From contig MKVF01000021.1 of assembly GCA_001899145.1 (NCBI GenBank), positions 248,001-312,000 of the forward strand: DNA of 64,000 nucleotides, read 5' to 3'. Both the position numbers and the translations under genes were made by a program. This document shows, piece by piece, positions 1 through 64,000 of this stretch. Under the pieces are notes generated by a model. It saw nothing but the letters and a program-made list of their open reading frames with translations, ran no database searches and was not told the origin of the DNA. This DNA comes from Flavobacteriia bacterium 40-80. Lineage in GTDB: Bacteria; Bacteroidota; Bacteroidia; Flavobacteriales_D; Crocinitomicaceae. How positions within the stretch are numbered: position 1 is the stretch's first letter; the number at the start of each line of letters is the position of its first letter.

Positions 1-1
1 G

Positions 2-952
2 TTTTCAAGAACAACCGCAGATGAATTTAAGGATGCTGTAGCGCATCTTCAGGCACTTGGAATGAAAAAAATTGTTCTCGACCTTAGAAATAACGGAGGA
101 GGAGTGCTGGAAAGCGCAGTACGGATTGTGGATGAATTTCTGCCAAACAGAAAGCTTATTGTTACTACAAAAGGTAAGAACTTTCCGAAAGACGAAACTT
201 TTTCGACTTCTTTCGGAGAGCTTGAAAATACGCCGGTAGTGGTCATTATTAACGAAAGTTCCGCTTCCGCAAGTGAGATCGTTGCCGGTGCCTTGCAGGA
301 TCAGGATCGTGCAGTTATTGTGGGAAGACGTTCTTTCGGAAAAGGGCTGGTGCAGCAGGATATCCCGCTGAATGACGGGAGCAATCTCCGTCTGGTTGTT
401 GCAAGATATTACACACCGACAGGAAGGTGCATCCAGAAGCCGTATTCTGAGAAATACGAAGATTACATGAAAGAATATTACGATCGGTACGAAAGCGGCG
501 AATTGTACAGTATGGACTCTGTGAAAATTGCTGATTCACTGAAATATTACACACCGAAAGGAAAGGTAGTTTACGGCGGCGGCGGGATCTATCCGGATGT
601 TTTCATACCGCTGGACAGCATGGCTAATTCGTGGTTCGTTGCAGAAATATACTATAAAGGTGTTTTTCAGGCGTTCGCTTTTGATTATGTTCGGAACAAA
701 CGGACAAAATGGTCATCGATGTACGAATATAAAAGGAATTTCATAGTCAGTGACCAGCTTATCAACGAGTTTTATAGTTACCTTGACAAAAATTACAACA
801 TTGTCCGTGATCCGAAGCAGGATGTGAAGCGTTTAAAAGAAATCCTGAAAGCGGAGATCGCCCGCCAGCTTTGGGAAGAAAATGCTTATTATTATATGAA
901 TTACGAGCTGGATAAAGAAGTTAAAAAATCAATTGAAATTCTTTCGAAATAA
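2..952 (+). CDS. S41 family C-terminal processing peptidase (3' part)
   Basis: The frame is open from base 2, so the gene starts upstream of the window and only the C-terminal part is seen. S41 peptidases are serine/lysine endopeptidases acting in the periplasm or cell envelope. Family landmarks are present: the NNGGG turn after the LDLR strand, the motif NESSASASEIVAG (catalytic Ser codon at 260-262) and SFGKGLVQ (catalytic Lys codon at 341-343). The roughly 200 residues after the catalytic core are typical of long Bacteroidota CTPs. The PDZ domain and any signal peptide would lie off the window. deoC follows after 2 bases, suggesting cotranscription. The family is secure; the substrate is unknown. 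Confidence 0.92.
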   Translation, partial: FSRTTADEFKDAVAHLQALGMKKIVLDLRNNGGGVLESAVRIVDEFLPNRKLIVTTKGKNFPKDETFSTSFGELENTPVVVIINESSASASEIVAGALQDQDRAVIVGRRSFGKGLVQQDIPLNDGSNLRLVVARYYTPTGRCIQKPYSEKYEDYMKEYYDRYESGELYSMDSVKIADSLKYYTPKGKVVYGGGGIYPDVFIPLDSMANSWFVAEIYYKGVFQAFAFDYVRNKRTKWSSMYEYKRNFIVSDQLINEFYSYLDKNYNIVRDPKQDVKRLKEILKAEIARQLWEENAYYYMNYELDKEVKKSIEILSK

Positions 953-954
953 CT

Positions 955-1863
955 ATGGAAACACCGATCGGACTTTCTGAGATACTTTCCGCGCAGCAAC
1001 CTGTTGATCGCACGGCAATGCACAAAGCTATTGCTGAAGCGGAGAATAAAGGCAGGGAACTTTCAGGGAACAAGAGTTTCCTCAGGCAGATTCTTAGCCT
1101 GATCGACCTGACGACCTTAGAAGGAAAGGACACTGAAAAAAAGGTACAGGCATTTTGCAGAAAAGCAAAGGAGGTTCCTTCAGTTTTTCCGGGATTGCCC
1201 ACAGTGGCAGCAGTTTGTATCTACCCTGCTTTAGTTGAAACTGCCAGAAAAGAGTTGCAGGGAACGACAATTCAGGTTGCTTCTGTGGCAACAGGTTTTC
1301 CAAGCGGGCAGCTGCCTTTATTTTTAAAAGCAGCAGAAGTGAAGTACGCTATAGAACAGGGAGCAGATGAAATTGACATGGTTATTTCAAGAGGAAAATT
1401 CCTCAGTGGTGAGTACCAGGCTGTTTATGATGAGATAAAGGCCATTAAAGACGTTTGCGGAAATAAGCTTTTAAAAGTCATTCTGGAAACAGGTGAGCTG
1501 GAAAATATGGAAAACATTCGCCTGGCGAGTGACATTGCTATTGCAGCAGGAGCCGATTTCATCAAGACATCTACCGGAAAAATTCCGCAGGGCGCTTCAC
1601 TGGAAGCGGTCTATGTCATGTTGCAGGCAATCAGGGCGCATTATAAAAAAACCGGGAGAATGGTCGGAATCAAACCATCCGGAGGCATTTCGAATGCAGA
1701 AACCGCTGCGCATTATATTGTGTTGACAGAAACCATTCTCGGAAAGCAATGGATTAACAACCGGCTGATGCGTTTTGGTGCCAGCAGTCTTGCCGGAAAT
1801 GTTTTAAAGTTATTGACCGAAGAGAAGAATGCCGCTTATTTCAGTTCGGATTCCGGTTATTGA
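955..1863 (+). CDS. deoC: Deoxyribose-phosphate aldolase
   Basis: Cleaves 2-deoxyribose-5-phosphate to acetaldehyde and glyceraldehyde-3-phosphate in deoxynucleoside salvage, in the cytosol. The class I aldolase landmarks are seen: Asp141 in EIDMVISRGKF, the Schiff-base lysine K204 in FIKTSTGK, and the second lysine K240 in GIKPSGGIS. At 302 residues it is longer than the E. coli enzyme (about 259) and nearer the long eukaryote-like type, with an extra N-terminal segment of about 60 residues. It starts 2 bases after the S41 peptidase stop; no other deo gene is in the window. The ATG at 955 is the first in frame. Confidence 0.94.
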   Translation: METPIGLSEILSAQQPVDRTAMHKAIAEAENKGRELSGNKSFLRQILSLIDLTTLEGKDTEKKVQAFCRKAKEVPSVFPGLPTVAAVCIYPALVETARKELQGTTIQVASVATGFPSGQLPLFLKAAEVKYAIEQGADEIDMVISRGKFLSGEYQAVYDEIKAIKDVCGNKLLKVILETGELENMENIRLASDIAIAAGADFIKTSTGKIPQGASLEAVYVMLQAIRAHYKKTGRMVGIKPSGGISNAETAAHYIVLTETILGKQWINNRLMRFGASSLAGNVLKLLTEEKNAAYFSSDSGY

Positions 1864-1911
1864 CAATTCTTTTTCTAATTAAATACTTTTATATAGGATG
1901 AGGTATATAAC

Positions 1912-1940
1912 AAAACAGCCCACTGTTTAGTGAGCTGTCC
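1912..1940 (-). terminator. Probable terminator downstream of fumarylacetoacetase
   Basis: An imperfect hairpin (ACAGC and CACT arms, one mismatch, GTTT loop) lies at 1915-1938. On the minus strand it is followed by a short TTTTG tract. It sits between the convergent deoC and fumarylacetoacetase genes, beyond the stop of the latter. Confidence 0.5.
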
Positions 1941-1961
1941 TTATCTTTCATTATGCGGTAT

Positions 1962-3242
1962 TTAATCTTTCGCAGGAATTATTTTGTTTCTTACCTCCCC
2001 GAAACCAACCCGAATACCATTTTTCTCACAGTAACCTCTCATGATCACCGTATCTTGATCCTGAAGGAATTTTCGTTCCGTCCCGTCAGACATTTTTAAT
2101 GGTTTTGTTCCTTTCCAGGCTAATTCCAGCATGGAGCCGTAAGAATCCGGTGTCGGCCCTGAAATTGTTCCGGAACCCATCAGGTCACCACAACGCACGT
2201 TACAGCCGTTCACTGTATGATGTGCTAACTGCTGGCTCATATTCCAGTACATATATTTCATATTGGATTTACAGATCAGGTTTTCTTCCCCGTTTTCAGG
2301 CTGTAAAATTACCTGTAAATTGATATCATATGATTTTTGTCCTTCGTATTTCAGGTAGGAAAGCACTTCCGGCTCCTGTGTCGGTCCGTCCACCTTAAAC
2401 GGTTGCAGCGCATCCAGTGTCACGATCCACGGAGAAATGGAAGAAGCGAAATTTTTTGCAAGGAAAGGCCCGAGCGGCACATATTCCCACGTTTGAATGT
2501 CTCTCGCTGACCAGTCATTGAAAAGCACCATTCCGAAAATATACTCTTCCGCTTCTTCTGTGCTGATACGATCGCCCAGTGGTTTTCCTTCAAAAGTGAT
2601 AAAAGCCGTTTCCAGCTCAAAATCCAGATTTCTGCAAGGTGCGTAAATCGGATCAGCGTTCGGATCAGGTTTGATCTGCCCTTTCGGACGGCGCACGTCT
2701 TCATTTAAAATAATGGAGCTTGCTCTTCCGTGATAGCCTACCGGAATCCACAGCCAGTTAGGAAGTAAAGCATTATTGGGATCGCGGAACATTGTTCCGA
2801 CATTTGTCGCGTGTTCTCTTGATGAATAAAAATCTGTATAATCTCCAATCTGCACCGGCATCGCCATTTCTACTTTATCAACCGGAATCAGGATCTGATC
2901 AACATGATGCTGATTCTTTTGTAAATCCGTAAAATCAGAGCTGAATAATTTGGACAGACGGTTTCTCAGCTCACGTACTGCTTTTTTTCCTTTTTTCATC
3001 AACGAATTCAAAAATTCCGCATCGAAATCTGACAGCTCAAAATTCAGGTTTTCAAGATATCCCAAAACGAAAAGTGCTTTCAGATCAATACAAAAATCAC
3101 CAATTCTTGAAGCCACACGCTTATTTCCATCCTCTTTAATGATGCCAAAAGGCAGATTCTGAACCGGGAAATCTGAATTGGGTGATACGGCTACCCAGGA
3201 AGTCAATGCAGGGTTATTTGCTGAAATTTGATTAGTATCCAT
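1962..3242 (-). CDS. fahA: Fumarylacetoacetase
   Basis: Hydrolyses fumarylacetoacetate to fumarate and acetoacetate, the last step of tyrosine/homogentisate breakdown. The 426-residue product has the FAH N-terminal domain followed by the catalytic domain, with DFYSSREHATNVG, the YHGRASSI stretch, the metal-binding FELETAF segment and NDWSARDIQTWEY, all characteristic of the full-length family. The frame extends 17 codons further upstream, but that extension runs through AT-rich repeat-like DNA, so the ATG at 3242 is preferred. No hppD or hmgA is nearby. Together with the paa genes about 10 kb away it suggests aromatic amino acid catabolism. Confidence 0.95.
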   Translation of the reverse strand: MDTNQISANNPALTSWVAVSPNSDFPVQNLPFGIIKEDGNKRVASRIGDFCIDLKALFVLGYLENLNFELSDFDAEFLNSLMKKGKKAVRELRNRLSKLFSSDFTDLQKNQHHVDQILIPVDKVEMAMPVQIGDYTDFYSSREHATNVGTMFRDPNNALLPNWLWIPVGYHGRASSIILNEDVRRPKGQIKPDPNADPIYAPCRNLDFELETAFITFEGKPLGDRISTEEAEEYIFGMVLFNDWSARDIQTWEYVPLGPFLAKNFASSISPWIVTLDALQPFKVDGPTQEPEVLSYLKYEGQKSYDINLQVILQPENGEENLICKSNMKYMYWNMSQQLAHHTVNGCNVRCGDLMGSGTISGPTPDSYGSMLELAWKGTKPLKMSDGTERKFLQDQDTVIMRGYCEKNGIRVGFGEVRNKIIPAKD

Positions 3243-3483
3243 GATTTTTTTAGATTTTGGGTAAAGATAATAAAGATTGAGATGATAAGACATAAGACGA
3301 TAGACATAAGACGGGAGAAGATTTTATAACATTTAATTATAATGGGGCGCTGATGACACGGATAAAGCAGATTAATGCAGATTTTTTGAAGAAAATATTG
3401 GATCATATCAAATCAGCGTCATTCCGATAAATCGGAACAGGTCCTGCGTACCATACATCAAAATATCGTACCTTTATGTTTCC
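3243..3483. repeat. Intergenic region with short degenerate repeats
   Basis: This 241-base divergent spacer holds two copies of AGACATAAGACG within 3282-3316. It also holds an ACACGGATAAAGCAGATTAATGCAGAT stretch of the short-period kind often seen between Bacteroidota genes, near 3357-3384. No gene is seen. TACCTTTA (3469-3476), one mismatch from the -7 consensus, lies just before the xseA start. Confidence 0.5.
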
Positions 3484-4947
3484 ATGAATTCCGAAAAAAA
3501 GACATTCACATTATTACAGCTGGCAGCTTCTATTCAGCGTGCTATTCAGAATGTATACAGTAATTCCTACTGGGTGAAAGCGGAGATGCACAAGCTGAAT
3601 CGTACTTCAAAAGGTCATTGCTATCCGGAGCTGGTACAGAAAGAAAACGGAGAGATCGTTGCGGAAATGCGTGGAACTATCTGGAAAACTACCTTTGAAG
3701 CTGTTCGCAAGCGTTTTGAAGAAATAGTAAAAGAACCGCTGCGTGACGGTTTAACGTTGTTATTTCAGGTAAAAGTCACCTTTCATCCGGTGTACGGAAT
3801 GGGACTTGAGGTTCTTGATATTGATCCGAACTATACGCTTGGCGCATTGCAGAAAGAACGGGAAGAAACACTTATAAATTTGAAAAACAAAGGGCTGCTT
3901 AATAAAAATCAACAGCTTTCCCTGCCGCTTCTCCCAAAGAACATTGCCATTATTTCCATAGAGTCCAGCAAAGGATTGTCAGATTTTCTTTCTGTTTTGA
4001 AAGCTAATACATTTGGATATGGTTTTAATACCCGTCTTTTTCCCGCAATTCTGAACGGTGACGGTGCCGTGGAAAGCATTATTTTTCAGTTGGGGCAGAT
4101 TAAAAAATATGCCGCTTTTTTTGATGCTGTTGTCATCGTTCGTGGCGGTGGCGGCGAAATCGGGATGACCTGCTACAATAACTATGAGCTCTGCGAAGCG
4201 ATTACTACTTTTCCACTGCCGGTTTTGACCGGGATCGGGCATTCCACCAATTTAACCGTTGCCGAAATGATTGCTTTCAGAAGTGCAATTACACCGACAC
4301 AGCTGGCAGATTTTTTTGTAGAGAATTTTCATGCTTTTGCACAGAGGCTGAAGGAAACGCAGCGGACTATTATACAGGAGGCAGATTATCTGCTGGCAGA
4401 TACCAGGAAAGCAATGATCAACGAATCGCGTATTTTCCGGAATTCATCCATCGCAGCTATTATTGCTCAACATAAAAGAGTGGAACAAACCAATAGTGAT
4501 CTGCTTCGCGCCAGCAAAAACGAGCTGAAAACCAATAGAGAGCGATTGCTGCTGTCCGCTCAAAAAAGCAACAGCGGAATAAAAGTTTTTCATAAATTAG
4601 AAATCTCACAACTGAAATCGTGGGAAAGGCTATTGAACAGCAATGTGAAAAAACGACTCTTTGAAGCAGGCGAAATCGTACAGAATTATAAAACCGTACT
4701 TTTGAATAAGACAGCAATTTTGAGCGATCATGCAAAACGCCAGCTTAATCAGATGGAAACAACTGTTAAGCTGGTGGATCCGGTGAATGTGCTCAGAAAA
4801 GGATACACTCTTTCTCTGTTCAATGGGAAAAGTTTTTCAAAAGACAATTTTCCGGGTATGGGTGACGTTTTTGAAACAATAAGCACGGAAGGGACGCTGA
4901 AAAGCAAAGTTGTTGAGCGAGAGCAAAAAGCGAAGAATGAAGAATAA
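3484..4947 (+). CDS. xseA: Exodeoxyribonuclease VII large subunit
   Basis: Catalytic subunit of exonuclease VII, which degrades single-stranded DNA from both ends in repair and recombination. The 487-residue protein has the N-terminal OB-fold (about residues 8-105) and then the catalytic domain. The usual RGGGS-ED motif appears as RGGGGEIG and the GxGHxTD motif as GIGHSTN, variants I recall from other Bacteroidota. A long helical region and a C-terminal strand follow (DPVNVLRKGYTL). The small subunit gene follows after 34 bases, which supports the assignment. The ATG at 3484 gives the expected N-terminus, and the possible promoter is almost on top of it. Confidence 0.94.
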   Translation: MNSEKKTFTLLQLAASIQRAIQNVYSNSYWVKAEMHKLNRTSKGHCYPELVQKENGEIVAEMRGTIWKTTFEAVRKRFEEIVKEPLRDGLTLLFQVKVTFHPVYGMGLEVLDIDPNYTLGALQKEREETLINLKNKGLLNKNQQLSLPLLPKNIAIISIESSKGLSDFLSVLKANTFGYGFNTRLFPAILNGDGAVESIIFQLGQIKKYAAFFDAVVIVRGGGGEIGMTCYNNYELCEAITTFPLPVLTGIGHSTNLTVAEMIAFRSAITPTQLADFFVENFHAFAQRLKETQRTIIQEADYLLADTRKAMINESRIFRNSSIAAIIAQHKRVEQTNSDLLRASKNELKTNRERLLLSAQKSNSGIKVFHKLEISQLKSWERLLNSNVKKRLFEAGEIVQNYKTVLLNKTAILSDHAKRQLNQMETTVKLVDPVNVLRKGYTLSLFNGKSFSKDNFPGMGDVFETISTEGTLKSKVVEREQKAKNEE

Positions 4948-4981
4948 TGAATACTGAATTTTGAATGCTGAATTAAATTGA
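4940..4981. repeat. Short TGAAT-rich repeat between xseA and xseB
   Basis: The gap between the two exonuclease VII genes is a run of near-repeats of GAATACTGAATTTTGAATGCTGAATT. It looks like the low-complexity intergenic repeat dispersed in many Flavobacteriales genomes. No coding or clear hairpin potential is seen. Confidence 0.4.
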
Positions 4982-5185
4982 ATGACTGATATGGAAATAA
5001 GTTATACGGAAGCTTTTGACGAATTACAGGTGATCGTCGGTGAAATAGAAGAGGGGACAATTACGGTGGATGAACTGGCTGCTAAAGTGAAGCGAGCAAG
5101 CGAGCTGATCCGCATTTGTAAGGAGAAGCTGACTTCTACGGAAAAAGATGTCAATGCAATTCTGAAAGAATTGGAAGAAGAATAA
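4982..5185 (+). CDS. xseB: Exodeoxyribonuclease VII small subunit
   Basis: A 67-residue acidic, helical protein with the XseB pattern: SYTEAFDELQVIVGEIEEG, then TVDELAAKVKRA, then a C-terminal helix ending in acidic residues. Several small subunits bind each XseA in the known enzyme. It lies 34 bases after xseA and 34 bases before ftsX. Two in-frame ATGs (4982 and 4991) are possible; the second would remove three residues without touching the conserved helix. Confidence 0.93.
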   Translation: MTDMEISYTEAFDELQVIVGEIEEGTITVDELAAKVKRASELIRICKEKLTSTEKDVNAILKELEEE

Positions 5186-5219
5186 CTGATTTTCTGTATT
5201 TATTTCTAAATTCGTAGCG

Positions 5220-6107
5220 ATGAGTTCAGCAGTTGAAAAATATAACCGCAGAGGTTTGCAAGCCAATTACATATCTACTGTGATTGGTATTTCTCTTGTT
5301 TTGTTCCTGATAGGAATAGTTCTGGGCGGTATTTTTAGCGTAGAAAATGTACAGAATCAGGCAAAAGAAGACTTACAGGCCAGCATTTTTTTCAAAATTG
5401 ATCTGAATGAGATGGACATCAAGCAGATCGGGCAGGAGCTGAAAACCTGGAAGGAATTCAAGGAAGTAACCTATATTTCTCCGGGTCGTGCGCTTGAAGA
5501 GTTCAGCCGGACAACAGAAGATGCAAAGGAAATAGAGGAGATTTTTGAAGGAGAAAATCTATTTCCTCCCAATATCTCTTTCAGGCCGTTAAAAGAATAT
5601 GCCAGCAAAAAAGGCATGGAAGAAATAAAGAATAAGATCATTGAAAAATACGGATCGGATATTGACAGTGTCAACTACGATAAGGCCAGCGTGGATAAAG
5701 TAAATCTACAGTTCAAGCAATTTACGTATCTTATTGTCTTAGTTGGGTTTTTCCTGATTATCATTGCGTTTGCGATGATCAACAATACGATTCGCCTTGC
5801 ACTTTACTCCAAGCGCTTTACGATCAAAACCATGCAGCTGGTAGGAGCAACATCCCGTTTTATCCGGGTTCCTTTCCTGTGGCAGGCCATTGTTCAGGGA
5901 ATCGTTTCTTCTATTATCGGAATGGCGCTGCTGATGTCGCTGTACTATTCCATTGATAAAGGATTGGATATTGATTTAAGCTTCAGCTTTATTTCCTTCC
6001 TGATGGTATTCGGAATTTTACTGGTGTTCGGTGTGGTGATCACCTGGGTTTTCACCTTGTTTTCACTTAACAAGTTCCTTAAAATGAAATTAGACGATTT
6101 ATATTAA
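5220..6107 (+). CDS. ftsX: FtsX-like permease, cell division
   Basis: The 295-residue membrane protein has FtsX topology: a TM segment near residues 20-40, an extracytoplasmic domain of about 130 residues, then three TM segments (around 170-190, 215-240 and 260-285). The family works with the ATPase FtsE to control peptidoglycan hydrolases at division. No ftsE is in the window; the ABC ATPase at 26.7 kb belongs to another gene pair. It is followed after 4 bases by the DUF3098 gene and then uppP, an order I recall as common in Bacteroidota. TAAATTCG at 5207-5214 resembles a -7 element very close to the start. Confidence 0.9.
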   Translation: MSSAVEKYNRRGLQANYISTVIGISLVLFLIGIVLGGIFSVENVQNQAKEDLQASIFFKIDLNEMDIKQIGQELKTWKEFKEVTYISPGRALEEFSRTTEDAKEIEEIFEGENLFPPNISFRPLKEYASKKGMEEIKNKIIEKYGSDIDSVNYDKASVDKVNLQFKQFTYLIVLVGFFLIIIAFAMINNTIRLALYSKRFTIKTMQLVGATSRFIRVPFLWQAIVQGIVSSIIGMALLMSLYYSIDKGLDIDLSFSFISFLMVFGILLVFGVVITWVFTLFSLNKFLKMKLDDLY

Positions 6108-6111
6108 AGAT

Positions 6112-6360
6112 ATGAAAAATAATAATTTAAGTAATTTCAAGTTTTCCAAACAAAATTACACACTTCTTTTTATTGGTTTGGCGATCAATATTTTCGGATT
6201 CATTTTAATGATCGGAGGAGGATCTGACGATCCTAATGTATTTAAAGCAGACGAGCTGTTCAATTTCCGTCGCATTACACTTGCTCCGTTCATCGTTGTG
6301 ATCGGCTATATTGTGATTGGTTATTCCATCATGAAAAACCCTAACAAAGAGAAAAAATAA
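6112..6360 (+). CDS. DUF3098 family small membrane protein
   Basis: 82 residues with two hydrophobic segments (about 18-38 and 56-74) separated by a short loop containing [20 protein letters not shown] basic tail follows. This matches the Bacteroidota family DUF3098, whose function is not known. It lies between ftsX and uppP with gaps of 4 and 13 bases, so it is almost certainly cotranscribed and may serve the cell envelope or division, which is inference from position only. Confidence 0.85.
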
Positions 6361-6373
6361 TAGTTCCTTTCAG

Positions 6374-7168
6374 ATGAGTTATTTACAGGCCATTATCCTT
6401 GCAATTATAGAAGGATTAACGGAGTTTTTGCCTGTTTCTTCAACAGGACACATGATCATAGGTTCCTCATTAATGGGAATTGCTGAGGATGATTTCACAA
6501 AGTTATTTACGATCGTTATCCAGCTGGGAGCGATTTTGTCAGTGGTAGCCATTTATTTCAAGCGTTTTTTCCAGTCAGTGAACTTTTACCTGAAATTAAT
6601 TGTTGCTTTCATTCCTGCTGCTGTTTTCGGAGTGTTATTAAGCGACAAAATAGATGAGCTTCTTGAAAGCCCTGCAACAGTAGCTGTTTCGCTCGTAATC
6701 GGAGGGATTATCTTATTGTTTGTGGATAATTGGTTTAGAAATCCCACGATAAAAGAAGAAAAAGAAATTTCTTATCTGACAGCATTGAAAATCGGTTTTT
6801 TCCAGTGTATCGCTATGATTCCGGGAGTTTCCCGTTCTGCGGCAACTATTGTTGGTGGTATGTCACAAAAGTTGACGCGAAGCACTGCAGCAGAATTTTC
6901 CTTTTTCCTTGCCGTTCCCACTATGCTCGGCGCGACAGCAAAAAAAATGCTGGACTTTTTTAAAGATGGAAATAGTTTCAGCGGAGAACAAATCAATTTG
7001 TTGATCGTAGGAAACATTGTAGCATTCGTAGTGGCATTTTTAGCCATCAAATCATTCATCAGCTTTGTTTCAAAAAATGGCTTTAAAGTATTCGGGATCT
7101 ACCGGATTGTTGTCGGACTGGCAATTTTAGGACTGATTTTAGCAGGAGTTGATTTGAAAGTAGTATAA
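6374..7168 (+). CDS. uppP: Undecaprenyl-diphosphatase
   Basis: Removes a phosphate from undecaprenyl diphosphate to recycle the lipid carrier for peptidoglycan and O-antigen, and gives bacitracin tolerance. The 264-residue polytopic protein carries both BacA/UppP signatures: [15 protein letters not shown] near the N-terminus and [10 protein letters not shown] near residue 153. Length and TM spacing fit the family. Its stop codon overlaps the truB start by one base (TAATG), a sign of translational coupling. Confidence 0.96.
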
Positions 7169-7875
7169 TGGAAATTGATTTTCAGGCCGGAGCGATTTTG
7201 CTCGTAGATAAACCTTACGGATGGACTTCCTTTGATGTCGTTAACAAGCTCCGTTGGAATCTCAAACGTAAATACGGACAGAAAAACTTCAAGGTGGGGC
7301 ATGCGGGAACTTTAGATCCGTTGGCGACAGGATTGTTAGTGATGTGTACGGGAAAGGCGACGAAGCAAATCAATGAGCTGACAGCGGATGACAAAATCTA
7401 TACCGGCACTTTTCTTTTAGGAAAAACCACTCCGTGCTATGATTTAGAAAAACCATTTGACGAAACTATATATGAAACGGCTCATATAAATGAAGCACTT
7501 TTAACAGGAGCTGTGAATTCTTTTATAGGTGTCCAGGAACAATATCCTCCCGTTTTTTCAGCAAAGCAAATAGACGGAAAACGTGCCTACGATTTAGCAA
7601 GGGCAGGAAAAGAAGTCAATTTAAAGTCGAATACAATAGAAATTAAAGATTTTAAAATTGACGCAGCTCGTTTCCCGGAAATTGATTTCTATATTCACTG
7701 CTCAAAGGGAACATATATTCGTTCTATTGCCAATGACTTTGGAAAAAAACTGAATTCGGGGGCAACCCTTATCAAGCTTCACAGAACCCATTCCGGGATG
7801 TTTTCAATGGAAGATGCAAAGACCGTTGATGAGTGGATTGCTATTATCAGAGAAGAAACCCATCCTAAAAAATAA
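7168..7875 (+). CDS. truB: tRNA pseudouridine(55) synthase
   Basis: Makes pseudouridine 55 in the T-loop of tRNAs. The 235-residue protein shows KPYGWTSFDVVNKLR, the catalytic motif GHAGTLDPLATG (Asp in TLDP), YPPVFSAKQIDGKRAYDLAR, and the segment CSKGTYIRSIANDFG. It is shorter than E. coli TruB (314) because the C-terminal PUA-type extension is absent, which is usual in Bacteroidota. It is the last gene of the xseA-to-truB run, before a hairpin and a convergent gene. Confidence 0.95.
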   Translation: MEIDFQAGAILLVDKPYGWTSFDVVNKLRWNLKRKYGQKNFKVGHAGTLDPLATGLLVMCTGKATKQINELTADDKIYTGTFLLGKTTPCYDLEKPFDETIYETAHINEALLTGAVNSFIGVQEQYPPVFSAKQIDGKRAYDLARAGKEVNLKSNTIEIKDFKIDAARFPEIDFYIHCSKGTYIRSIANDFGKKLNSGATLIKLHRTHSGMFSMEDAKTVDEWIAIIREETHPKK

Positions 7876-7910
7876 GGCCATCCTTTCGGGACAGCCTCAT
7901 TTCTTCTTTT
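7875..7910 (+). terminator. Possible terminator after truB
   Basis: AGGC/GCCT outer arms and TCC/GGA inner arms form an interrupted hairpin at 7875-7897, followed by a T-rich stretch. It lies between truB and a convergent gene. The stem is imperfect, so this is moderate evidence. Confidence 0.42.
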
Positions 7911-7926
7911 TTAATTTTCTTTTCTC

Positions 7927-9369
7927 TTATTCTTTGATACATTTCAGGATTGTTGACTGGTTGTCGATAACCAGTCTGACGAAATATACGCCGCTTTGTG
8001 AAATATCCAGACGGCCGTTTTTATAGCTGAATCCGTTGAATTTTTTCCCCTCGGCTGTAAATACTTCGATTGAGCTCAGAGCTTGCTGATCCTTAATATC
8101 CAGGATAAAATAATCCACTGAAGGATTCGGATAAACGGCTATTTTTTGCTTTGTAAGATCTTCTACAGACAAATTTGAATTTACCGTTACGACAACTGTT
8201 GCAGACGAAGAGCACTGATTTGCATCTGTACCTGTCACTGTATAAGTTGTTGTTATATTCGGAGTTGCGATAACTGTGCTTCCGGTTGCAACATTCAGTC
8301 CCGCTGTTGGTGACCAGGAATAAGTTGCTGCTCCTGATGCGGTAAGTGTTACGGACTCTCCTAAGGTTATTGTCTGATTAGGTGACGCTGAAACTTGTGG
8401 TGAAGCATGAATGGTAACCGGTGCTGAAAGTATTGTTTCCACTGTCGGTGAAGAAGAAGTGATCTTCAATAAATAATTGGAGCCCGCCGGAAGAGAGGAA
8501 GGAATAGTTCCCGCTATTGATAAATTTCCGTTTGCAGAAGAATTCAGCGTCCCGATTGTTTGCGCACCGGTAAAACTTCCGCTTGCATCAGAGATCAGCA
8601 GGCTGAAAACGTTCCCGTTTGAGAATGCTCCCGAAGATTCAAAATTAGCAGTAACCGGAGAAGTGATACCGGCACAGAATCCTGTTTTATTCGCTGCAGC
8701 ATTCAGAATGAAGCTTGTCTGAACTTCTGTTGCTATTACTTTAAACGCATCAACGCCTATTCCTAAATTCGCCTGACTGTATCCCAGATTAAACCATTTA
8801 AAGCGGAAATATCCCTGAGCAGCACCATTCAATTGCGGAATAGAAACTGTTACATCCTGCCATGCACTGACATTGTACAGCTTGTTGCCCACCTCATTCC
8901 AGGTAATGCTATCCAATGAATATTCCAGGTAAGCATACGCAGAATCAATGTGTCCCTGCGAGAAAAAACCAAAGGAAACGGAAACATTTTCATAATCCGT
9001 GAAATCGATCGGCTGAGCTGTTGCTGAATAGAAAGTTCCCGCACTGGAATAGGTTGCATTACAATAAGACATCATTGTGCAAAGCATAGGATTCTGAATA
9101 TGCATATAGCTGCTTCTGGGTGCTCCTGAATAAGCTACCGGCTGTTCCGGTGAATTTGGAAATACCGGGACCTGAAAGAAACCAAAATCCATTATAAGTC
9201 CCTGATAATTTGTGTCTATAACCCATGCGTCTGTCAAAGCAGATCCTCCGAGCGTCCAGTTTGATGTTCCGGTCTCAAAATCATCTTGCAGGAGTGTAAC
9301 CGGATTTTGTGAAAAAGAAAAGAATGTACACATCACATTCATTGTAAATAAAAGTAGTACTATTTTCAT
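7927..9369 (-). CDS. Secreted protein with T9SS type A sorting domain
   Basis: 480 residues with an N-terminal signal peptide ending near FFSFSQ. An adhesion-like N-terminal half (residues about 25-210) contains TGTSNWTLGG and FTDYENVSVSFGF, resembling MAM/CUB-type jelly-roll domains. An Ig/PKD-like repeat follows, with the SPNQTITLGESVTLTASG start common in Bacteroidota surface proteins. The C-terminal sorting domain starts at VYPNPSVDYF and ends in STILKCIKE. No catalytic motif is seen, so it is probably a surface or secreted adhesin-like protein exported by the T9SS encoded at 53-59 kb. Confidence 0.88.
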   Translation of the reverse strand: MKIVLLLFTMNVMCTFFSFSQNPVTLLQDDFETGTSNWTLGGSALTDAWVIDTNYQGLIMDFGFFQVPVFPNSPEQPVAYSGAPRSSYMHIQNPMLCTMMSYCNATYSSAGTFYSATAQPIDFTDYENVSVSFGFFSQGHIDSAYAYLEYSLDSITWNEVGNKLYNVSAWQDVTVSIPQLNGAAQGYFRFKWFNLGYSQANLGIGVDAFKVIATEVQTSFILNAAANKTGFCAGITSPVTANFESSGAFSNGNVFSLLISDASGSFTGAQTIGTLNSSANGNLSIAGTIPSSLPAGSNYLLKITSSSPTVETILSAPVTIHASPQVSASPNQTITLGESVTLTASGAATYSWSPTAGLNVATGSTVIATPNITTTYTVTGTDANQCSSSATVVVTVNSNLSVEDLTKQKIAVYPNPSVDYFILDIKDQQALSSIEVFTAEGKKFNGFSYKNGRLDISQSGVYFVRLVIDNQSTILKCIKE

Positions 9370-9457
9370 TGAAGTTTATTTTTAATTGATGCAAATATGA
9401 TAAAAAGATAAAATATACTTTATAACGAATTATCAAAATAGCTTTTTACACTAACTT

Positions 9458-9907
9458 TCAGTTTCTTTTACTGTGAAAAAAAGTCTTTATCAGTTCTGAG
9501 CACTCTCCTGACATCGGTCCTTGTTCAATAATTGTTTTCGGGTGAAAAAGAGAAGGAGTGATCCTTAGTGCTCCGCGTTGCTCATCTTTTGCTGCAAAAA
9601 CAACCCGGTCGATCTGTGACCAGGACAACGCACCTGCGCACATGCAGCAGGGTTCCAGCGTGACATATAACGTGCAGCCTTTTAGATACTTGCCTCCAAG
9701 CTGATTAGCTGCTGCTGTAATTGCCTGCATTTCAGCATGAGCTGTTACATCATTCAGCTGTTCCGTCAGGTTGTGTGCTCTTGCGATAATTTGTTGACCG
9801 GCAACAATTACGGCACCTATGGGGATCTCATCCAGCTCAAATGCTTTTTGAGCTTCGGAAAAGGCCTGCTTCATGAAATAAGTATCGTCAAAGGGTGTCA
9901 GCAACAT
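9458..9907 (-). CDS. tadA: tRNA-specific adenosine deaminase
   Basis: Deaminates A34 to inosine in the wobble position of tRNA-Arg(ACG). The 149-residue protein has the zinc-binding deaminase motifs HAE (in VTAHAEMQAI, with Glu as the proton shuttle) and PCCMCAGAL (PCxxC). It also has RVVFAAKDEQRGAL typical of TadA rather than free cytidine or guanine deaminases. It stands alone between two T9SS cargo genes and is transcribed away from the metalloprotease. Confidence 0.92.
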   Translation of the reverse strand: MLLTPFDDTYFMKQAFSEAQKAFELDEIPIGAVIVAGQQIIARAHNLTEQLNDVTAHAEMQAITAAANQLGGKYLKGCTLYVTLEPCCMCAGALSWSQIDRVVFAAKDEQRGALRITPSLFHPKTIIEQGPMSGECSELIKTFFHSKRN

Positions 9908-10232
9908 TAAATTAATTTTTACGAAAATACATTATTTTATGCCAAACAGGAAATGAAGGAGCAGAATTCAAAAATCAGAAATTTATAAAGTACAGGATAA
10001 GAACTGGGATAAAATTTTTGAAAAAAACTGAAAATTTGTTTTGAATATTGAAACGAGTTTATTTCAAAGAAGATTATTGAAAAACAATAAATTATATGGA
10101 TAAATGTCTTTTTAAGAATTCAGGCCAATAACCGTTCACTCAATGAGTATAGCATTTTAAATATAAAAATATAGGTTTTTCAAAATAATACATTAACTTA
10201 ATACTGATTTTTAAAAATTTATCTTGAAATTT
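9908..10232. other. Non-coding AT-rich spacer
   Basis: 325 bases between tadA and the divergent metalloprotease gene. I find no convincing small gene, hairpin or exact TAnnTTTG element; the region is simply very AT-rich with A-tracts. It presumably carries promoters for both neighbours that I cannot place. Confidence 0.4.
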
Positions 10233-12419
10233 ATGAAAAAAGGTTTACACTTGTCTAAACTTGCCTATACACTATTTTTATCCAGTCTATTTTCCTTTTC
10301 TATTAACGCCCAGATCGATCTGGGAAATACAAGAGAAGGAGAAACAGTTGAATACTGTAAAACACATAAACACCTAAAGGAAAAGCTGCAAAATCCCGCA
10401 TTTTATCAGCAATATGTTCAGGAACAGCAGCAAATGCTGAACATTGAGCAACAGATAAAAGCAAACCCGAACCAGACCCGTGCTGTTTATTATATTCCGA
10501 TAGTTTTCCATATTCTTCATACCGGAGGCAGCGAAAACATTTCAGATGAGCAGATCATGGACCAGTTGGCGATCCTTAACCGTGATTTCAGATTATTAAA
10601 CAATGATGCGAATAACGTACAATATGAGTTCAATGCGTCCAATCCCAGCCACGTCTGCCAGCCCGCTGATATTGAAATAGAATTCAGGCTTGCAACAAAA
10701 GCTCCGAACGGAACTTGCTTTAACGGTATTACAAGAACTTATTCAGCCGCAACAACCAATGGCGATGATGGCGATGCTCAGGTGAATGCTATTAAACAGG
10801 GAAACAACATATACAAAGGAGAATGGCCGGGAAATAAATACCTGAATGTTTTCATTGTAAGTAATGCCGGCGGAGCAGCCGGTTATACAATGAAGCCTTC
10901 TAACTGGGTAGGAACATCAATGAATAACGGGATCTGGATTCTGCATAATTATATAGGATCAATAGGAACGGGAAATGCTCAGACCTCCAGAGCGTTAACT
11001 CATGAAATAGGCCACTGGTTAAATTTAGATCATACCTGGGGAGGAACAAATAATCCAGGCATTGCTTCCAATTGCAGTACAGATGACGGAGTTGCAGATA
11101 CTCCTAACACTATTGGAGTTACATCCTGTAAGTTAAATGAAAATTCTTGCGGGCCGAAGGCTAACGTGGAAAACTATATGGATTATTCCTATTGTTCTAA
11201 AATGTTTACGGAAGGACAGAGAGACAGAATGAGAGCTGCGCTGGCATCTAGCGTGGGTGGTCGTAATAATGTGGTTTCCAGCAGTAATTTAGTTTCCGTC
11301 GGAGCTGATGGAAATGCAGTTGTTTGTAAAGCTGCTTTTGAGGCATCTTCTCAGCTGGTTTGTAAAGGAAGCACAATAACTTTTACAGATAAATCCTATA
11401 ATAATGTTTCTTCGAGATCCTGGGAATTCCAGGGAGGAACTCCGGCAACTTCAACTGCTAAAAATCCTGTGATCACTTATTCAACTCCTGGAGTTTACCC
11501 GGTGAAGCTGACTGTTTCAGACGGGACAAACTCTTTGACAGAGACACAGACAGCTTATATTGTCGTGATGAATGACGCTATTGCTCTTCCTTATTTCGAG
11601 GGATTTGAAAATTATAATACAACGTCTGACATGACAACTTATCAGATCATTAATCATGATGCTTCATCCAAAGCATGGGAATTAACTTCCAATGCAGCAA
11701 AAACCGGTAGCAAGTCTATTTATATCAATAATTATAGCCAAACTTCAGGAAACCTGGATGAGTTTATTTCTCCGAATATAGATTTGTCTGACGTTACAAC
11801 AGGAAACGGAGGAGTTACATTGTCTTTCCGGTATGCGATAGCAAAAAGATCAAGTTCTCAGGAATCAGAGTTATTGAAAACTTACATTTCCAATAACTGC
11901 GGGGAATCTTATGTATTGAGAAAAACCCTTACAGGTACATCTCTTACTTCTGATGTCGTAGCATCAAACTGGACACCTTCTGCGTCTGACTGGAAAACAG
12001 TTCATGTGACAAATATCACTTCGTCCTATTTTGTAGAGAACTTCCGTTTCAAATTAGCTTTTGAGTCCAAAGGAGGAAACAATATCTTCATTGATGATAT
12101 CAATCTTTATTCGGGAGATCCGTCTGACGAAAATGTATTAAGCACTAATACGATTCCTTCTTCTAACTTCTCCGGAATCACAATTTATCCTAATCCGGCA
12201 ACTTCTGAATTGAACATTTCCTATAACGCTTTAGTTGGAGGGAAAAATATGATCCAGGTTGTTGATATGGTTGGTAAAGTAATTATGAATTATGAAATCA
12301 ATGCGAACGAAGGATTGAATGAGGTATTAATTGATACTCAGAATTTGGGTAACGGTGTTTATTTCGTGAAAATAGGAGACAAAACAAACGCTAAAACGTT
12401 GCAGTTTATAAAACAATAA
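10233..12419 (+). CDS. Secreted M43 (pappalysin-type) metalloprotease with PKD and T9SS sorting domains
   Basis: 728 residues from ATG 10233; a TTG three codons upstream is less likely because this ATG starts a clean signal peptide ending at SINAQ. The zinc site is HEIGHWLNLDH (H257, E258, H261, H267), followed by the Met-turn NYMDYS, as in pappalysin family M43B. A PKD domain follows (about 370-445, with STPGVYPVKLTVSDG), then a jelly-roll region. The T9SS type A domain starts at TIYPNPATSELNIS and ends TLQFIKQ. It probably acts as an extracellular or surface protease after T9SS export. A strong terminator follows. Confidence 0.93.
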   Translation: MKKGLHLSKLAYTLFLSSLFSFSINAQIDLGNTREGETVEYCKTHKHLKEKLQNPAFYQQYVQEQQQMLNIEQQIKANPNQTRAVYYIPIVFHILHTGGSENISDEQIMDQLAILNRDFRLLNNDANNVQYEFNASNPSHVCQPADIEIEFRLATKAPNGTCFNGITRTYSAATTNGDDGDAQVNAIKQGNNIYKGEWPGNKYLNVFIVSNAGGAAGYTMKPSNWVGTSMNNGIWILHNYIGSIGTGNAQTSRALTHEIGHWLNLDHTWGGTNNPGIASNCSTDDGVADTPNTIGVTSCKLNENSCGPKANVENYMDYSYCSKMFTEGQRDRMRAALASSVGGRNNVVSSSNLVSVGADGNAVVCKAAFEASSQLVCKGSTITFTDKSYNNVSSRSWEFQGGTPATSTAKNPVITYSTPGVYPVKLTVSDGTNSLTETQTAYIVVMNDAIALPYFEGFENYNTTSDMTTYQIINHDASSKAWELTSNAAKTGSKSIYINNYSQTSGNLDEFISPNIDLSDVTTGNGGVTLSFRYAIAKRSSSQESELLKTYISNNCGESYVLRKTLTGTSLTSDVVASNWTPSASDWKTVHVTNITSSYFVENFRFKLAFESKGGNNIFIDDINLYSGDPSDENVLSTNTIPSSNFSGITIYPNPATSELNISYNALVGGKNMIQVVDMVGKVIMNYEINANEGLNEVLIDTQNLGNGVYFVKIGDKTNAKTLQFIKQ

Positions 12420-12441
12420 TAACAGAATAAATATTTATAGC

Positions 12442-12476
12442 AAAAAAGGAGATTTTTAAATCTCCTTTTTTGTTTT
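12442..12476 (+). terminator. Rho-independent terminator
   Basis: Perfect 14-base inverted repeat (AAAAAAGGAGATTT at 12442-12455, its complement at 12458-12471) ending in a T-run. It lies 22 bases after the metalloprotease stop. Confidence 0.88.
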
Positions 12477-12631
12477 TAGGATAATATTAAAACCGGATAT
12501 AGTTAAAACTATTCAGTTTATCCACCTGAAGATAGTTTAATCAGGAGGAAATAAATGAATATGAAATTTTGATAATTCCCAGAGATAGTAATTAATGATG
12601 ATCATAAAAATGATCAAATATCATGACGGCG

Positions 12632-13126
12632 TTACTTCAAACACTTAAAATAATCAAAAGGTTCCAGGCAATCGTTACACTGATAATGGGCTTTACAGGC
12701 TGTGCTTCCGAACTGGCTAACCATTTTTGTGTTCCTTGAGTGGCATTTCGGACAAGGTACAACAGTTGGTTCTGCAAACAAGACACTCTTATCTACTTCG
12801 TGTTCAGGTGGTGCAATTCCGTATTCTCTTAATTTTCGTTTACCGTCCTCACTCAGCCAGTCCGTGGTCCATGCCGGAGAAAGTACGGTTATAACTTCTA
12901 CTTCAGTATCCAGGCCGGACAAAACATTGCGGATATCTTCTTCAATTACCTGCATGGCCGGGCAGCCGCTGTAAGTGGGAGTAATTGTAACTGAAATTTT
13001 GTTGTCGCTGATTTTTACATCACGGACAACACCTAAATCAATGACTGACAATACCGGAACCTCAGGGTCACTGACGCGTCCCAGTAATTGCCAGATATAT
13101 TTTTCATCAAGGGACATTGCTACCAT
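12632..13126 (-). CDS. paaD: Phenylacetyl-CoA epoxidase subunit PaaD (PaaJ)
   Basis: 164-residue DUF59/MIP18-type protein, needed for maturation of the ring-1,2-phenylacetyl-CoA epoxidase, probably through iron-sulfur assembly. It shows SDPEVPVLSVIDLGVVRDV, then TYSGCPAMQVIEEDI, and a C-terminal zinc-ribbon-like part with CPKCHS and CNDC. It overlaps the paaC stop by 7 bases if ATG 13126 is used; ATG 13117 (MSLDEK) is an alternative. It is the last paa gene here, since no paaE follows. Confidence 0.93.
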   Translation of the reverse strand: MVAMSLDEKYIWQLLGRVSDPEVPVLSVIDLGVVRDVKISDNKISVTITPTYSGCPAMQVIEEDIRNVLSGLDTEVEVITVLSPAWTTDWLSEDGKRKLREYGIAPPEHEVDKSVLFAEPTVVPCPKCHSRNTKMVSQFGSTACKAHYQCNDCLEPFDYFKCLK

Positions 13127-13878
13127 TCCATTCCGGGATATGCCCGCTGCATGTACTGCATTTCAGCAAGGATGAATCCCATGTGCTCAGAATGAATTCC
13201 TTTTCTTCCTCCTTCGTGATTCCAGGAAGAAGCAGGCTTTGTAATAGTTGCTTCGTTGAAAATCATGTTTACATAATCTGTCCATGGCTGTCGAAGGCTT
13301 TCCAGATCAACCGCAATACCTTTCGCGATCAGCTCACGATCAACTTCATCCATATAGAACAGCTCACTGGTGAATTTCCAAAGGTCATTCACAGATTCCT
13401 GGATTCGGTCATGAGAAAGTTCTGTTCCGTCACCCAGGCGAATCATCCATTCGGAGGAATGTTTCAGATGATATTTGGTTTCCTTTAAAGATTTTTCCGC
13501 GATTGCAGAGAGCTGCTCATCTTTTGAGTGAATAAGCTGCTCGAAGTATAGTTTTCGGAATGCATCAAAGAAAAACTGTCGGGCAATCGTATCTCCGTAA
13601 TGTCCATTGGGTTGTTCCACTAACAGAATATTGAAAAACTCACGTTCAACCCGAAGAAAAGCCAGATCATCAGCTGTTTTTCCGTTATTTGCAATCGCAG
13701 CCGCATGTTCATAAAAATTAGTTGCCTGACCTATCAGGTCCAGAGCGACATTTGTCAAAGCGATGTCTTCTTCCAGGATCGGGCCATGACCACACCATTC
13801 GCCGGTACGCTGTCCAAGAATCATGCTGTCATCGGCAAGACGTAAAGTATATGTATAAAGTGAATTTTTATTCTCCAT
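13120..13878 (-). CDS. paaC: Phenylacetyl-CoA epoxidase subunit PaaC
   Basis: 252-residue structural partner of PaaA in the multicomponent epoxidase. It has a ferritin-like four-helix fold without a full di-iron site. Recognisable parts are LRLADDSMILGQRTGEWCGHGP, EEDIALTNVALDLIGQA and the helix with LKETKYHLKHSSEWMIRLGDG. It lies 8 bases after paaB and overlaps paaD, so the four genes form one operon. Confidence 0.94.
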   Translation of the reverse strand: MENKNSLYTYTLRLADDSMILGQRTGEWCGHGPILEEDIALTNVALDLIGQATNFYEHAAAIANNGKTADDLAFLRVEREFFNILLVEQPNGHYGDTIARQFFFDAFRKLYFEQLIHSKDEQLSAIAEKSLKETKYHLKHSSEWMIRLGDGTELSHDRIQESVNDLWKFTSELFYMDEVDRELIAKGIAVDLESLRQPWTDYVNMIFNEATITKPASSWNHEGGRKGIHSEHMGFILAEMQYMQRAYPGMEW

Positions 13879-13886
13879 GACCTGAA

Positions 13887-14174
13887 TTACATGTGTTCAA
13901 TTCCTTCCGGAACAGTATAAAAAGTGGGATGTCTGTATATTTTCGTGTTGGAAGGCTCAAACAGCTCACCTGCCTCTTCCGGATCGGAAGCCGTGATTAA
14001 TTTTGATTCCACGACCCAGATGCTGATTCCTTCGCTACGTCTTGTATAGACATCACGCGCGTTCTGAATTGCCATTTCGGCGTCAGGAGCCCGCAGGCTT
14101 CCTACATGTTTATGACTTAGTCCGTTTTTACTTCTGATGAATACTTCGAACAGGGGCCAATTATTTTTACTCAT
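13887..14174 (-). CDS. paaB: Phenylacetyl-CoA epoxidase subunit PaaB
   Basis: 95-residue small subunit that bridges PaaAC dimers in the known complex. It begins NWPLFEVFIRSKNGLSHKHVGS and continues with DAEMAIQNARDVYTRRSEG and WVVESKLI, all family-typical. It lies 17 bases after paaA and 8 bases before paaC. Confidence 0.95.
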   Translation of the reverse strand: MSKNNWPLFEVFIRSKNGLSHKHVGSLRAPDAEMAIQNARDVYTRRSEGISIWVVESKLITASDPEEAGELFEPSNTKIYRHPTFYTVPEGIEHM

Positions 14175-14191
14175 AGCAGTTTTTAAAAATA

Positions 14192-15139
14192 TTATGAAGC
14201 TTTTTTAGCTGATTTTCTTTTTTCTGCAAAGGCAGCGGCAGCTTCTCTTACCCACATACCTTCTTCTTTAGCTTTGCGTCTCGCAGTGACACGCTCTTTG
14301 TTGCAAGGCCCGTTCCCGGCTACAACGTTCATGAATTCATCCCAGTTGATCTCACCGTATGAATAATGCTGGGTTTCCTCGTTCCATACCAGGTCCTTAT
14401 CCGGAACGGACAGACCGATCATTTCGGCCTGAGGAACAGTGATATCCACAAATTGCTGACGCAGATCATCATTGGAAATACGTTTGATTTTCCAGTTCAT
14501 CGACTGAGCAGAATGTTTAGAATCTTTGTCCGTAGGGCCAAACATCATCAACGCCGGCCACCACCATCTGTTGAGTGCGTCCTGTGCCATTGCTTTTTGC
14601 TCCGGAGTTCCCTGAGCCAGGCGCATCATGATTTCGAATCCTTGCCGCTGGTGGAAAGATTCTTCCTTACATACTCTGACCATTGCGCGGGCATAAGGTC
14701 CGTAAGAGCAACGGCATAAAGGAACCTGATTCATGATAGCAGCACCATCAACCAGCCAGCCAACTGCGCCGATATCTGCCCATGTAAGAGTCGGATAGTT
14801 AAAGATTGATGAATACTTCGCTTTTCCGCTGTGTAAGTCGTCAATGGTTTCTTCTCTGTCAGCCCCAAGTGTTTCTGCAGCAGAATACAGATAAAGGCCA
14901 TGTCCGGCTTCATCCTGTACTTTTGCAAGCAATACAGCTTTACGGCGTAAGTTTGGTGCTCTTGTAATCCAGTTACCTTCCGGAAGCATTCCTACAATTT
15001 CCGAATGAGCATGCTGTGATATCTGACGAATCAGGGTTTTACGATATTCATCAGGCATCCAGTCGGTGGGTTCGATTCTGATTTCAGCATCAATTTTTTG
15101 TTGAAACTCCTCTAACTTTTGTTCGAGTGATTTTTCCAT
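14192..15139 (-). CDS. paaA: Phenylacetyl-CoA epoxidase catalytic subunit PaaA
   Basis: 315-residue di-iron oxygenase subunit that epoxidises the ring of phenylacetyl-CoA with O2. The two iron-binding ExxH motifs are visible in [14 protein letters not shown] and [11 protein letters not shown]. The C-terminus is Lys-rich. It is the first gene of the paaABCD operon; an exact -7 element lies 21 bases upstream of its ATG. Electrons normally come from PaaE, which is not encoded in this window. Confidence 0.96.
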
Positions 15140-15159
15140 AAACTTTTGAATGATATCTA

Positions 15160-15167
15160 CAAATTTA
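15160..15167 (-). promoter_or_regulatory. Bacteroidota -7 element for paaABCD
   Basis: TAAATTTG on the minus strand matches TAnnTTTG exactly. It is placed to give a leader of about 15 bases before the paaA ATG at 15139. No clear -33 TTG is seen. Confidence 0.55.
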
Positions 15168-15306
15168 GTGAAAAAATGCTATCATTCAGATTAGAATTGT
15201 TCTAAATGTTTGAGGAGTTTAAGATGATAAGACGCAAGAGTAAAGGGAAAAGACAAAATTTCAGAAACAATTCAATACCTTTACTTCATTAATACCTGAA
15301 AAACGG

Positions 15307-16197
15307 ATGCATTTCTGGGAGATTTATAAAAAAAGAGAAGGAATAAAACCGACACTGATTGTCGCGCTGCTTTTTGTAGTGACAGCAGTTGTCGGGGTTG
15401 GAGGAGTTGTCCAGCAACTTTTTCTGAACAATTCCGGAATGATACCTCTGACTGATTTGAGAGAAGTGAGCTCCCGGACACTTATAATTCAGCTTTGTTT
15501 TCACCTGATTCCCTTTATAGCAGGTATCCTGGCAATATTTCTTTCCGTAAAAAAGATCTTGCTGCAATCGGTATTTTCTTTGTTTGGTTCAATAGAGAAA
15601 GGCAGCCCTAAATTTATCTTTTCTGCTGTACTTTTTACCCTTTGTTTTTTTGTAACGGTTTTTGCGTTATCCGGAGCAAGTGATTTTACTGTTGTTAAAA
15701 GTGATATGAACAGTTCCATCTGGTTTGCTGCTCTGATGCTGCTTATTTTTGTTCTTATCCAGGTAACTTTTGAGGAATTGTTATTTCGGGCGTTCCTGCC
15801 ACAGGTGCTGACAGGTTTGGGACTGACAAAAATAGCTGCATTGGTATTGTCCTCAGTTATCTTTGGCTTGCTGCATGCCCGTAATCCCGAAGTTGCTTTC
15901 TATGGGAAATGGTTCATTGGAATGTATATGCTTCACGGGTTGTTTTTGGGAGTGGTGGCATTGTTAGATAAGGGTATTTTGGTAGTTTTAGGATATCATT
16001 TTACAAATAATTTCCTTACTTTGCTTTTTACAGCAAGTGAGGAGCAGGTATTAAAAGTGCCTTCTTTTTTTCATTTGGAAAATGAGCAGCGCTTCGGATG
16101 GAGCCTGGTGCTGCAATCAGTATTTTTAATGACAGTATTCTTTGCTGCTTGTTACAGGCGGTTCGGCTGGTCATTTAAAACGTTAAAGGAAACATGA
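15307..16197 (+). CDS. CPBP family intramembrane metalloprotease
   Basis: 296-residue polytopic protein of the CAAX-protease/bacteriocin-processing (ABI) family. The active-site motifs are present: EELLFRAFLP (EExxxR, near residue 156), FGLLHA (FxxxH) and HFTNNFL. These place the metal site within the membrane. About seven or eight TM segments are apparent. The natural substrate of such proteins in Bacteroidota is generally unknown. Its stop overlaps the murI start by 4 bases (ATGA). TACCTTTA at 15276-15283 is a near match to the -7 element. Confidence 0.9.
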   Translation: MHFWEIYKKREGIKPTLIVALLFVVTAVVGVGGVVQQLFLNNSGMIPLTDLREVSSRTLIIQLCFHLIPFIAGILAIFLSVKKILLQSVFSLFGSIEKGSPKFIFSAVLFTLCFFVTVFALSGASDFTVVKSDMNSSIWFAALMLLIFVLIQVTFEELLFRAFLPQVLTGLGLTKIAALVLSSVIFGLLHARNPEVAFYGKWFIGMYMLHGLFLGVVALLDKGILVVLGYHFTNNFLTLLFTASEEQVLKVPSFFHLENEQRFGWSLVLQSVFLMTVFFAACYRRFGWSFKTLKET

Positions 16198-17021
16198 AGA
16201 AAACGAGTCCGATAGGAGTTTTTGATTCGGGATTTGGCGGTTTGACGATCCTCAATGAAATAAGAAAAGTACTTCCTGAATATGATTATTTATATTTAGG
16301 AGATAATGCCCGTGCGCCTTATGGCTCCCGTTCGTTTGAAGTGGTTTATGAATTTACTTTGCAGGCAGTGGAATACTTATTTTCACAAGGAGTGGAACTG
16401 GTTATTTTAGCTTGTAATACGGCTTCTGCAAAGGCATTGAAAACAATTCAGCAGAAAATACTTCCGTTTAAATATCCTGACAAACGTGTTATCGGAGTGA
16501 TCCGGCCGAGTACGGAAGATATTAATTTGTTTACCAGAACGAATAAAGTCGGAATATTGGGGACGGAAGGAACAGTCAAATCACAATCGTATGTGCTGGA
16601 GGTACATAAATTCCATCCGGAAGTAGAAGTTTTTCAACAGGCATGCCCGCTGTGGGTTCCGCTGATCGAAGACGGAGAATTTGACAGCGAGGAAGGAGAA
16701 GCAATCATTCGTAAAGATGTAAGGCGTTTACTTAGTCAGTCACCGGAAATTGATACGGTTATTCTGGCATGTACACATTACCCGATTATCCGGCATTTGA
16801 TTGAAAAGTATATTCCTGTGGGAATTCAGCTTGTTGCACAGGGAGAGATCATTGCGGAAAAGCTGAAAAATTACCTGGAACGCCATCCGGAGATAGAGGA
16901 GAAGTTGTCCGTTCACGGAACGCTGAAAGTGCTGACTACTGAAGATGAGGTTGTTTTTGACGAAAAAACGGAGCTGATTTTCGGAAAAAACTATCATTCT
17001 GAAACGATTCATCTGATCTGA
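16194..17021 (+). CDS. murI: Glutamate racemase
   Basis: Makes D-glutamate for peptidoglycan in the cytosol. The 275-residue protein has the FDSGFGGLTI start, GDNARAPYG, and both catalytic cysteines in LACNTAS and LACTHYP, with the usual spacing. It is translationally coupled to the CPBP protease gene by a 4-base overlap, and rnhA follows after 23 bases. Confidence 0.97.
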   Translation: MKKTSPIGVFDSGFGGLTILNEIRKVLPEYDYLYLGDNARAPYGSRSFEVVYEFTLQAVEYLFSQGVELVILACNTASAKALKTIQQKILPFKYPDKRVIGVIRPSTEDINLFTRTNKVGILGTEGTVKSQSYVLEVHKFHPEVEVFQQACPLWVPLIEDGEFDSEEGEAIIRKDVRRLLSQSPEIDTVILACTHYPIIRHLIEKYIPVGIQLVAQGEIIAEKLKNYLERHPEIEEKLSVHGTLKVLTTEDEVVFDEKTELIFGKNYHSETIHLI

Positions 17022-17044
17022 GATGAACATTCCGGTTTAAAATT

Positions 17045-17530
17045 ATGGAAAATATTATTGAAATATATACAGATGGCTCTTCTCGGGGAAATCCCGGACC
17101 GGGCGGTTACGGAACGATTTTACGTTTTAACGGAAAAGAAAAAGAGCTCTCGGAAGGCTTCCGCTTGACCACCAATAACCGGATGGAATTACTTGCGGTA
17201 ATAAAGGGGCTGGAAGAATTAAAAACCAGTAAATTTCCGGTGAAAGTCTATTCCGATTCGAAATACATTGTTGATGCGATTAATAATGGCTGGGTTTTCG
17301 GCTGGATCAAAACGCAGTTTAAAAAGAAGAAAAATCCGGATCTGTGGATGCGCTGGTTTCAGGTTCAGAAGCAATTCAAAGTTCAGTATATCTGGGTAAA
17401 AGGGCATAACGGCCATCCGTTGAACGAACGTTGTGACCAGCTGGCTGTAAAAGCAGCGTTGTCAGGGGATTTAAAAATAGATCTGTATTTTGAGGAGCAT
17501 AAAAATGAGGAGTCCGAACTGAATTTGTGA
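17045..17530 (+). CDS. rnhA: Ribonuclease HI
   Basis: Degrades the RNA strand of RNA-DNA hybrids. The 161-residue protein has all four acidic catalytic residues, D10 (IYTDGSSRGNPGP), E48 (NNRMELLAV), D71 (VYSDSKYIV) and D131 (in NERCDQLA). It also has the handle region with Lys-rich QFKKKKNPDL and the mobile His in KGHNGH. A short acidic tail extends past the usual end. It is the last gene of the CPBP-murI-rnhA run. Confidence 0.96.
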   Translation: MENIIEIYTDGSSRGNPGPGGYGTILRFNGKEKELSEGFRLTTNNRMELLAVIKGLEELKTSKFPVKVYSDSKYIVDAINNGWVFGWIKTQFKKKKNPDLWMRWFQVQKQFKVQYIWVKGHNGHPLNERCDQLAVKAALSGDLKIDLYFEEHKNEESELNL

Positions 17531-17563
17531 TCCTTTGCTTTGAGAAGTAAACAAAATAATTCT

Positions 17564-18250
17564 CTATATGGCAGAAGAAGTCTGTAAGACGGATGCCTTT
17601 AAAAAAGTATAGATTAACGGATGAGGTAGTTCCCTGGTAGAAGATACCTGAGGGCAGAAAGCGCAGGCTACGAAAAAGTCCTTGTTCTTCATGCTGACAA
17701 TTTCAGGATCTTCAAACTGATTGACCGCTTCCACATCAACGACTGCTTCCGTTAAATTGCTGATGAGCTGTGGGTAAAGGCTGAACCTGCTGGCTGTAAG
17801 TTCGGTTGTTGAATGGTTTTCATATAATTTCTGAAACTGTGCTGATCTGGGAGTAATTTCCACACGCTCAAATACATTTCCGCTTGTTAAGTTGTCGGAA
17901 ATCAGCTTTTCACCGTTTTTGTTCAGCTGATGAAGAGAAACAAGTGTCTCAAAAAAATGAGAATAGGCATCCCCGGTAATCAGGACAGGTGTATTTAATT
18001 TGACAAGATGCTCTATTATCTTTGTAAGATAAAACGGGTTTTTATAAGGTCCCGGGCTAATCCAGAATGCATCAAAATCCCGTTGTTGCTCGGGTCTTAT
18101 CTGAACAAACTCGCTGATTTTAATCCAGTAGTAATTACAATCTATTTCCAAAAAATCGCTCGCATGATCAATCGCCAGATTTGTTGCATGATGGGTGTTA
18201 TAAGTAAAGTTATAATCACCTATAATTGCTATACGAAGTGTTTTGTTCAT
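17564..18250 (-). CDS. CTP-synthase C-terminal-like protein without catalytic triad
   Basis: 228 residues resembling the glutamine amidotransferase domain of CTP synthase, without the synthetase half. LRIAIIGDYN starts the fold, ISPGPYKNP takes the place of the PGGFG region, and the end FVACAFCPQ...HPLIYTFLKA parallels the domain's last strands. The nucleophile elbow GxCxG reads GDAYS (residues 93-97, Cys replaced by Ala95). The His-x-Glu pair reads C199-P-Q201. So all three triad positions are changed and it cannot hydrolyse glutamine in the usual way. It may bind a ligand or regulate a partner. It is related to proteins labelled CTP synthase C-terminal region-related (seleno)protein. Confidence 0.7.
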   Translation of the reverse strand: MNKTLRIAIIGDYNFTYNTHHATNLAIDHASDFLEIDCNYYWIKISEFVQIRPEQQRDFDAFWISPGPYKNPFYLTKIIEHLVKLNTPVLITGDAYSHFFETLVSLHQLNKNGEKLISDNLTSGNVFERVEITPRSAQFQKLYENHSTTELTASRFSLYPQLISNLTEAVVDVEAVNQFEDPEIVSMKNKDFFVACAFCPQVSSTRELPHPLIYTFLKASVLQTSSAI

Positions 18251-18260
18251 GCACTAATAT

Positions 18261-18296
18261 AAAAAAAGCCGCTCAATTAAGAACAGCTTTTTGAAT
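18261..18296 (-). terminator. Rho-independent terminator
   Basis: AAAAAGC (18263-18269) and GCTTTTT (18286-18292) form a stem. On the minus strand a T-run follows, just after the lipoprotein gene that ends at 18301. Confidence 0.6.
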
Positions 18297-18300
18297 ATTA

Positions 18301-18975
18301 TTATCGTTTAAACCAACCTTTTAATACGCCATTTGTAATCTGCCAGTAATCGTAATGCTCTGTTGAGTCATCCAGCAAACCAAGCTGATCATAATGATAT
18401 TCCCACCAACGGCGATATAAGGTAACATCCATTTTAGCAATGTATTTCATGTAATCCCCTGTTACATCAGATTCCTGACTTAAATAAGTGAATTCAACAG
18501 TATTTGTAAAATTCGGATCTCCTTTCCATATATTACCGTTAACATCTTTGTATTCAACATCAAACGCAGTTGTATCGTTCCCTGCCACCATCGATGCTCC
18601 CGGATTAAATTTAGGAGTAGGATATTTTTTAAACATATCCGTAAAAGCATTGATATCCGGATCTGCATTTTCCAGTCCATCCCATAAAGCTTCCCCAATC
18701 AGCAGCTTTAAGCTGATATTTTTCTGGTTTGATTTTAACATGGAATAATAAGTCGCTCTGGAAAAAGAATTCGGTAAGATAGTTTTTGTTTTATTTGTTT
18801 CCAGGTCAAATCCATCCACATTCTGAGTAAACTCAGTAAATGTCCCTCTCATGTAGCCCTGAAAGTGGAAATCAAGTTTTACTCTTTGTTCAGGTGCCGG
18901 AATGATCTCATGCTTGTTACATGCAAAAATCGCAAGACCTGTAAACGCTGCTAAAAGTATATTTTTAAATTTCAT
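18301..18975 (-). CDS. Putative lipoprotein of unknown function
   Basis: 224 residues with a lipoprotein signal peptide (lipobox LAIFAC, Cys19), so it should be anchored in the outer or inner membrane facing the periplasm or surface. The mature part is rich in aromatic residues and Asn/Asp, with GYMRGTFTEFTQNV and YRRWWEYHYDQLG. I do not recognise a family. It stands alone between terminator-like sequences, and its neighbours give no clue to function. Confidence 0.75.
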   Translation of the reverse strand: MKFKNILLAAFTGLAIFACNKHEIIPAPEQRVKLDFHFQGYMRGTFTEFTQNVDGFDLETNKTKTILPNSFSRATYYSMLKSNQKNISLKLLIGEALWDGLENADPDINAFTDMFKKYPTPKFNPGASMVAGNDTTAFDVEYKDVNGNIWKGDPNFTNTVEFTYLSQESDVTGDYMKYIAKMDVTLYRRWWEYHYDQLGLLDDSTEHYDYWQITNGVLKGWFKR

Positions 18976-19057
18976 AAACGTATAGTTTAGTATTTTCTAA
19001 ATTGTCTAACTGCAAAATAAAACGTAAATATATAGCAAAAGGTTGGTAGTTTGATAA

Positions 19058-20245
19058 CTATTTTCTAAAAATCCAGGAATTTTCCAGCTGCTTCGTTTTT
19101 TCCCTTGCTTCCTGTAATGTTGAAAAACGAGCAATGGATACCAGGTTCAACCCGTTTTTATTTGCTGCTATTTCTGCCGCATAACCTTTTGACTGCAGAT
19201 CACTGACAAGCCGGTTTGCATTTTCAATATTTCCGAAAGATCCGACAATTACGAAAAACTCCCCGTTATTATTTGCTGGTGGGATTGTTTTTTCCGGTAT
19301 TTTGACAGGAACTTCTTCTACTTTTGCCTCTTCCACCGCTTCTGTAGGAGCTTCCTCAGTTATCTCATCCTCCTGATTATTTTCCTGTGGATTAATTTTC
19401 TGCTCTTCATCAATTGCTTCACTGTTTGTTTTTTCAGGTGCCCGCGTAAAATGATGATCTTCTGTAAATGGAAGATAGTGCTTAATATTGTCGTAGAAAA
19501 TAACCATTGTGACACCTGACAGCAATACTATAATCGCCGCGATGACCAGGGAGATTTTTAAGACAGAAGCTTTAGCAGGTCTAACAGCCTCCTCTTCATT
19601 TTCTGTTGCGTATTGGTTATCGTTGTGCTTATGCGAATCATAGGGTGCTTCTTCTTTAAACACTTCTTTCACATCAGGCTCTTTTTCCTGATCAGAGGAT
19701 TTTTCCTGTTCGGGTTCAATCGGTGAAAAATCGTCTATTTCCTCTTTTGCAAAGATATCGGGAACAACAGCTGAGGGAGGAATAGTTTCTTCGACAGGTA
19801 TGGTTTCTTCCAGGATCTCTGTTGTTAAATTTTCAGGTTCGGGTTTTTCTTCCGGTTGTGCTTCTTCCTTTATGGGCACGTTCTCAATTACTGGTTCTTC
19901 TTCAGCAATAATTTCAGCAGCCGCTGTCGGATATTTTTCAGATTTAAAATCGTAATCGCCGTCAGAATTTTTGTAAAAATAACCGAGATCTGAAATTGGC
20001 CGTTTTTCTCCATTATCCAGATCAGTTATGAGCTCTTCCACCCATCGGTGGATAATGACGCTGGCTTCTTCTGCAGAGCAGCTTTTTGTTACGGAGTAAG
20101 CCTCCGTTAGCTTCTTGTCATCAAATTTCAGATAAGACAGAAACATGATATCAAGTGTTGTTTCGTTTGTCAGTGTCAGTGTTCCAAGTTGTGGGATGAT
20201 TAGGGTTTTGTTCGATACAAGATAGTTTTTTATTAATTCTTCCAT
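19058..20245 (-). CDS. HU-CCDC81-type and SPOR domain membrane protein
   Basis: 395 residues. Residues 1-100 resemble the paired bacterial CCDC81-type HU domains (LIIPQLGTLTL, then ISDLGYFYKN). A long acidic Pro/Glu-rich linker follows (about 105-225), then one TM segment (228-250), a second acidic linker and a SPOR domain (about 325-395: FFVIVGSFGNIENANRLVSDL...YAAEIA). SPOR domains bind denuded peptidoglycan at division sites. The layout puts the HU part in the cytosol and the SPOR part in the periplasm, so it could connect nucleoid or cytosolic structures with septal wall; that role is inference. The architecture occurs across Bacteroidota. Confidence 0.85.
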   Translation of the reverse strand: MEELIKNYLVSNKTLIIPQLGTLTLTNETTLDIMFLSYLKFDDKKLTEAYSVTKSCSAEEASVIIHRWVEELITDLDNGEKRPISDLGYFYKNSDGDYDFKSEKYPTAAAEIIAEEEPVIENVPIKEEAQPEEKPEPENLTTEILEETIPVEETIPPSAVVPDIFAKEEIDDFSPIEPEQEKSSDQEKEPDVKEVFKEEAPYDSHKHNDNQYATENEEEAVRPAKASVLKISLVIAAIIVLLSGVTMVIFYDNIKHYLPFTEDHHFTRAPEKTNSEAIDEEQKINPQENNQEDEITEEAPTEAVEEAKVEEVPVKIPEKTIPPANNNGEFFVIVGSFGNIENANRLVSDLQSKGYAAEIAANKNGLNLVSIARFSTLQEAREKTKQLENSWIFRK

Positions 20246-20412
20246 GCGAAAACCAATTTGGCAATCAAATTACTAAAATCATTTAGGATGAAAGCAACAT
20301 TCTAAGCAGGAATGAATAAAACACAATGATGACTGAATATTTTAAGCTGCCTTAAAAGAGGCTAACCGATTAAAATGGGGATTAAGGAAACCTGTTTCTG
20401 CCTGTTCAAAAA

Positions 20413-20449
20413 CAGGAAAAGCAGCTTCAAAGCTGCTTTTCCTGACTAT
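20413..20449 (-). terminator. Rho-independent terminator of pruA
   Basis: Perfect 14-base stem (20413-20426 with 20431-20444, loop TCAA). On the minus strand it is followed by CTGTTTTTG, directly after pruA ends. A second small hairpin (CCTGTT/AACAGG, 20401-20416) overlaps its far arm. Confidence 0.88.
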
Positions 20450-20464
20450 TTAGATTTAAGTAAA

Positions 20465-22093
20465 TCAGCCTAAAAACGGATATCTGTAATCTTTTGCAGG
20501 TACAAACGTTTCTTTAATTGTTCTTGCAGAAACCCATCTCAGCAAGTTGAGGGAAGAGCCTGCTTTATCGTTTGTTCCCGATCCTCTTGCACCGCCGAAA
20601 GGTTGTTGACCAACAACTGCCCCCGTAGGTTTATCATTGATATAGAAATTACCCGCAGCATGCTCTAATTTCTCCAATGCAACATTAATGGCATAACGGT
20701 CTTTTGCCAGAATAGCACCTGTTAAGGCATATTCAGAAGTTTCGTCCACTAATGTAAGAGTTTCTTCATATTTGTTTTCATCGTAAACATAGATGGTCAG
20801 TACCGGTCCGAAGATCTCTTCCACCATTGTCTTGAATTTCGGATCTGTAGTAACAATTACAGTCGGTTCAATGAAATATCCTACGGATTTATCATAATTT
20901 CCGCCACAGATGATCTCGGCGTCAGCGCTTGCTTTTGCGTAATCAATATAGCTGCTGATGCTTTTGAATGCTTTTTCGCTGATTACAGCGTTGATGAAGT
21001 TGGAAGTATCTTCCGGAGAACCCATTTTGAAAGATGTTACCTGCTCTGTTAAAATAGATTTCACTTCCGGCCATAAATTGGAAGGAATGTACGCTCTGGA
21101 GGCAGCCGAACATTTTTGTCCCTGGAATTCGAATGCTCCGCGGGCTAATGCTGTAGCGACTTCTGACGCATCGGCAGACTTGTGTGCGACTACGAAGTCT
21201 TTTCCTCCTGTTTCACCAACGATTCTCGGATAGCTTCTGTAATTTTCAATATTATTGCTGATAGTTTTCCAAAGTTGTCTGAAAACACCTGTTGATCCCG
21301 TAAAGTGGATTCCTGCAAATTCTTTATGTCCAAACACCACATCACCGATAGTTGCTCCGTCCACAGTTACCATATTTACAACTCCGTCCGGCAGGCCGGC
21401 AGCCTGGAATAATTCCATAATTACCTGTGCGGAGTAGATTTGGGTTTCTGCTGGTTTCCAGACTACTACATTTCCCATTAAAGCAGGAGAAACAGATAAG
21501 TTCCCGGCGATAGAGGTGAAGTTGAACGGAGTCAGGGCGAATACAAAACCTTCCAGCGGTCGGTATTGTAAACGATTCCACATTCCCGGCTGAGATTCTG
21601 GTTGTCCGCTGAAAATTTCAGCCATATACTGAACGTTAAATCTCAGGAAGTCGATCAGCTCACAGGCAGCATCTATCTCCGCCTGGAATACATTTTTGGA
21701 CTGAGCAAGCATTGTTGCCGCGTTCATTTTGTTTCTGAAAGGCCCTGCCAGCAGGTCAGCCGCTTTAAGAAAGATAGAAGCCCGCTCTTCCCATGGCATA
21801 GCCGCCCATTTTGTTCTGGCTTCCAGCGCCGCGTTTATAGCTGCTTCCACATGAGATTTATTTCCTTTGTTATAATGTGCGATCACTTTCTGGTGGTCGT
21901 GAGGAGGAGTTAATTTTACTTTCTGTTCCGAATAAACTTTTTCCGAACCGATGTACATAGGAATGTTAACAGGTTCCTGTTGCAGCAGGTTTTTGTATGT
22001 ATTGATCAAGCTTTCTCTTTCTTTAGATCCTGAAGCATAACTTCTAACAGGTTCATTAACTGCGATTGGAACGCTAACGATTGAATTTGCCAT
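20465..22093 (-). CDS. pruA: L-glutamate gamma-semialdehyde dehydrogenase (P5C dehydrogenase)
   Basis: Oxidises glutamate semialdehyde/pyrroline-5-carboxylate to glutamate with NAD+, in proline and arginine breakdown. The 542-residue monofunctional enzyme has the aldehyde dehydrogenase signatures VGETGGKDFVVAHKSAD (general base Glu) and FQGQKCSAASRAYIP (catalytic Cys). It also has the PTGAVVGQQPFGG end motif typical of the P5CDH group. A GTG lies five codons upstream at 22108, but the ATG at 22093 (MANSIVSVP) is preferred. It is not fused to proline dehydrogenase. The gene is divergent from the TPR protein gene. Confidence 0.95.
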   Translation of the reverse strand: MANSIVSVPIAVNEPVRSYASGSKERESLINTYKNLLQQEPVNIPMYIGSEKVYSEQKVKLTPPHDHQKVIAHYNKGNKSHVEAAINAALEARTKWAAMPWEERASIFLKAADLLAGPFRNKMNAATMLAQSKNVFQAEIDAACELIDFLRFNVQYMAEIFSGQPESQPGMWNRLQYRPLEGFVFALTPFNFTSIAGNLSVSPALMGNVVVWKPAETQIYSAQVIMELFQAAGLPDGVVNMVTVDGATIGDVVFGHKEFAGIHFTGSTGVFRQLWKTISNNIENYRSYPRIVGETGGKDFVVAHKSADASEVATALARGAFEFQGQKCSAASRAYIPSNLWPEVKSILTEQVTSFKMGSPEDTSNFINAVISEKAFKSISSYIDYAKASADAEIICGGNYDKSVGYFIEPTVIVTTDPKFKTMVEEIFGPVLTIYVYDENKYEETLTLVDETSEYALTGAILAKDRYAINVALEKLEHAAGNFYINDKPTGAVVGQQPFGGARGSGTNDKAGSSLNLLRWVSARTIKETFVPAKDYRYPFLG

Positions 22094-22129
22094 AATTATT
22101 TTTTTCACGAAGTTAATAATTATAAATCA

Positions 22130-22137
22130 TACTTTTG
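22130..22137 (+). promoter_or_regulatory. Bacteroidota -7 element for the TPR protein gene
   Basis: TACTTTTG is an exact TAnnTTTG match 42 bases before the ATG at 22180, in the spacer shared with pruA. No clear -33 TTG at the best distance. Confidence 0.45.
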
Positions 22138-22179
22138 TTCTGTGAATTTCGTTATCTTCAAAATCAAATTTTTACAGAA

Positions 22180-24087
22180 ATGAGGTTTTTCTTCTATGCT
22201 ATTCTCTTGTGTTTTATATTAACCAATACTGCGAAAGCTGAAGAGGACCTTTTTTACAAACAATATTCCACCACATTAAATGCCATAAAAAATAAGAAGA
22301 TCGTTTCCCGGAGCGAGCTTTCCGATCTGTACGATTATTACAGTGAGAATAATACGGATTCCCTCTATTACTATTCCAGAAAAGTGGTGGAAACAGGCAT
22401 TGAAAAAGAAAATTTCTTTTACATCAATTACGGGAAATCACTGATGATTTCCTTTTTTAATCATAAATCAAAGACAGACGTTGCCATACAGCTTGGTGAA
22501 CAGGCGCTGAATTATTTTTATAACGTTTCTGATTATGAGATGATCTCATTCATACAAAACCAGCTGGGTATTTCCTATATTATGGATAATAATTATGTAG
22601 AAGCACGAAAATGGCTGTGGAAATCTGTGAAATCGGGAAAACAGACGAATGATTTTTCCGTGAATTGCATTGCCCTGAAGAACCTGGCGGAAGCTTATTA
22701 CCGGGAAGGAGAGCTGAAAGAAGCGTTGCAGTTTATCAACGAATTCACGTCTATTATAGAAAAAACGAATAATTACATCGCATTAGGAAAAGCTTATAAT
22801 ACGATGGGTAACATCTATCGCGACATGGAAGACATGGAAAAGGCGGAAGTGTATTATCAAAAATCATATAATATCGCGCAGCAGAAGAAATCCGCAGTTT
22901 ACACGGGAAATGCGCTTACTAATATGGCGATCGTTTATTATGAAAGTGATCCTGAAAAGGCGAAATCTTATTTTTTTAAGGCACTGGAAGTAAGAAAAGA
23001 AACAAAAAATCCGACGTTCATTTCCGAATCCTACCTGAATATCGGTCACTGGTATTACGGGATGGACTATATGGACAGCGCTTATTTTTACTATAAGCAG
23101 ATGCTTGATTATTCTGTGGAGAATAATTATGAGCAGGGAGAGCTGGAAGCGTACGATGCACTGGGAGATTATTTTGAAACAAAAAAGGATTATAAAAGTG
23201 CTTTTGCCTATATTCTGAAATACAAGAATTTACTTATTAAATCCAATCGTAAAAAGCAAAAACTATTAGAAAATGACATCCAGCAGACATACGAGCTTTT
23301 TAATAGTGAGGACAAATTAATGCAGGCATTCAGGAAAAAGATTATTGACCAGCGGCTGGATGTGGAAACCAAGAAAGCAAATGTTGTCCTGATGCTGTTC
23401 CTGGGAATTATTGTTTTCCTGATAGCATTATATATCTACAACGTCCGGAAAAATTATAAAAAAGAGCTTTCCGTTATATCAGATTCAGCGGAGCAGGACT
23501 CCTCACAAAAAGGCTTGATTGATCAGACTTTGATTGATACTATTGAAAATTACCTTTCCGATAAAGCGATCAGCCAGGATTTCTTACCTGAAAATGTCCA
23601 TGTTTTTAATGTGGCGACGGGATTTGGGGTAAAAAATGATGTGATCCTTTGGACGGCAAAAATTCCAAACTTTGAGAAAGTGATTGTAAATAATATTTTT
23701 GTCAGCCATTATAAGATTGAGAGTTTTGATCATTTCCTGCGGGTAATCAGTACAGATCAGTATCTGAAAAATCTGAAGATTGTTTATGTTTATTTAAAAA
23801 CAGAAGGCCAAAGTATCATTGCTTCAGGAAATGCCTCCTATCTTTTGAGCCCGGAAGGGGCTTTCTATGAGCTGTCCGATTGCGGCAATGAATTAAAATC
23901 CGGCAATTGCCTTATTACGAAAGAATTTAAAGATATATTGGTCAGAGACGGACTCTTTGAAGATTTTTTAAGTCAGCTAAGGCTGAGCAGAGAAGTTTCC
24001 AAAGAAGTTTTTATCAAATCATTTGAAAACGGCTGGCAGGATTATATTAATAAGAATAAATCAGGTGTTCTGGTCGTTACAGAATAA
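22180..24087 (+). CDS. TPR-repeat membrane protein with diverged C-terminal domain
   Basis: 635 residues from ATG 22180; the upstream TTG at 22135 is rejected because this ATG begins a proper signal peptide (ending NTAKAEE). About seven TPR-type helical pairs occupy residues 60-330, a charged helix follows, then one TM segment near 402-424 and a cytosolic domain of about 205 residues. In that domain LKIVYVYLKTEGQSIIASGN and ASYLLSPEGAFYEL resemble the end of SpoIIE/PP2C phosphatase domains, but the usual metal-binding Asp positions are not evident. It may be a signalling protein descended from the TPR-SpoIIE family of Bacteroidota, or a different fold. No HTH is seen. Confidence 0.65.
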   Translation: MRFFFYAILLCFILTNTAKAEEDLFYKQYSTTLNAIKNKKIVSRSELSDLYDYYSENNTDSLYYYSRKVVETGIEKENFFYINYGKSLMISFFNHKSKTDVAIQLGEQALNYFYNVSDYEMISFIQNQLGISYIMDNNYVEARKWLWKSVKSGKQTNDFSVNCIALKNLAEAYYREGELKEALQFINEFTSIIEKTNNYIALGKAYNTMGNIYRDMEDMEKAEVYYQKSYNIAQQKKSAVYTGNALTNMAIVYYESDPEKAKSYFFKALEVRKETKNPTFISESYLNIGHWYYGMDYMDSAYFYYKQMLDYSVENNYEQGELEAYDALGDYFETKKDYKSAFAYILKYKNLLIKSNRKKQKLLENDIQQTYELFNSEDKLMQAFRKKIIDQRLDVETKKANVVLMLFLGIIVFLIALYIYNVRKNYKKELSVISDSAEQDSSQKGLIDQTLIDTIENYLSDKAISQDFLPENVHVFNVATGFGVKNDVILWTAKIPNFEKVIVNNIFVSHYKIESFDHFLRVISTDQYLKNLKIVYVYLKTEGQSIIASGNASYLLSPEGAFYELSDCGNELKSGNCLITKEFKDILVRDGLFEDFLSQLRLSREVSKEVFIKSFENGWQDYINKNKSGVLVVTE

Positions 24088-24098
24088 ATTTGCGGGTA

Positions 24099-24485
24099 TC
24101 AGTTTAAAATCCCCGGGAAATACAGATCAAAGCGAGGGATCAATACCGGAAATTCATTGCCCGATTGCAAATTCTTAAAGGTATAATGCCCGGTCATATA
24201 TCCTATTTCCGAAGTGAGCTCACAACCACTGCTGTAAGCGTAAACTTCGCCCGGCTGTAAAATCGGTTGTTGTCCGACAACTCCGTCTCCGGCAACAAAT
24301 TTAGGAACATTCAGGCTGTCAAAAATATACCAGTCTCTTCTCAGCAGTTGAACAGTATGCCGGCTTTTATTTTCAATTTCAATGGTATATTCAAAGAAAT
24401 ACTGGTTGTGATTGATGTTGGAATATTCTTTTGAAAATCTGTTTTTTACATTGATTTGGATGCCTTCGGTGATTGCTGTACACAT
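24099..24485 (-). CDS. apaG: ApaG family protein
   Basis: 128 residues with a fibronectin-III-like fold signature of ApaG: FEYTIEIENKSRHTVQLLRRDW, the nucleotide-loop-like GDGVVGQQPILQPGE, and GYMTGHYTF near the end. ApaG proteins are linked to cobalt/magnesium homeostasis and dinucleotide metabolism; the biochemical role is not settled. It converges with the TPR gene and is not next to ksgA or apaH as in enterobacteria. Confidence 0.92.
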   Translation of the reverse strand: MCTAITEGIQINVKNRFSKEYSNINHNQYFFEYTIEIENKSRHTVQLLRRDWYIFDSLNVPKFVAGDGVVGQQPILQPGEVYAYSSGCELTSEIGYMTGHYTFKNLQSGNEFPVLIPRFDLYFPGILN

Positions 24486-24622
24486 AAAATCCTGTATTTG
24501 TTTCCGACCTCAAGTTAGAAAAAAATACAAAACAACTCAGAATTATGAAAAAAAATAACAGTTGAGTTAAAGAAGGGTAATGAATATGGCTATAACACTG
24601 GAAGATTAAAGTTCGTTTTGAT

Positions 24623-25597
24623 TCAAAACGAACCTGCATTTATCAGAATGTCGTGACCACATTTGAAATGATCTTCCGGGCAGCTTTTGTAACCGTGAAG
24701 CCCGCAAGGTCTGCAGTAGAGCGGTTCTTCCAGCTGAGTGATGCGGGAATCGTCAGAAAGTGGCCCGAAACCAAAAGAAGGAACAGTGGAGCAGAAAAAA
24801 GCAGTTACGGGAGCATTGACTGCAGAGCATAAATGTAGTGGCCCGGAGTCGTTGACAAATGTCCTGCAGGCTTTTTCGAAGAGTGCTGCGGACTGTAATA
24901 AATTGAAAGTTCCTGCAATATTCTTTACGTTATCCAATGCCGCTGTATTCTTTATCTCTTCACATAATTCAAAATCCCCGGCTCCGCCAATTAAATATAA
25001 AATACTGTCAGAAGGAAGCTTATTCATTAAGCTGATCCATTTTTCTTTTGGAAGCTGTTTGGTAAACCAGACAGAAGCGGGAGCCAGGCAAAAATAAGGC
25101 AGCGTCTGATATGCTTCTACTTTTTTATAATCTTCGGCTGTCGGATATAATTGGGGCCTGACTTTAGGTGTTGCACCTAAATCACTGATGAGAGAAAGGT
25201 TTCTTTCCACTTCATGCCTTCCGTCAAGAAGGTGCGGAAAGCGTTTTGAATAAAATCTGCTCAATGGATTTTTGTTGAATCCAACCGTTTCCTTTCCACC
25301 GGAAAGTACCGCGATCAATCCGCTGGATGCAAAACGGTGCAGGTTGATGATCCGGTCATATCGCCTTGAACGGAATGTTCTGATCAGCCTCCACATATTT
25401 TTATACTTTCCGTTAGATTTATCAAAGAGAAACAACTCATTGATTTTCGGATGAGATTTCAGCAGGCCTTCATTCCCTTTTTTTACCAATATATCTATTT
25501 CGGACTCCGGATATAAACGTTTTAATTCCTCAATCAAAGGTGTCGCCAGTATGACATCGCCCAGAAAAGCCGTCTGTATGATGAGGAATTTTTTCAT
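24623..25597 (-). CDS. Glycosyltransferase family 9 protein (heptosyltransferase-like)
   Basis: 324 residues from ATG 25597 (MKKFLIIQTAFLGDVILATP). An upstream extension of 18 codons is not family-like. The N-terminal GDVIL motif, the ADP-heptose-binding region with LAPASVWFTKQLPKEKW, and FVNDSGPLHLCSAVNAPVTAFF match GT9 enzymes such as WaaF/WaaC that add heptose to the LPS core. The C-terminus has Cys-rich CRPCGLHGYKSCPEDHFKCG. With hldD at 46.6 kb, it suggests a heptose-containing lipid A core. The acceptor cannot be told from sequence. Confidence 0.9.
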   Translation of the reverse strand: MKKFLIIQTAFLGDVILATPLIEELKRLYPESEIDILVKKGNEGLLKSHPKINELFLFDKSNGKYKNMWRLIRTFRSRRYDRIINLHRFASSGLIAVLSGGKETVGFNKNPLSRFYSKRFPHLLDGRHEVERNLSLISDLGATPKVRPQLYPTAEDYKKVEAYQTLPYFCLAPASVWFTKQLPKEKWISLMNKLPSDSILYLIGGAGDFELCEEIKNTAALDNVKNIAGTFNLLQSAALFEKACRTFVNDSGPLHLCSAVNAPVTAFFCSTVPSFGFGPLSDDSRITQLEEPLYCRPCGLHGYKSCPEDHFKCGHDILINAGSF

Positions 25598-25633
25598 GAA
25601 TACGAAAGTAAAAGAAAAATCTGACACTGTTAT

Positions 25634-25670
25634 CGAAAAAAGACCATCCAAATTGTATTGAATGGTCTTT
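25634..25670 (-). terminator. Rho-independent terminator
   Basis: AAAGACCAT (25639-25647) pairs with ATGGTCTTT (25662-25670). Read on the minus strand it ends in a T-run, 26 bases after the lipoprotein gene stop. Confidence 0.75.
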
Positions 25671-25695
25671 ATCAGGACGGTTGAAATAACGAAAA

Positions 25696-26487
25696 TTATT
25701 CGATCGTAACCGATTTGGTTCTCACTGTTTCATTGATCAGATAATAATCTTTTGAATTGATGGATTGTAAATCGTATTTCAGGCCGACTACCTGTACTAA
25801 TCCGGTTCCTTTACCTGCTGCGCTTATTTCAGAGGCTGAGAATGTATAAGAAGTCGTATTTCCCGGTAGAATCTTTGTTACCTGGCTGTTGGATCCGTAT
25901 AGTGCGAATAATACTGAATCCGCATTGGTAACCTGGTTGGTTGCCAGCGTATAATTCTCTGATGTTTTAGGATTTCCGGTTGTAATGGTCCCGATAGTTG
26001 AAAATCCCTGGTTTGTTGTTGCATTGAATGCCGGCCATGCCCCTCCGCTACCTGTCCAGCTGACAGTATTTGAATAGTCGATTCCTGTCGGCTCGCTGGT
26101 TTTAATCATATAAACATAAGAATTGTTGTTCTGAAGTGCCAACTCTTTTGAATCAACGGAAACTGTACCTGCTCCGACAAAACCGGAACCGCCGTTTTCA
26201 GAAAATACAGCTACGGCAGTTCCCGCGCTTGCATCCATTGATCCGATCGGTGTGGAAGTCGTGGTTATTGTTTTGATAGCGACCAGCGCTCCGTAAGTTC
26301 CCGCAAACGAAGGTGTGTAAGGTTGTGAATTTGGAGGTGTGGTAGAAGCATACTCACAGGAACCGTCGTCTTTTGTCGCCAGTATTTTATAATTGGTTGC
26401 CGTCGGATCTGTACACCCTTCTTTTTTGCAGGAAGTAAATCCCCATGAGATTACAATGCCTGTAAGAATTAGAATAGTCTTTTTCAT
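25696..26487 (-). CDS. Putative lipoprotein with GCTDP motif
   Basis: 263 residues from ATG 26487, chosen because it begins a lipoprotein signal peptide (lipobox WGFTSC) and has an exact -7 element 29 bases upstream. The longer frame beginning at 26616 has no signal peptide. After the Cys comes GCTDPTATNYKILATKDDGS, a calcium-binding-like repeat unit frequent in Bacteroidota surface proteins. The remainder is Thr/Ser/Gly-rich beta-sandwich-like sequence without a recognised domain. It is probably surface exposed; function unknown. Confidence 0.8.
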   Translation of the reverse strand: MKKTILILTGIVISWGFTSCKKEGCTDPTATNYKILATKDDGSCEYASTTPPNSQPYTPSFAGTYGALVAIKTITTTSTPIGSMDASAGTAVAVFSENGGSGFVGAGTVSVDSKELALQNNNSYVYMIKTSEPTGIDYSNTVSWTGSGGAWPAFNATTNQGFSTIGTITTGNPKTSENYTLATNQVTNADSVLFALYGSNSQVTKILPGNTTSYTFSASEISAAGKGTGLVQVVGLKYDLQSINSKDYYLINETVRTKSVTIE

Positions 26488-26515
26488 CGTATTTTGTTTT
26501 AGTAATGTTATTGCA

Positions 26516-26523
26516 CAAATATA
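26516..26523 (-). promoter_or_regulatory. Bacteroidota -7 element for the GCTDP lipoprotein
   Basis: TATATTTG on the minus strand, an exact TAnnTTTG match, gives a leader of about 22 bases to the ATG at 26487 and helps decide that start. Confidence 0.55.
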
Positions 26524-26657
26524 GGACTGCTCCATCGGTGCTGAAATACGATAAATGCCGGATATTTTTCCATCAGATCCTGAACCTTCGGATGTTATCT
26601 GCCTGAAAAGCTGCAATATGGCGGGAATTATGGTTATTATAAATAAATTTTAAGAAA

Positions 26658-26665
26658 TACCTTTG
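26658..26665 (+). promoter_or_regulatory. Bacteroidota -7 element for the ABC gene pair
   Basis: TACCTTTG is an exact TAnnTTTG match, 61 bases before the ABC ATPase ATG. No convincing -33 TTG is seen. Confidence 0.45.
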
Positions 26666-26726
26666 GTGGATAGATGTTTAATTATAAATTTGAGAAATAA
26701 GTAGTGACTAACCAAATTTTCTTTAC

Positions 26727-27866
26727 ATGATTCAAGATTTTCCTTCAAGAATAAATACCGCAAAAGATGCAATTGAACATGGTAACTACCAATACGGATT
26801 CAGGGCTTTTGTTGACTGTGTTTTAGATACCAATGATCCTGAATGGTTTAAAAAGTGCATTGACCTGGTGAGTGAAAAGGAGGATTACCACCTGAAAGAC
26901 GAGCAGTTTTACGGGAAAGTGCTGAAATATCTCGGGCAGATGAAAGGTGTGGTTGTGGACAAAGGCTTTACCCAGCTTTTGGAAGCGGAAAATATTTCAC
27001 GTTCCTATGGAGCAGGAAGATTTGCGCTTCAGAATGTTTCACTGAATATTAACGTGGGAGAAATTATAGGTCTGGTAGGAGAGAACGGTAACGGTAAAAC
27101 GACGCTGCTTCGTATTCTCGCACAAGAGCTCGCTTTTGATCAAGGTCAGATCAAATATTATCTGTTAGAAGATAATAATTATGACAGACGGACGAAATTG
27201 GTTTATATTCCTCAGCGTACACCGATATGGTACGGCAGCTTGTATGATAATTTAAAATTTACCGCTTCCAACTACGGAATTAAAGGAGAATTGAATCAGT
27301 TGATAGTGGATATGATGATCATTCGTTTCGGACTGTGGGAATATCGCAAGCTGAACTGGTCAGAATTATCTTCCGGATACAAGATGCGTTTTGAGTTAGC
27401 ACGGACGTTTTTGCGTAAACCACGGATTTTGCTGCTGGATGAGCCATTGGGAAATCTGGATGTAAAATCACAGCAGATTATTCTTGAAGATTTGAAAGGA
27501 CTGGCACAAAGCCCATCCAATCCGATAGGAATTGTACTGAGCTCACAACAGCTGTTCGAAGTAGAAAAAATCGCGGATAAAGTTTTATTTCTGCGAAAAG
27601 GAGTTCCGGAATTCTTTTCTGATAAGCAGGTTCAGGAAGAAATTTCTTTTACGATTATCGAGCTGGAAACGGATGCCGTGCTGGAACAGATACAGGAATT
27701 ATTTGCAAAATATCCTTCAAAAATCATGTTTAACGGAGGAACTTATACGATAGAGATCGGGCAGCCAAACGCATATAAGGAAATTTTAGCAAGATTAGCC
27801 GGTTCCGATATAGAGATCCGTTATATCCGTGATATTTCCAATTCAACAAGACGTTTCTTTAACTAA
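26727..27866 (+). CDS. ABC transporter ATP-binding protein with N-terminal extension
   Basis: 379 residues. Residues 1-80 are a helical extension rich in acidic and aromatic residues, and the ABC domain covers about 85-300. It has Walker A GENGNGKT (118-125), a variant signature LSSGYKMR (from 214), Walker B LLLDEP (D238/E239), and the D-loop LGNLD. The H-loop position reads LSSQQ, so the usual His is Gln274, which may slow ATP hydrolysis. A C-terminal part of about 80 residues follows. Twelve bases downstream is an 8-TM protein, its likely membrane partner. It is not FtsE or LolD by motif context. The transported substrate is unknown. Confidence 0.85.
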   Translation: MIQDFPSRINTAKDAIEHGNYQYGFRAFVDCVLDTNDPEWFKKCIDLVSEKEDYHLKDEQFYGKVLKYLGQMKGVVVDKGFTQLLEAENISRSYGAGRFALQNVSLNINVGEIIGLVGENGNGKTTLLRILAQELAFDQGQIKYYLLEDNNYDRRTKLVYIPQRTPIWYGSLYDNLKFTASNYGIKGELNQLIVDMMIIRFGLWEYRKLNWSELSSGYKMRFELARTFLRKPRILLLDEPLGNLDVKSQQIILEDLKGLAQSPSNPIGIVLSSQQLFEVEKIADKVLFLRKGVPEFFSDKQVQEEISFTIIELETDAVLEQIQELFAKYPSKIMFNGGTYTIEIGQPNAYKEILARLAGSDIEIRYIRDISNSTRRFFN

Positions 27867-27878
27867 TTTATTGAACCT

Positions 27879-29504
27879 ATGAACCCATTTAAAAAAATCA
27901 ACACATACCTGATTGAAAACCATCCTGATTTATGGCACGTACGCCTGCCTTTTCTTTTAATGACAGGACTTTTGCTGCACATATTCTCGTTTTTATACGG
28001 TTTTGAATATATTGATGAAACACGACTTGTAAATGATTATATTTCCGGTTCTATTGCGGACAGCTGGTACATTTTATTCGAGATTATATTACTTCTGGTG
28101 GTAATTGTTACCTGGGCGTTGCAGTTTTTCAAAAATTCCGTTTTAAAGCATTATTATGTTGCCGGAGATTTTTACGCTATCAAAATGTATTTGCTGCTGG
28201 TGGGGTTATTTCTTTGGAATATATCCAGCTTTCTGTCCTTTTATTATGGTGTTCACTTAAAAAGAGATGCTTTGATGAGCAAGTATGAAGTGAATGAGAT
28301 ATTCAAAGAAAAAGCGTTTTTAGATCCCTTACTGCTTTTAAGTCGGGAAGAGTATAATCTGTCGAATAATAAGTATCTGACTCAAAATGAGATAGAATAT
28401 AAGGTTTTGTATTCTTCTGAAGATGCTCCTCAGATCAGTTACTGTACAGAAGAAGATTACATATCCAGAAATTATGAGCAGGAAACGTACTTTTCATGCT
28501 ATACGGACGTATCTGATATAGACTCATCTCTCTTTTCAAAGTTAGATGATGATAACGCTGTTTTTTTCAGGTTAAAGTATCTGAACCGCGATGAAAGATG
28601 TGAAAGGAAAGTAATTGATAAATATGTCGTTTTAAATGATTTTCATTTGTATGATATAAAAAATCATTCAAATTATACGGATGAGCTGGATGGATTGTTG
28701 AAAAAGGAAGACTATAAAGTATTGGCAGAACGGCTGAAAAACTTTAAGACACGATTAAATAAGCTGGAGAAATTCACAAATTTCGATCCCTGGGTTAACT
28801 TATGTTATATCGTTAAAAAGAAGGGAATTGATTTTGAGGATATATACCGCGATTATGATCCGAATAAGCGTTTTATCCCGATTAACAATATTGATGAGGT
28901 GACAGATGATCTGAATATCCAGGCGATCGAAACCTATGGTGGCGATCATTATTATTTCAGGAACTATGAGCTTTCTATTTTGGAGAGTAACTTAAATGAG
29001 GATTTTGAATTTTATTACATGTTTATCGGAGCGTTGATAGGAAGTATAGTATTTTCCTATTTTATGATTCAGTTTCAATATGTTGATTTCATAAATTACG
29101 CTATCTCCATACCTATTTCAGGTGTTTTATCTATTGTGGGCTCTTTATTCATGCTGATCTTTACCTTTGTAATGAAAGAATACTCCGTTATTTTTTATTT
29201 ATTTTCAATGACCACGGCGATATTGCTTATATTGTTGCTGTCGGCTAAATTAAACGTAAGGTTAAAAGAGATTCTTATGATCCTGCTTTCAAGTTTTATT
29301 CCTGCTGCTGTCCTGATTTCTTATGCCTTAATAGGTATAAAAATATATACACAGGAGGTAACTTACGGAGGCTGTGGTGCTACAGAAACTTACAGTCAGT
29401 TTTTTACTCCTCCGTTCTACGAATGGCATTTTATCACTTTGGGATTATTTTCAATTTTTGCTTTTCTGTACCTGGTGAAGAAGCTGAAATCTAAACCGGA
29501 ATAA
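27879..29504 (+). CDS. Unrecognised 8-TM membrane protein, partner of the ABC ATPase
   Basis: 541 residues. Three TM segments (about 24-44, 64-84 and 101-122) precede a soluble region of about 250 residues (125-377) rich in Asp, Glu and Tyr. Five more TM segments follow (about 378-400, 404-432, 435-455, 465-488 and 515-533). The last loop contains GGCGATETYSQFF. I do not recognise the family. The layout of TM segments around a large soluble region recalls ABC-2 or MacB-like permeases, and the 12-base spacing from the ABC ATPase supports a transporter or mechanotransmission role, but this is inference. Confidence 0.7.
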   Translation: MNPFKKINTYLIENHPDLWHVRLPFLLMTGLLLHIFSFLYGFEYIDETRLVNDYISGSIADSWYILFEIILLLVVIVTWALQFFKNSVLKHYYVAGDFYAIKMYLLLVGLFLWNISSFLSFYYGVHLKRDALMSKYEVNEIFKEKAFLDPLLLLSREEYNLSNNKYLTQNEIEYKVLYSSEDAPQISYCTEEDYISRNYEQETYFSCYTDVSDIDSSLFSKLDDDNAVFFRLKYLNRDERCERKVIDKYVVLNDFHLYDIKNHSNYTDELDGLLKKEDYKVLAERLKNFKTRLNKLEKFTNFDPWVNLCYIVKKKGIDFEDIYRDYDPNKRFIPINNIDEVTDDLNIQAIETYGGDHYYFRNYELSILESNLNEDFEFYYMFIGALIGSIVFSYFMIQFQYVDFINYAISIPISGVLSIVGSLFMLIFTFVMKEYSVIFYLFSMTTAILLILLLSAKLNVRLKEILMILLSSFIPAAVLISYALIGIKIYTQEVTYGGCGATETYSQFFTPPFYEWHFITLGLFSIFAFLYLVKKLKSKPE

Positions 29505-29507
29505 AAC

Positions 29508-29515
29508 TATCTTTG
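29508..29515 (+). promoter_or_regulatory. -7 element directly before asnB
   Basis: TATCTTTG is an exact TAnnTTTG match ending 5 bases before the asnB ATG, so a transcript started here would have almost no leader. Confidence 0.5.
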
Positions 29516-29519
29516 TACT

Positions 29520-31439
29520 ATGTGTGCAATTACAGGTTTATTTGATGCAGGGAATGCTTCTTCCGAAGCGGTTTTGAAGAAAATGACGGATACGATGATT
29601 CATCGTGGCCCGGATGGAGGAAAGCAGGTGTTTTTTGAGGTAGATGATGTTCAGATTGGATTGGGACACCGCCGACTGGCGATCATTGATTTGTCGGAAG
29701 GAGGAACTCAACCGATGGAATTTGCTCCTTACTGGATTTGCTTCAACGGTGAGATCTACAATTATCAGTCTGTAAAAGAGGAGCTGATACAGTTGGGGCA
29801 CCAGTTTCAGTCCCATTCGGATACGGAGATGATCTTGCACGCTTATGCACAATGGGGGAAAAGCTGTGTGGAACGTTTTCGGGGAATGTTCGCATTTGTC
29901 ATTGTGAATACGGAAACCGGAGCTATTTTCTGCGTGAGAGACAGGGCAGGAGTAAAACCCTTTTACTTTTATCTGAACGACGGTCTATTTCTGTTTTCAA
30001 GCGAATTAAAGGCTTTTCCTGAACATCCTTCTTTCCGGAAAGAGATTAATCTGTCTGCAGTGGAAATGTTTATGCAATTCGGAAATATTCCTGCGCCACA
30101 TACTATTTTTCAATCTGCATTTAAATTAAAGCCCGGGCATTATCTGGAGTTTAATCTTTCCGAATTGAAAGATCGTCCGGCATATTTGAATCAGCATCAG
30201 TATTGGAATGTTTACGACGCTTACAATCAGCCGAAAGCAGATTTATCGTTTGAAGATGCAAAAAAGCAGACGGAGACCATTTTACGCGAATCCTGTGAAT
30301 TGCGGATGGTTGCGGATGTTCCTGTCGGAGTGTTTCTGAGCGGAGGCTTTGACAGTGCAGCTGTTACGAGCTTGCTGCAAACAGGCAGAACACAGAAATT
30401 AAAAACATATACGATCGCTGTTCCCGATATAGGCTTGAATGAAGCGCCTTATGCAAAAGATGTCGCGAAATACCTGGGGACGGAACATACGGAATTTGAA
30501 TGCTCTCACCAGGAAGCGATTGATCTGATTGATGATCTGCCATTCTATTATGATGAGCCTTTTGGCGATAGCAGCGCTATACCGACAGGTCTGGTTTCAA
30601 AAATTGCCCGTCAGCATGTTACGGTAGCATTGAGCGCGGATGCAGGCGATGAGGTGTTTGCAGGTTATAATCGTTATGATTACCTGGTCCGGTACGGACA
30701 GAAATTAAATCAGCTTCCGGCATTTGCAAGAAAGACGGCTGCAGGAATGATGAATCTGATAGAAGCAGACAGCATTCCATATCTGCGCAACAAGTATAAT
30801 TTTGCTAATCGTTACGAGAAATTGAAAAATCTGTTGAAAGATCCGTCACCGGAACAGATGATGTGGAGCCTTTCCAGCCAGTTTGATAATGAAGGCCTGA
30901 ACCGCTTGCTGAAGAGCAGAAAACCATTGCCGCCATTAGCTTATAACAGCAAGGAATTAAGTGCGGAAACGTATTCTCCCTTGAGCTATATGATGGCAGT
31001 TGATTACCAGACCTATCTTCCGGATGATATCCTGACAAAGGTGGATCGCGCGACAATGCGTTTCAGCCTTGAAGGAAGAGAGCCTTTTCTGGATCACAAG
31101 GTCATTGAATGGGCAGCGCAACTACCGGATCATTTTAAATACAATAACGGAGTCAAAAAATACATTCTAAAGGAAATCGTTTATCAATATATTCCCCGGG
31201 AATTAATGGATCGTCCGAAAATGGGCTTTGCTATTCCTTTTGAGAAATGGATGATGGAGGATCTGCGTTCACGACTGGAAGATTTTTTATCCGATGAACG
31301 GATTGCCCGTCAGGGAATTTTTCATATGGAAGAAGTACGAAATATTCGCAACCAGTTTTTGAATGGAAAGAAAGAACTGGGTTTAAAAGTATGGTATCTG
31401 CTGATGTTTCAGATGTGGTATGAGCGATGGATGAGGTAG
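29520..31439 (+). CDS. asnB: Asparagine synthase (glutamine-hydrolysing)
   Basis: 639 residues. It begins MCAITGLFD with the Ntn nucleophile Cys2. The glutaminase domain includes RGPDGG and LGHRRLAIIDLS, and the synthetase domain has the PPi loop SGGFDSAAV near residue 275, then SADAGDEVFAGYNRY. It forms asparagine from aspartate, glutamine and ATP; paralogues amidate sugars or peptides in polysaccharide loci, and this longer type cannot be told apart by sequence alone. It lies 15 bases after the 8-TM gene but has its own -7 element. Confidence 0.92.
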   Translation: MCAITGLFDAGNASSEAVLKKMTDTMIHRGPDGGKQVFFEVDDVQIGLGHRRLAIIDLSEGGTQPMEFAPYWICFNGEIYNYQSVKEELIQLGHQFQSHSDTEMILHAYAQWGKSCVERFRGMFAFVIVNTETGAIFCVRDRAGVKPFYFYLNDGLFLFSSELKAFPEHPSFRKEINLSAVEMFMQFGNIPAPHTIFQSAFKLKPGHYLEFNLSELKDRPAYLNQHQYWNVYDAYNQPKADLSFEDAKKQTETILRESCELRMVADVPVGVFLSGGFDSAAVTSLLQTGRTQKLKTYTIAVPDIGLNEAPYAKDVAKYLGTEHTEFECSHQEAIDLIDDLPFYYDEPFGDSSAIPTGLVSKIARQHVTVALSADAGDEVFAGYNRYDYLVRYGQKLNQLPAFARKTAAGMMNLIEADSIPYLRNKYNFANRYEKLKNLLKDPSPEQMMWSLSSQFDNEGLNRLLKSRKPLPPLAYNSKELSAETYSPLSYMMAVDYQTYLPDDILTKVDRATMRFSLEGREPFLDHKVIEWAAQLPDHFKYNNGVKKYILKEIVYQYIPRELMDRPKMGFAIPFEKWMMEDLRSRLEDFLSDERIARQGIFHMEEVRNIRNQFLNGKKELGLKVWYLLMFQMWYERWMR

Positions 31440-31463
31440 TTTAATCGGTATATCAAAAAGTAA

Positions 31464-31847
31464 ATGAAAGTTATTTTTGGATTTCTATTTGTGTTTTTCT
31501 CTATTTCTTCTGTTTGTGCACAAAAAGTAGAAGGCACGTGGCTAACACAGGGAGGAGCTGCTAAAGTCCAGATTTATAAAATTGATAACGGACTTTACGA
31601 AGGAAAACTGATCTGGACGAAAGATCAGAGTGAAAAAATTCAGCAAACTCACGGAAGCACGGTGATTCGCCGTTTAAAAAAAGTCGAGGATAAAAAATAT
31701 GAAGGAATTGCGTATGATCCGGAACGAAAAAAAGAATTCAGCTGTACAGTGACAATCACAGGTGAAAATTCACTTGATTTGCGGGGTTATATCGGCATAT
31801 CTCTACTGGGGAAGACAGAGAAGTGGACAAGAATTACCCAAAAGTGA
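31464..31847 (+). CDS. DUF2147 domain protein, exported
   Basis: 127 residues with a signal peptide ending near VCAQ. The mature part follows the DUF2147 pattern: GTWLTQGGAAKVQIYKID, YEGKLIW, and the closing GISLLGKTEKWTRI. The family is a small lipocalin-like beta-barrel of unknown function in the periplasm or outer membrane. It lies 24 bases after asnB and is convergent with the DUF4143 ATPase. Confidence 0.85.
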   Translation: MKVIFGFLFVFFSISSVCAQKVEGTWLTQGGAAKVQIYKIDNGLYEGKLIWTKDQSEKIQQTHGSTVIRRLKKVEDKKYEGIAYDPERKKEFSCTVTITGENSLDLRGYIGISLLGKTEKWTRITQK

Positions 31848-31859
31848 ATCTGATGGTTA

Positions 31860-33074
31860 TCAGTTTACCGGATCATTAAAAAATAAATAGGCGGGAACAC
31901 ATACGATTTCTTTATCCCCGATTTTAAACTGATCGCTCTGATTCAGTGTAACTATGATCCCTTTTTTCATCTTAAAGAACGTGAGCGCTTCTGTTAATCC
32001 ATCCAGTTCACGGTCTTTGTTATCACGGTTCAGCTCATAACAGACCTGTATCGCTGCGGTGCATTTGTTCTGTTCAAAAACAACAAAATCACATTCTCTC
32101 CTTTCACGAAAATAATAGACGGTTTTTCCACTTCTTCTCAAATGCAGAAACACCAGATTTTCAAGTAGTCGCCCGAAATCAGAAGTGAAGCTTAATGAAT
32201 TGCTGCGTGCGAGGCCGTTGTCGATCGTATATACTTTTTTAGGATTTACCTGCCTGCTTTTTGCAGACCAGCTGAATTTCTGAACAAAAAATAAAAGATA
32301 GGAATCTTCCAGCCAGTTAAGATAATCGCTGACGCTGTTTGCAGAGCCGATGTCAAATGTTTTTTTCAGGCTGTTATAACTTGTTTCTTTACCGATATTG
32401 GATATCAGATATAATGTAATATCTACCAGAGTTTTGGAATTTCGTATTCCGTACCTTACCGCTATATCTCTGTAAACGATGTCTTTCAGCAGATTTTGAA
32501 GGATTTCCGAATTTTCGGATGTCAGAAATTCAGGGAAGCCCCCTTTTAGCAGGTAATTTTCAAATGATTTTACAGTTGCTTTTTCTTTTTTGAAACGCAG
32601 GTATTCATTATAGGAAAAAGGAAATAATTCGGTGTTCAGATATCTTCCTGTCAACCTTGTCCCAAGCTCTTTGCTTAGCATAGACGCGTTTGATCCGGTA
32701 ACAAAAACTTTTTTTCCGTCATCGTGCAGCTGCCGGACATAGCGCTCCCACTCAGGTACATTTTGGATTTCATCAAAAAAATAGGCTTTCGTTTCTTTTG
32801 GTATGACTTCATCCAGTTTTGGAAAATCATTGACACTGAAATTAAAGATCCTCGGATCCTCGAAGTTTAAAAAAGCTACATGTTTGTAAGCTTTCATCAG
32901 CTGTTGCATGAGCGTGCTTTTCCCGCATCTTCTTACGCCGGATATTACCTGGATAGAAGTATTGTCAAGGTCGATTTTTTCCGCCCCTGTTCTTTTTATG
33001 GCTGCAACTGCTTTATTATTTAGCTTTGATTGTTGCAGATGAAAAGCATCTTCTATCTCTGATTTTAAAAGCAT
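31860..33074 (-). CDS. AAA ATPase with DUF4143 domain
   Basis: 404 residues. The N-terminal AAA_14-type ATPase has Walker A SGVRRCGKS (46-53), Walker B YFFDEIQNV (D101/E102) and sensor VTGSNASML. A helical/winged-helix middle part precedes the C-terminal DUF4143 domain, which ends with YYFRERRECDFVVFEQNK, a PD-(D/E)XK-like strand with the usual ExK replaced by QVC. The family is widespread in prokaryotes, often in defence or stress contexts, with unclear function. It is a single gene with a palindrome-rich control region just upstream, suggesting tight or self-regulated expression. Confidence 0.88.
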   Translation of the reverse strand: MLLKSEIEDAFHLQQSKLNNKAVAAIKRTGAEKIDLDNTSIQVISGVRRCGKSTLMQQLMKAYKHVAFLNFEDPRIFNFSVNDFPKLDEVIPKETKAYFFDEIQNVPEWERYVRQLHDDGKKVFVTGSNASMLSKELGTRLTGRYLNTELFPFSYNEYLRFKKEKATVKSFENYLLKGGFPEFLTSENSEILQNLLKDIVYRDIAVRYGIRNSKTLVDITLYLISNIGKETSYNSLKKTFDIGSANSVSDYLNWLEDSYLLFFVQKFSWSAKSRQVNPKKVYTIDNGLARSNSLSFTSDFGRLLENLVFLHLRRSGKTVYYFRERRECDFVVFEQNKCTAAIQVCYELNRDNKDRELDGLTEALTFFKMKKGIIVTLNQSDQFKIGDKEIVCVPAYLFFNDPVN

Positions 33075-33092
33075 TATCTAATTTGAATTTTA

Positions 33093-33100
33093 CAAATATA
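33093..33100 (-). promoter_or_regulatory. -7 element for the DUF4143 ATPase
   Basis: TATATTTG on the minus strand, an exact TAnnTTTG match, 18 bases before the ATG at 33074. The first palindromic arm begins 8 bases upstream of it. Confidence 0.6.
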
Positions 33101-33108
33101 AGTATTTT

Positions 33109-33169
33109 TATTTTACTAAAATAAATAAGTTTATATTAATAATATATAATAGTTTATTTTAGTAAAATA
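33109..33169. promoter_or_regulatory. Paired palindromic sites, probable operator
   Basis: A 17-base sequence (33109-33125) recurs as its exact reverse complement at 33153-33169. Each copy contains the odd palindrome ATTTTASTAAAAT (33110-33122 and 33156-33168, centres 46 bases apart). One copy would lie between the -7 and -33 regions of the DUF4143 gene. This is the layout expected for a dimeric repressor that loops or covers the promoter. Confidence 0.55.
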
Positions 33170-33230
33170 TACTTTTGGAATAACTACACTGTTTCCAATA
33201 AGGGGATAAATAAAAAGAGAATCCTGAATT

Positions 33231-33635
33231 TTACTTTCCGTTATACCAGACACTGTTTTTGTCTGTTTCCCAAAGTCGTATTTCCAATCCGTATTTAGCA
33301 TCAATTCTGGCTTTCAGGAGATCCCAGATTACAACCGCAATATTCTCGACCGTAGGAATGAGGTTACTGAATTCCGGGCAATCAAGATTCAGGTTGCGGT
33401 GATCGAAGCGTTCCAGCACTTCTTCATGGATGACATCACTCAGTGTTTTTAAATCGATGAGATAACCTGTTTCTGCATCGATCTGCCCTTCAACCCATAC
33501 TTCCAATACATAATTGTGCCCATGGTAATTAGGATTGCTGCATTTGTCGTAAATGCGCTGATTGGTTGCTTCGTCAAAATCAGGATTGTATAAACGGTGG
33601 GCTGCGTTAAATGTTTCTCTTCTGCAAATTTTCAT
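33231..33635 (-). CDS. queD: 6-carboxytetrahydropterin synthase / PTPS family
   Basis: 134 residues of the 6-pyruvoyl-tetrahydropterin synthase fold. The zinc His residues are in FNAAHRL and YHGHNY, the active Cys in DKCSNPNYHGHNY, and the proton-relay region in DHRNLNLD. QueD makes the deazapurine precursor of queuosine; PTPS paralogues make biopterin or folate intermediates, and the sequence alone leaves that open. Its 5' end overlaps the end of idi by 29 bases. No queC or queE is in the window. Confidence 0.87.
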   Translation of the reverse strand: MKICRRETFNAAHRLYNPDFDEATNQRIYDKCSNPNYHGHNYVLEVWVEGQIDAETGYLIDLKTLSDVIHEEVLERFDHRNLNLDCPEFSNLIPTVENIAVVIWDLLKARIDAKYGLEIRLWETDKNSVWYNGK

Positions 33636-34149
33636 GAGCTAAAATTTTTTGTTCGTGGTCACGGATCAGCAATCGAAACCAAGTTGTAAAATCAGCGGGA
33701 TGTTGCTGAATTTCCTTTTTTATGGTTTCCAGAGATTCCCATCTGAACTGATGGACTTCTTCCGGATTGATCTGTGGGTCAGTATCTGAAAAGCCAATTA
33801 AAACATGGTCGAATTCATGTTCTGTCAGCCCGTTTTCCATGTCGGCTTTGTAGATAAAAGAAAACACTTTTTGTAGGCCGGCTTTCATTCCCATTTCTTC
33901 CTGCAGGCGGCGATCGGCCGCATCAGGAATACTTTCTCCTTTTCTGGGGTGGGAGCAACACGTATTGGTCCATAATAACGGAGAATGATATTTGTGGGCA
34001 GCGCGTTGCTGTAATAAAAGCTTGCCTTGTGAATTAAAGATCAGCACGGAAAATGCACGGTGAAGCAAACCCAGCTCATGTGCTTTCAGCTTTTCTTCCA
34101 GACCGGTTTCACGGTCGTGCTCATCTACAAGTATTACGTATTCCGGCAT
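33607..34149 (-). CDS. idi: Isopentenyl-diphosphate isomerase type I
   Basis: Interconverts IPP and DMAPP, giving the primer for polyprenyl chains. The 180-residue Nudix-like enzyme has the catalytic Cys in TNTCCSHPRKGE, the metal-binding His and Glu of LLHRAFSVLIF and LQEEMGMKAG, and HEFDHVLIGF. It is coupled to the polyprenyl synthase gene upstream by a one-base TGATG overlap and runs 29 bases into queD. The pairing with a prenyl synthase is functionally coherent. Confidence 0.95.
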   Translation of the reverse strand: MPEYVILVDEHDRETGLEEKLKAHELGLLHRAFSVLIFNSQGKLLLQQRAAHKYHSPLLWTNTCCSHPRKGESIPDAADRRLQEEMGMKAGLQKVFSFIYKADMENGLTEHEFDHVLIGFSDTDPQINPEEVHQFRWESLETIKKEIQQHPADFTTWFRLLIRDHEQKILAHENLQKRNI

Positions 34150-35108
34150 CAGAAATTTCGGTGGTACAGAAAATCAATTACTGCTTTTAAAGCTTGTTTT
34201 CTTTCTTCGGGAAGCTGTATTTCGTTCAGATAGGAAATTCCTTTCTGAAAGTAGAATTCAATTTTTTCCTGGGAAATATGCTGCACGTTCAGCTCGTTGA
34301 ATAAGGCCACTGTTTGCGCAATTTTTATTTCCGGATTATGTTCGGACAATAGATGTTCGAATTGTTGCTTTTGTGATTCTGAAGCTAATTCCAGCGCTTT
34401 TAGGTACAGGAATGTTTTTTTGTTGCTAAGGATATCTCCACCGATTGATTTCCCCACTTTAGGGCTCAATCCGAAGGTATCGAGATGATCATCCTGTAAT
34501 TGAAAAGCGATACCGATGTTGGTTCCAAGCTGATATAATTTTTCCTGATCTTCTTCATTCGCTCCGCTGATGATCGCTCCACATTGCAGTGCGCATCCCA
34601 GCAAAACCGAAGTTTTTAAGCGGATCATTTCGATGTACTCACTAATACTTACATTTAGCTGCGTTTCAAAGTTCATGTCCATTTGCTGTCCTTCACATAC
34701 CTCTTTTGCAGTGGTGAGAAACAGCTGGCTTAGCTGATTGGACTGTCCTTTCAGGATTTTCTCCATTGCTTTCACGAACAGTACATCACCGCTTAAAATA
34801 GCAGTGCTGGTATTCCATTTTTCGTGAACGGTCTGGAAATTTCTTCGCAACGGCGCATTGTCCATGATATCATCGTGAAGCAGCGTGAAATTGTGGAACA
34901 ATTCTATTCCGACAGCCACATCCACGGCTTCCGGCGTAATTTCATCAAACATCTCCGCTCCGATTAAAGTAAGAATCGGCCGGATGCGTTTTCCTCCTAT
35001 ATTTAAAAAATAAGAAAGCGGCTGATAGAGATTTTCAGGGGTTTCCGGAAAACCAAGCTGTACAATTTCCAACTCTATTTTTTCTAAATACGGGGAAAGA
35101 AGCTCCAT
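34149..35108 (-). CDS. Polyprenyl diphosphate synthase (trans type)
   Basis: 319 residues. It condenses IPP onto allylic diphosphates. The first aspartate-rich motif is DDIMD in LFHNFTLLHDDIMDNAPLRR and the second is LQDDHLD. The first motif lacks the two-residue insertion of bacterial FPP synthases, and Phe stands five residues before it, which in studied enzymes limits products to about GGPP length. Exact chain length remains uncertain. It lies 2 bases after rmlA and overlaps idi. Confidence 0.9.
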   Translation of the reverse strand: MELLSPYLEKIELEIVQLGFPETPENLYQPLSYFLNIGGKRIRPILTLIGAEMFDEITPEAVDVAVGIELFHNFTLLHDDIMDNAPLRRNFQTVHEKWNTSTAILSGDVLFVKAMEKILKGQSNQLSQLFLTTAKEVCEGQQMDMNFETQLNVSISEYIEMIRLKTSVLLGCALQCGAIISGANEEDQEKLYQLGTNIGIAFQLQDDHLDTFGLSPKVGKSIGGDILSNKKTFLYLKALELASESQKQQFEHLLSEHNPEIKIAQTVALFNELNVQHISQEKIEFYFQKGISYLNEIQLPEERKQALKAVIDFLYHRNF

Positions 35109-35110
35109 GT

Positions 35111-35971
35111 TTATTTAATGATATTAAGTAAATATTCTCCGTATCCTGACTTTAATAACGGTTGTGCCAGCTCACGAAGCTGATCTTTCGTAATAAAGCC
35201 TTTTCGGTAAGCGATCTCTTCTATACATCCGATTTTCAAACCCTGGCGGTCTTCAATCACCTGTACAAATTGCCCGGCCTGCATTAACGAAGCGAAAGTG
35301 CCGGTATCCAGCCATGCTGTGCCCCGGTTTAAAACCCCAACTTTCAGCTTTCCTCTGCGTAAATATTCTGCATTTACATCTGTGATTTCGTATTCGCCGC
35401 GAGCTGAAGGCTTTAAGCTTTTTGCAATTTCAACTACATCATTGTTATAGAAATACAATCCCGGAACAGCATAATTTGACTTTGGCTGCTTTGGTTTTTC
35501 TTCAATGGAAACAGCGTTGAAGTGTGCATCAAATTCCACCACACCATAACGTTCAGGATCGGAAACATGATAAGCGAAAACAGCTCCTCCTTCAGGATGA
35601 AGATGCTCACTTAATAAGTTACCCATTCCAACACCATAGAAAATATTGTCTCCCAAGATCAATGCAACCGGGTCTGTTCCGATAAATTCTTCTCCGATCA
35701 CGAACGCTTGCGCAAGTCCGTTTGGAGTTTCCTGAATTTTATATTCAAACCGGCATCCATATTTCTTTCCGTCTCCCAATAACTTTTGAAACAAAGGCAT
35801 ATCATGGGGAGTGGAAATAATTAAAATTTCCCGTATTCCGGCATTCATCAGAACCGATAGCGGATAGTAGATCATCGGTTTGTCATAGATGGGCATTAAT
35901 TGCTTGCTGATAGCTAATGTCAATGGATGCAAACGCGTACCGGATCCGCCGGCCAGAATAATTCCTTTCAT
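35111..35971 (-). CDS. rmlA: Glucose-1-phosphate thymidylyltransferase
   Basis: Makes dTDP-glucose, first step toward dTDP-rhamnose and related sugars. The 286-residue protein has the nucleotidyltransferase start [16 protein letters not shown], then [27 protein letters not shown], and [20 protein letters not shown]-like text, all of the RmlA group. rmlB, rmlC and rmlD are not adjacent. Instead it lies between an RND transporter (16 bases) and a polyprenyl synthase (2 bases) in an apparent five-gene operon. Confidence 0.95.
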
Positions 35972-35987
35972 GGATGGGTTATTTTAG

Positions 35988-38633
35988 TCAGTTCAGTTTG
36001 TCAATATCGTCGCTCTCCTCCTCTTCACGTACCTGGAGATTATCCAGCTCAATATCTTCCTCTTCGTCGTAAATTTCAAAATAAGGTTCATTGAATGATT
36101 CGCTTGTAACGTATTTTTCCAGAGAAAGCAACAGGGAAGGCAAAATCAGCACGTTTGTAAACGTACCGACCAGAATCGCTAAGGATACCAGCATTCCCAT
36201 GGCTTTTGTTCCTCCGAACTGGGAGAAATAAAACATGCTGAATCCAAAGAATAAAACGATGGATGTATAAACAATTCCAAGACCTGTTTCACGCAGTGAT
36301 TTGATAATCGTGTATTTGATATCCCATTTTCTGGTGCGCATTTCCTGGCGGTATTTTGCCAGGAACAGAATCGCATTATCGACAGTAATACCGAGCGCGA
36401 TACCAAATACCAGTAACGTGGAAGGTTTCAGATCCACATGGAAGAATCCCATAAATCCGGCGATAAAGATTAGCGGAATGATATTCGGAATCATGGAAAT
36501 AACAGTCATTTTCCACGAATTGAACAATAAGGACATCAGCGCAGAAATGGTAATGATCGCAAAGACAATACTTTCAACCATATTAATAAAGAGGTATTTT
36601 GTCCCTTCGGCAGCGACCACGGAAGTACCTGTAACAGCAGAATCATAGTATTCGCTGTCCAAAGCGGCTCTCAGCTTTCTGTTAAAGTAAGGCTTGGAAT
36701 AATATTCTTTAATTTTTTCAGGATTCATGTCAAATTGATACTGCAGCTCGTCATTTCCGCTGCTGATCTGATGTGTCAGAGAATTCTGAACATAGCTGTA
36801 GTTTCCTAGAATAGAGTCGATATATTCCTGCTTCCCGCTTTCAACCAGCCCGTAAAGACGTTCTAATTCTTTTTTGTCAGGATTTAGAACAGAATCAATT
36901 TTTCCTTTAATAATTTCTACTTTGTCGCGGACCTCAGCGGAACCCAAATCTTTCATTTGAGTACGGATCCGGATGGTCGTATTGAGCGTATCAATTAATT
37001 CTTTAAGACTGAAAGCAGCTCCATTCGCATTGGTTATGTCGAACTTTTCAATGTATTTTTTAAGCTTCAGCTTGTCTCTGTTGGAAATGATCCGATAATA
37101 TTCAGGATCATTATCATACATTGCCATATTGATCACTTTCAGGAAGTCAACATACGACAAGGATTTGGAAAACAATGAATCGTTATAGATCATGTTCTGT
37201 ACGGATTCAATTTTTTCCAGTGTTTCATTTTTAAATAATCTGCCGGGAGTTTTATAATTTACCAGGATTTCAAATGGAATGGTACCACCGAACGATTTTT
37301 CAACATATTTCAGGTCTTTGAGAATCTGGTCGCTTTTTGGAAGATCGCTCGTTAAATTTCCGGTTGCTTTGATTTTCAGAGAGCCCAGGATGAAAATTAC
37401 GGAAAGAATTATAGATACGACGTAAATGGCTGTTCTGTGATGTGTTACCAGGTTGACAATAATATCCAGCATTTTTGTGGAGGATTCACGGTCAAGGTGT
37501 GCAAGGTGCCTTTCCTTCGGGTCTGCTGAATAGCTGATCGCAATGGGAATCAGGCACAATGAAAGAACAAACACTACCATGATATTCAGCGAAGAAATAA
37601 TACCAAACTCCATTAATTTTTCGGAGCTTGTAAACGTACAGAAACCTATTGCTGTTGTTAAATTGGTTAAGAATGTTGCACCGCCTATTTTTTTGATCAT
37701 GGAGCTCGTTGCCCGTATTTTGTTTCTGCTGATCCGGTATTCCTGGTGAAAACGGGTGTAAAAGAATACGGAATTCGGAACACCGACCACAATCATCAGT
37801 GGAGGAATCAGCGCCATCATCACGGATAATTTAAAATCGAACAGGCCGATAGTTCCGAGCGCCCAGATAACGGAGATGACAATTACAGCGACACAGATCA
37901 TTACTACCTTGAAAGAACGGAAGAAGTAATAGATCAAAACACAGGAAGCGGCCAGCGCCAATCCTATAAACAAAAGCATTTCATTGACAATGCGTTTTCC
38001 GATTACAATCCGGATGTGAGGAAGCCCTGCAAAATGCATGTGTCCCAGCTCTTTTTCGTATGTATCTGCAAATTTTTCAAGCGCTAAGACGAAATCCTGT
38101 TTCGTTTGATCCGCCAGATAATTCTCATCCAGCCCTATCATCATTAATGAGATATGAGTGGAATCATTGTAAAGCAGGTGATCATAAATAGGATTTTTCT
38201 TTACTTCTCTCCGGATAGAATCAATGGATTTTTCTGTAAATGTCGGATCAGAATAGATTTTTTTAGCTTCGAATTTCTCATCGGCTTTATTATCATTAAT
38301 TGTAAAGAGCGTAGCTTCTGATATGACACTCAGTACACCATCCATTTTTAAAATGGAATCACCTAATTCTTTCCACTTTTTGAAATTCTTTTCTGTGTAA
38401 AGTTTTTTATTATCAATTGCAATGACAAGTGTTGATCCGTCTTCTCCGAACTGTTCTTTAAACTTCAGATACTGCATCTGAACTTCGGAGTCTTTTGGTA
38501 AGGTATTGCCGTACTTGTTGTCAATCTTCAGGTTAGTAAGCGCAAAGTACCCGAAGAAAACTGTCAGCAGCAGTATCACAGCTATGATGAACAGCCTGTT
38601 TCTAAGTACAATGTTTCCTATCTTTTGCCACAT
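35988..38633 (-). CDS. RND/MMPL family transporter
   Basis: 881 residues in the duplicated RND layout: one TM segment at the N-terminus (about 13-32), a periplasmic domain, five TM segments near 215-375, a second first-TM at about 400, a periplasmic domain and five TM segments near 680-835. The acidic tail is Glu/Asp-rich. It resembles the MMPL and SSD-containing exporters rather than the AcrB drug pumps, and no membrane-fusion or TolC partner is nearby. It may export lipids or hopanoid-like molecules, as some relatives do; this is inference. It heads the five-gene minus-strand run. Confidence 0.87.
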   Translation of the reverse strand: MWQKIGNIVLRNRLFIIAVILLLTVFFGYFALTNLKIDNKYGNTLPKDSEVQMQYLKFKEQFGEDGSTLVIAIDNKKLYTEKNFKKWKELGDSILKMDGVLSVISEATLFTINDNKADEKFEAKKIYSDPTFTEKSIDSIRREVKKNPIYDHLLYNDSTHISLMMIGLDENYLADQTKQDFVLALEKFADTYEKELGHMHFAGLPHIRIVIGKRIVNEMLLFIGLALAASCVLIYYFFRSFKVVMICVAVIVISVIWALGTIGLFDFKLSVMMALIPPLMIVVGVPNSVFFYTRFHQEYRISRNKIRATSSMIKKIGGATFLTNLTTAIGFCTFTSSEKLMEFGIISSLNIMVVFVLSLCLIPIAISYSADPKERHLAHLDRESSTKMLDIIVNLVTHHRTAIYVVSIILSVIFILGSLKIKATGNLTSDLPKSDQILKDLKYVEKSFGGTIPFEILVNYKTPGRLFKNETLEKIESVQNMIYNDSLFSKSLSYVDFLKVINMAMYDNDPEYYRIISNRDKLKLKKYIEKFDITNANGAAFSLKELIDTLNTTIRIRTQMKDLGSAEVRDKVEIIKGKIDSVLNPDKKELERLYGLVESGKQEYIDSILGNYSYVQNSLTHQISSGNDELQYQFDMNPEKIKEYYSKPYFNRKLRAALDSEYYDSAVTGTSVVAAEGTKYLFINMVESIVFAIITISALMSLLFNSWKMTVISMIPNIIPLIFIAGFMGFFHVDLKPSTLLVFGIALGITVDNAILFLAKYRQEMRTRKWDIKYTIIKSLRETGLGIVYTSIVLFFGFSMFYFSQFGGTKAMGMLVSLAILVGTFTNVLILPSLLLSLEKYVTSESFNEPYFEIYDEEEDIELDNLQVREEEESDDIDKLN

Positions 38634-38662
38634 AATTATAAAAAGTCAAAATTGCGAATTTA

Positions 38663-38670
38663 CAAAATTA
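38663..38670 (-). promoter_or_regulatory. -7 element for the RND-rmlA-idi run
   Basis: TAATTTTG on the minus strand, an exact TAnnTTTG match, 29 bases before the RND transporter ATG and just past the S9 peptidase stop. Confidence 0.5.
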
Positions 38671-38681
38671 TTATTGATGGA

Positions 38682-40703
38682 TTATTTTTTCAGGTCTTCT
38701 TCCAGCCATTTGTAAAATTCATTGTGCCAGATAACGGCATTTTGCGGGGAATTAACCCAATGTCCCTCGTTGGAAAATAACAGTAATTTAGATTTTAATC
38801 CTCTTAATCTGGCAGCCTGATAAGCTTGCAGGCCTTCTCCGACAGGAACGCGGAAATCCAGCTCACCATGAATGACCATGATCGGAGTGTCCCAGTTTTG
38901 CACATAGTTGTGAGGGCTGTTCTTCTGATAATATTCTTTGTTTTCAGGCAGCCAGTAAGGACCTTTATTGTCCCAGTTGGCAAAGAACAGCTCTTCTGTT
39001 GTTCCATACCAGCTTTCTAAATTGAACAAACCGCAGTGAGAAATAAACGTTTTAAATCTTTTTTCATGAACACCTGCCAGGAAATAAACCGAATACCCGC
39101 CGTAAGATGCTCCTACAGCTCCCATACGAGTTCTGTCCACGTAAGGCTTTGCAGCTGCATCATCCGTTGCAGAGAGGTAATCTCTGATGGATTGTCCTCC
39201 CCAGTCTTTTGAAATAGCTTCATTCCATTCTTTGCCGAATCCCGGAAGACCGCGGCGATTAGGCGCAACAACCACATATCCCTGACTAGCCATTAGCATC
39301 AGATTCCACCGGTAAGAGAAGAACTGGCTGACCATGCTTTGCGGACCGCCCTGACAATACAACAATGCAGGATAAGCTTTTGTGCTGTCAAAATTTGGGG
39401 GTAACACATGCCATACAAGCATTTCTTTTCCGTCGGTTGTTTTGACCCATGTTTCTTTTACGGTTGGTTTTGTAATTGTTTTTAAATATGCTTCGTTCAC
39501 GTTGGTGAGCTGCTGTACTTTTTTGGATTTTAAATCGATCTGAAATAAATCTGTTGGCTCAATCATTGACTGGCGTGTGGCAATCAGGCTGTTTTTGCTT
39601 AATGCCAATCCGGTGTAATCCGCGATCGTTGTCGTGATCTGTGTTAGTTTTTTCGTTTCAAGATCGATCTCGAAGATCTGCTCACAACCTTTGTGAGGAG
39701 CGATAAAATAGATTTTTTTGTCTCCTATTACGAAATTGCTGACCGTAATATCTTCTCCTTCTGTAAGATTGACATACTTCTGAGTTGCCGGCTGATATAA
39801 AATAATATCGTTTTTATCAGACTCGTAACCCTCGTTTTTCATCTGTAGCCACGCAACATATTTACCGTCTTTTGAAACAACCGGGGCATTGTCATATCCT
39901 TTATTGGTTACTGAAAGGTTGTTTGTTTGTTTTGTATCAATATTGTAGGCATAGATATCGGTATTTGTAGAAAGCGCAAAATCTTTTCCGATTTTATTTT
40001 TCATGCTGTAATAGATCGTCTTGTTATCGGGACTGACAGCAATAGACTCGCTGCCGCTGAAAGGCGGATTTACCTTATCAATAGCAGAAACCGGAGCGAT
40101 TGCTGTTTTGCTTCCTTCCGTTACTTTATTGTTCAAACGAACAACGTACAGTTGTTTGAAATTTTCATCGTTCCAGTAGTTCCAGTGGCGATACATCAGA
40201 TCATCGTAGATTCTTGCACGGTTTTTCTTTAATTCAGGATACAGGTCGCTGACATTTTTAGTAATTTTTTCATCAAGGATTAATACTAAAAGGGAGCCGT
40301 CATCAGAGATTTTAAAGCCATCTATGCCATTCTCTTCATTGGTAATCTGCCGTTTATTGTTTCCGGAAGCATCCATGTTCCACACCTGGAAACCATTTTT
40401 TTCATTTGAAATATACCAGATCGAATTGTCATTGGTCCATTGAAAATCAAAACGGACAGTTTTTTCATTATCAGTAATAGCAGCGTATTTTTTGTTCTTC
40501 AAATCATAGATGTATGCATTACCGTAAACTTTATCTTCTTCTATGTTTGCCTGTTTAATTTCAAACAGCACTTTGGTTTCATCCGGTGATACTGTTCCTC
40601 CGGAAAGTCGGTTCAGCTCGAGCAGCTTGTTAATTGTTAAGACATTTTGGGCGTTAGAAAGGTGGGCAAGTAAAAACGTAAAAACAATTATTATTTTTTT
40701 CAT
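38682..40703 (-). CDS. S9 family prolyl oligopeptidase-like peptidase
   Basis: 673 residues with a signal peptide ending near LSNAQ, so periplasmic or exported. A beta-propeller-like region (about 30-410) with repeats of WD/TolB type precedes the alpha/beta-hydrolase domain. The Ser nucleophile is in GASYGGYS, Asp in HGELDFRVP, and His in NEGHWV. The arrangement fits dipeptidyl peptidase/acylaminoacyl peptidase relatives that cut short peptides from nutrient proteins. It lies downstream of the glmS terminator and has its own transcription start, presumably in the 40704-40722 gap or inside it. Confidence 0.93.
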   Translation of the reverse strand: MKKIIIVFTFLLAHLSNAQNVLTINKLLELNRLSGGTVSPDETKVLFEIKQANIEEDKVYGNAYIYDLKNKKYAAITDNEKTVRFDFQWTNDNSIWYISNEKNGFQVWNMDASGNNKRQITNEENGIDGFKISDDGSLLVLILDEKITKNVSDLYPELKKNRARIYDDLMYRHWNYWNDENFKQLYVVRLNNKVTEGSKTAIAPVSAIDKVNPPFSGSESIAVSPDNKTIYYSMKNKIGKDFALSTNTDIYAYNIDTKQTNNLSVTNKGYDNAPVVSKDGKYVAWLQMKNEGYESDKNDIILYQPATQKYVNLTEGEDITVSNFVIGDKKIYFIAPHKGCEQIFEIDLETKKLTQITTTIADYTGLALSKNSLIATRQSMIEPTDLFQIDLKSKKVQQLTNVNEAYLKTITKPTVKETWVKTTDGKEMLVWHVLPPNFDSTKAYPALLYCQGGPQSMVSQFFSYRWNLMLMASQGYVVVAPNRRGLPGFGKEWNEAISKDWGGQSIRDYLSATDDAAAKPYVDRTRMGAVGASYGGYSVYFLAGVHEKRFKTFISHCGLFNLESWYGTTEELFFANWDNKGPYWLPENKEYYQKNSPHNYVQNWDTPIMVIHGELDFRVPVGEGLQAYQAARLRGLKSKLLLFSNEGHWVNSPQNAVIWHNEFYKWLEEDLKK

Positions 40704-40717
40704 GATTTTAGTTAAAA

Positions 40718-40743
40718 GTAAAAAGCTGACTTTCGGTCAGCTT
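40718..40743 (-). terminator. Rho-independent terminator of glmS
   Basis: AAGCTGAC (40723-40730) pairs with GTCAGCTT (40736-40743) around a TTTCG loop. On the minus strand it runs into TTTTTAC, directly after the glmS stop. Confidence 0.82.
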
Positions 40744-40749
40744 CGATTT

Positions 40750-42594
40750 TTATTCTACAGTAACTGATTTTGCTAAATTTCTCGGCTGATCCACGTTACA
40801 GCCTCTCATTACAGCGATATGGTAAGAGAGAATTTGCAGTGGAATGGTTGCCAGCAAAGGTACGAGATGCTCGTCTGTTTCCGGGATTTCAATATAATGA
40901 TCGGATAACTCTTTTACCTGGACATCTCCTTCTGTGACAATGGAAATAATCTTTCCTTTCCGGGCTTTCACTTCCTGGATATTGCTTACTACCTTTTCAT
41001 AGGAAGTACCTTTTGTAGCAATGACAAATACAGGCATTTCTTCATCGATCAGAGCAATAGGACCGTGTTTCATCTCTGCGGCAGGATAGCCTTCAGCGTG
41101 AATGTAAGAGATCTCTTTTAATTTCAGAGCTCCTTCCAAAGCGACAGGGAAAGATGAACCGCGACCTAAATAAAGCGCGTTTGTCGCCTGATGATAAATA
41201 TGAGCGATTTCTTTGATCTTATCGTTGGATTCCAGAATACGCTGAACTTTGTCGGGAATTCGTTCCAGCTCGGCCGTTAATTGATGAAATTCAGAGCGGG
41301 AAAGTGTTCCGCGGATGTGTGCCAGGCGTAATGCCATTAAAGTCAGCACGGTTACCTGAGCCGTAAATGCTTTTGTAGAAGCAACACCTATTTCAGGACC
41401 TGCGTGTGTATAGGAACCTGCGTGTGTTGCCCTGGACACGGATGAACCGACAACATTCGTAATTCCCAGCACTTTTGCACCTTTTTGTTTCGCCAGCTCG
41501 ATCGCAGCTAAAGTATCTGCGGTTTCACCGGATTGTGTAAGGGCGATGACAATATCATTTTCATTAATGATCGGATTCCGGTAACGGAACTCGGAAGCAT
41601 ATTCAACTTCCACATTGATTCTCGCCAGATCTTCAATCAGGTATTCACCTACCTGGCATGCGTGCCAGGAAGTGCCACAGGCAACCATTACCAGCCTGTT
41701 AGCGTGGATTAAACGCTGCTCGTAATCTTTCAGACCACCAAGCTGCACCCATCCTTCCTCGCTGTTCAGACGGCCTCTGAAGCAATCTCTTATCGAACGC
41801 GGCTGCTCAAATATCTCTTTCAGCATAAAGTGCTCAAATCCTCCTTTTTCAAGGGATTCGATCTGCATTTCAAGTTCCTGAACGTAAGGAGATTTTTCCT
41901 GATTCTTTATGTTGATGATTTTCAATCCTTCTTTTAAGCTTACGGTAGCTATCTCTTCATCGTTAAGATATACGACCTGCTTTGTATATTCGATGATCGG
42001 CGTTGCATCTGAAGCTAAGTAGAAATCGTTTTCCTGACCGATTCCAACTACCAGCGGGCTACTTTTACGTGCGCAAACCAATTGATCCGGATAGTCAGAA
42101 GATAATACTACAATAGCATATGCACCTATAACACTCATAAGTGCCAGACGGACAGCTTCTGCCAGATCAACTCCTTCTTTTTTCAGGATATCATCAATCA
42201 AATGCACTATTACTTCCGTATCTGTCTGTGATTTGAACTCATATCCTCTTGAAATCAACTGTTCTTTGATAGAATCGTAGTTTTCAATAATACCGTTATG
42301 AATGATGGCAATTTTACCATCCATTGATGTATGCGGATGAGAGTTTATATCATTAGGAAGCCCGTGGGTTGCCCAACGCGTATGACCGATTCCTATCTTC
42401 CCGGAAGTATCGAATTGTTTTGCATAATTTTCCAGATCACTGACTTTCCCCTGTTTTTTATACAAGTTGACGTGATTATCTTTTAAAAGTGCAACTCCTG
42501 CACTGTCGTATCCCCTGTATTCTAGGCGTTGTAATCCTTTGATCAGAATTGGGTAGGCTTCTTTATTTCCTATGTATGCTACAATCCCGCACAT
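40750..42594 (-). CDS. glmS: Glutamine-fructose-6-phosphate aminotransferase (isomerising)
   Basis: Makes glucosamine-6-phosphate for peptidoglycan and LPS. The 614-residue enzyme has the Ntn start MCGIVAYIGNKEAYPIL, the glutaminase motif HTRWATHG, and two SIS domains (ACGTSWHA and LGRGSSFPVALEGALKLKE). It ends NLAKSVTVE with the conserved catalytic tail. It lies 7 bases after the DUF4270 gene. I see no glmS ribozyme in the short spacer upstream; such ribozymes are known mainly from Gram-positives. Confidence 0.97.
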   Translation of the reverse strand: MCGIVAYIGNKEAYPILIKGLQRLEYRGYDSAGVALLKDNHVNLYKKQGKVSDLENYAKQFDTSGKIGIGHTRWATHGLPNDINSHPHTSMDGKIAIIHNGIIENYDSIKEQLISRGYEFKSQTDTEVIVHLIDDILKKEGVDLAEAVRLALMSVIGAYAIVVLSSDYPDQLVCARKSSPLVVGIGQENDFYLASDATPIIEYTKQVVYLNDEEIATVSLKEGLKIINIKNQEKSPYVQELEMQIESLEKGGFEHFMLKEIFEQPRSIRDCFRGRLNSEEGWVQLGGLKDYEQRLIHANRLVMVACGTSWHACQVGEYLIEDLARINVEVEYASEFRYRNPIINENDIVIALTQSGETADTLAAIELAKQKGAKVLGITNVVGSSVSRATHAGSYTHAGPEIGVASTKAFTAQVTVLTLMALRLAHIRGTLSRSEFHQLTAELERIPDKVQRILESNDKIKEIAHIYHQATNALYLGRGSSFPVALEGALKLKEISYIHAEGYPAAEMKHGPIALIDEEMPVFVIATKGTSYEKVVSNIQEVKARKGKIISIVTEGDVQVKELSDHYIEIPETDEHLVPLLATIPLQILSYHIAVMRGCNVDQPRNLAKSVTVE

Positions 42595-42601
42595 AAAATT
42601 T

Positions 42602-43945
42602 TCAGTTTAATGTGTAAATAACAGTTAACTTTGGTTTCAGCTTGTATGTCGTATTTTTTCCGTTAAATATAATCCTTTCCGAACTAATAGAATAGTTATT
42701 AGGAATAATATAAAACTTTTGAGTATTAATAGTTCCGTTTATGATATTCTGAGCAACAATTTTTCCGTTTGCATAATCATTAATATCTATAATGTAAGCT
42801 TTAAGAGACTCGTTGTATAAATTCCCGCTTTTTATCGTAACCGGCTTATTATAGTCATTGTTGTTATAATAACCGATCGTCACAGCCGCGCTGGCATAGA
42901 TCTTATCCAGATAATAAGAGGTAAACGGCAGCTGTAATTCGGCAGAATGAATAATTGCATTAGACGGAATATTTTTCAATCCCGGAATTTCAACAACAGC
43001 ACGGATTCCGTAGGCTTGGGCATAGAACTCTTTTTCTCCAAGTGATGCATTCGCGAGCAATTGCTCTACTTTTGTTCCTGACCGGTCAATATCCACATGA
43101 TTAAAAAAGACACCTTTATTGTTAATAAGGTATTTGAATGACTTCGCAACATTATCCTGGTCTCTGTAATAAACAGTCAGTCCGGAGTTGATGGAAGTCA
43201 GAGAAAAGTAATAAACCGCACCTTTTCCGGATACAGGATTGTAGTCGGTTACTTTTACATAAAGTCCTTTGAAGAAATTTTTAAAGGCATCCTGTGATTC
43301 ATAATATCCCTGATTTGCTCCATCAATAAGATGTTGGCCAAAGGTTGGCTTTAGACGGATTCTCAAATGTGCTGTTAATGTATCTGTTCCGACAATTGTT
43401 TTGGATGCCGGTTTGGGAAGCATTGTTTCAAAGCCGCTTTCAACAAGATTCTCAGTATTATGATGTACTGTTGAAAACTGATACATCGTATCACCTACGG
43501 CCATTAAATCAGACAACTCATACACTTCAACCTGGATATTTTCCGGTGTTCCGTAGTAACCGCTGTACTGCATTGAAAAAACAACGGAATCCACTGTCTG
43601 GGAATTGGTGAAATTTGTTGTTCCCGGATTTTGAAGTACCAGATTGGTATAAATTGATGAATTGAACTTTCCGAATGTGGGATCATTGTATATTCCGAAC
43701 AGCACGTTGGAATTATTCGTGCAGCGGATCGAATCCTCCTCGACAGAATAGGTAATAATATCAAAAGTATCTACCAGGACGGAATTGATGCCGTATTTAG
43801 AATCCAGCAGGTCTTTTCCGTTCGTAAAATCTTTTTTCTTACAACTGGAAATTGCCGCGGAAAAGAACAATAAAAAGAAAAAAGAAGCGGAAAAAATATA
43901 ATTCTCCCGCTTCATAAAATTATCTGAAATGTGTTTTATCTTCAT
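42602..43945 (-). CDS. DUF4270 family lipoprotein
   Basis: 447 residues with a lipoprotein signal peptide (lipobox AAISSC). It starts either at 43945, whose ATG overlaps the upstream gene's TGA, or at the internal ATG 43915. The mature part is beta-rich with SKYGINSVLVDTFDIITYS and GIYNDPTFGKFNSSIYTNL, which match Bacteroidota DUF4270. The family's function is unknown; outer-membrane or surface location is likely. It sits between the GT5-like gene and glmS, an order I recall as conserved in Flavobacteriia. Confidence 0.87.
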   Translation of the reverse strand: MKIKHISDNFMKRENYIFSASFFFLLFFSAAISSCKKKDFTNGKDLLDSKYGINSVLVDTFDIITYSVEEDSIRCTNNSNVLFGIYNDPTFGKFNSSIYTNLVLQNPGTTNFTNSQTVDSVVFSMQYSGYYGTPENIQVEVYELSDLMAVGDTMYQFSTVHHNTENLVESGFETMLPKPASKTIVGTDTLTAHLRIRLKPTFGQHLIDGANQGYYESQDAFKNFFKGLYVKVTDYNPVSGKGAVYYFSLTSINSGLTVYYRDQDNVAKSFKYLINNKGVFFNHVDIDRSGTKVEQLLANASLGEKEFYAQAYGIRAVVEIPGLKNIPSNAIIHSAELQLPFTSYYLDKIYASAAVTIGYYNNNDYNKPVTIKSGNLYNESLKAYIIDINDYANGKIVAQNIINGTINTQKFYIIPNNYSISSERIIFNGKNTTYKLKPKLTVIYTLN

Positions 43946-44766
43946 GAAACTAATACTTCTTCATTGATGACTCTGTCGAAAAAGTCGGAAAGCTGTTTTG
44001 ACTGGTGCTCTTCAGGGACAAAATCCAGTTTTGCACATGTCGCTTCGTCAAATATTTTCTGGCAGATATCACTTATTTTCTCCGATAGAACGGTAATTCC
44101 GTCAGAATATTTTACGGCTGTGCTTAAAACGTTTTCAAAAGTGGCATCCCCGATTTCCGAAGTAATTTCTTCATCGATCCCATCGAATTTAAGCTTTTCA
44201 GCTAATTGATCATCAAAGTGGTGGTTAAAGCCGAGGTCGTAAAATGATAATACAACTTTTGTATTGGCAAAATGCGGATCTTTATTATATACTTTTTTGA
44301 GATACAAAGGCATCATCATTCCCAGCCAGCCGTGGCAATGGATTACATCCGGCTGCCAGCCCAGCTTTTTAACGGTTTCCAGCACGCCTCTGCAGAAAAA
44401 GATGGAACGTTCATCATTATCGTTAAAATATTTCCCGTCGTCTTCTGAGACAGATTGCTTTCTCTTAAAATATTCTTCGTTGTCAATAAAGTAAACCTGC
44501 ATTTTTGCATTCGGAACGGAAGCAACCTTAATAATCAGCGGATGATCATGGTCGTTGATTACAATATTCATTCCGGACAGACGTATTACCTCGTGAAGCT
44601 GATGTCTTCTTTCGTTGATATTCCCGTAACGTGGTGTGAATACACGAATTTCTTTACCTAAATCCTGGATCCCCTGAGGAATTCTTTTGGCAGAGTAGGA
44701 AAGCTCATTTTTGGGTAAAAAAGGAAAAATTTCTTGTGATATAAATAAAATTCGTTTCTTTTCCAT
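43942..44766 (-). CDS. Half-length glycogen/starch synthase-like protein (GT5 N-domain only)
   Basis: 274 residues aligning with only the N-terminal Rossmann domain of GT5 glycogen synthases (normally about 480): ILFISQEIFPF start, VIHCHGWLGMMMPLYLKK, then VVLSFYDLGF in place of the usual TIHN segment. The ADP-glucose motif KxGGL reads PKNELSYSA, and the C-terminal nucleotide-sugar domain is missing. It therefore probably does not make glycogen. It is coupled to DUF4270 and glmS, hinting at a role in hexosamine or envelope control. This short form seems a Bacteroidota feature rather than a break, since the frame ends cleanly in a 4-base overlap. Confidence 0.8.
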   Translation of the reverse strand: MEKKRILFISQEIFPFLPKNELSYSAKRIPQGIQDLGKEIRVFTPRYGNINERRHQLHEVIRLSGMNIVINDHDHPLIIKVASVPNAKMQVYFIDNEEYFKRKQSVSEDDGKYFNDNDERSIFFCRGVLETVKKLGWQPDVIHCHGWLGMMMPLYLKKVYNKDPHFANTKVVLSFYDLGFNHHFDDQLAEKLKFDGIDEEITSEIGDATFENVLSTAVKYSDGITVLSEKISDICQKIFDEATCAKLDFVPEEHQSKQLSDFFDRVINEEVLVS

Positions 44767-44795
44767 AGGAATACTCGAGTTTCTAAAAATCCTTG

Positions 44796-44803
44796 CAAAA
44801 ATA
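44796..44803 (-). promoter_or_regulatory. -7 element for the GT5-like/DUF4270/glmS run
   Basis: TATTTTTG on the minus strand, an exact TAnnTTTG match, 29 bases before the ATG at 44766. It is back to back with the panC -7 element. Confidence 0.55.
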
Positions 44804-44836
44804 CAACAAAAATGGCTAAAACTGTAAAAAAAGATT

Positions 44837-44844
44837 TAGTTTTG
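44837..44844 (+). promoter_or_regulatory. -7 element for panC
   Basis: TAGTTTTG is an exact TAnnTTTG match 30 bases before the TTG at 44875. It lies inside the frame that would be used if ATG 44812 were the start, which argues for the TTG. Confidence 0.5.
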
Positions 44845-44874
44845 TCCGCTTGTGTAGAAATTAATTGCTGTAAA

Positions 44875-45714
44875 TTGTTAGTAATCAACAATGTTTCTGA
44901 TTTGACGTTGCAAATCAGCGAATTAAAAAGTCTTGGTAAAAAGATTGGATTTGTTCCGACGATGGGAGCGTTACATATAGGGCATGCGTCTCTTATGAAG
45001 CGTTCCGTCCGGGAAAATGATATTACAGTAGTTAGTATTTTTGTGAATCCGAGACAATTTAATAATCCTGAAGATCTGGCGAAATACCCGCGAACAATTG
45101 AAACAGACATTGAATTTGTGGAGAAAACAGGTGTAGATATTGTTTTTATTCCGGAAGAAGATGATGTTTATCCCGTGAATTTTTCCGTTCCCGAGGTTGA
45201 TCTTGGACGTTTGGAAGTGTTGATGGAAGGCAGGATGCGCCCAGGGCATTTTGATGGTGTTGTTCAGGTTTTGACTCGTTTTTTTCAGCTGGTACAGCCC
45301 GATAATGCTTATTTTGGACTAAAGGATTTCCAGCAGGTTGCAGTAGTAAGAAAGATGGTGGAATACCTTCATCTGCCTGTTAATATTATTGCCTGTCCCA
45401 TTTACCGTGAATCATCGGGGTTGGCTTTTAGCTCAAGAAATCAGCGGTTAACAGAAGCACAAAAGGAAGAAGCGCTTTTTATCTACAAATCATTGCTGAA
45501 AGCGAAGGAGCTGGCAAAGAAAATGACTCCTGTACAGATCGCAGAGATAATGAAGCAGGATTATTCGGACAGCTCAATGGAACTCGAATACTTTGAGATA
45601 GTTGATCCGGTGACGCTGGAGTCACTTACAGACGAATGGACACCGGATGCCGTAGCGTGCGTTGTCGCCTATGTAGGTGAAGTACGCCTTATTGATAATA
45701 TGCAGCTCAATTAA
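44875..45714 (+). CDS. panC: Pantothenate synthetase
   Basis: Joins pantoate and beta-alanine with ATP. The 279-residue form from TTG 44875 aligns without gaps with the E. coli N-terminus up to [14 protein letters not shown] (HIGH motif). The ATG at 44812 adds 21 residues with an odd composition (LSACVEINCCK) and would put the -7 element inside the gene. Later motifs are [40 protein letters not shown] and SSRNQRLT. No panB or panD is adjacent. The assignment is secure; the TTG start is inference. Confidence 0.93.
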
Positions 45715-46505
45715 ACAGCCACTTCTGCCTTGATGTGCGGATGCGGATCGTAATTTAACAGCTCGAAATCTTCTAATTTAAAATCAAAAATATCCTTAAC
45801 ATCCGGATTGATTTTCATGGTCGGAAGCGGTCGGATTTCTCTTGATAGCTGAAGTCTTGCCTGCTCCAGGTGATTCGTATATAAGTGTGTATCTCCGAAT
45901 GTATGAACAAAATCACCATACTCTAAGTCGCAAACCTGAGCGATCATCATGGTTAATAGCGCGTAAGAAGCAATATTGAAAGGAACACCCAGAAACGTGT
46001 CCGCGCTGCGCTGGTACAATTGACAGCTCAGCTTGTTATTGGCCACATAGAATTGAAATAAGGTGTGGCAAGGCGGTAAAGCCATATTATCTACATCTGC
46101 TACGTTCCATGCAGAAACAATCAGTCTTCTGGAATCAGGATTCCGTTTAATCTGGTCAATTAATTTAGAGATCTGGTCGATAACTCTTCCGTCCGCAGTT
46201 TCCCATCGCCTCCACTGTTTTCCGTAAACAGGACCCAAGTCACCGTTTTTATCCGCCCATTCATCCCAGATGGAAACCTTATTGTCCTTGAGATATTTGA
46301 TATTGGTGTCACCCTGTAAAAACCATAACAGCTCAACAATAATAGATCGCAGATGCACTTTTTTAGTGGTTACCAAAGGGAAGCCTTCATTCAGATCGAA
46401 ACGCAGCTGATGCCCGAATATGGAGATCGTTCCTGTCCCTGTACGGTCTTCCTTGTGAACGCCTTTTTCTAAAATCTCATTAAGTAAATGGTGATACTGT
46501 TGCAT
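45711..46505 (-). CDS. thyA: Thymidylate synthase
   Basis: Methylates dUMP to dTMP with methylene-tetrahydrofolate. From ATG 46505 it has 264 residues, the same as E. coli ThyA, starting [12 protein letters not shown]; the TTG six codons upstream (46523) is rejected. Catalytic Cys lies in [10 protein letters not shown], the folate loop in [12 protein letters not shown], and the closing [11 protein letters not shown] is intact. It converges with panC, overlapping its stop by 4 bases, and is divergent from hldD. No folA is adjacent. Confidence 0.97.
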
Positions 46506-46520
46506 AACGGAATTTTGGTA

Positions 46521-46541
46521 CAAATTTATTCATTATTTTTG
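46521..46541. promoter_or_regulatory. Divergent -7 elements for thyA (-) and hldD (+)
   Basis: TAAATTTG on the minus strand (46521-46528) serves thyA. TATTTTTG on the plus strand (46534-46541) serves hldD and has TTG at 46515-46517 as a possible -33. The two exact matches sit 5 bases apart in a 53-base spacer, so the polymerases would compete. Confidence 0.55.
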
Positions 46542-46558
46542 CTATTAAAAAGTAAAAA

Positions 46559-47524
46559 ATGATTATCGTAACAGGTGCAGCGGGATTTATCGGAAGTTGT
46601 TTGGTGACAAAGCTTAATAATGAAGGGAGACAGGATCTTATCCTTGTTGATAAATTTGATGTTCCCGAAAAACAAAAAAATCTGGAAGGTAAAAAATACA
46701 GTGCGAAAGTAGAGAGAGACCAGCTGGAGGATTGGCTGAAGCGTACTACTGAAACTATTGAGGTAATTTTTCACATAGGAGCAAGAACGGACACGACTGA
46801 ATTTAACTGGGAAGTGCTGGAGGAGCTGAATCTGAACTACACGAAAATGATCTGGAACTATTGTTCGGAAAAGCAGACCCCGTTGATCTATGCAAGTTCC
46901 GCGGCAACCTATGGTTTGGGAGAGTTTGGCTATGAGGATAATCATGAAGTTGTTTCTTCATTAAAGCCGTTAAATCCATACGGAGAATCCAAAAATGAAT
47001 TTGATAAATGGGCAGTTTCCCAGGATAAATGTCCGCCTGACTGGTACGGCTTGAAATTTTTCAATGTTTACGGGCCGAACGAATACCACAAAGGAAGAAT
47101 GGCTTCCGTTATTTTACACACATTTAAGCAGGTACAGGAGAAGGGACAGATGAATCTGTTCCGTTCTCATAATCCTGAATATAAAGACGGAGAGCAGTTG
47201 AGGGATTTCGTATATGTGAAAGATGTAATTAACGTATGCTGGTACTTATATACTGCAAGACCCGAATCGGGAATTTATAATCTGGGTTCGGGAAAAGCCA
47301 GAACTTTCCTGGACTTGGCCACGGCTACTTTCAGATCATTGAATAAGCCGGCAAATATCTCATTCATTGATACACCGATTGATATACGTGATAAGTATCA
47401 GTATTTTACGGAAGCGGATATGTCCAAATTGTTAAAAACGGGTTATAATACCCCATTCCATACGTTAGAGGAAGGAGTGAAAGATTATGTGGAAAATTAT
47501 TTATTATCAAACAGATACTATTAA
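46559..47524 (+). CDS. hldD: ADP-L-glycero-D-manno-heptose 6-epimerase
   Basis: Last step in making ADP-heptose for the LPS core. The 321-residue SDR enzyme has the NADP-binding start IIVTGAAGFIGSCLV, the Ser and Tyr-x3-Lys site in ASSAATYG and NPYGESKNEFD, and FFNVYGPNEYHKGRMASV, which is diagnostic of the family. With the GT9 enzyme at 24.6 kb it suggests heptose in the envelope. Its ATG lies 17 bases after an exact -7 element. Confidence 0.96.
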   Translation: MIIVTGAAGFIGSCLVTKLNNEGRQDLILVDKFDVPEKQKNLEGKKYSAKVERDQLEDWLKRTTETIEVIFHIGARTDTTEFNWEVLEELNLNYTKMIWNYCSEKQTPLIYASSAATYGLGEFGYEDNHEVVSSLKPLNPYGESKNEFDKWAVSQDKCPPDWYGLKFFNVYGPNEYHKGRMASVILHTFKQVQEKGQMNLFRSHNPEYKDGEQLRDFVYVKDVINVCWYLYTARPESGIYNLGSGKARTFLDLATATFRSLNKPANISFIDTPIDIRDKYQYFTEADMSKLLKTGYNTPFHTLEEGVKDYVENYLLSNRYY

Positions 47525-47559
47525 TTTGCAGAAAAAACACTGCACTTTCTTAACATTAT

Positions 47560-47587
47560 TTGCGTTTTTTGATTGAGAATATCTTTG
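47560..47587 (+). promoter_or_regulatory. Promoter for ytxH-like gene
   Basis: TTTGC with TTG at 47560-47562, a 17-base spacer, then TATCTTTG at 47580-47587. Both parts of the Bacteroidota consensus are present at good spacing, the best promoter in the window. The ATG at 47675 would have a leader of about 80 bases. Confidence 0.65.
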
Positions 47588-47674
47588 TTACTTTGATGTG
47601 TTAGTGCTAATTAAATGTTTTGGCATATTTTACTAAGTAAACCAAGAAGTAATCACATAATAAAAAAGTAAGTT

Positions 47675-47938
47675 ATGAGCAGAGCAACAAAAACAGTTTT
47701 AGGATTGATGGCAGTAGGGGCTATAGGGGTCGTTACAGGAATTTTAATCGCTCCGGAAAAAGGTGAAAAAACCAGAAAGCAAATTAAAGATTCCTTTGGG
47801 GATTTAGGCGACAGGCTGAATGATTTTTTAACGGATACGAAAAAGAAAGGAGAAGAAGTGATCTCCGAATTAAAAGAAAAAGCTTCTCAGGTAAAAGAAG
47901 AGGTGGAAAATAAAGTAAGAAGCGTTAAAAACGCTTAG
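47675..47938 (+). CDS. YtxH domain protein
   Basis: 87 residues: a Gly-rich TM segment at 8-27 (LGLMAVGAIGVVTGILI) followed by the YtxH hallmark APEKGEKTRKQI. A charged helical tail with repeated Lys/Glu follows. The family is a small membrane-anchored stress-related protein; function unclear. It precedes the holin-like gene with a hairpin in the 58-base gap. Confidence 0.88.
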   Translation: MSRATKTVLGLMAVGAIGVVTGILIAPEKGEKTRKQIKDSFGDLGDRLNDFLTDTKKKGEEVISELKEKASQVKEEVENKVRSVKNA

Positions 47939-47960
47939 ATCACAATAATTTTAAACCAGG

Positions 47961-47988
47961 TGCCAGATTCTTTCTGGCATTTTTTATT
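47961..47988 (+). terminator. Hairpin with T-run between ytxH and holin-like gene
   Basis: TGCCAGA (47961-47967) pairs with TCTGGCA (47973-47979) and is followed by TTTTTTATT. It would terminate or attenuate transcription 9 bases before the next start codon. Confidence 0.7.
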
Positions 47989-47996
47989 ATAGGCTT

Positions 47997-48746
47997 ATGG
48001 AACAGGAAAAATTACGAGATAATGCTGAAAACCAGGAAAAAAAAGAAACCAGTGTCAATGAGGTAGTAGATGATCTGGCGGAGAATGCCCAGCTGTTTAT
48101 TAAAGCGAATATAAAATCACTGCAGCTTGAGATATACGAGCGGACGGTTAACCTGATTTCTTCAGGAGTAAGTGCTTCAATTATTATCGTTCTACTTATG
48201 TTTGCATTGATGTTTATTAACTTAGGTGTCGCACAATACATAGGAGAACTGCTGGATAATATGAGTGTCGGTTATATTATTGTGGCAGGTTTCTATGTCA
48301 TCGCACTGATTATTTATCTATCGCTCCGAAATGTTTTCCGTCCGAATGAGATTAAAAATGCGATTCTTCGAAGAATCTCCAAATCACATTATGATTTTGA
48401 TGACTTGATAAAAGAGCAGGAAACAGTCAGGGACAATATTGAAAAATCAATGTATCAGATCCGGGATGATGTGGCTGGCCTGAAAAAAGCAATACAGAAA
48501 CACAATGTTGAAGATGAGCACCAGTCCTCTGATGAAGATGATTTTATCGGATCAAGGGCATTCATGGTTTCATCAGTAGATTTCTTATTTCGGAATTTTC
48601 TATTTAAAAAAGGAGGTTTCGTTAAAAGAGAAGTAATTCCTTTGATAGCGAATACCCTGCTGACTTCTACGGTGTATGGAGAAGGGAAGCTAAAGAGCTT
48701 TTTTAAAAATATCCGGCAACGGATAAAGAACAAAAAAGCCCAATAA
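47997..48746 (+). CDS. Phage-holin-superfamily-like (YqjE type) membrane protein
   Basis: 249 residues. Residues 20-55 form an amphipathic helix, then two TM segments (about 61-80 and 90-113) with LMFALMFINLGVAQYIGELL in the first, as in Phage_holin_3_6/YqjE-type proteins. After this, a coiled cytosolic region (about 130-170) and a C-terminal part with SSVDFLFRNFLFKKGGF follow that I do not recognise. YtxH and holin-like genes often pair in Bacteroidota and probably act in envelope stress. There is no sign of a prophage. Confidence 0.75.
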   Translation: MEQEKLRDNAENQEKKETSVNEVVDDLAENAQLFIKANIKSLQLEIYERTVNLISSGVSASIIIVLLMFALMFINLGVAQYIGELLDNMSVGYIIVAGFYVIALIIYLSLRNVFRPNEIKNAILRRISKSHYDFDDLIKEQETVRDNIEKSMYQIRDDVAGLKKAIQKHNVEDEHQSSDEDDFIGSRAFMVSSVDFLFRNFLFKKGGFVKREVIPLIANTLLTSTVYGEGKLKSFFKNIRQRIKNKKAQ

Positions 48747-48930
48747 TTTCCCCATTTTGTACTTGTTTTTAACAAATATCTATTTTAATTGGGGAAATTA
48801 TTCCACAAAAAAACAGGTTTTAAATGCAGTATTTTATCTAATTTGCTTTAGATCAATTGTTTATTTTTTTGGTTTGTTTTTTTCTATATCTTTTCTCAGA
48901 TGAAATTTATTAACTGAAAAAATAAACATT

Positions 48931-49146
48931 ATGAAAGGTACTATTTTAAGCATTGCAGCGTTATGTGTTCTTGGTTTGACATCATGTAAAAAAGATTATA
49001 CATGTGAGTGTACATATCAGGGAACAGGAGATATAACAGTAACTGAAAAGCATGATATCAAAAATGCTGCGTTAGATGATGCAAAAAGCACATGCGATAA
49101 GTATGAAGAAAATACCACATTTAATAAAACATGTACATTATTGTAA
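48931..49146 (+). CDS. Small Cys-rich lipoprotein
   Basis: 71 residues with a lipoprotein signal peptide (lipobox LTSC, Cys19). The mature part of about 52 residues holds four further Cys (CECTY, STCDKY, KTCTLL), enough for two disulfides. It has TGDITVTEKHDIKNAALDDAK in the middle. Small lipoproteins of this type are common in Flavobacteriales; function unknown. It is a single gene with a strong terminator. Confidence 0.8.
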   Translation: MKGTILSIAALCVLGLTSCKKDYTCECTYQGTGDITVTEKHDIKNAALDDAKSTCDKYEENTTFNKTCTLL

Positions 49147-49198
49147 GTGTAAAAAGAGTAAAAGATTAATCTTATAAGAGCTGTAAGTAACAGCAATA

Positions 49199-49235
49199 AA
49201 AAATGGCCGGAAGAAATTTCGGCCATTTTTATTAT
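49199..49235 (+). terminator. Rho-independent terminator
   Basis: AAAAATGGCCG (49199-49209) pairs with CGGCCATTTTT (49220-49230), with T-rich sequence after it, following the small lipoprotein gene. Confidence 0.88.
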
Positions 49236-49371
49236 TGTAATTTAATAAATTCTAATTCTTTTCTCCTGAGTTTATTAACAAATGGATTTGAACTTTTTTC
49301 CGTACTTCTCGTCTCTCTTTTATTTAAATTATCTTATTTTGTCGTTTTAAAACCGAATTAATTTCATACTA

Positions 49372-51690
49372 ATGGCTAAAAATCTCGTTATTGTTGAGTC
49401 CCCCGCAAAAGCTAAAACCATTGAAAACTATTTAGGCAAAGATTTTATTGTAAAATCAAGCTTTGGTCACGTCAGAGACTTATCTAAAAAGGGTGTTTCA
49501 ATTGATATAGAGAACGATTATAAGCCCAAATACGAGGTATCGCCGGATAAAAAAGCGATAGTCGCCGAACTGAAAAAGCTGGTCAAGGATGCGGAAACGG
49601 TATGGCTCGCAACCGATGAGGACCGCGAGGGAGAAGCAATCTCGTGGCATTTGTATGAAACTTTAAATCTGGATAAAAAAGATACGAAAAGGATTACTTT
49701 CAACGAAATAACAAAACCTGCTATTTTAAAAGCAATTGAAAACCCCAGAACGATCAATATTGAGCTTGTGAATGCACAGCAGGCAAGAAGAGTTCTGGAC
49801 AGGCTGGTTGGTTTTGAATTATCTCCGGTTTTATGGAGAAAAGTAAAGCCGAGCCTTTCCGCCGGAAGAGTACAGTCCGTTGCTGTGCGGTTGATCGTTG
49901 AAAGAGAAAGAGAGATAGAAAGATTTAAAGCGGAGTCATATTATAAGGTACAGGGTGTTTTTTCAAAAGGGAAAGACAAATTGAAGGCAGACCTTCAGGA
50001 GAACTTCGGAACCCTGAAAGAAGTGGAAGCATTTCTTGAAAAATGTAAAACAGCCGATTTTTCCGTTCTGGATGTGCAGCAGAAGCCTGCAACAAAATCT
50101 CCTGCCAGCCCTTTTACAACTTCTACATTACAGCAGGAAGCTTCTGTTAAGCTTGGTTTTTCAGTTTCACGGACAATGTCTGTAGCCCAGCGTTTGTATG
50201 AAGCGGGAAAAATTACATACATGAGAACCGACTCTGTTAATTTATCTGACACGGCAATTGAAGGAGCAAAAAAAGAAATTGTTTCTTATTACGGTAAAGA
50301 ATATTCTAAACCGACTAAATATACGACCAAGAATGCATCTGCCCAGGAAGCGCACGAAGCTATTCGTCCTACTGATTTTTCTGTACATTCCATTTCCGGC
50401 GAAAATGACGAAATGAAACTGTACGATCTGATCTGGAAACGATCTATTGCTTCTCAGATGAGTCATGCGGAGCTGGAGAGGACAACGGTTAAGATCGGGG
50501 ACGAATCACTGGAAAAAGTATTTGCAGCCAAAGGAGAAGTAATCAAATTTGACGGTTTCTTAAAAGTCTATATGGAAACATCGCTGGACGACCTGGATAA
50601 TGAAGATGAAAATGAAGATCAGGCGATTTTACCGAAAGTAGAGGTGGGAGATATGCTGTTGCGTGATATAATTAAAGCGACGCAACGCTTCACGCGCCCT
50701 GCCGCAAGATATGTGGAAGCTACTTTGGTAAAAAAGCTGGAAGAGCTGGGAATCGGCCGCCCTTCCACTTACGCACCGACTATTTCTACGATCCAGAAGA
50801 GAGGATATGTAGAAAAGAAAGAACTGGAAGGTGTTGAGCGGGAATATGATTATATTGAATTAGACGGAAATAATCTGACGACAGTAAAAAAGAAGGAAAT
50901 CACCGGGAAGGAGAAGAATAAGCTGTTCCCGACAGATATCGGAATTATAGTGACAGATTTCCTGGTAGATCATTTTGACCATATTATGGATTATCACTTT
51001 ACAGCCGATGTTGAAAAGCAATTTGACAACATAGCAAACGGCATGGTAGAGTGGACAAAAATGATTGATCAGTTCTATCATCCGTTCCATTCAAATGTAG
51101 AAGATACATTAGAGAACTCAGAGAAAGCAAACGGAGCGCGAGAGTTGGGAGTTCATCCTGAATCAGGAAAAAAAGTAGTGGTGAAGATCGGCCGTTTCGG
51201 ACCGTTGGCTCAGATCGGAGGAGAAGAGGAAGATGACAAGCCGCAATTTGCCTCTTTAAGAAAGGAACAATCAATTAATTCAATCACTTTAGAAGAAGCG
51301 CTGGATTTGTTCAAGCTGCCAAGAACACTGGGAGAATATGAAGGAGCGGAAGTAAAGGCAAATGTAGGACGTTTTGGCCCTTATGTGCAGGTAGGAAAAG
51401 AATTTGTTTCTATTCCTAAAGGTGAAGATCCGATGACCATTGATTATGATAGAGCAATTGAATTGTTCGTAGCTAAAAAGCAGGAAGATGCCAATAAGCT
51501 TATCAAAGAATTTGAGGAAGATAAATCTATCCAGGTGCTGAACGGAAGATACGGGCCGTATATCAAGAAAGGAAAGAATAATTATAAGATACCTGCAAAA
51601 ACAGATGCCGGTTCATTAAACTATGATGAAGTGCTGGCATTGATTGAGCAGCAGGATGCTTCTCCGAAATCAAAAAAAGGTAAGAAATGA
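49372..51690 (+). CDS. topA: DNA topoisomerase I (type IA)
   Basis: Relaxes negative supercoils. The 772-residue enzyme has the Toprim domain with ESPAKAKTIENYLG and TDEDREGEAISWHL, and the active Tyr283 in TYMRTDSVNLS. Its C-terminal tail has three GRFGP/GRYGP-type repeats (GRFGPLAQIG, GRFGPYVQVGK, GRYGPYIKKGK) instead of Cys-rich zinc fingers, as is usual in Bacteroidota. Its TGA overlaps the next gene's ATG by 4 bases, linking it to the arginase-like gene. Confidence 0.97.
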   Translation: MAKNLVIVESPAKAKTIENYLGKDFIVKSSFGHVRDLSKKGVSIDIENDYKPKYEVSPDKKAIVAELKKLVKDAETVWLATDEDREGEAISWHLYETLNLDKKDTKRITFNEITKPAILKAIENPRTINIELVNAQQARRVLDRLVGFELSPVLWRKVKPSLSAGRVQSVAVRLIVEREREIERFKAESYYKVQGVFSKGKDKLKADLQENFGTLKEVEAFLEKCKTADFSVLDVQQKPATKSPASPFTTSTLQQEASVKLGFSVSRTMSVAQRLYEAGKITYMRTDSVNLSDTAIEGAKKEIVSYYGKEYSKPTKYTTKNASAQEAHEAIRPTDFSVHSISGENDEMKLYDLIWKRSIASQMSHAELERTTVKIGDESLEKVFAAKGEVIKFDGFLKVYMETSLDDLDNEDENEDQAILPKVEVGDMLLRDIIKATQRFTRPAARYVEATLVKKLEELGIGRPSTYAPTISTIQKRGYVEKKELEGVEREYDYIELDGNNLTTVKKKEITGKEKNKLFPTDIGIIVTDFLVDHFDHIMDYHFTADVEKQFDNIANGMVEWTKMIDQFYHPFHSNVEDTLENSEKANGARELGVHPESGKKVVVKIGRFGPLAQIGGEEEDDKPQFASLRKEQSINSITLEEALDLFKLPRTLGEYEGAEVKANVGRFGPYVQVGKEFVSIPKGEDPMTIDYDRAIELFVAKKQEDANKLIKEFEEDKSIQVLNGRYGPYIKKGKNNYKIPAKTDAGSLNYDEVLALIEQQDASPKSKKGKK

Positions 51691-52844
51691 GCCTGAACGA
51701 TTTATCCATTTACTTTAAGCCGGTTGACTTTGCCTTTCAGCAGACAAAAGAATTGTTGAGTGAAAAGATCACGATATATACAGGAGAATTCCCTGAAATT
51801 GAAAAGAACAGCATTGTAATTTTTGATTGCCCTGAATTCAGAAATTCTGTCTCCGGCAAAGAAGATTTAATTCCAAATCGTTTCAGACATTATTTATATA
51901 ACCTGTCTGCTGATACAAAATGGAGTTTCCCTGTTTATGATCTGGGCACAATTAAGCCGGGAGATGCTGTCGAAGATACTTATTATGCAGTTCAGGAGGC
52001 CGTTTCAATTTTAGTGAAAAAAAATTGCATTCCGGTAGTTATCGGAGGCTCCCAGGATTTAACCTATGCGATATACAAAGCTTTTCAGCAGTTAGAGCAA
52101 ACGGTAAATATTGCAGGTATTGATGCGGGTCTGGATCTCGGGAATCCGGATGAACCGCTGAATGACCAGAATTATATTTCTCACATACTGACCTCAAGAC
52201 CCTGCACACTTTTTAACTACTCAATTATAGGTACACAACAACCATTCCTGAGAACTTCAGATGTTGATCTTATTGAGAAACTATATTTTGATTATTGCAG
52301 ATTGGGAGAATTAGCTACTGACTTTAAGAAAGCGGAACCGTTGATCCGCAATTCGGACATCATTTCCTTCGATCTGAAGTCATTGAAAGCGACACAAAGC
52401 CGAAGCGGATTTTACGATAATCCGAATGGAATAACTTCTGAAACTGCTTGTCAGATTGCCAAGTACGCCGGTATAAGCGACCGCTTATCTTGTTTTTCAG
52501 TGATGAATTACCTGGAAGGCGATTCAGGACTGACGGATCATCTGGTTGCTCAGATGATCTGGTATTTTATAGACGGCTTTGCTTCCCGTTTCGGGGATTT
52601 CCCGATTTCTTCTTTAAAGAACTATATGAAGTTTACCGTTAACCTTGTAGACATCGGTGAAGAAATAGTATTTTATAAAAGTAATAAATCTCAGAGATGG
52701 TGGATGGAAGTTCCGTATCCTAAGAAAAGCGAAATGACTTTTAAAAGACATACGGTTGTTCCGTGTAATCACGAGGACTATTTACAGGCGATGAAAAATG
52801 ACATACCCGACTTGTGGTGGAAAACTTTTCAGAAACTTTTGTGA
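51687..52844 (+). CDS. Arginase/formimidoylglutamase-fold protein lacking metal ligands
   Basis: 385 residues of ureohydrolase fold, commonly labelled formimidoylglutamase. The three metal motifs are degraded. GGxHx reads GGSQD (His replaced by Gln123), DAHxD reads DAGLD (146-150, His replaced by Gly148), and SxDxD reads SFDLK (Asp replaced by Lys231). Three of six manganese ligands are therefore gone, so hydrolase activity is unlikely. An extra C-terminal part of about 80 residues ends with IPDLWWKTFQKLL. It overlaps topA by 4 bases and precedes the T9SS genes, a position I recall as repeated in Bacteroidota, so a T9SS link is possible but unproven. Confidence 0.8.
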   Translation: MSLNDLSIYFKPVDFAFQQTKELLSEKITIYTGEFPEIEKNSIVIFDCPEFRNSVSGKEDLIPNRFRHYLYNLSADTKWSFPVYDLGTIKPGDAVEDTYYAVQEAVSILVKKNCIPVVIGGSQDLTYAIYKAFQQLEQTVNIAGIDAGLDLGNPDEPLNDQNYISHILTSRPCTLFNYSIIGTQQPFLRTSDVDLIEKLYFDYCRLGELATDFKKAEPLIRNSDIISFDLKSLKATQSRSGFYDNPNGITSETACQIAKYAGISDRLSCFSVMNYLEGDSGLTDHLVAQMIWYFIDGFASRFGDFPISSLKNYMKFTVNLVDIGEEIVFYKSNKSQRWWMEVPYPKKSEMTFKRHTVVPCNHEDYLQAMKNDIPDLWWKTFQKLL

Positions 52845-53003
52845 AACCTGTAATAATATAAGACGTATATAATGGAAAATCGTTTCAACCGTTTTGCTAA
52901 ATTTAACAATTAAACTATTAACAGGTGATTGTTTATTACGAAATAAAATTTTTAGAAATAATTTCAATTATTGATAAAAATATTTATTTTAGTGCCGAGT
53001 TGA

Positions 53004-53036
53004 TTGATTTTCGCGGCTTAAAACCGCGTAATTTTG
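53004..53036 (+). promoter_or_regulatory. Promoter of the porP-gldKLMN cluster with embedded inverted repeat
   Basis: TTG at 53004-53006 and TAATTTTG at 53029-53036, 22 bases apart, form a Bacteroidota promoter. An inverted repeat CGCGG (53012-53016)/CCGCG (53024-53028), strikingly GC-rich for this spacer, lies between them. The leader to the porP ATG is about 16 bases. Confidence 0.6.
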
Positions 53037-53057
53037 TAACTAAAACTAAAGCTTTCT

Positions 53058-53984
53058 ATGGTGAAAAATTTACTTAAATTATTGATCTTGTTTGTATTGA
53101 CAGGTAATGTTTTTGCACAACAAGACAAATTATTGACGCATTTTATCTATGATAAGATGACGATTAATCCCGGTTCCACAGGTTTAGAAAAAGGAATTTG
53201 CGGGACATTAATTTACAGAAATCAGTGGGACAAAGTAAACGGAGCTCCTAACTCAGCAGTTTTTAATGTGGAGGCGAATATGGGAAGATGGTTGCCGATT
53301 AACTTAGGTCTTTCTTTTTATCATGATGCAATTGGTTTTGCCAGACAGAATAACCTGCTTCTGAACATTGCTTATCCGATTCCTGTAACAATCGCAGGAG
53401 GAACGTTATCAGTAGGTGTTGGTGTTGGTATGGTGAACTTTGGTATGAATCCTACCTGGATTCCGCCGACACAGGTAAATGACCCGACACTTCCGGGAAG
53501 TACATCCGCGACTAATCTTGATTTGAACGGAGGTATTTATTACCGCCATAATCAGGGTAAATGGTTTGCCGGTATTTCTTCGACTCACTTATCAGAATCA
53601 AAATTGATAGATGTAAATTATAAAACATTCAGACATTACAACCTGTTGGGAGGATATAAGTTTATTGACTTATTCGGAGCAAACAGATCGTTGGATGTTC
53701 AGGCAATGATGAGAACGGATTTTGTAAAATATTCAGCAGACATCAATGTCCGTTATTTGCATGATCAGTGGTTCTACGCAGGTTTGACCTACAGAACAAG
53801 CGATGCGTTGGCCTTAATGATAGGAATTATTCCAATCCAAAATTTTGTAATCGGATACAGTTACGATTTAACATTAAATAAACTAAGCAATATATCAAGA
53901 GGTACACACGAAATAGTGCTGAGATATTGTTATATTTTACCTCCGCCGCCTGTTACTATTCATAGAAACCCTAGATGGTTATAA
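53058..53984 (+). CDS. porP: PorP/SprF family T9SS outer membrane protein
   Basis: 308 residues with a signal peptide ending NVFAQ. It then has the family start THFIYDKMTINPGSTG and IYRNQWDKVNGAPNS, alternating beta strands of an outer-membrane barrel, and a conserved end with IVLRYCYILPPPP. PorP/SprF proteins associate with the T9SS ring or with specific cargo. As the first gene before gldK, it corresponds to PorP of Porphyromonas rather than to the sprE/sprF partners. A gap of 114 bases separates it from gldK. Confidence 0.93.
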   Translation: MVKNLLKLLILFVLTGNVFAQQDKLLTHFIYDKMTINPGSTGLEKGICGTLIYRNQWDKVNGAPNSAVFNVEANMGRWLPINLGLSFYHDAIGFARQNNLLLNIAYPIPVTIAGGTLSVGVGVGMVNFGMNPTWIPPTQVNDPTLPGSTSATNLDLNGGIYYRHNQGKWFAGISSTHLSESKLIDVNYKTFRHYNLLGGYKFIDLFGANRSLDVQAMMRTDFVKYSADINVRYLHDQWFYAGLTYRTSDALALMIGIIPIQNFVIGYSYDLTLNKLSNISRGTHEIVLRYCYILPPPPVTIHRNPRWL

Positions 53985-54098
53985 TAAAAAGTGAATTAAA
54001 ATTGTAACCCTGAAGCTTGATAAACGTTATAAGATTATAATTTGTCCTGTAGAATTTTGTTAATGTTTGTTTGAGTGTTGGCAATTAAAGTTATTAAA

Positions 54099-55667
54099 AT
54101 GAAGAGAATTCTAATTTTTGGTTTGTTGGGTATGGTGTTAGCTGCTTGTTCATCAAGAACAGGGCATCTGACAGGTGTACTTGGTAGAAAACCGTATCAT
54201 CCGGAAGTTCCATTGGGAATGGTTTATATTCCGGGAGGCTCTTACAACATGGGAGAAAACGACGAAGATGTGCCATTTTTGCACCAAACACGTTCAAAAA
54301 CAGTTTCCGTACAGGCATTCTATATGGATCAAACGGAGATTACGAACAATGAATACCGTCAGTTCGTATATTGGGTCAGAGACTCTATCGCCCGTGAGTT
54401 GATCATTGCCGAGCAGGATGACCGGTTAACGACAGATGAGAAGCTGGATTTCATGAATTGGGAGAAAGAATTTTTCTACGATGGAGAAGAAGCGACCATT
54501 TCTGATTATGAGCCCTTCGAGTATCGTAATAGCTCTAATCCGGACTTATCGACATTTAAGCTGAACTGGGATAAGAAATTTAGCTATACTGATCCTAAGT
54601 ATGTTCCGATTTTAGCGGATATGTACTATAAAGAATCTGAAAGATTTTATGGAAGAAAAGAATTTGATTCCCGAAAAATCAAATACAGATATGTATGGAT
54701 TGACTGGAGAGAGGCTGCTAAGAGAGGTCGTGTTGATATTATCCGAAATGGTTATGAAGGCCCTGATGCTGAAAAGCAGGAAGGACACCGTGAAATTCTG
54801 GATGGGAACAATGCCTTCAATGGCGATCCTATAGGTTTGGATGACGATTATGGCTGGCTGAACAAAAAAGGACAGAATAATGCTATTCGTGGCCATCAGG
54901 ACAGAAGCAGATTCATTATTAATGAGGTGATCAATGTTTATCCGGATACATTATGCTGGGTAAGAGATTTTACATATTCCTTCCATGACCCGATGTCCAA
55001 TATGTACTTCTGGCATCCGGCTTATGATAATTACCCGGTTGTTGGTGTGACATGGGTGCAGGCAAAAGCCTTCTCTGTCTGGAGAACACAATTGCTGAAC
55101 GGCTGGCTGGAAGAAATGGGTGAATTATTCGTGAATGATTTCCGATTGCCAACAGAAGCAGAGTGGGAAAGAGCTGCGAGAGGAGATTTACCTTTATCTC
55201 AATATCCTTGGGGTGGTCCTTACATCAGAAACTCTTCAGGATGTTTCTTAGGGAACTTCAAGCCGATGAGAGGAAGATATTTTGAAGACGGAGGATTCCA
55301 TACAGTTAAAGCATATTCTTATAATCCAAACGGTTTCGGATTGTATTGTATGGCGGGGAATGTTGCAGAATGGTGTGAAACAGCTTATGACGAATCAATG
55401 TATGAGTTTTCACACGATTTGAATACCGAGTACCGTTATGATGCAATGGACTGGGATACAGAAGCAATGAAACGAAAAGTAATTCGTGGAGGATCATGGA
55501 AAGATATTGGTTACTACCTTCAGACATCCACAAGATCTTACGAATTCCAGGATACTGCCAAGTCATATATCGGATTCAGAAATGTTATGACGCACCTTGG
55601 CCGAGGTGGAAAAGACTTCTCTAAAGAAGGTGGCGAAGAAATTCAAAGCGATATCGAACTTCGCTAA
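54099..55667 (+). CDS. gldK: T9SS ring lipoprotein GldK/PorK
   Basis: 522 residues from ATG 54099; the GTG at 54075 is rejected because this ATG begins a lipoprotein signal peptide (lipobox VLAAC). The body is a formylglycine-generating-enzyme (SUMF1-like) fold: VPLGMVYIPGGSYNMGENDED, RLPTEAEWERAARG, GNVAEWCETAYD and VIRGGSWKD. In GldK the fold is structural: it forms the periplasmic ring with GldN. Long insertions (about 105-290) are typical of GldK versus the enzyme. gldL follows after 58 bases. Confidence 0.96.
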   Translation: MKRILIFGLLGMVLAACSSRTGHLTGVLGRKPYHPEVPLGMVYIPGGSYNMGENDEDVPFLHQTRSKTVSVQAFYMDQTEITNNEYRQFVYWVRDSIARELIIAEQDDRLTTDEKLDFMNWEKEFFYDGEEATISDYEPFEYRNSSNPDLSTFKLNWDKKFSYTDPKYVPILADMYYKESERFYGRKEFDSRKIKYRYVWIDWREAAKRGRVDIIRNGYEGPDAEKQEGHREILDGNNAFNGDPIGLDDDYGWLNKKGQNNAIRGHQDRSRFIINEVINVYPDTLCWVRDFTYSFHDPMSNMYFWHPAYDNYPVVGVTWVQAKAFSVWRTQLLNGWLEEMGELFVNDFRLPTEAEWERAARGDLPLSQYPWGGPYIRNSSGCFLGNFKPMRGRYFEDGGFHTVKAYSYNPNGFGLYCMAGNVAEWCETAYDESMYEFSHDLNTEYRYDAMDWDTEAMKRKVIRGGSWKDIGYYLQTSTRSYEFQDTAKSYIGFRNVMTHLGRGGKDFSKEGGEEIQSDIELR

Positions 55668-55725
55668 GAATAAACAAAACAAACAAAAAACAATTTAAAT
55701 TTAAAACCAAAAAAAACGATTAACT

Positions 55726-56544
55726 ATGAGTAGAAAACAATCTTTCTTTGAGACCGATGGTTGGAAGAAATTTATGCAGCAATTGTATGGATGGGGTGCA
55801 GCGGTTGTAATTGTGGGTGCGTTGTTTAAAATCATGCACTACCCTGGTTCTCAGTACATGTTACCTATTGGACTGGGAGTTGAAGCTGTAATCTTTATTT
55901 TCTCTACATTTGAACCGTTACACCACGATCCGAACTGGGAATTGGTGTATCCGGAATTAGCGCAGGGACATGCACAAGATTTGGATAATACTTCTAAAAG
56001 CAATAAACTAAAAGGATCCGGAATTACAGATCAGCTGGATAAAATGCTGGAAGAAGCAAAAATTGATTCTAAGCTGATTGAGCGATTAGGTGACGGAATG
56101 AGAGCGTTAGGTGATAATGCTGCTCAATTGAAAGGAGTAACTTCTGCAGCGGCAGCTACAGATTCTTATGTAAGCTCACTGGCTGAAGCTTCTAAAAAAG
56201 TTTCTTCTCTGTCTGAAGCTTATGAGAGAGCATCATTGTCATTGTCAGGTTTAACTTCTAATACAAAAGAAGGAGAATCATTCGGTGAGCAAATTCAAAA
56301 AGTTTCTAAAAATCTGGCAGCATTGAATAATGTATATGAACTGCAATTGAAAGGCTCTTCTGCTCATTTGGAAGCAACTGAAAAATTCCAGGCTCAGGTT
56401 ACTGAAATGATGAAAAATCTTTCTGACTCTGCTGAAGATACTAAACGATATAAAGAAAATATGTCATTGTTGTCCAGAAACTTAACAGACTTGAATACTG
56501 TTTATGGCAACATGCTGAAAGCAATGACAATTACAAGAGGTTAA
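55726..56544 (+). CDS. gldL: T9SS motor membrane protein GldL/PorL
   Basis: 272 residues. Two TM segments (about 19-38 and 45-63) carry GWGAAVVIVGALFKIMHYPG and GLGVEAVIFIFSTFEP. The buried Glu53 matches the proton-path Glu of TM helix 2 in studied GldL proteins. A cytosolic helical region follows. GldL forms the pentameric stator around a GldM dimer and converts proton flow into movement that drives secretion and gliding. Confidence 0.96.
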   Translation: MSRKQSFFETDGWKKFMQQLYGWGAAVVIVGALFKIMHYPGSQYMLPIGLGVEAVIFIFSTFEPLHHDPNWELVYPELAQGHAQDLDNTSKSNKLKGSGITDQLDKMLEEAKIDSKLIERLGDGMRALGDNAAQLKGVTSAAAATDSYVSSLAEASKKVSSLSEAYERASLSLSGLTSNTKEGESFGEQIQKVSKNLAALNNVYELQLKGSSAHLEATEKFQAQVTEMMKNLSDSAEDTKRYKENMSLLSRNLTDLNTVYGNMLKAMTITRG

Positions 56545-56593
56545 TTTTCTCTCCGTATATAATTGAATTTTTAACTTTAAAAAAGATTAAGAA

Positions 56594-58336
56594 ATGGCAG
56601 GAGGAAAGGAAACCCCAAGACAGAAGATGATCGGTATGATGTACTTGGTGTTGACAGCGATGTTGGCATTGAACGTATCGAACACTATTCTGGATGCTTT
56701 CGTTGCTATTGAGGAGAACATGCAGGTTTCTAATGAAAATGAGTTCGCCCGTGGTAATGAGAAAAAAGAAGAATTAAAAGAAGTTGCTCAGGATAAAACA
56801 AATCCTGAAGCAGCTAAGAAAGCTCAATTAATGCTGGATGCAATTGATAAGGTGGATGCCGAAGTAGCTAAGCGAATTAAATTTATCGATGATTTAAAGG
56901 TTGAGTTGCTGACAATGATTGGTGAGGATTTAGCAAAAAAAGGTGAAGAGGCAATTATCAGAACAGCATACGATTCTAAAGTTCCGACCAAACCGGTTCG
57001 TATGGACTTGGCAAATGTACAGGCAAAAGATAAATACGATGAGCCGATGTTGCTGATGGGAATCAATGAGAATTTGAAGGCTCCAAAAGGTAAAGGACTT
57101 GAATTGTGGAACCAGATGAACTCTTTTCGCGCGGAAATCGTGAAGATTTTTGTTGAATCTTCACCAAAACCGGATAACGCACCAGCTTATTTTTTCAAAG
57201 ATCCTAAAATCGTAAAATATAAAGATGTTAAGGACTTGAAGAAGCAAATTTTAGCGGCTATTGAAAAATCTAATGTTCCAAAAGACGAGAGAGAAGAGAT
57301 TGCGGATCTATATATGGGACTGACTAAAAATGAAATAGTTCAGAACCATGACAGAGAAAACATCCACTGGATTGGTAAAACATTTGACCATGCACCGGCG
57401 GTTGCTGCTTTAGCATCTTTGACTTCGTTGGAAAATGAAATTTTGACTGCCCGAGCGAATGTTATTTCCAGAATCAGAAGCAGAGTAGGTGGTGGTGAAT
57501 ACTCTTTTAATAAAGTAACATGGTTAGCTAACGGACCTGACTTGGTAAATGCAAATGATTCCGTATTAGTTAACGTATTGATGGCTGCTTACGATTCAGA
57601 CCGCCAGCCGGAAGTTACTTTGGGAGATCAGAAAATCTCTGAAGTCAGAGACGGACAAGGCTTTGTTCGCGTAAAAGCAGGTGCTACCGATATGACACTT
57701 AAGGGAACAATTACTATTAAGAAAAAAGATGGTTCTCCTAAAACTTTAGACTGGGAAAAAGAAATCAAGGTAATGAAACCATCAGCAAATCTGATGTTAC
57801 CGGAGCTAATGGTATTGTACAAAGGGTATGATAATAAAGTGAAAGGTGTTGCTTCCGGTTACGACCAGACAGTATTAAGTGCAAGTGGAGGAATTTCTCT
57901 TGTTAAGAGTGGTGATGTGTATATTGCAAAAGTACCAAACTCAGCAGGAAAAACAGGGACGATTTCTGTTTCCGGGAAAAGTTCTGTTACCGGAAAAACT
58001 GCTAATTTAGGGACATTCACTTTTGATTTGAAACCGATGCCGACACCAACATTATTTGTTGATGGTCAGGAGCCGGGAGGTAAAATTAACAAAAGAGCGA
58101 CAGCTGTTAATGTATCATACGGACCTGGAATTCCTTTAAAAGCAGTGTTTTCAGTACAAAACTGGACTGTTGGTGTTCAGGGAATTATGCGTGAAGCTAC
58201 AGGCTCCGGAAATTCACTGGGTGCCGCTATACCGGTATTGAATCAGGGTAAACCAGGGTCAAAAGTTTATGTATCTGCAACTGTAAGAATGCCAAACGGA
58301 TTGACTAAGAAGGTTTTTGGAGAATTTACATTATAA
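56594..58336 (+). CDS. gldM: T9SS motor protein GldM/PorM
   Basis: 580 residues. The N-terminus MAGGKETPRQKMIGMMYLV has the conserved Arg9 of the proton motor, followed by one TM segment (about 12-33). The long periplasmic part comprises a helical domain (about 45-220) and several beta domains, the last with FSVQNWTVGVQGIMREATG. GldM spans the periplasm from the GldL ring to GldK/GldN. It lies 49 bases after gldL and 15 before gldN. Confidence 0.96.
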   Translation: MAGGKETPRQKMIGMMYLVLTAMLALNVSNTILDAFVAIEENMQVSNENEFARGNEKKEELKEVAQDKTNPEAAKKAQLMLDAIDKVDAEVAKRIKFIDDLKVELLTMIGEDLAKKGEEAIIRTAYDSKVPTKPVRMDLANVQAKDKYDEPMLLMGINENLKAPKGKGLELWNQMNSFRAEIVKIFVESSPKPDNAPAYFFKDPKIVKYKDVKDLKKQILAAIEKSNVPKDEREEIADLYMGLTKNEIVQNHDRENIHWIGKTFDHAPAVAALASLTSLENEILTARANVISRIRSRVGGGEYSFNKVTWLANGPDLVNANDSVLVNVLMAAYDSDRQPEVTLGDQKISEVRDGQGFVRVKAGATDMTLKGTITIKKKDGSPKTLDWEKEIKVMKPSANLMLPELMVLYKGYDNKVKGVASGYDQTVLSASGGISLVKSGDVYIAKVPNSAGKTGTISVSGKSSVTGKTANLGTFTFDLKPMPTPTLFVDGQEPGGKINKRATAVNVSYGPGIPLKAVFSVQNWTVGVQGIMREATGSGNSLGAAIPVLNQGKPGSKVYVSATVRMPNGLTKKVFGEFTL

Positions 58337-58351
58337 TTAAAATATATCATT

Positions 58352-59362
58352 ATGAAACGTTTAGCTTTAATTTTATCTGCTTTCAGCATTTCGGTTCTAA
58401 GTGCGCAGGTGGATATCAATGGTGGACCGACGAACGTTCCTGTTGAAGGGGTGATTGACGGTGTTGTGCTGAAGGAGATTATTCCGACTAAACGAATGAT
58501 TCCTTATGAATTTGTTCGAGAGGCAGATATGATGTGGTCGAAACGTATTCATAGATATATTGATGTACGTGAAAAGCAAAATCACACCTTATTTTTTCCT
58601 TATGATTTCCGTAATGATGACCTTGTAACAGGAGGAGAAAACTGGATTAAAAACTCTTCTCGTTATAGTCTTTGGACAATTATCAGAGAAAATATAATGA
58701 AAGGGAACCTGACGGTATATTATCCGATGAATCCTTTACTGGAAGATGTGAAAGACGGAGATCAGCTGAAATATCCTTTAGAGGTTAAAAGAAATACAAG
58801 TATTCCTTTTTGGAACGATACGGCTTATACGTCTTTACTCCTGACATGGCAAATGTTCGGGGTTGAGGATAAGAGTACGAGAGGTCGTTACCAGAAGACA
58901 TACGATGGTATGGAGGATTCTATTGACCCTGTAACAGGCCAGTATATTGAGCTTCCCTCTGACTATTCATATTTTACTTCGAGAGATATTGTAAGATATC
59001 ATGTGAAGGAAGATTGGTTCTTTGATAAGGAAAGATCTGTTTTGGATGTAAGAATAATTTCAATAGCTCCTGTTATATTGGATAAAGACAGAAATGAATA
59101 TCGTGAGCTTTTCTGGTTGTACTTCCCTGAGTGTAGATTTGTGTTCAACAACTACTATACTTACAACGGAAAGAATGACTCCCAATGGATGAGCTTTGAT
59201 GATTATTTCTGGAAACGTCAGTTTGCTTCAATCATTTATAAACAGTCTGATGTATTTGATCGTAAGATTGAAGAGTACAGGTACGGTATAGATGCGTTGA
59301 TCGAATCACAAAAAATCACAGAAGATATTAGATTAATCGAACATGATTTGTGGCATTTCTAA
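58352..59362 (+). CDS. gldN: T9SS ring protein GldN/PorN
   Basis: 336 residues with a signal peptide ending SVLSAQ. The sequence has the family segments EIIPTKRMIPYEFVREADM, SKRIHRYIDVREKQN and the C-terminal FASIIYKQSDVFDRKIEEY. GldN partners GldK in the periplasmic ring under the outer membrane. It is the last gene of the cluster and is followed by a terminator hairpin. Confidence 0.95.
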   Translation: MKRLALILSAFSISVLSAQVDINGGPTNVPVEGVIDGVVLKEIIPTKRMIPYEFVREADMMWSKRIHRYIDVREKQNHTLFFPYDFRNDDLVTGGENWIKNSSRYSLWTIIRENIMKGNLTVYYPMNPLLEDVKDGDQLKYPLEVKRNTSIPFWNDTAYTSLLLTWQMFGVEDKSTRGRYQKTYDGMEDSIDPVTGQYIELPSDYSYFTSRDIVRYHVKEDWFFDKERSVLDVRIISIAPVILDKDRNEYRELFWLYFPECRFVFNNYYTYNGKNDSQWMSFDDYFWKRQFASIIYKQSDVFDRKIEEYRYGIDALIESQKITEDIRLIEHDLWHF

Positions 59363-59381
59363 TATTAATTGAATAATTTTG

Positions 59382-59412
59382 AGGGCTGGAATTTATTTCC
59401 GGCCCTTTTTTG
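59382..59412 (+). terminator. Terminator after gldN
   Basis: AGGGCTGGA (59382-59390) pairs with TCCGGCCCT (59398-59406, one G-U pair) and runs into TTTTTTG. It lies 20 bases after the gldN stop and 11 bases before the ferredoxin ATG. Confidence 0.82.
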
Positions 59413-59422
59413 TTTTGGTGAT

Positions 59423-59743
59423 ATGGATATTACAGTTACGATTATTGATAGGGAAGGTATAGAGCATAGTCTGCTCGCTCCCACTGATATGAATATGAAT
59501 GTCATGGAACTGTGCAGATCGTATGATTTGCCGGTTAAGGGAGAATGCGGTGGTATGGCGATGTGCGCTACTTGTCAGTGTTACCTGGAATCAGATACGG
59601 AATTACCGGAACAGTCGGATGCAGAGTTAGACATGCTGGATCAGGCTTTTTTTGTAAAAGCCAATTCCCGTTTAGGATGCCAGATCCATATAACAGAGGA
59701 GATTGACGGGATTGTTCTTCGCCTGGCTCCGGAAATGGATTAA
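59423..59743 (+). CDS. [2Fe-2S] ferredoxin, adrenodoxin type
   Basis: 106 residues from ATG 59423 (MDITVTIIDREG). The TTG at 59369 would put the terminator hairpin inside the gene and is rejected. Cluster ligands are the Cys residues in GECGGMAMCATCQCYL and the distant Cys in SRLGCQI, the adrenodoxin/ISC ferredoxin spacing. Such proteins donate electrons to iron-sulfur assembly or monooxygenases. It is not linked to isc genes here. It could serve PaaA-type or hydroxylase reactions, but nothing in the neighbourhood shows it. Confidence 0.9.
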   Translation: MDITVTIIDREGIEHSLLAPTDMNMNVMELCRSYDLPVKGECGGMAMCATCQCYLESDTELPEQSDAELDMLDQAFFVKANSRLGCQIHITEEIDGIVLRLAPEMD

Positions 59744-59747
59744 GCTA

Positions 59748-61727
<1,980 letters not shown>

Positions 61728-61759
61728 GAACGGTATTTTAAATTTGGTAAATGGCAGAT

Positions 61760-62377
61760 TTATTCGGTTGCTTCCAGGATCAACGGATGGTTTAAGAACT
61801 GAGGAATAATCCGTTCTGTTCTTGAATTAACTTCTTCTGTCAGAAATATTCGCTGACAATTAGGTAAGCTTTCTGACAGACGGTTCAATTCTCCGATCAG
61901 GGAATCTTTGAGGAAAATTTCAGGATTGTCCATTATCAACAGGTTGAGCTTGTTCATATTCAACCCGTTCTGGATATACAAATCGTAAATTCTTTTGGGA
62001 TTTCCGATGACTATATCCGCGCCCTGAAAAATAAAGACACGTTGCTCTACCATTTTGCCTTTATCATTGGCAGGTTCAATCATCAGTTCTTTTCTTCGGG
62101 TAAGATGGCGCAGGGTTTTTGTCATTTCAAGAACTTCGTTATTGTCACTTCCTATATAGACAACACGCGGAGATCCTTCCTGTGAATCCGGGCATTTCAA
62201 TAATATCGCCATTATCGCAGCATATGTTTTGCCGCTTCCTTTCGGAGCGATAACTAATAAATCACCTCCTTGACGGATTCGTTTCAGAATGGAAGATTGT
62301 AATTCATTAGGAGGCTGAATACCGTTCTCCGTGAGCGTATTTTCAAAATGAGCATTTATTTTTTCAAAATTTTTCAT
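61760..62377 (-). CDS. Half DEAD-box helicase-like protein with altered motif II
   Basis: 205 residues corresponding to only the first RecA domain of a DEAD-box RNA helicase. The Q-motif region [11 protein letters not shown], Walker A APKGSGKT (44-51) and GNPKRI (motif Ib-like) are visible. Motif II DEAD reads DNPE (150-153), motif III SAT is replaced by LTE, and there is no helicase C domain. It may bind ATP but is unlikely to unwind RNA. It sits tightly between a MazG-like gene (adjacent, 0 bases) and DUF255; similar short proteins occur in Flavobacteria. Confidence 0.75.
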
Positions 62378-62704
62378 TTATTTCAGCTTTTCATTATCCA
62401 GATGACGGGTGGAATCGCGTTTTGTTTTTTTGTCCAGATTACGTTGAAGAGCTTCCTGCAAATTAATACCTGTCTGATTAGCCAGGCAAATCAAAACGAA
62501 CAGAACGTCCGCCATTTCATCTCCCAGATCTTTTGATTTGTCACTTTCCTTTTCACTTTGTTCTCCGTATCTGCGGGCGATGATCCGTGCGACTTCACCT
62601 ACTTCCTCCGTGAGCATTGCCATATTTGTCAGTTCGTTGAAGTAACGGACTCCGAAAGTGCTGATCCAGTCATCTACTTGTTTCTGAGCTTCTTCGATTG
62701 TCAT
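62378..62704 (-). CDS. MazG-like nucleotide pyrophosphohydrolase
   Basis: 108 residues in the all-alpha NTP pyrophosphatase fold: helix 2 has LTEEVGEVARI (EExxE metal site) and helix 3 has DLGDEMADVLFVLI (ExxD). This gives the four acidic ligands for magnesium. The family hydrolyses non-canonical or excess NTPs. It lies directly before the DEAD-like gene, and its ATG overlaps the dtd stop by one base. Confidence 0.9.
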   Translation of the reverse strand: MTIEEAQKQVDDWISTFGVRYFNELTNMAMLTEEVGEVARIIARRYGEQSEKESDKSKDLGDEMADVLFVLICLANQTGINLQEALQRNLDKKTKRDSTRHLDNEKLK

Positions 62705-63153
62705 TATTCTTTATTTTTAGAGTCAATAATAATGGTTACGGGGCCATCATTTACCAATGCTACTTTCATATCGGCGCCAAAAATTCCGGTTTGAACAGGA
62801 ATTTTTGTCTTTTTAAATGCCTCAATCAGATATTCATAAAGAGGAATAGCCGTTTCAGGACGGGCCGCTTTTATGAAACTCGGTCTGTTTCCTTTTTTAG
62901 TAGAAGCATGAAGAGTAAACTGGCTGATGATCAATAATTCTCCCTTTAGATCAAGGATGGATTTATTCATTTTGCCCTCTTCATCTCCGAAAATCCGCAT
63001 CTGGCTGATCTTACTAACGATCCAGTCGGCATCTTCCATTGTATCATCGGATTCGATTCCTGCCAGCAGTAAAAAGCCTTCAGCGATTTGCCCGTTGATT
63101 TTTCCTTCAATGGTAACGCTTGCTTCGGAAACACGTTGAATCACTACTCTCAT
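62704..63153 (-). CDS. dtd: D-aminoacyl-tRNA deacylase
   Basis: 149 residues; recycles tRNAs mischarged with D-amino acids. Both active-site motifs are seen: ISQFTLHA (SQxxL) and VNDGPVTI (NxGPxT), plus the start MRVVIQRVSEASV. It overlaps rsgA by 4 bases (ATGA) and the MazG-like gene by one, giving a tight quality-control operon. Confidence 0.96.
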   Translation of the reverse strand: MRVVIQRVSEASVTIEGKINGQIAEGFLLLAGIESDDTMEDADWIVSKISQMRIFGDEEGKMNKSILDLKGELLIISQFTLHASTKKGNRPSFIKAARPETAIPLYEYLIEAFKKTKIPVQTGIFGADMKVALVNDGPVTIIIDSKNKE

Positions 63154-64000
63154 AAACCGTAAATATTTCTTCGGTAAACATCATTCGGGTCTTCTTCCAT
63201 CAGCTGCAGATAGGTCTGATATCTTGATTCGCTGATGGAACCGTTTTCCACTGCTTCTTTGACTGCACATTGCGGCTCATTGAGATGTTTGCAGTTATGA
63301 AAACGGCATTCCCCGAGCAGTTCCCGCATTTCGGGAAAATAATGTGCAATATGCTCTTTTTCCAGATCAACGATTCCAAAAGCGCGAATTCCGGGTGTGT
63401 CAATGATATAACCACCTGAAGCCAGCTGGTGCATTTCCGCAAAAGTTGTGGTATGCTGTCCCTGCGCGTGTGCCTTTGAGATTTCACCTGTTTTCAGGTT
63501 CAGATCGGGATCGATCGCATTGACCAGTGTGCTCTTGCCAACTCCCGAATGACCGGAGATCATGACTTGTTTACCGTTTATTTCCTCTTTTAAAAATTCA
63601 ATATTCTGATTGTTTTCTGCAGAAATTTTGAAGCAGGGATAACCAATGGATTCGTAGAGATATATCAGTGCATCAGCGTACTCGTTATCTTCTTCTGAAA
63701 GTAAATCTGCTTTATTTATAAGAATGGTTGTCGGGATCCGGAAAGATTCTGCTGAAACCAGAAAACGGTCAATGAACGCCAGATGAGTCACCGGCGAGTG
63801 AATGGTGACGAGCAGATAGGCACGGTCAATATTTGCTGCCAGAATCTGCATCTGCTTACTCAGATTAGTGGATTTCCGGACAATATAATTCTGCCGTTCA
63901 TGGATTTTCGTAATTACCCGGTTTCCTTCATTATCTTCTGCCTCATCAACGTCAACAATGTCGCCAACAGCTACAGGATTTGTGGTTTTTAAACCGTCCA
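63150..64000 (-). CDS. rsgA: Ribosome small subunit-dependent GTPase A (5' end off window)
   Basis: The frame stays open to the right edge, so the first part of the OB-fold is missing. Visible parts are the remainder of the OB-fold (GDIVDVDEAEDNEGNRVITK), the circularly permuted GTPase motifs NKADL (G4), SGHSGVGKSTL (G1) and DTPGIR (G3), and a zinc-binding end with ECRFHNCKH and PQCAVKEA. RsgA helps mature the 30S ribosomal subunit. It is followed by dtd, MazG-like, DEAD-like and DUF255 genes. Confidence 0.95.
   Translation of the reverse strand, partial: DGLKTTNPVAVGDIVDVDEAEDNEGNRVITKIHERQNYIVRKSTNLSKQMQILAANIDRAYLLVTIHSPVTHLAFIDRFLVSAESFRIPTTILINKADLLSEEDNEYADALIYLYESIGYPCFKISAENNQNIEFLKEEINGKQVMISGHSGVGKSTLVNAIDPDLNLKTGEISKAHAQGQHTTTFAEMHQLASGGYIIDTPGIRAFGIVDLEKEHIAHYFPEMRELLGECRFHNCKHLNEPQCAVKEAVENGSISESRYQTYLQLMEEDPNDVYRRNIYGL

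Follow-up and report, generated by a model that had tools for sequence, protein, structure and literature searches.

A conserved ABC ATPase and eight-TM permease-like protein pair from a Flavobacteriia bacterium, absent from the catalogues searched

Results

Gene pair at the locus

The window (the whole stretch of 64,000 nucleotides that was analysed) belongs to a 3.5-Mb genome and contains two adjacent ORFs on the same strand, 12 nt apart, which encode an ABC ATPase and a permease-like partner with eight TM segments (Table 1). Upstream of the ATPase gene lies a possible promoter of the Bacteroidota type; the pattern occurs 3 times in the window against 2.7 expected, so what speaks for this match is only its position. 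Downstream, an asparagine synthase gene begins 15 nt past the permease gene and is followed by a DUF2147 gene, both on the same strand, and the asparagine synthase was absent beside the pair in the other neighbourhoods compared. A few bases before its ATG, TATCTTTG (window 29507-29514) corresponds to the -7 element of Bacteroidota promoters, with no -33 element seen.

Table 1 Features of the pair in the window, and stand-alone relatives of the permease in other genomes.
Feature	Position	Strand	Remarks
Possible Bacteroidota-type promoter, TTTG - 19 nt - TAAATTTG	26662..26692	+	Pattern match; ends ~35 nt before ATPase ATG
ABC ATPase, 379 aa	26727..27866	+	N-terminal helical extension, NBD and C-terminal regulatory-type domain
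N-terminal extension, residues 1-80	26727..26966	+	Predicted four-helix domain; conserved D30, C31, D34
Gln274 codon, H-loop position	27546..27548	+	Invariant in aligned ATPases
C-terminal domain, residues 309-379	27651..27863	+	Predicted beta-alpha-beta-beta-alpha-beta; DISNSTRRFF motif at end
8-TM permease-like partner, 541 aa	27879..29504	+	3 TM + ~240-residue extracytoplasmic domain + 5 TM
Cytoplasmic TM2-TM3 loop, residues 84-98, KNxxxKxxY	28128..28172	+	Probable NBD-coupling element, from conservation
Extracytoplasmic domain, residues 136-375	28284..29003	+	Mixed alpha/beta in model; variable
Stand-alone proteins, 3 TM + domain + 1 TM	L043:5752-6918, L044:5862-7034, L045:6331-7494, L046:5620-6825	minus	Near DUF6526 gene; uncatalogued

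The ATPase

The ATPase was recognised by the Pfam model ABC_tran (PF00005; E 1.1e-25, 91.3 bits against a cut-off of 25), which covers residues 101-241 only. Its ABC_tran motif set is complete except for the H-loop His: Walker A (GENGNGKT at 118), the Q-loop (Q163), the signature (LSSGYK at 214), Walker B (LLLDE with E239) and the D-loop are kept, and the H-loop reads SSQQ at 272, placing Gln274 at the His position as had been noted from the window alone. Among 32 aligned ATPases, sister clade included, most motif residues were invariant, as were Gln274 and the catalytic Glu, and Walker A, Glu239, the Q-loop Gln, the signature and the D-loop were all kept and conserved. The Gln is also kept in 11 further members from the family of genome G388, two of which read SSQH instead of SSQQ. 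A His was found in every readable H-loop of the other ABC cassettes in the same genome (a few could not be read by the script). The exchange does not bar the protein from the ABC ATPases, because H-loop variation is known elsewhere in the superfamily (PMC7756269). The signature had been read correctly by the original prediction but is less unusual than proposed there, since three other ATPases of the same genome carry LSKGYR, LSTGMK and LSKGMA.

The N-terminal extension of about 80 residues is predicted to form four helices (5-17, 21-35, 38-54 and 58-74; pLDDT about 75-93) and was present in every full-length member. When it was compared with the PDB, a weak phosphodiesterase match (E 2e-4) covered ~54 residues inside another fold and was taken as chance. 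At the other end of the protein, the predicted elements are strands 309-315, 331-336, 339-344 and 364-369 and helices 319-325 and 350-359. In a subset of type V transporters, the regulatory domain on the NBD consists of two helices and four antiparallel strands (PMC11466899), and the C-terminal domain of our ATPase is predicted, by secondary structure only, to have the same make-up as that of these ABCA-like exporters.

The best-scoring curated models for the ATPase were GldA, DrrA, a PQQ-associated ATPase and then PmtC, all far below their cut-offs; for example, the GldA model (TIGR03522) gave 105.8 bits against a curated cut-off of 402.6. GldA, DrrA and PmtC are members of ABC-2-type systems. 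In addition, PmtCD in the PDB aligns with the ATPase over its full length. A defence system was considered and rejected, as the PADLOC matches of the ATPase were generic ATPase matches and the 8-TM protein had none.

The eight-TM partner

The layout proposed earlier for the partner, three TM segments, a soluble region and five more TM segments, was recovered both from its hydrophobic segments (n=8; at 21, 65, 94 / 381, 413, 436, 465 and 518) and from an AlphaFold model based on 40 homologues (mean pLDDT 78, pTM 0.76), with a soluble part of ~240 residues at 136-377. In the model, the first three helices are TM1 23-44, TM2 63-85 and TM3 99-135, and the last five are TM4 378-401, TM5 404-431, TM6 435-454, TM7 460-490 and TM8 513-537. 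The loop charges agree with an N-terminus inside, a domain outside and a C-terminus inside. A short helix (3-14) precedes TM1, and its hydrophobic moment is within the top 10% of 12-mers.

Over 30 pairs, the ATPases shared a mean pairwise identity of 49% and the permeases one of 22%. The most conserved segment of the permease was the cytoplasmic TM2-TM3 loop (45% mean pairwise identity), followed by the N-terminal helix with TM1 (37%), and the external domain reached 19%. Such a pattern would arise if a conserved NBD were contacted by loop 84-98 and the outer part had adapted to partners or substrates that vary. Because Q274, the LSSGY signature, the N-extension and the 3 + domain + 5 layout recur in dozens of divergent homologues, these features of the pair are not due to chance.

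Distribution and linkage

The two genes were adjacent and co-oriented in every genuine match examined (about 52 pairs in four families). The non-redundant adjacent pairs numbered 40, plus 11 from the family of G388 and one truncated at a contig end (L016); in the 40, the gap between the genes ranged from -78 to +19 nt. Three false matches, G032 (L012/L024), G355 (L057) and G067 (L074), were left out. The permease was present in 11 of 99 relatives, with the ATPase directly upstream in each. When the permease and N-extension profiles were run separately on 395 sampled genomes of the phylum, each retrieved six genomes other than the window's own, and these six were identical. In G388, the N-extension alone was matched at first, and the next gene proved to be the permease. 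The pair was also found in about 22 of 121 genomes of a second genus and in 12 of 119 genomes of the family of G388, all 12 with both genes together. Unlinked orthologues were sought, the query with the N-extension alone included, and no genuine unlinked copy of either gene was seen in the genomes searched, which upholds the original prediction on this point.

The linkage was strict in 19 of 19 neighbourhoods compared, and no gene besides the pair was common to all of them, nor did any conserved neighbour point to a substrate. The evolutionary distances of the ATPase and the permease correlate (r 0.90), much of which shared ancestry alone could give. In G431 (L040:6927-8072), the ATPase gene is broken into two ORFs close to the signature motif with an intact permease downstream, which may be a frameshift or an assembly error.

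Sister pair and stand-alone relatives

A sister pair of ABC ATPase and 8-TM protein is encoded in four genomes (L070-L073) from the same family as the window. It shares adjacent genes, the 3 + domain + 5 layout, the SSQQ H-loop and a similar C-terminus (STRRLF), and hhalign gave 99.7%. However, its ATPase is shorter (~303 aa), lacks the N-extension and has the signature ISTGYR, and its permease (432-456 aa) has a shorter domain. Used as the query by itself, the sister permease retrieved no relatives from the 247 genomes sampled.

A stand-alone relative of ~390-400 aa, with three TM segments, the domain and one TM segment, was found in several genomes of the second genus and in one other. It aligns with the first 398 permease columns (hhalign 99.1%) and has no ABC ATPase beside it. 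Stand-alone proteins and the pair were not reported together in 121 genomes of one genus, a weak observation from few genomes. Since the sister pair lacks the N-extension and the stand-alone proteins have no neighbouring ATPase, the core can occur without the extension, as can the external domain without the motor.

Searches against known families and folds

The 8-TM protein, which the original prediction could place in no recognised family, had no permease match in Pfam, NCBIfam, PADLOC or PHROGs, its profile had none among PDB sequences, and its 40 homologues had no meaningful permease-family match in Pfam or NCBIfam. A fold search with the permease model found no PDB match at E<=0.001 and none in BFVD. 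The fold-search system itself works, as a fused ATPase and permease model retrieved >1,100 PDB matches in a search of this kind, those listed lying on the NBD. The comparison by hhalign with LptF/G and ABC-2 permeases of related genomes was negative but weak, because the ABC-2 control, two alignments both matching PF12679, reached only 8% probability. The LptF_LptG profile (PF03739) did not match the 8-TM protein, and canonical LptF/G are encoded elsewhere in the same genome. A mobile element was rejected, since the pair had no match when compared with phages and plasmids. No papers on such an ABC ATPase and 8-TM pair were found in the literature.

Discussion

The pair is real, well conserved, absent from the catalogues searched and within the ABC superfamily. 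The original prediction of an undescribed system is retained in the sense of a new family within that superfamily, but not of a new kind of machine; the pair is most likely a further ABC system of the export type. Transmembrane fold is the basis on which ABC transporters are classified. The permease family here is missing from the curated libraries searched, although it occurs in at least four families within one bacterial class.

In LptF/G, the extracytoplasmic domain comes after TM3. Type V transporters have six TM segments and an elbow helix, and type VI transporters have six TM segments without an elbow helix (Thomas et al., PMC8386196). Type V systems with an NBD regulatory domain (ABCA, PmtCD and DrrAB/GldA-type ATPases) resemble our pair in the ATPase scores, the predicted C-terminal domain, the permease helix before TM1 and the TM2-TM3 coupling loop. 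In contrast, our permease has eight TM segments rather than six, no ABC-2 family match and a large domain between TM3 and TM4, and our ATPase has a helical N-extension and an H-loop Gln. With type VI LptB2FG, the pair shares the position of the permease domain and a TM2-TM3 coupling element, but it differs in its eight TM segments, its elbow-like helix, the lack of an LptF_LptG match, the separate LptF/G genes of the genome and a predicted domain of mixed helix and strand rather than a beta-jellyroll. Hybrid type V/VI exporters have been proposed from predictions in B. subtilis (YhcHI, YhaQP, LnrLMN and NatAB; PMC11466899). Compared by description only, these hybrids also join a type V-like core to a sizeable extracellular domain and mostly have an NBD regulatory domain, whereas the extra TM helices, the N-extension and the H-loop Gln are found in the present pair. 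As modelled, the pair joins a type V-like ATPase and an elbow-like helix to a domain placed after TM3 as in type VI, and has two additional TM helices.

We consider it likely that the pair forms one homodimeric (2+2) ABC transporter of the export or mechanical type, with an uncatalogued TMD family, a type V-like motor and a type VI-like domain placement. As there is one gene of each, an ATPase homodimer would drive a homodimer of the 8-TM protein. ATP binding would close the NBD dimer, and this motion would reach the membrane part and the extracytoplasmic domain by way of the conserved TM2-TM3 loop and the amphipathic N-terminal helix. The TM2-TM3 loop, the most conserved part of the permease, is where NBDs usually couple and matches the site of the LptF/G coupling helices between TM2 and TM3 (PMC5548808), which was counted for a coupled transporter. 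The likeliest work would be to export, extract or flip an amphipathic substrate (a lipid, glycolipid, peptide or toxic compound), which the variable extracytoplasmic domain may receive or recognise. The helical domain at the ATPase N-terminus probably serves in docking or regulation and, being absent from the sister system, is probably not needed by the core machine. When the two genes were modelled as a read-through 1:1 chain (in frame, with the stop read as Gly), the domains folded but their relative placement was not resolved (pTM 0.57); the PDB matches of this model cover the NBD, and the membrane part had no good superposition.

Other explanations of the pair were weighed against this transporter. 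The permease may instead belong to a known family, type V ABC-2 or type VI LptF/G, and have diverged so far that both sequence and fold searches missed it. The elbow-like helix, the coupling loop and the ATPase C-terminal domain are as in type V, the TM3-TM4 domain is as in type VI, and the low control makes the negative hhalign result a weak one; however, 40 members without a meaningful permease-family match, a permease model of pTM 0.76 without a PDB fold match when the fused model retrieved so many, and eight TM segments rather than six make this origin somewhat unlikely. That the 8-TM fold lies outside ABC types I-VII and is driven by an NBD with a permanent His-to-Gln exchange and an acquired regulatory helical domain seems quite improbable. 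A purely mechanical role is a serious rival, although we regard it as unlikely: ATP cycles would shift the extracytoplasmic domain and thereby switch on or regulate a partner in the envelope, as in FtsEX and other type VII systems, and nothing would cross the membrane. Such mechanotransmission has been described for type VII (PMC11466899), the extracytoplasmic domain is large and variable, and the stand-alone relatives without a neighbouring ABC ATPase suggest an independent task for the domain. However, type VII proteins (MacB/FtsX) have four TM segments per subunit in another layout, and no conserved partner gene lies near the pair in the neighbourhoods compared.

The H-loop raises a different doubt, that loss of its His has made the ATPase a degenerate, non-hydrolysing protein whose NBD acts as an ATP-binding clamp or regulator. 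Gln274 is invariant, and ABCB2/B3 (TAP) and some ABCA proteins have deviating H-loops together with degenerate sites (PMC7756269). In MRP1, however, transport is kept with Gln or Asn in place of the His, with Gln at the wild-type level (PMC7756269), and the other catalytic motifs of our ATPase are intact, so that this reading is very unlikely. The ATPase of the proposed transporter is predicted to be active, perhaps slower, because the Walker B Glu is kept though Gln274 replaces the catalytic-switch His. A strict exchange of the His with the catalytic Glu kept is a natural case in which to test what this His is needed for.

Other observations

In some genomes, smpB-, clpB- or dnaK-like genes, named by eye, lie within ~10 kb of the pair (L039-L042, L015, L017, L019, L021 and L022), and in L042 the pair is immediately downstream of clpB. 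A function based on these SmpB-, ClpB- and DnaK-like neighbours was rejected, as their nearness probably reflects old synteny. At positions 22135-24087 of the window itself lies a gene for a TPR-repeat protein, which has a TM segment in its middle and a C-terminal domain of unknown type and may act as a sensor or regulator.
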